Source: Pseudomonadota bacterium (lineage in GTDB: Bacteria; Pseudomonadota; Alphaproteobacteria; Sphingomonadales; SMXR01). Taken from it: DNA of 10,446 nucleotides. The notes below the pieces were generated by a model. It was not told where the DNA came from, did not search any database, and was given only the letters and a program-made list of their open reading frames with translations. Made by a program: the position numbers and the translations under genes. This document shows positions 1 to 10,446 of the stretch, in pieces. The DNA lies in NCBI GenBank assembly GCA_022568115.1, contig JADFFP010000022.1, positions 1-10,446 of the forward strand. Direction: 5' to 3'. Position 1 is the first letter of the stretch; every line of letters begins with the position of its first letter.

Positions 1-1
1 T

Positions 2-853
2 AAAATGCTCGCTAAAATCCCCGAAAAAGAACGCAACAGGTGTTTCCATTACAAACCGGTATGGCAACGCTTTCTGATTGTCCTTGCCGGTCCGGCAATT
101 AACCTGGTTTTTGCGGTATTTCTGTTCACCGGACTTTTTGCGGCGGTAGGGGAATATGTGGCAGAGCCGGTGATCAGTGAAATTACCCCGGATTCAGCTG
201 CCGATATGGCGGGGTTTCAGGTCGGTGACCGGTTTTTGGAAGTGAATGGAAATAGCATCGAGACCTTTAACAATATCAGACCGATCGTCGCCATGCGCGC
301 CGGTGAGGAAACCTTGTTTGTGATAGAGCGCGGCGGGCGCATCATTGAACTGGTCGCCACCCCCGAAAAAGTTGTCGAGAAAGATCCCCTTGGCAACGAC
401 ATTTCAATTGGCCGGCTGGGGGTTTCCTCGACCTCCATGATGAAACGGGAATATAATATTTTTGAAGCATTTGCCGCCGGGACCAAGCGCACCTACACCA
501 CTTTTGGATTGATGATTGAAACCATTGGCCGCCTGATCACCGGGTCCGTTTCGATAAAGGAACTGGGAGGGCCGGTAAAAATTGCCCAGTTTACAGGGTA
601 TTCGGCATCACTGGGTTTATGGTCTTTTATCTCTTTTATGGCGCTGATTTCTGTGAATTTGGGATTGGTGAACCTGCTGCCCATTCCGTTACTGGACGGG
701 GGCCACTTATTGTTTTATAGCATCGAAGCGGCCAAAGGCAGTCCGATCAGCGTAAAAGCCCAGGAAATGGCGGCCATGATAGGTCTTGCATTTGTTCTGG
801 GATTGTTGTTTGTCCTTACCTGGAATGATTTACGATTGCCTGGACTAAGTTGA
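2..853 (+). CDS. rseP: RseP-family site-2 zinc metalloprotease, N-terminus missing (window edge)
   Basis: This is an intramembrane M50 (site-2) protease. In this family it cleaves the membrane-bound anti-sigma factor after a first periplasmic cut, releasing an extracytoplasmic sigma factor. The frame is open from the first bases, so the gene continues to the left. About 284 codons are visible, and the missing part should carry the N-terminal HExxH zinc site. Counting from the Met at position 5: a hydrophobic segment with AGPAIN at residues 28-33, a PDZ domain at about 55-120 (AGFQVGDRFLEVNG core), a second conserved block at 188-200, and NLLPIPLLDGGHL at 223-235. The Asp of that LDG motif (D231) is the third zinc ligand of the family. 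A last membrane segment spans about 255-272. bamA follows after 71 bp, the standard alphaproteobacterial order. The Met at position 5 is internal, not the true start. Confidence 0.95.
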   Translation, partial: KMLAKIPEKERNRCFHYKPVWQRFLIVLAGPAINLVFAVFLFTGLFAAVGEYVAEPVISEITPDSAADMAGFQVGDRFLEVNGNSIETFNNIRPIVAMRAGEETLFVIERGGRIIELVATPEKVVEKDPLGNDISIGRLGVSSTSMMKREYNIFEAFAAGTKRTYTTFGLMIETIGRLITGSVSIKELGGPVKIAQFTGYSASLGLWSFISFMALISVNLGLVNLLPIPLLDGGHLLFYSIEAAKGSPISVKAQEMAAMIGLAFVLGLLFVLTWNDLRLPGLS

Positions 854-924
854 CAGGTGCAAAATTAAACCGGAGCGGCACGGATCAAGCCGAAGCCATC
901 TGGAAATAATATAGAGGATTACAG

Positions 925-3291
925 GTGTATAAAAACACTGGCCAGAATTTATTTACGGTTTTTACCTTGGCTTTCCTTTTCCTGTTTGCGGCCCCGCCTG
1001 CCCCGGTTGCCCAGGAAGAATTTGATTTCGGCACAATTGAGCTCATTTCCGTGGTTGGGAACACGCGCATTGAGGCCAATACAATCGCCACTTACCTGAC
1101 CGTCAATGTGGGAGATTCTTTCGACCCCCAGGCAATTGACGCCAGCCTGAAAACCTTGTTCGCCACCGGTCTTTTTGCCGATGTCGTGATGGAGCGCAGC
1201 GGCAACACCCTGGTCATCCGGGTGATTGAAAATCCGATCATCAACCGGATAGTTTTTGAAGGCAACTCCAGGCTCAAGGAAGACGATTTTGTCGAGGAGG
1301 TGGAGCTCAGGTCGCGGATGATTTATACCCGTGCCAAGGTCCGTTCCGATGTCCAGCGGATTCTTGAACTGTACCGCCGCTCGGGCCGTTTCGCAGCGGT
1401 GGTTGAGCCCAAGGTGATCCAGCGCGAACAAAACCGTGTTGACCTGGTTTTTGAGATTTCCGAAGGCCCGAGAAGCCGCGTCAGCCGTATCAATTTTATC
1501 GGCAACAGGGTTTTCAGCGATAAAAAATTAAGGGGGGTTATCGCCACCAATGAAGCTCGTTGGTGGAAATTTTTTGCCTCCAACGACACCTATGACCCGG
1601 ACCGTTTGCAGTTTGACCGCGAGGAGATCAGGCAACACTACCTGGACAGCGGTTATGCCGATATCAGGATTGTTTCGGCGGTGGCCGAATTGACCCCGGA
1701 CCAAAGGGACTTTTTCATTACCTTCGTGGTCAATGAGGGCGAGAAATATTCCTTTGGCGTAATTTCGGTGGAAAGCGATATCAAGGCCCTGCCGGAAAAA
1801 CTTATCCAGAACATGGTGACGGTCGAGGAAGGCCAGACCTATAGCGCTACCAAGGTTGAGAATACAGTTGAAAACATCACCAACATTGCCGGTATTCTCG
1901 GGTTCGCGTTCCTTGATATTCGCCCGGAGGTCGAAAGAGACCGGCAAAACCGGACCATTTCCATCAATTTCAGAGTGTTCGAGGTTCCAAGAACTTATAT
2001 TGAGCGGATAGATATTCACGGTAACGTCCGGACCCTCGACAGGGTTATCCGGCGTGAATTCCGCCTCGCGGAAGGGGATGCCTTTAACTCGCTCAGGGTC
2101 GAGCGTTCGGAACAGCGTCTCCAGCTTCTCGGCTTCTTCCGGGAAGTGGAAATCGAACAGTTGCCCGGGTCACAAGATGATTTGGTGGTTCTGGACGTCA
2201 CCGTTGAAGAGCAGGCGACCGGTGAGTTTTCGCTCGGGTTCGGCTACTCCAGCTTTGACGGATTTATTTTTGACACCAGTATTTCCGAGAGGAATTTCCT
2301 CGGCAAAGGACAGCAAATCACTTTGGGGTTCTTGCTTTCCAGCCGGCGGAAAAACATCAACATTGCTTTTACCCAGCCCTATTTTCTGAACCGGAACATG
2401 ATTGCCGGCATCAATGTTTTCCGCCAGGACTTTAGTAACAGGGAAGCCGGGTTTGAAACCAAAACAACGGGGATCACCCTGAACCTGCGCTTTCCGATTA
2501 CCGAATACATCAGCCTGGGAACACGCTATACCCTTCGCCAGGACAAAATTCAGATTCCCGAACAGTTCCTGTTCAACCCTTTTCTTGCGGAATCAGTCGG
2601 AAACAATACCACTTCGTCGATCGGATATTCCATCAGTTATATCAATCTGGATGACTTCCGTTTCCCCACGAAGGGTCAACAGATTATTTTCAGTCAGGAT
2701 TTTGCCGGGGTGGGCGGCAATATCAGATATCTGCGCTCCAGTCTTGAAGCTGATTTGTACCGCCCGATCACCGGCGAATGGGTGGTGCACGTAGGACTTG
2801 AGGCCGGCTATATTAAGGGCCTTGGTCAGCGGGTCCGGATTAATGACCGGTTTTTCCTTGGCAACCCGCGCTTCAGGGGTTTTGACGTTGCCGGGGTTGG
2901 CCCGATTGATACCTCTACTGGCCAGTTCCTGGGTGGCAATATTTTCTATGTTGCCACCGTCGGGGTGCTGATCCCGCTGGGTGACTTTGCCGAAGAACTT
3001 GGGTTCCAGCTTAGTGCTTATGTTGATGCCGGAACCCTGTATAATGCCGAGTTGCCTGAGTTTCTTATTAACTGTGTTCCGGATGAAATGCAGGACTGCC
3101 GCATTCCGTTGTTTTTTGATAACGGCGATCCGATTGTTAGAGACAGCGGCGCCCTCAGGGTCGCTGTTGGCATTGGACTGATCTGGGATTCTCCGTTCGG
3201 GCCGGTCCGTCTTGATGTGGCGATGGCCATACTTAAACAGCCATTTGACAGAACACAAACCATTCAATTCAACGTTGGAACACGTTTTTAA
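925..3291 (+). CDS. bamA: BamA, outer membrane protein assembly factor
   Basis: This Omp85 protein is the core of the BAM complex, which folds and inserts beta-barrel proteins into the outer membrane. The start is a GTG at 925 preceded by AGAGGA at 913-918, a 6-nt spacing; no closer ATG fits. Residues 1-30 form a signal peptide (hydrophobic core LFTVFTLAFLFLF, probable cleavage near AQ-EE). Five POTRA repeats run roughly over 36-102, 103-181, 184-271, 275-353 and 357-429. The barrel covers about 432-788. The loop-6 motif is RFRGF at 649-653 (the family's V/IRGF), DFRFPTKGQQ marks a conserved strand, and the chain ends in Phe (NVGTRF), the usual C-terminal beta-signal. At 788 aa the length is normal. 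ompH follows after 18 bp, so the two are probably co-transcribed. No frameshift or truncation is seen. Confidence 0.97.
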   Translation: MYKNTGQNLFTVFTLAFLFLFAAPPAPVAQEEFDFGTIELISVVGNTRIEANTIATYLTVNVGDSFDPQAIDASLKTLFATGLFADVVMERSGNTLVIRVIENPIINRIVFEGNSRLKEDDFVEEVELRSRMIYTRAKVRSDVQRILELYRRSGRFAAVVEPKVIQREQNRVDLVFEISEGPRSRVSRINFIGNRVFSDKKLRGVIATNEARWWKFFASNDTYDPDRLQFDREEIRQHYLDSGYADIRIVSAVAELTPDQRDFFITFVVNEGEKYSFGVISVESDIKALPEKLIQNMVTVEEGQTYSATKVENTVENITNIAGILGFAFLDIRPEVERDRQNRTISINFRVFEVPRTYIERIDIHGNVRTLDRVIRREFRLAEGDAFNSLRVERSEQRLQLLGFFREVEIEQLPGSQDDLVVLDVTVEEQATGEFSLGFGYSSFDGFIFDTSISERNFLGKGQQITLGFLLSSRRKNINIAFTQPYFLNRNMIAGINVFRQDFSNREAGFETKTTGITLNLRFPITEYISLGTRYTLRQDKIQIPEQFLFNPFLAESVGNNTTSSIGYSISYINLDDFRFPTKGQQIIFSQDFAGVGGNIRYLRSSLEADLYRPITGEWVVHVGLEAGYIKGLGQRVRINDRFFLGNPRFRGFDVAGVGPIDTSTGQFLGGNIFYVATVGVLIPLGDFAEELGFQLSAYVDAGTLYNAELPEFLINCVPDEMQDCRIPLFFDNGDPIVRDSGALRVAVGIGLIWDSPFGPVRLDVAMAILKQPFDRTQTIQFNVGTRF

Positions 3292-3309
3292 CAGAAAAGG
3301 AAAAATGTC

Positions 3310-3867
3310 ATGAGACTTCTTAGAAAAATCTTCATAGTACTGGCCTTTGGTCTGCCGTTACTCATAATCTCGCCAAGTGATGTCAGCGCCCAGGCCTATG
3401 GTGAAAAGATCCTGTTAGTCGATTTTACCCGGGTCACCAATGAATCCTTTGTCGGCCAGGATGTCCAGGCCCAGCTAATGGTGTATGGAGATCAACTTAC
3501 CGCCCACCAGATCGCCCTTGAAACGACGTTAACGTCTGAAAGGGAAGAGTTAACTGAAAAACGAAATCTGATCTCCACCTCCGATTTTGAACAGTTGGCT
3601 GCCGAATGGGAAACCAAGGCGCGCAATGCCCAAACTGAAATTGAGCAAATGCGCCAGAGGCTCTTGAGGGCCGGCCAGACCGCCGAACAGGAAATCGCCA
3701 GGAACCTGCGTCCGATCGTCCTCAGGATCATGCAGGAAAAAGGTGCGGATATGGTTTTTGACAAAGCCTACCTCTACACCAGCCGGGCCGGGTTTGACAT
3801 CACCGGTGAGGTGATTGAGGCGCTCAACGCGACCATTACCTCTTTTGCGCTGAGGCTCCAGGAATAG
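3310..3867 (+). CDS. ompH: OmpH/Skp-family periplasmic chaperone
   Basis: This is a Skp-like chaperone expected to hold unfolded outer-membrane proteins in the periplasm on their way to BAM. The ATG at 3310 has AAAAGGA at 3295-3301, an 8-nt spacing. Residues 1-27 are a signal peptide (basic MRLLRK, hydrophobic core, VSA cleavage before Q28). A short beta segment (KILLVDFTRV) follows, then a long charged helix region at about 55-135 rich in Glu, Gln and Arg, matching the Skp coiled-coil tentacles. The C-terminal part (GADMVFDKAYLYTS) is the conserved OmpH end, where the chain returns to the body domain. At 185 aa it matches the family's 160-200. It directly follows bamA, as usual. A strong hairpin lies 28 bp after its stop, and lpxD, the usual next gene, is absent. 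Confidence 0.9.
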   Translation: MRLLRKIFIVLAFGLPLLIISPSDVSAQAYGEKILLVDFTRVTNESFVGQDVQAQLMVYGDQLTAHQIALETTLTSEREELTEKRNLISTSDFEQLAAEWETKARNAQTEIEQMRQRLLRAGQTAEQEIARNLRPIVLRIMQEKGADMVFDKAYLYTSRAGFDITGEVIEALNATITSFALRLQE

Positions 3868-3895
3868 CTGCTGCTTTTTCATTGGCTGAAAATTT

Positions 3896-3927
3896 GAAAA
3901 GGGAATGGACAATCCATTCCCTTTTTC
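3896..3927 (+). terminator. Strong hairpin with T-tract between ompH and fabZ (probable intrinsic terminator)
   Basis: Bases 3897-3908 pair perfectly with 3914-3925 (12 bp, core GGGAATGG/CCATTCCC) around a 5-base loop ACAAT. The 3' arm ends in a run of five T before 3927. The bases left of the stem (GAAAATTTGAAAA) give a T-rich tail on the other strand too, so it may work in both directions. It would end the rseP-bamA-ompH transcript. On the other strand it could stop transcripts running out of gltA through fabZ. Confidence 0.8.
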
Positions 3928-3954
3928 TATGCTGCTATGAAAGGGAGAAACCCG

Positions 3955-4416
3955 ATGAGCGATAAAAAAGCGGTTTTAGAGATCGAAGACATCAAAAAGT
4001 TGATTCCCCACCGCTATCCGATGCTGCTGATTGACCGCGTCGAGGACATCATAGAAGGGCAGAGCGCCACCGGGATCAAGAACGTCACCGCCAACGAGCA
4101 TTTTTTTGAAGGCCATTTTCCCGGCCACCCGGTTATGCCCGGAGTTTTAATCGTCGAGGCGATGGCCCAGACCGCGGGGGTGCTGGCGCTTTACTCCGCA
4201 GGCCAGTCAGCTGGTGAAAAAATAGTCTATTTCATGACCATCAAAGACGCCAAATTCCGTAAACCCGTCACCCCCGGCGACCTCCTTCACCTCAAGGTCA
4301 GGCTGGAACAGACCCGTGGCCCGGTATCGAAGTTCTCAGGTGTGGCCGAAGTCGGCGGCAAAGTGGTCAGCGAGGCCAAATTCTCCGCCATGATGGCGGA
4401 TAAGCCAAGTGTTTAG
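3955..4416 (+). CDS. fabZ: FabZ, (3R)-hydroxyacyl-[acyl carrier protein] dehydratase
   Basis: FabZ removes water from 3-hydroxyacyl-ACP to give trans-2-enoyl-ACP in cytoplasmic type II fatty acid elongation. I chose the ATG at 3955, with AAGGGAG at 3941-3947 and 7-nt spacing, over an in-frame ATG at 3937. This gives 153 aa, the family's usual length, and puts the catalytic residues exactly at H54 (in GHFPGHP) and E68 (in VLIVEAMAQ), as in E. coli FabZ. The hot-dog fold signature is complete ([14 protein letters not shown] near the N-terminus, [10 protein letters not shown] at about 100-109). In relatives fabZ sits between lpxD and lpxA; here neither neighbour is present. Its upstream side is the terminator-like hairpin, and its stop overlaps the gltA stop by 4 bp in convergent orientation. 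No clear promoter of its own was seen in the 87-bp gap. Confidence 0.96.
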
Positions 4417-5693
4417 CGCTTGCCTATCGAGACGTAGTCACGCATCCCCGGGCCGGTATACAGCTGGCGCGGGCGGCCGATTTTCTTGACCGGGTCGGCG
4501 ATCATTTCACCCCACTGTGAGATCCAGCCGACCGTGCGGGCGAGCGCGAACAGGACCGTAAACATCTCGGTCGGGAAACCCATCGCCTTGAGGATTATGC
4601 CGGAGTAAAAGTCGACGTTGGGGTAAAGCTTTTTCTCGATAAAATAGTCGTCTTCAAGGGCAATCCTCTCCAGCTCACGCGCCACCTCAAAAAGGTGCCC
4701 GTCGACCCCCAGCTCGTCCAGGACTTCACGGGCGGCCTTGCTCATGACCTTGGCGCGCGGGTCAAAATTCTTGTAAACCCGGTGGCCAAAACCCATCAGG
4801 CGGAAAGGGTCGTTTGCGTCCTTGGCGCGGGCAATAAATTCCGGAATCCGCTTCTTGGTGCCGATTTCCCCCAGCATCCTGAGGCACGCTTCGTTGGCGC
4901 CGCCATGGGCCGGCCCCCACAGACAAGCAATGCCGGCGGCAATACAGGCGAACGGATTGGCCAGCGAAGATCCCGCCAGGCGCACGGTCGAGGTTGAAGC
5001 GTTCTGTTCATGGTCGGCATGCAGCATGAAAATAAGGTCCATGGCTTTTTCCAGGGTCGGGGAGATAAAAGAATCCTCACATGGCACACTGAAAGTCATA
5101 TGCAGGAAATTGGCGGCGTAACTCAAATCATTGCGCGGATAGATGAAGGGCTGGCCGGTGGAATACTTGTGCGCCATCGCCGCCAGGGTTGGCATTTTGG
5201 CAACCAGACGGTAGCTGGCGATTTTGCGCTGGTGCGGGTCGGTAATATCGGCGCTGTCCCGGTAAAAAGCCGCCAGCGCGCCCACCACCCCGACCATGAT
5301 CGCCATTGGGTGGGCATCGCGGCGGAAGCCGCGGAAAAAGAAGGTGATCTGCTCGTGGACCATGGTGTGGTAGGTAATGTCGTGGACGAACTGGTCTTTT
5401 TCTTCCCTGGTCGGCAATTCGCCGAACATCAGAAGATAGCACACCTCCATAAAATCGCTTTTTTCCGCCAGTTGTTCGATCGGATAGCCGCGGTACAGCA
5501 GAATACCCTTTTCGCCGTCGATAAAGGTAATCTTGGATTCGCATGAAGCGGTCGAAGTATAGCCCGGGTCGAATGTGAACATGTTGGTGTCGGCGTAAAA
5601 CTTGCGGACGTCGAGAACCTTGGGCCCCAGGGTTCCTTCCATCACCTCCAAGTCATAGTCTTTGCCGCCGTAACTTAATTTAGCTTTGGTCAT
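4413..5693 (-). CDS. gltA: Citrate synthase (type II, GltA)
   Basis: Citrate synthase condenses acetyl-CoA and oxaloacetate to citrate, the entry step of the TCA cycle, in the cytoplasm. At 426 aa it is nearly collinear with the 427-aa E. coli enzyme. The catalytic triad falls one residue earlier, as expected: H263 in [11 protein letters not shown]304 in [14 protein letters not shown] and D361 in DFYSGI. Other conserved blocks are [14 protein letters not shown] (225-238) and the N-terminal beta-rich extension typical of Gram-negative type II enzymes. The ATG at 5693 has AGAAAGGGT (complement of 5702-5710) as ribosome binding site, which overlaps the gltX stop. The gap to gltX is only 15 bp, so gltX-gltA is probably one transcript. 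In many Alphaproteobacteria gltA borders lpxB; here it directly meets fabZ. No terminator is seen between the two stops. Confidence 0.97.
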
Positions 5694-5708
5694 GCCATTA
5701 GACCCTTT

Positions 5709-7124
5709 CTAGTGTGCTTGTTCTTCAATCCGCGCCAGGCTTTGCTCTTTTCCGAGAACCGCCATAACCTCAAAAACACTTGGTGAAATATGACTGCCGG
5801 TCAAGGCCGCGCGCAACGGTCCGGCAACCATCCCAAGTTTGACGCCCGCTTTTTCAGCGAACCTTTTGACCCTGTCCAAAAGCGCCTGTTCTTCCCAGCT
5901 TGGTTCTTCCTTGAGCGCCGGGATAAGCCGCCTCAGCAACTCTTGGCCGTCATCATCAAAAAGCTGTTCAGCTTTTTCCGTCAAGGACAAAGGCCGGTCT
6001 GCAAAATAAAACGAAGCATTCCGTGCTAGTTCAATAAGCGTTTTTGCCCGTTCTTTCAAGCCCGGCATGGCTTTCAGGAAACGGATTCTTTCCTTGTCGG
6101 AGAGCGGCCGCCTCAATTCCTTCTCCAGGAAGGGCCGGCATTTGCTCGCCAGGTGCGAATCTTCAGCGCTGCGGATATAAATCCCGTTCAGGTTTTCCAG
6201 CTTTTTCAGGTCAAACCGGGCCGGGCCCTTGCCGATGCCCTCCAGGGTAAACCATTCCATGGCTTGGCGGGAGCTAAAAACTTCATGATCCTGGTAGCCC
6301 CAGCCCAGCTTGGACAGGTAATTTCTGAGCGCCTCAGGCAAATAACCCAGCTCCCGGTAGGCCTCGATGCCAAGCGCCCCATGGCGTTTTGACAGCTTGG
6401 CGCCATCGGGGCCGTGGATCAGCGGGATATGGGCGAAGGTTGGCGGGGTCCAGTCCAGGGCTTTGTACAGCTGGGTCTGGCGGAAGGAGTTGGTCAGGTG
6501 ATCATCGCCGCGAATGACGTGGGTAATAGCCATGTCGTGGTCATCAACCACCACCGACAGCATATAGGTGGGGGTGCCGTCAGAGCGCAGCAGCACCATG
6601 TCGTCGAGCTGGTCATTGGGAACTGTGACCGCGCCCTGAACCGCGTCTTTAATGGTCGTAACGTTTTTCTGCCCGGTCTTGAGGCGGATGACCGGGTTAA
6701 CGCCCTCAGGCGCTTCGGCCGGGTCGCGGTCGCGCCAGCGCCCGTCATAGCCCATCGGCTGGCCGGCGGCGCGCGCTTTCCGGCGCATCTGATCCAATTC
6801 TTCCGGGGTGGTGTAACACTTGTAGGCCTTGCCCAGCCGCAGCAGGGTTTCGGCCACCTCCCGGTGGCGCTGATCAAACCGGGACTGGAAATAAACCTCA
6901 TCATCCCAGTCGATCCCGAGCCAGGTCAGCCCGCCGATGATCGCCTCAATGGCCTCTTTGGTGGAGCGCTTTTGGTCGGTATCCTCGATCCGCAGCAGAA
7001 ATTTGCCACCCCGGCCTCTGGTGAACAGCCAGTTAAACAGCGCCGTCCGAGCCCCGCCGATATGCAAAAAACCGGAAGGCGACGGGGCAAAACGGGTGAC
7101 TATCTTATGGTTTTTATTTGCCAT
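5709..7124 (-). CDS. gltX: Glutamate--tRNA ligase (GluRS)
   Basis: This class Ic aminoacyl-tRNA synthetase charges tRNA-Glu and, in bacteria without GlnRS, also tRNA-Gln for later amidation. The ATP-binding signature is HIGG at residues 21-24 within [14 protein letters not shown], and the KMSKS-type loop is KLSKR at 243-247. RIEDTD at 45-50 and the ND-type [11 protein letters not shown] segment (203-213) are also typical. The C-terminal anticodon-binding helical domain runs from about 310 to 471. In the connective region only one Cys (C103) stands where the E. coli enzyme has its CxC...CxH zinc site, so zinc binding is unlikely. Alphaproteobacteria often have two GluRS paralogues, and I cannot tell whether this one is the discriminating form. 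The ATG at 7124 has only a weak Shine-Dalgarno match upstream, in an AT-rich leader. gltA follows 15 bp downstream. Confidence 0.95.
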
Positions 7125-7249
7125 AATTAATTGTTAACTAGCATAGGCGCCGGTGCGAAACAAAGGCTTATGAACCCCCTCCGGGTAAAATTTATATACC
7201 CTTCCCGGCTGGTGGGCTAATGTCTCCGGGTTAAGGGGGGTATGACGGT
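7125..7249. promoter_or_regulatory. Divergent intergenic region between gltX and comEC (promoters expected, not resolved)
   Basis: This 125-bp gap must hold the start signals of two divergent genes. The gltX side (7125-7142) is AT-rich, with GTTAAC at 7133-7138. An AT-rich block TTTATATA (7191-7198) could serve as a -10 region in either direction, but no matching -35 is convincing. The comEC ribosome binding site is AAGGGGGG (7233-7240), 9 nt before a TTG start. ACCCCCT at 7174-7180 could pair with that G-run and mask it, but this is only a possibility. Confidence 0.35.
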
Positions 7250-9325
7250 TTGGAAAAGTTCAGAATATTTCTGGCGGAACTTTTTGAGCTGGAAAAAAAG
7301 GCGCTGTTTTACTGGAGCGCGGTTCTCTATGGAAGCGGCGTTGGAATTTATTTCTCGCTTTCATTTGAACCGCCGCTGGCCCCGGTCATTCTGGGCCTGG
7401 TGGTCCTGTTCCTGATTCAGTCTTTTGTCCGGGCCCGGGCCGCCCTTTTACTTGGTTTAAGGGCATTGCTGATCCTGTTGGCGGGGTTTGGCGCCGGCGC
7501 CTTGAGGACCAGCTTGGTGGACACGACAACCCTTTCCCGGGAAACCTGGGCGATTGCCCTGGAAGGGGTGGTCAGTGTCGCCGAAGAGCGCATTGAAGAC
7601 GGCCTGCGCCTGACCCTGAAAGGGGTAAGCTATCCCGATAATCCCGGCCAGACGCTGCCCGGCAAGATCCGCATTACGGTGCGCACCCAAGCCCCGGAGC
7701 TGGGCCCGGGAGACGTCATCAGGACCCGGGCGGTTTTAATGCCGCTGCCGGGGCCGGTTCTGCCGGGCGGGTATGATTTCGGCCGCCAGTTGTGGTTCCG
7801 GGGACTTGGGGCGGTCGGGTTCGCGGTGGCCCCGGTGGAGGCGGTCTCGAGGCCGGAGAGAATCCTGGAAGAAAAAATAGGGGCGTTCCGGCAAAAAATG
7901 TGGCTCCGGATCACCACCGCCGTCCCGGGCGAGAACGGGGCGGTGGCGGCGGCCCTGATCACCGGCATTCGTGACGGCATTCCCGAACGGGTTTCGAATA
8001 ATATGCGGATTGCCGGACTGGCGCACCTGCTGGCCATTTCCGGCCTCCATATGGCGCTGATCACCGGGGTTCTGTTTTTTGCCCTGAGGGCCGGCATGGC
8101 CTTTTTCCCGAAGCTGGCGTTGAAACATCCAATCCGGAAATACGCCGCCATCGGCGCCTTTATCGGCGCCAGCGGGTATCTGGTCCTGAGCGGCGCCAGT
8201 ATCTCCACCCAGCGGGCCTTTATCATGGTCAGCATTGTGCTGCTGGCGGTCCTGACCGACCGCAAGGCGATTTCCATGCGCTCGGTGACGCTGGCCGCGA
8301 TCGCGATCCTGACGTTTACCCCGGAAGCCGTGCTGCACCCCAGTTTCCAGATGTCTTTCGCCGCCGTCACCGGGCTGGTGGCCGGCTATTCCTGGGCCCA
8401 GCCGCGCTTAAGCCGCCTGTTCCACGCCAACCCCGGGTTTCTGGCCAGGGTCCGGCTTTATATGCTGGGGGTGCTGATCTCCACGCTGATCGCCGAGATC
8501 AGCATCGGACCGGTCGCCTTCTATCACTTCGGGCGCTTTTCCGCCTTTGGCCTGCTGGCCAATATGGCGGCGGTCCCGGTCATGGCTTTTTGGGTGATGC
8601 CGATGGGCCTGGTGGGTCTGGTGTTAACTCCGTTCGGGCTTGATTTGTGGGCCTGGAAGGGGATGGCCGCCGGGACCGGTTTGATTTTGGATGTGGCGGA
8701 ACAGATCGCCGCCCTGCCGGGGGCCGATTTCTGGGCGCCGGAATTTCCCTTTTCCTCCTTCCTGCTGCTGGTGTTGGCCGGTCTGTGGCTGTGCCTGTGG
8801 CAGGGAAAGCGTCTCCGCCTGATGTTTGTGGCGCCGCTTGGCCTGGCTTTGGTTATTTACTTCAGTCACGATCTGCCGGAGGTGGTGATCAATGCCGAGG
8901 GGGACCTGGTGGCCCTCAAGGGCCCGGACGGGAGGTTTTATTTCAACACGCTCACCAGAAGCCGCTTTGACCGGGGCATCTGGCAGCGCCATTTTGCCGA
9001 AAAGGAAGCCTTAAGTTTCAGGGATTTCCCGGAAGGCGGCGGGCTGGCCTGTGATCCGCTCGGCTGCCTTTACCAAGCTCCCTCCGGGAAAGTAATCGCC
9101 ATATCCACTCAGCCGGAGGCTTTTGCCGCCGATTGCTTCCGCGCCGATGTGATTCTGACCGCGCATTACGCGCCGTTTCCCTGCAAGGACAGTAAAATCG
9201 TCATTGATAAAACCCGGCTGCGGCGCGGCGGCGCCCATACCCTGAGTTTCGATCAGGAGGGGGTGATCATCCGCTCGGTCACCGGCGAGCGCGGAATGCG
9301 CCCGTGGAGTAAAGTTTCCGAATAG
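7250..9325 (+). CDS. comEC: ComEC/Rec2-family DNA-uptake channel protein, alphaproteobacterial short form
   Basis: ComEC proteins form the inner-membrane channel for single-stranded DNA during natural transformation. The start is a TTG at 7250, 9 nt after AAGGGGGG (7233-7240); an in-frame stop at 7232-7234 leaves no other upstream choice. The 691-aa chain begins with membrane segments at about 20-90 and a soluble OB-like region at about 95-200. The Competence core follows, with its hallmark HLLAISGLHM at 259-268, then GASISTQRAFIM, and further membrane helices to about residue 540. The C-terminal ~150 residues sit where the beta-lactamase-like nuclease domain lies in Bacillus ComEC. No HxHxDH metal site is visible, only the conserved LTAHYAPF...IVIDKTRLRRGGAHTL segment. 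This short form is common in Alphaproteobacteria, and whether it supports transformation cannot be read from sequence. lexA is convergent downstream, across a repeat. Confidence 0.9.
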   Translation: MEKFRIFLAELFELEKKALFYWSAVLYGSGVGIYFSLSFEPPLAPVILGLVVLFLIQSFVRARAALLLGLRALLILLAGFGAGALRTSLVDTTTLSRETWAIALEGVVSVAEERIEDGLRLTLKGVSYPDNPGQTLPGKIRITVRTQAPELGPGDVIRTRAVLMPLPGPVLPGGYDFGRQLWFRGLGAVGFAVAPVEAVSRPERILEEKIGAFRQKMWLRITTAVPGENGAVAAALITGIRDGIPERVSNNMRIAGLAHLLAISGLHMALITGVLFFALRAGMAFFPKLALKHPIRKYAAIGAFIGASGYLVLSGASISTQRAFIMVSIVLLAVLTDRKAISMRSVTLAAIAILTFTPEAVLHPSFQMSFAAVTGLVAGYSWAQPRLSRLFHANPGFLARVRLYMLGVLISTLIAEISIGPVAFYHFGRFSAFGLLANMAAVPVMAFWVMPMGLVGLVLTPFGLDLWAWKGMAAGTGLILDVAEQIAALPGADFWAPEFPFSSFLLLVLAGLWLCLWQGKRLRLMFVAPLGLALVIYFSHDLPEVVINAEGDLVALKGPDGRFYFNTLTRSRFDRGIWQRHFAEKEALSFRDFPEGGGLACDPLGCLYQAPSGKVIAISTQPEAFAADCFRADVILTAHYAPFPCKDSKIVIDKTRLRRGGAHTLSFDQEGVIIRSVTGERGMRPWSKVSE

Positions 9326-9342
9326 CGGGGTATTCCATTTTA

Positions 9343-9478
9343 CCACCCCCTCACCCCATCCCTCTCCCACGGCCTGTCCGCCATAGCCTTCGGCGACGGC
9401 GGAAGGGGAGAGGGAGCTTTAAATTGAGCCCTTAATAGAATCCCCTCTCCCTTGATGGGAGAGGGTAGGGTGAGGGTG
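9343..9478. repeat. Palindromic intergenic repeat (REP/MITE-like) of nested hairpins
   Basis: The gap between the convergent comEC and lexA is filled by inverted repeats. The outer arms CCCTCACCC (9348-9356) and GGGTGAGGG (9468-9476) are perfect complements. Inside, CCCTCTCCC (9360-9368) pairs with GGGAGAGGG (9406-9414). Within that hairpin TCCGCC (9377-9382) pairs with GGCGGA (9398-9403) around GCCTTCGGC. A second copy, CCCTCTCCC (9443-9451) and GGGAGAGGG (9457-9465), makes a perfect 9-bp hairpin with loop TTGAT. The layout and the TCCGCCATAGCCTTCGGCG core resemble dispersed palindromic repeats seen between genes in many proteobacterial genomes. It encodes no protein. The hairpins probably act as a two-way transcription barrier and mRNA 3'-end stabiliser for both genes. 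Confidence 0.8.
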
Positions 9479-9497
9479 ACAAAAGAGAAAACATTTC

Positions 9498-10193
9498 TTA
9501 GTATTTCCTGATTAGCCCGACCAGCTTGCCTTGGATCTGGACCTGATCGGCGGGCAGGATCTGGGTGGAATGATCGGGGTTTGCCGGGGTCAGGGCCACC
9601 TGGCCGCCCTTTTTATGCAGGGTCTTGAGGGTCGCTTCCTCATTCTCCACCAGGGCCACCACCACATCGCCGTTATCGGCGGTGGTGCATTTTCTGATGA
9701 TCACGGTGTCGCCATCAAGGATTCCCAAATCGACCATCGAATCGCCGGAAATCTCCAGCGCATAATGCTCGCCCGCACCCAGCATACCGGGCGGCATGGA
9801 AATATGCTCATCGGCATTCTCCAGCGCCTCGATCGGCATCCCGGCGGCAATCTTGCCGTGGAGCGGGATGTTGATGTTGGCCGCGACCGCGGTGCCGGCC
9901 ACCACTTCCTTCGGGCCGGATTTGCCGAACGGGGCGCTGACCACCTTGGAATCGCTTAAAGCGGCATTTGGCCCGACCCCTTCGGGCAGCCGGATAATCT
10001 CGATCGCCCGCGCCCGGTTGGGCAAGCGTTTCAGGAAGCCGCGTTCCTCGAGCGCGCCGACCAGGCGGTGAATGCCCGATTTGGAATGCAATCCCAGCGC
10101 ATCCTTCATTTCCTCATAGGACGGGGGAATGCCTTCCTGTTGCACGCGGTGGTGAATGAACAGCAGCAAATCGCGTTGTTTTCTGGTGAGCAT
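9498..10193 (-). CDS. lexA: LexA, SOS response repressor/autoprotease
   Basis: LexA represses SOS genes and cleaves itself when stimulated by RecA filaments on single-stranded DNA. The 231-aa protein has an N-terminal winged helix at about 1-68 (MLTRKQRDLL start, IPPSYEEM, recognition helix around GLHSKSGIHRLVGALEERG). A linker of about 45 residues follows, longer than in E. coli but usual for this class. The cleavage bond is A117-G118 (KIAAGMP). The catalytic Ser is S152 (ISGDSMVDLGI) and the catalytic Lys is K190 (EEATLK). All peptidase S24 residues are intact, so it should be active. The ATG at 10193 is preceded by AAAAGGAT (complement of 10201-10208), about 7 nt away. An SOS box 39 bp upstream shows autoregulation. 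It converges on comEC, a neighbourhood frequently kept in Alphaproteobacteria. Confidence 0.97.
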   Translation of the reverse strand: MLTRKQRDLLLFIHHRVQQEGIPPSYEEMKDALGLHSKSGIHRLVGALEERGFLKRLPNRARAIEIIRLPEGVGPNAALSDSKVVSAPFGKSGPKEVVAGTAVAANINIPLHGKIAAGMPIEALENADEHISMPPGMLGAGEHYALEISGDSMVDLGILDGDTVIIRKCTTADNGDVVVALVENEEATLKTLHKKGGQVALTPANPDHSTQILPADQVQIQGKLVGLIRKY

Positions 10194-10229
10194 CGGGGCG
10201 ATCCTTTTCTCAGTAATTTTGTTTCGCCT

Positions 10230-10258
10230 ATGTTCTCTTATTGTTCCGTGTTTGTCAA
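10230..10258 (-). promoter_or_regulatory. Predicted lexA sigma-70 promoter
   Basis: On the reverse strand a perfect -35 TTGACA (complement of 10253-10258) is followed after 17 bp by GAACAT (complement of 10230-10235), a weak -10 that matches the consensus at three of six bases. The SOS box overlaps the spacer and the -10. A better -10 match, TATAAT (complement of 10273-10278), lies further upstream but has only a poor -35 (CTCACT), so a second start there is possible but weaker. Confidence 0.6.
10232..10246. promoter_or_regulatory. LexA operator (SOS box, GTTC-N7-GTTC)
   Basis: GTTC at 10232-10235 and GTTC at 10243-10246 are separated by exactly seven bases, the alphaproteobacterial direct-repeat SOS box. 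A third, imperfect half site (GTTT at 10221-10224) lies one more 11-bp step toward lexA, giving a GTTT-N7-GTTC-N7-GTTC tandem. It lies 39 bp before the lexA start codon and covers the spacer and -10 of the predicted promoter, as expected for autorepression. Confidence 0.88.
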
Positions 10259-10372
10259 GGTCTCACAAGGCTATTATATACTTGGCAAAACCAAAAGTGA
10301 GCCTGGAACAAGGTAATTTGAATTACTGACAGGAATTAATAGACAGTTTATTAAAGATTTGATAAAAGTGAG

Positions 10373-10440
10373 TGGAGCCAGTCGGAGTTGAACCGACGTT
10401 TCCGGGTCTAAACTCCAGAAACGTTACCACAACTGGCCCC
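10373..10440 (-). ncRNA. Unusual 68-nt tRNA-like RNA with alanine-type acceptor and tmRNA-like T-loop
   Basis: Read on the reverse strand, the 68 nt fold as a compact cloverleaf. The acceptor stem is GGGGCCA/TGGCTCC, 7 bp with a G3:U70 wobble, and the discriminator is A73. The D region GTTGTGGTAAC can make only a 3-bp stem (GTT/AAC) with no linker to the acceptor, but it keeps the GG needed for the elbow. An 8-bp stem GTTTCTGG/CCGGAAAC carries the 9-base loop AGTTTAGAC. The T arm GTCGG-TTCAACT-CCGAC follows with no variable loop. CCA is not encoded. Two G:U pairs become A:C mismatches on the plus strand, so the reverse strand is the real one. G3:U70 plus A73 is the known alanine identity set of tRNA-Ala and tmRNA, and the T-loop TTCAACT is the E. 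coli tmRNA T-loop. A canonical tRNA is unlikely, because the anticodon stem is too long and the D stem too short. It may be a tmRNA-domain relic or paralogue, or an aberrant tRNA with UUA in the loop. Confidence 0.65.
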
Positions 10441-10446
10441 AGAATT

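Follow-up and report, generated by a model that had tools for sequence, protein, structure and literature searches.

Nonsense suppressor tRNAs that are phage-borne and carry a stop anticodon are known, and alanyl-tRNA synthetase (AlaRS) does not read the anticodon. Full-length tmRNAs, too, are already described in phages in the part of the published work considered here (PMC9004378). The locus studied here lies in a DNA stretch of 10,446 nt (the window), which is the entire contig C271 of an alphaproteobacterial MAG of 1.59 Mb (71% complete). Its reverse strand bears, at 10373..10440, a compact tRNA-like gene of 68 nt with alanine identity, the anticodon UUA and no encoded CCA. An earlier note, made from the sequence alone, took this element for a stand-alone tmRNA tRNA-like domain, perhaps a relic, and listed an unusual tRNA among several options; the last option is the one favoured by the alanine signals and by the kinship with compact phage tRNAs. 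The window element looks like a compact phage-type alanine tRNA gene with a stop-codon anticodon, and not like a tmRNA relic.

The acceptor stem, read from the DNA, consists of the 5' strand GGGGCCA (nt 1-7; 10434..10440), which holds the G3 of G3:U70, and the 3' strand UGGCUCC with U70, followed by A73 (10373..10380); all 7 of 7 pairs form, G3:U70 included. The D arm GUUG-UGG-UAAC (nt 8-18; 10423..10433) abuts the acceptor with zero nucleotides between them. It is followed by an extended anticodon arm (nt 19-43; 10398..10422) of 8 bp plus an A.C pair and a 7-nt loop, and by the T arm GUCGG-UUCAACU-CCGAC (nt 44-60; 10381..10397), which has no variable loop before it; all these parts lie on the reverse strand. 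The nucleotides 8-9 and the variable loop of a canonical tRNA are missing, and the stems abut. The fold energy of the element has a z of -5.09, with 0 of 200 shuffles as low, and together with the 7-bp acceptor, G3:U70, A73 and the T arm this confirms the 68-nt tRNA-like element as real; its proposed alanine identity is likewise upheld by G3:U70 and A73 as read from the DNA. The claim of little or no D stem needs correction, for GUUG-UGG-UAAC can pair beside the acceptor and this stem covaries in relatives. The long arm with a 9-base loop stands in part: the arm indeed has 8 bp (GUUUCUGG/CCGGAAAC) closed by 9 nt (AGUUUAGAC), but these nine parse as A, an anticodon-like 7-nt GUUUAGA and C, the A and C forming the A.C pair at 31-39.

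In the register that we infer, the 7-nt loop (10407..10413, reverse strand; identical in the phage relatives L200, L204 and L208) has U33, G37 and A38, and the anticodon UUA at 10409-10411, so that a stop anticodon is flanked by U33 and a purine at 37, as in suppressor tRNAs. The alanine signals G3:U70 and A73 and a 7-nt anticodon-type loop with UUA are found together in this one element; unusual features are its G32 and, at 31-39, the A.C pair. UUUAGAC would be a textbook loop of tRNA-Leu(UAG), and the anticodon might accordingly be placed one base over, as UAG, which would read the leucine codon CUA and put alanine at a sense codon. The relatives L197 (UGC) and L188 (UAC) fit such a shift as well, but it breaks the loop-adjacent stem and, in the CUCUAGA loops of L302, L185 and L321, puts C at the position of U33, so that we consider it scarcely credible. 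In silico, the minimum-energy fold of the window RNA is a single long hairpin (-34.9) and not the cloverleaf (-28.9), and the T arm has a probability of 0.0008 in a model without coaxial stacking and modification. By the same kind of calculation, the T arm is also disfavoured in L320 (0.09) and L321 (0.33) and favoured in seven relatives (0.67-0.96).

The tmRNA model RF00023 gives the window element 20.6 bits (E 9.5e-7 in 247 nt; gathering cut-off 47) and the tRNA model RF00005 gives it 22.9 bits (gathering cut-off 29). ARAGORN makes zero tRNA calls over the window, and none of the Rfam families reaches its own cut-off there. With these tools, which the earlier note had named as checks, the element passes neither as a tmRNA nor as an ordinary tRNA. 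The element has the alanine acceptor of tmRNA (G3:U70, A73); the mRNA-like domain with tag and pseudoknots is absent from its 68 nt with their hairpin-closed arm, and it is linear rather than laid out in two permuted pieces like alpha_tmRNA (RF01849). Its T-loop TTCAACT was called tmRNA-type before; the TTCGAC motif of tmRNA is absent from the element. The permuted ssrA that was expected elsewhere in the genome is indeed present and is an ordinary one (C294:4642-5004, 260.7 bits, tag ANDNEALAVAA). A tmRNA relic was rejected on the scores under the cut-offs and the missing motif. An integron attC site was also rejected, since inspection by eye shows no box pair at the foot of the palindrome, where an attC would have one.

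More generally, that the element is a tmRNA tRNA-like domain, whether a relic or a mini-tmRNA, is very improbable. Its RF00023 match of low E-value and those of the relatives L328 (37.2 bits), L321 (33.5 bits), L330 (32.3 bits) and L320 (28.9 bits) speak for this identity, as does the occurrence of true mini-tmRNAs in phages; against it, all family members stay below 47 bits and have no TTCGAC, the D stem covaries, and the loop is a 7-nt anticodon-like one. Among seven phage contigs tried, RF00023 exceeds 47 bits within about 70 nt in L315 at 650-718(-) (62.0 bits), L252 at 8246-8317(+) (59.4 bits), L207 at 6328-6397(-) (58.2 bits), L240 at 9912-9981(-) (57.7 bits) and L186 at 1914-1983(+) (56.2 bits), and falls just short in L198 (45.8 bits) and L289 (44.0 bits). 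A dedicated phage scan gave, among the matches listed, 98 of 119 loci with full acceptor and T stems; G3:U70 and A73 are present in all 98 such loci among the matches listed, the pattern having fixed G1-G4 and not U70 or A73. In 18 of 20 picked contigs a match 66-83 nt long exceeds the tmRNA cut-off; L400 and L441 fail. These RNAs measure 59-80 nt to N73 and have the TTCGAC motif, usually with GGAC before the T arm; their P2 is hairpin-closed, often with an inner hairpin. The earlier note imagined molecules like these phage mini-tmRNAs, to which the window element does not belong; the concept of a stand-alone tmRNA tRNA-like domain is not supported for this element and is real in many phage contigs. 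Such molecules would make the role of the tRNA-like half of tmRNA testable.

The window element has its relatives in uncultured phages. A pattern scan of IMG/VR for short GGGGC...GCYCCA tRNA-like genes yielded 39 contigs (379 kb) preselected by compact shape, in which a covariance model built on the window element alone (R1) scores 64.9 bits in L204, 61.7 bits in L208 and 46 bits in L200, with lower scores in L197 (41.9 bits), L183 (40.3 bits) and L188 (37.4 bits). A wider viral scan without loop constraint, its members counted among the matches listed, and a loop-fixed viral scan (NTYTAGAYC, acceptor 3' strand left free; 13 stretches) together added L290, L302, L320, L321/L324 and L323, again among the matches listed. 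In the loop-fixed scan, 10 of 10 compact matches (9 distinct sequences) have U70 and A73, neither of which was fixed, and L318, L319 and L322 are ordinary-shaped by eye. Acceptor pair 4 of L330 is C-G instead of G-C, with G3:U70 kept. Fifteen members can be parsed into a 7-bp acceptor, a 5-bp T arm with little or no variable loop, a D arm that abuts the acceptor, its 3-4 bp closing a GG-containing loop of 3-5 nt, and an anticodon arm of mostly 7-9 pairs, some of them bulged or mismatched. The outer three D pairs are complete in 14 of the 15 (2000 shuffles: mean 4.4, maximum 10), in a parse where L174 is shifted by one base and the D and T arms of L202 are imperfect. Structural parses and model alignments were used for the members; a MAFFT alignment misplaced the acceptors.

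In a model-fitted alignment of 16 phage matches, which includes two weak ones of L290, the covariation is 0.509 compared with 0.142 in shuffled and at most 0.101 in slid alignments. In the same alignment 92.6% of the cells pair, both sides change in 15 of 20 pairs, the anticodon-arm helix covaries, and the T-arm helix is paired in 100% of cells. The earlier note had asked for covariation among relatives: a DNA search of 59 relatives left the element unmatched, and the stems do covary in the phage relatives. Under a second model built from the 16 phage matches (R2), the window scores 70.8 bits (E 4.1e-12 within its genome), compared with 34.9 bits for Ala(CGC), the highest-scoring ordinary tRNA of the host; R2 is not fully independent of R1 because its training matches were gathered with R1. 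The window element and the phage-borne family are akin in sequence and in structure.

No second copy was found in the host genome, and among 385 class genomes the loop pattern occurs in the window alone. R1 has a match at E 1 or better in 169 of 385 class genomes and at E 0.01 in 20 of 396 order genomes, the window genome included in both; 19 class and 7 order loci of this kind were checked by ARAGORN, and 25 of the 26 are ordinary tRNAs, L140 being uncalled. R2 over 398 phylum genomes (E 1e-5, 12 candidates scored per genome) returns three matches, namely the window, L381 and L380. L381 is an ordinary tRNA by eye. L380 holds, at 1501-1568(+) (G911:C17), a compact G3:U70 tRNA-like gene of 49 bits with R2; it lies in an alphaproteobacterial chromosome, by eye near an hslV-like gene, and resembles the viral L287 and L314. 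A blastn search of phage and plasmid records gave no match spanning the window element, a blastn search of the relatives L204 and L208 against phage records gave none covering their elements, and exact element patterns occur 0 times in the viral contigs.

The same architecture is found in a wider class of phage tRNAs. Strict scanning of viral loci totalling 1.43 Mb, which had partly been picked for GGGG...CTCCA or T[CT]TAGA, with a filter that demanded U33 and purine 37, yields 47 distinct compact tRNAs, and 0 in mononucleotide-shuffled sequence. ARAGORN recognises 25 of the 47 and misses 22. Their anticodons are sense in 40 and stop in 7, and 3 of the 7 stop cases stem from the loop-selected scan; the 29 with G3:U70 comprise 17 with alanine anticodons (UGC 13, GGC 2, CGC 2) and 7 with stop anticodons. 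Compact Ala, Arg, Trp, Cys and other tRNAs are seen in the viral loci L170-L324 (e.g., L229, L222, L304, L256 and L242). Judging from these sequences, phages seem to use the compact body plan as a functional type of tRNA, which favours decoding as the role of the window element.

The loops of the relatives vary around this plan. CUCUAGA in L302, L185b, L321 and L323 and UUCUAGA in L290 give the anticodon CUA, and CUUUAGA in L320 and GUUUAGA in the window, L200, L204 and L208 give UUA; the TAGA core was preset in the loop-fixed scan, and L200, L204, L208, L185b, L302 and L290 had been found earlier without loop constraint (among the matches listed). ARAGORN labels L320 as tRNA-Stop(tta) and L290 as cta. 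A protein-based viral scan for a downstream SprT-like neighbour, with no loop filter, covered 44 loci, and 12 of them carry, between them, 14 compact genes that have both G3:U70 and A73; in the other 32, some of which are short, the filter finds no gene with G3:U70, and G3:U70 is missing in two further rows (L367 and a second L359 match). The tRNA scans had already turned up eight of the 12 contigs, and the four new ones are L330, L332, L333 and L351, with the loops GUAUGGA (anticodon AUG) in L330, UUUUCGA (UUC) in L332, CUCUGGA (CUG; identical to L224) in L333 and an ambiguous loop in L351. The anticodons on the alanine-type bodies of the relatives are UUA, CUA, UAA, AUG, UUC and CUG. Tandem pairs of alanine-type compact genes, in which one anticodon is of the stop type (CUA or UUA) and the other is UAA, are seen in L185/L329 and L204/L331, and the UAA anticodon of these pairs would read the leucine codon UUA.

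This diversity could be explained by a non-decoding role, in which the alanine-charged RNA would act as a decoy that occupies AlaRS, EF-Tu, a tRNA-cutting nuclease or the rescue system during phage takeover while its loop drifts. Syntenic copies that differ in all the anticodons listed above are in line with such drift, and so are the members that break the loop rule N-U-anticodon-R-A, namely L197 (GUUUGCA), L188 (GCUUACA), L351 and, with 8-nt loops, L174, L202 and L183. However, 11 of the 14 SprT-linked rows (by eye; not L351, L356 and L359) keep U33, purine 37 and A38 as positions 34-36 vary, which is expected of an anticodon in use, and the same body bears true alanine anticodons in other phages. 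We therefore regard the decoy as unlikely.

Integrase or recombinase genes adjoin the element in L330, L332, L331, L329 and L200, and one lies 2.1 kb off in L324; the nine ORFs of L290 include no integrase, bar a short partial profile match within the endolysin. A HELAH metallopeptidase-like gene follows downstream on the same strand in L302, L324, L197, L188 and L200, and the peptidase gene is on the opposite strand in L329, L331 and L351. The name SprT-like is based on one annotated homologue (MW202512, 47.6% identical) and the motif. For the neighbouring peptidases of L302, L324, L330 and L332, Pfam gives no family, and PHROGs gives families of unknown function alone for the neighbour peptidase. 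In MW202512 itself, RadC-like and SprT-like genes lie side by side, with no such tRNA in the stretch searched. Other same-strand genes downstream are RadC (L224) and Mom (L185), neighbours that would suit a decoy. Sigma70-like promoters of the TTGACA/TATAAT type (at most 2 mismatches, counted without a shuffle control) end 10-26 nt upstream in 5 of 15 members (L204, L208, L302, L324 and L224), and in the same five a palindrome is seen by eye between -35 and -10 (e.g., CCACTCAATGAGTGG); these palindromes suggest a repressor site on the tRNA promoter. In L200, L197, L188 and L208 an ATG stands a few codons upstream, and its frame runs through the tRNA-like element. In L174 (9538-9606(-)) and L202 (1855-1922(+)) most of the 3' flank is, by eye, complementary to the element's 5' end, and this downstream complement could compete with the tRNA fold.

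For the family as a whole, it may be that temperate phages carry alanine-charged, connector-free tRNAs with varied anticodons, mostly stop or non-alanine, as a programmable device for mistranslation or read-through, driven by a repressible promoter close to the integrase. With AlaRS indifferent to the anticodon, a phage could in this way set alanine at any chosen codon. We offer this only tentatively, with more doubt than belief.

The position of the window element bears on its origin. Only 6 nt separate its 5' end from the end of the contig, and its other flank is host lexA only, a gene of 231 aa at 9498..10193 on the reverse strand that lies downstream in the same direction, a relation of position only. 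The best relative of this lexA is 97% identical, and homology with that locus (L003, contig G002:C22) stops exactly at 10268, before the lexA promoter, whose -35 and LexA (SOS) box (GTTC-N7-GTTC, 10232..10246) are kept in the window on the host side of the junction. The element lies 104 nt past this edge, behind an AT-rich stretch (10269..10372) that is unmatched in the relative and is likely the end of inserted DNA. In L003 moeA stands immediately upstream of lexA, and a moeA homologue is upstream of lexA in 29 of 33 other lexA loci (23 of 26 in L004-L029 and 6 of 7 in L084-L090); the junction 10268/10269 parts lexA from its usual neighbour, right at the promoter edge. The only match of the relative's moeA DNA in the host genome (71% complete) is weak and 50 nt long. 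In 7 genus or family genomes the last 178 nt of the window are matched at E 0.57 at best, no phage or plasmid record covers them, and no phage genes were recognised on reading the ORFs of the window. The DNA beyond 10268 is probably foreign and would be the end of a prophage; the contig is possibly chimeric.

At such a place the element might also be a non-functional remnant or an attachment-site sequence of the integrated DNA. The integrase and recombinase genes by the elements of L330, L332, L331, L329, L200 and L324 would agree with this, and so would the acceptor, which is the same as that of host tRNA-Ala(GGC) at 7 of 7 pairs (8 of 28 host tRNAs compared, 28 being the tRNA matches above cut-off in the host genome). 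Yet the 3' 26 nt share only 21 of 26 positions with this tRNA, which is low for an att core, and the junction 10268/10269 is not inside a tRNA gene; moreover, the stems are intact in the window and covary in the relatives, and promoter-like sequences stand upstream in 5 of 15 members. A remnant or attachment site is thus improbable. On balance, and with moderate confidence, we favour a phage-derived compact tRNA gene that lies beside lexA, where foreign DNA (probably a prophage) ends, and that would suppress stops.

If the window element is such a suppressor, its RNA would be excised from a transcript and would then receive CCA, the host AlaRS would charge it with alanine, and the charged RNA would insert alanine at UAA codons, and perhaps at UAG, while phage genes are expressed. 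Coding continues in frame after 6 of 34 TAG, 1 of 23 TAA and 4 of 113 TGA codons of the phage contigs, and so more often after TAG than after the other two. Read singly, the six TAG and the one TAA continuations resemble neighbouring genes that have a start of their own, and the phages therefore appear to follow the standard code. Among these TAG and TAA cases no gene was recognised as recoded or read through, a result that a decoy would also predict. From its sequence, we infer that the window element would suppress stops. If it decodes, it would be an alanine-inserting ochre/amber suppressor made from a minimal cloverleaf without connector nucleotides; it would be a test of how far the tRNA core can shrink and still work on the ribosome, and would raise the question of why temperate phages retain a lone suppressor without visible gene recoding. 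Common annotation tools overlook the element, which fails both in ARAGORN and at the Rfam cut-offs.

Compared with the known systems, the family shares with phage nonsense suppressor tRNAs its presence in phages and the UUA or CUA stop anticodon, and differs from them in being alanine-type, compact and connector-free, and in that no recoding was recognised in the phages examined. With the tmRNA tRNA-like domain (RF00023) the window element has in common the acceptor, A73 and a T arm right behind a long stem, whereas it is without TTCGAC and without the mRNA-like domain, can form a D stem and scores below the cut-off. Its acceptor with G3:U70 and A73 is the same as in host tRNA-Ala(GGC), and the acceptor of L330 is identical to that of host tRNA-Ala(CGC); unlike these alphaproteobacterial alanine tRNAs, it has no nucleotides 8-9, variable loop or encoded CCA, and it has an anticodon stem of 8 pairs (plus A.C) and a non-alanine anticodon. 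With the compact phage tRNAs it shares the D arm fused to the acceptor, the long anticodon stem and the short or absent variable loop, and it differs from most of them in its anticodon, which is sense in 40 of those 47 and of the stop type in the other 7 and in the window element.
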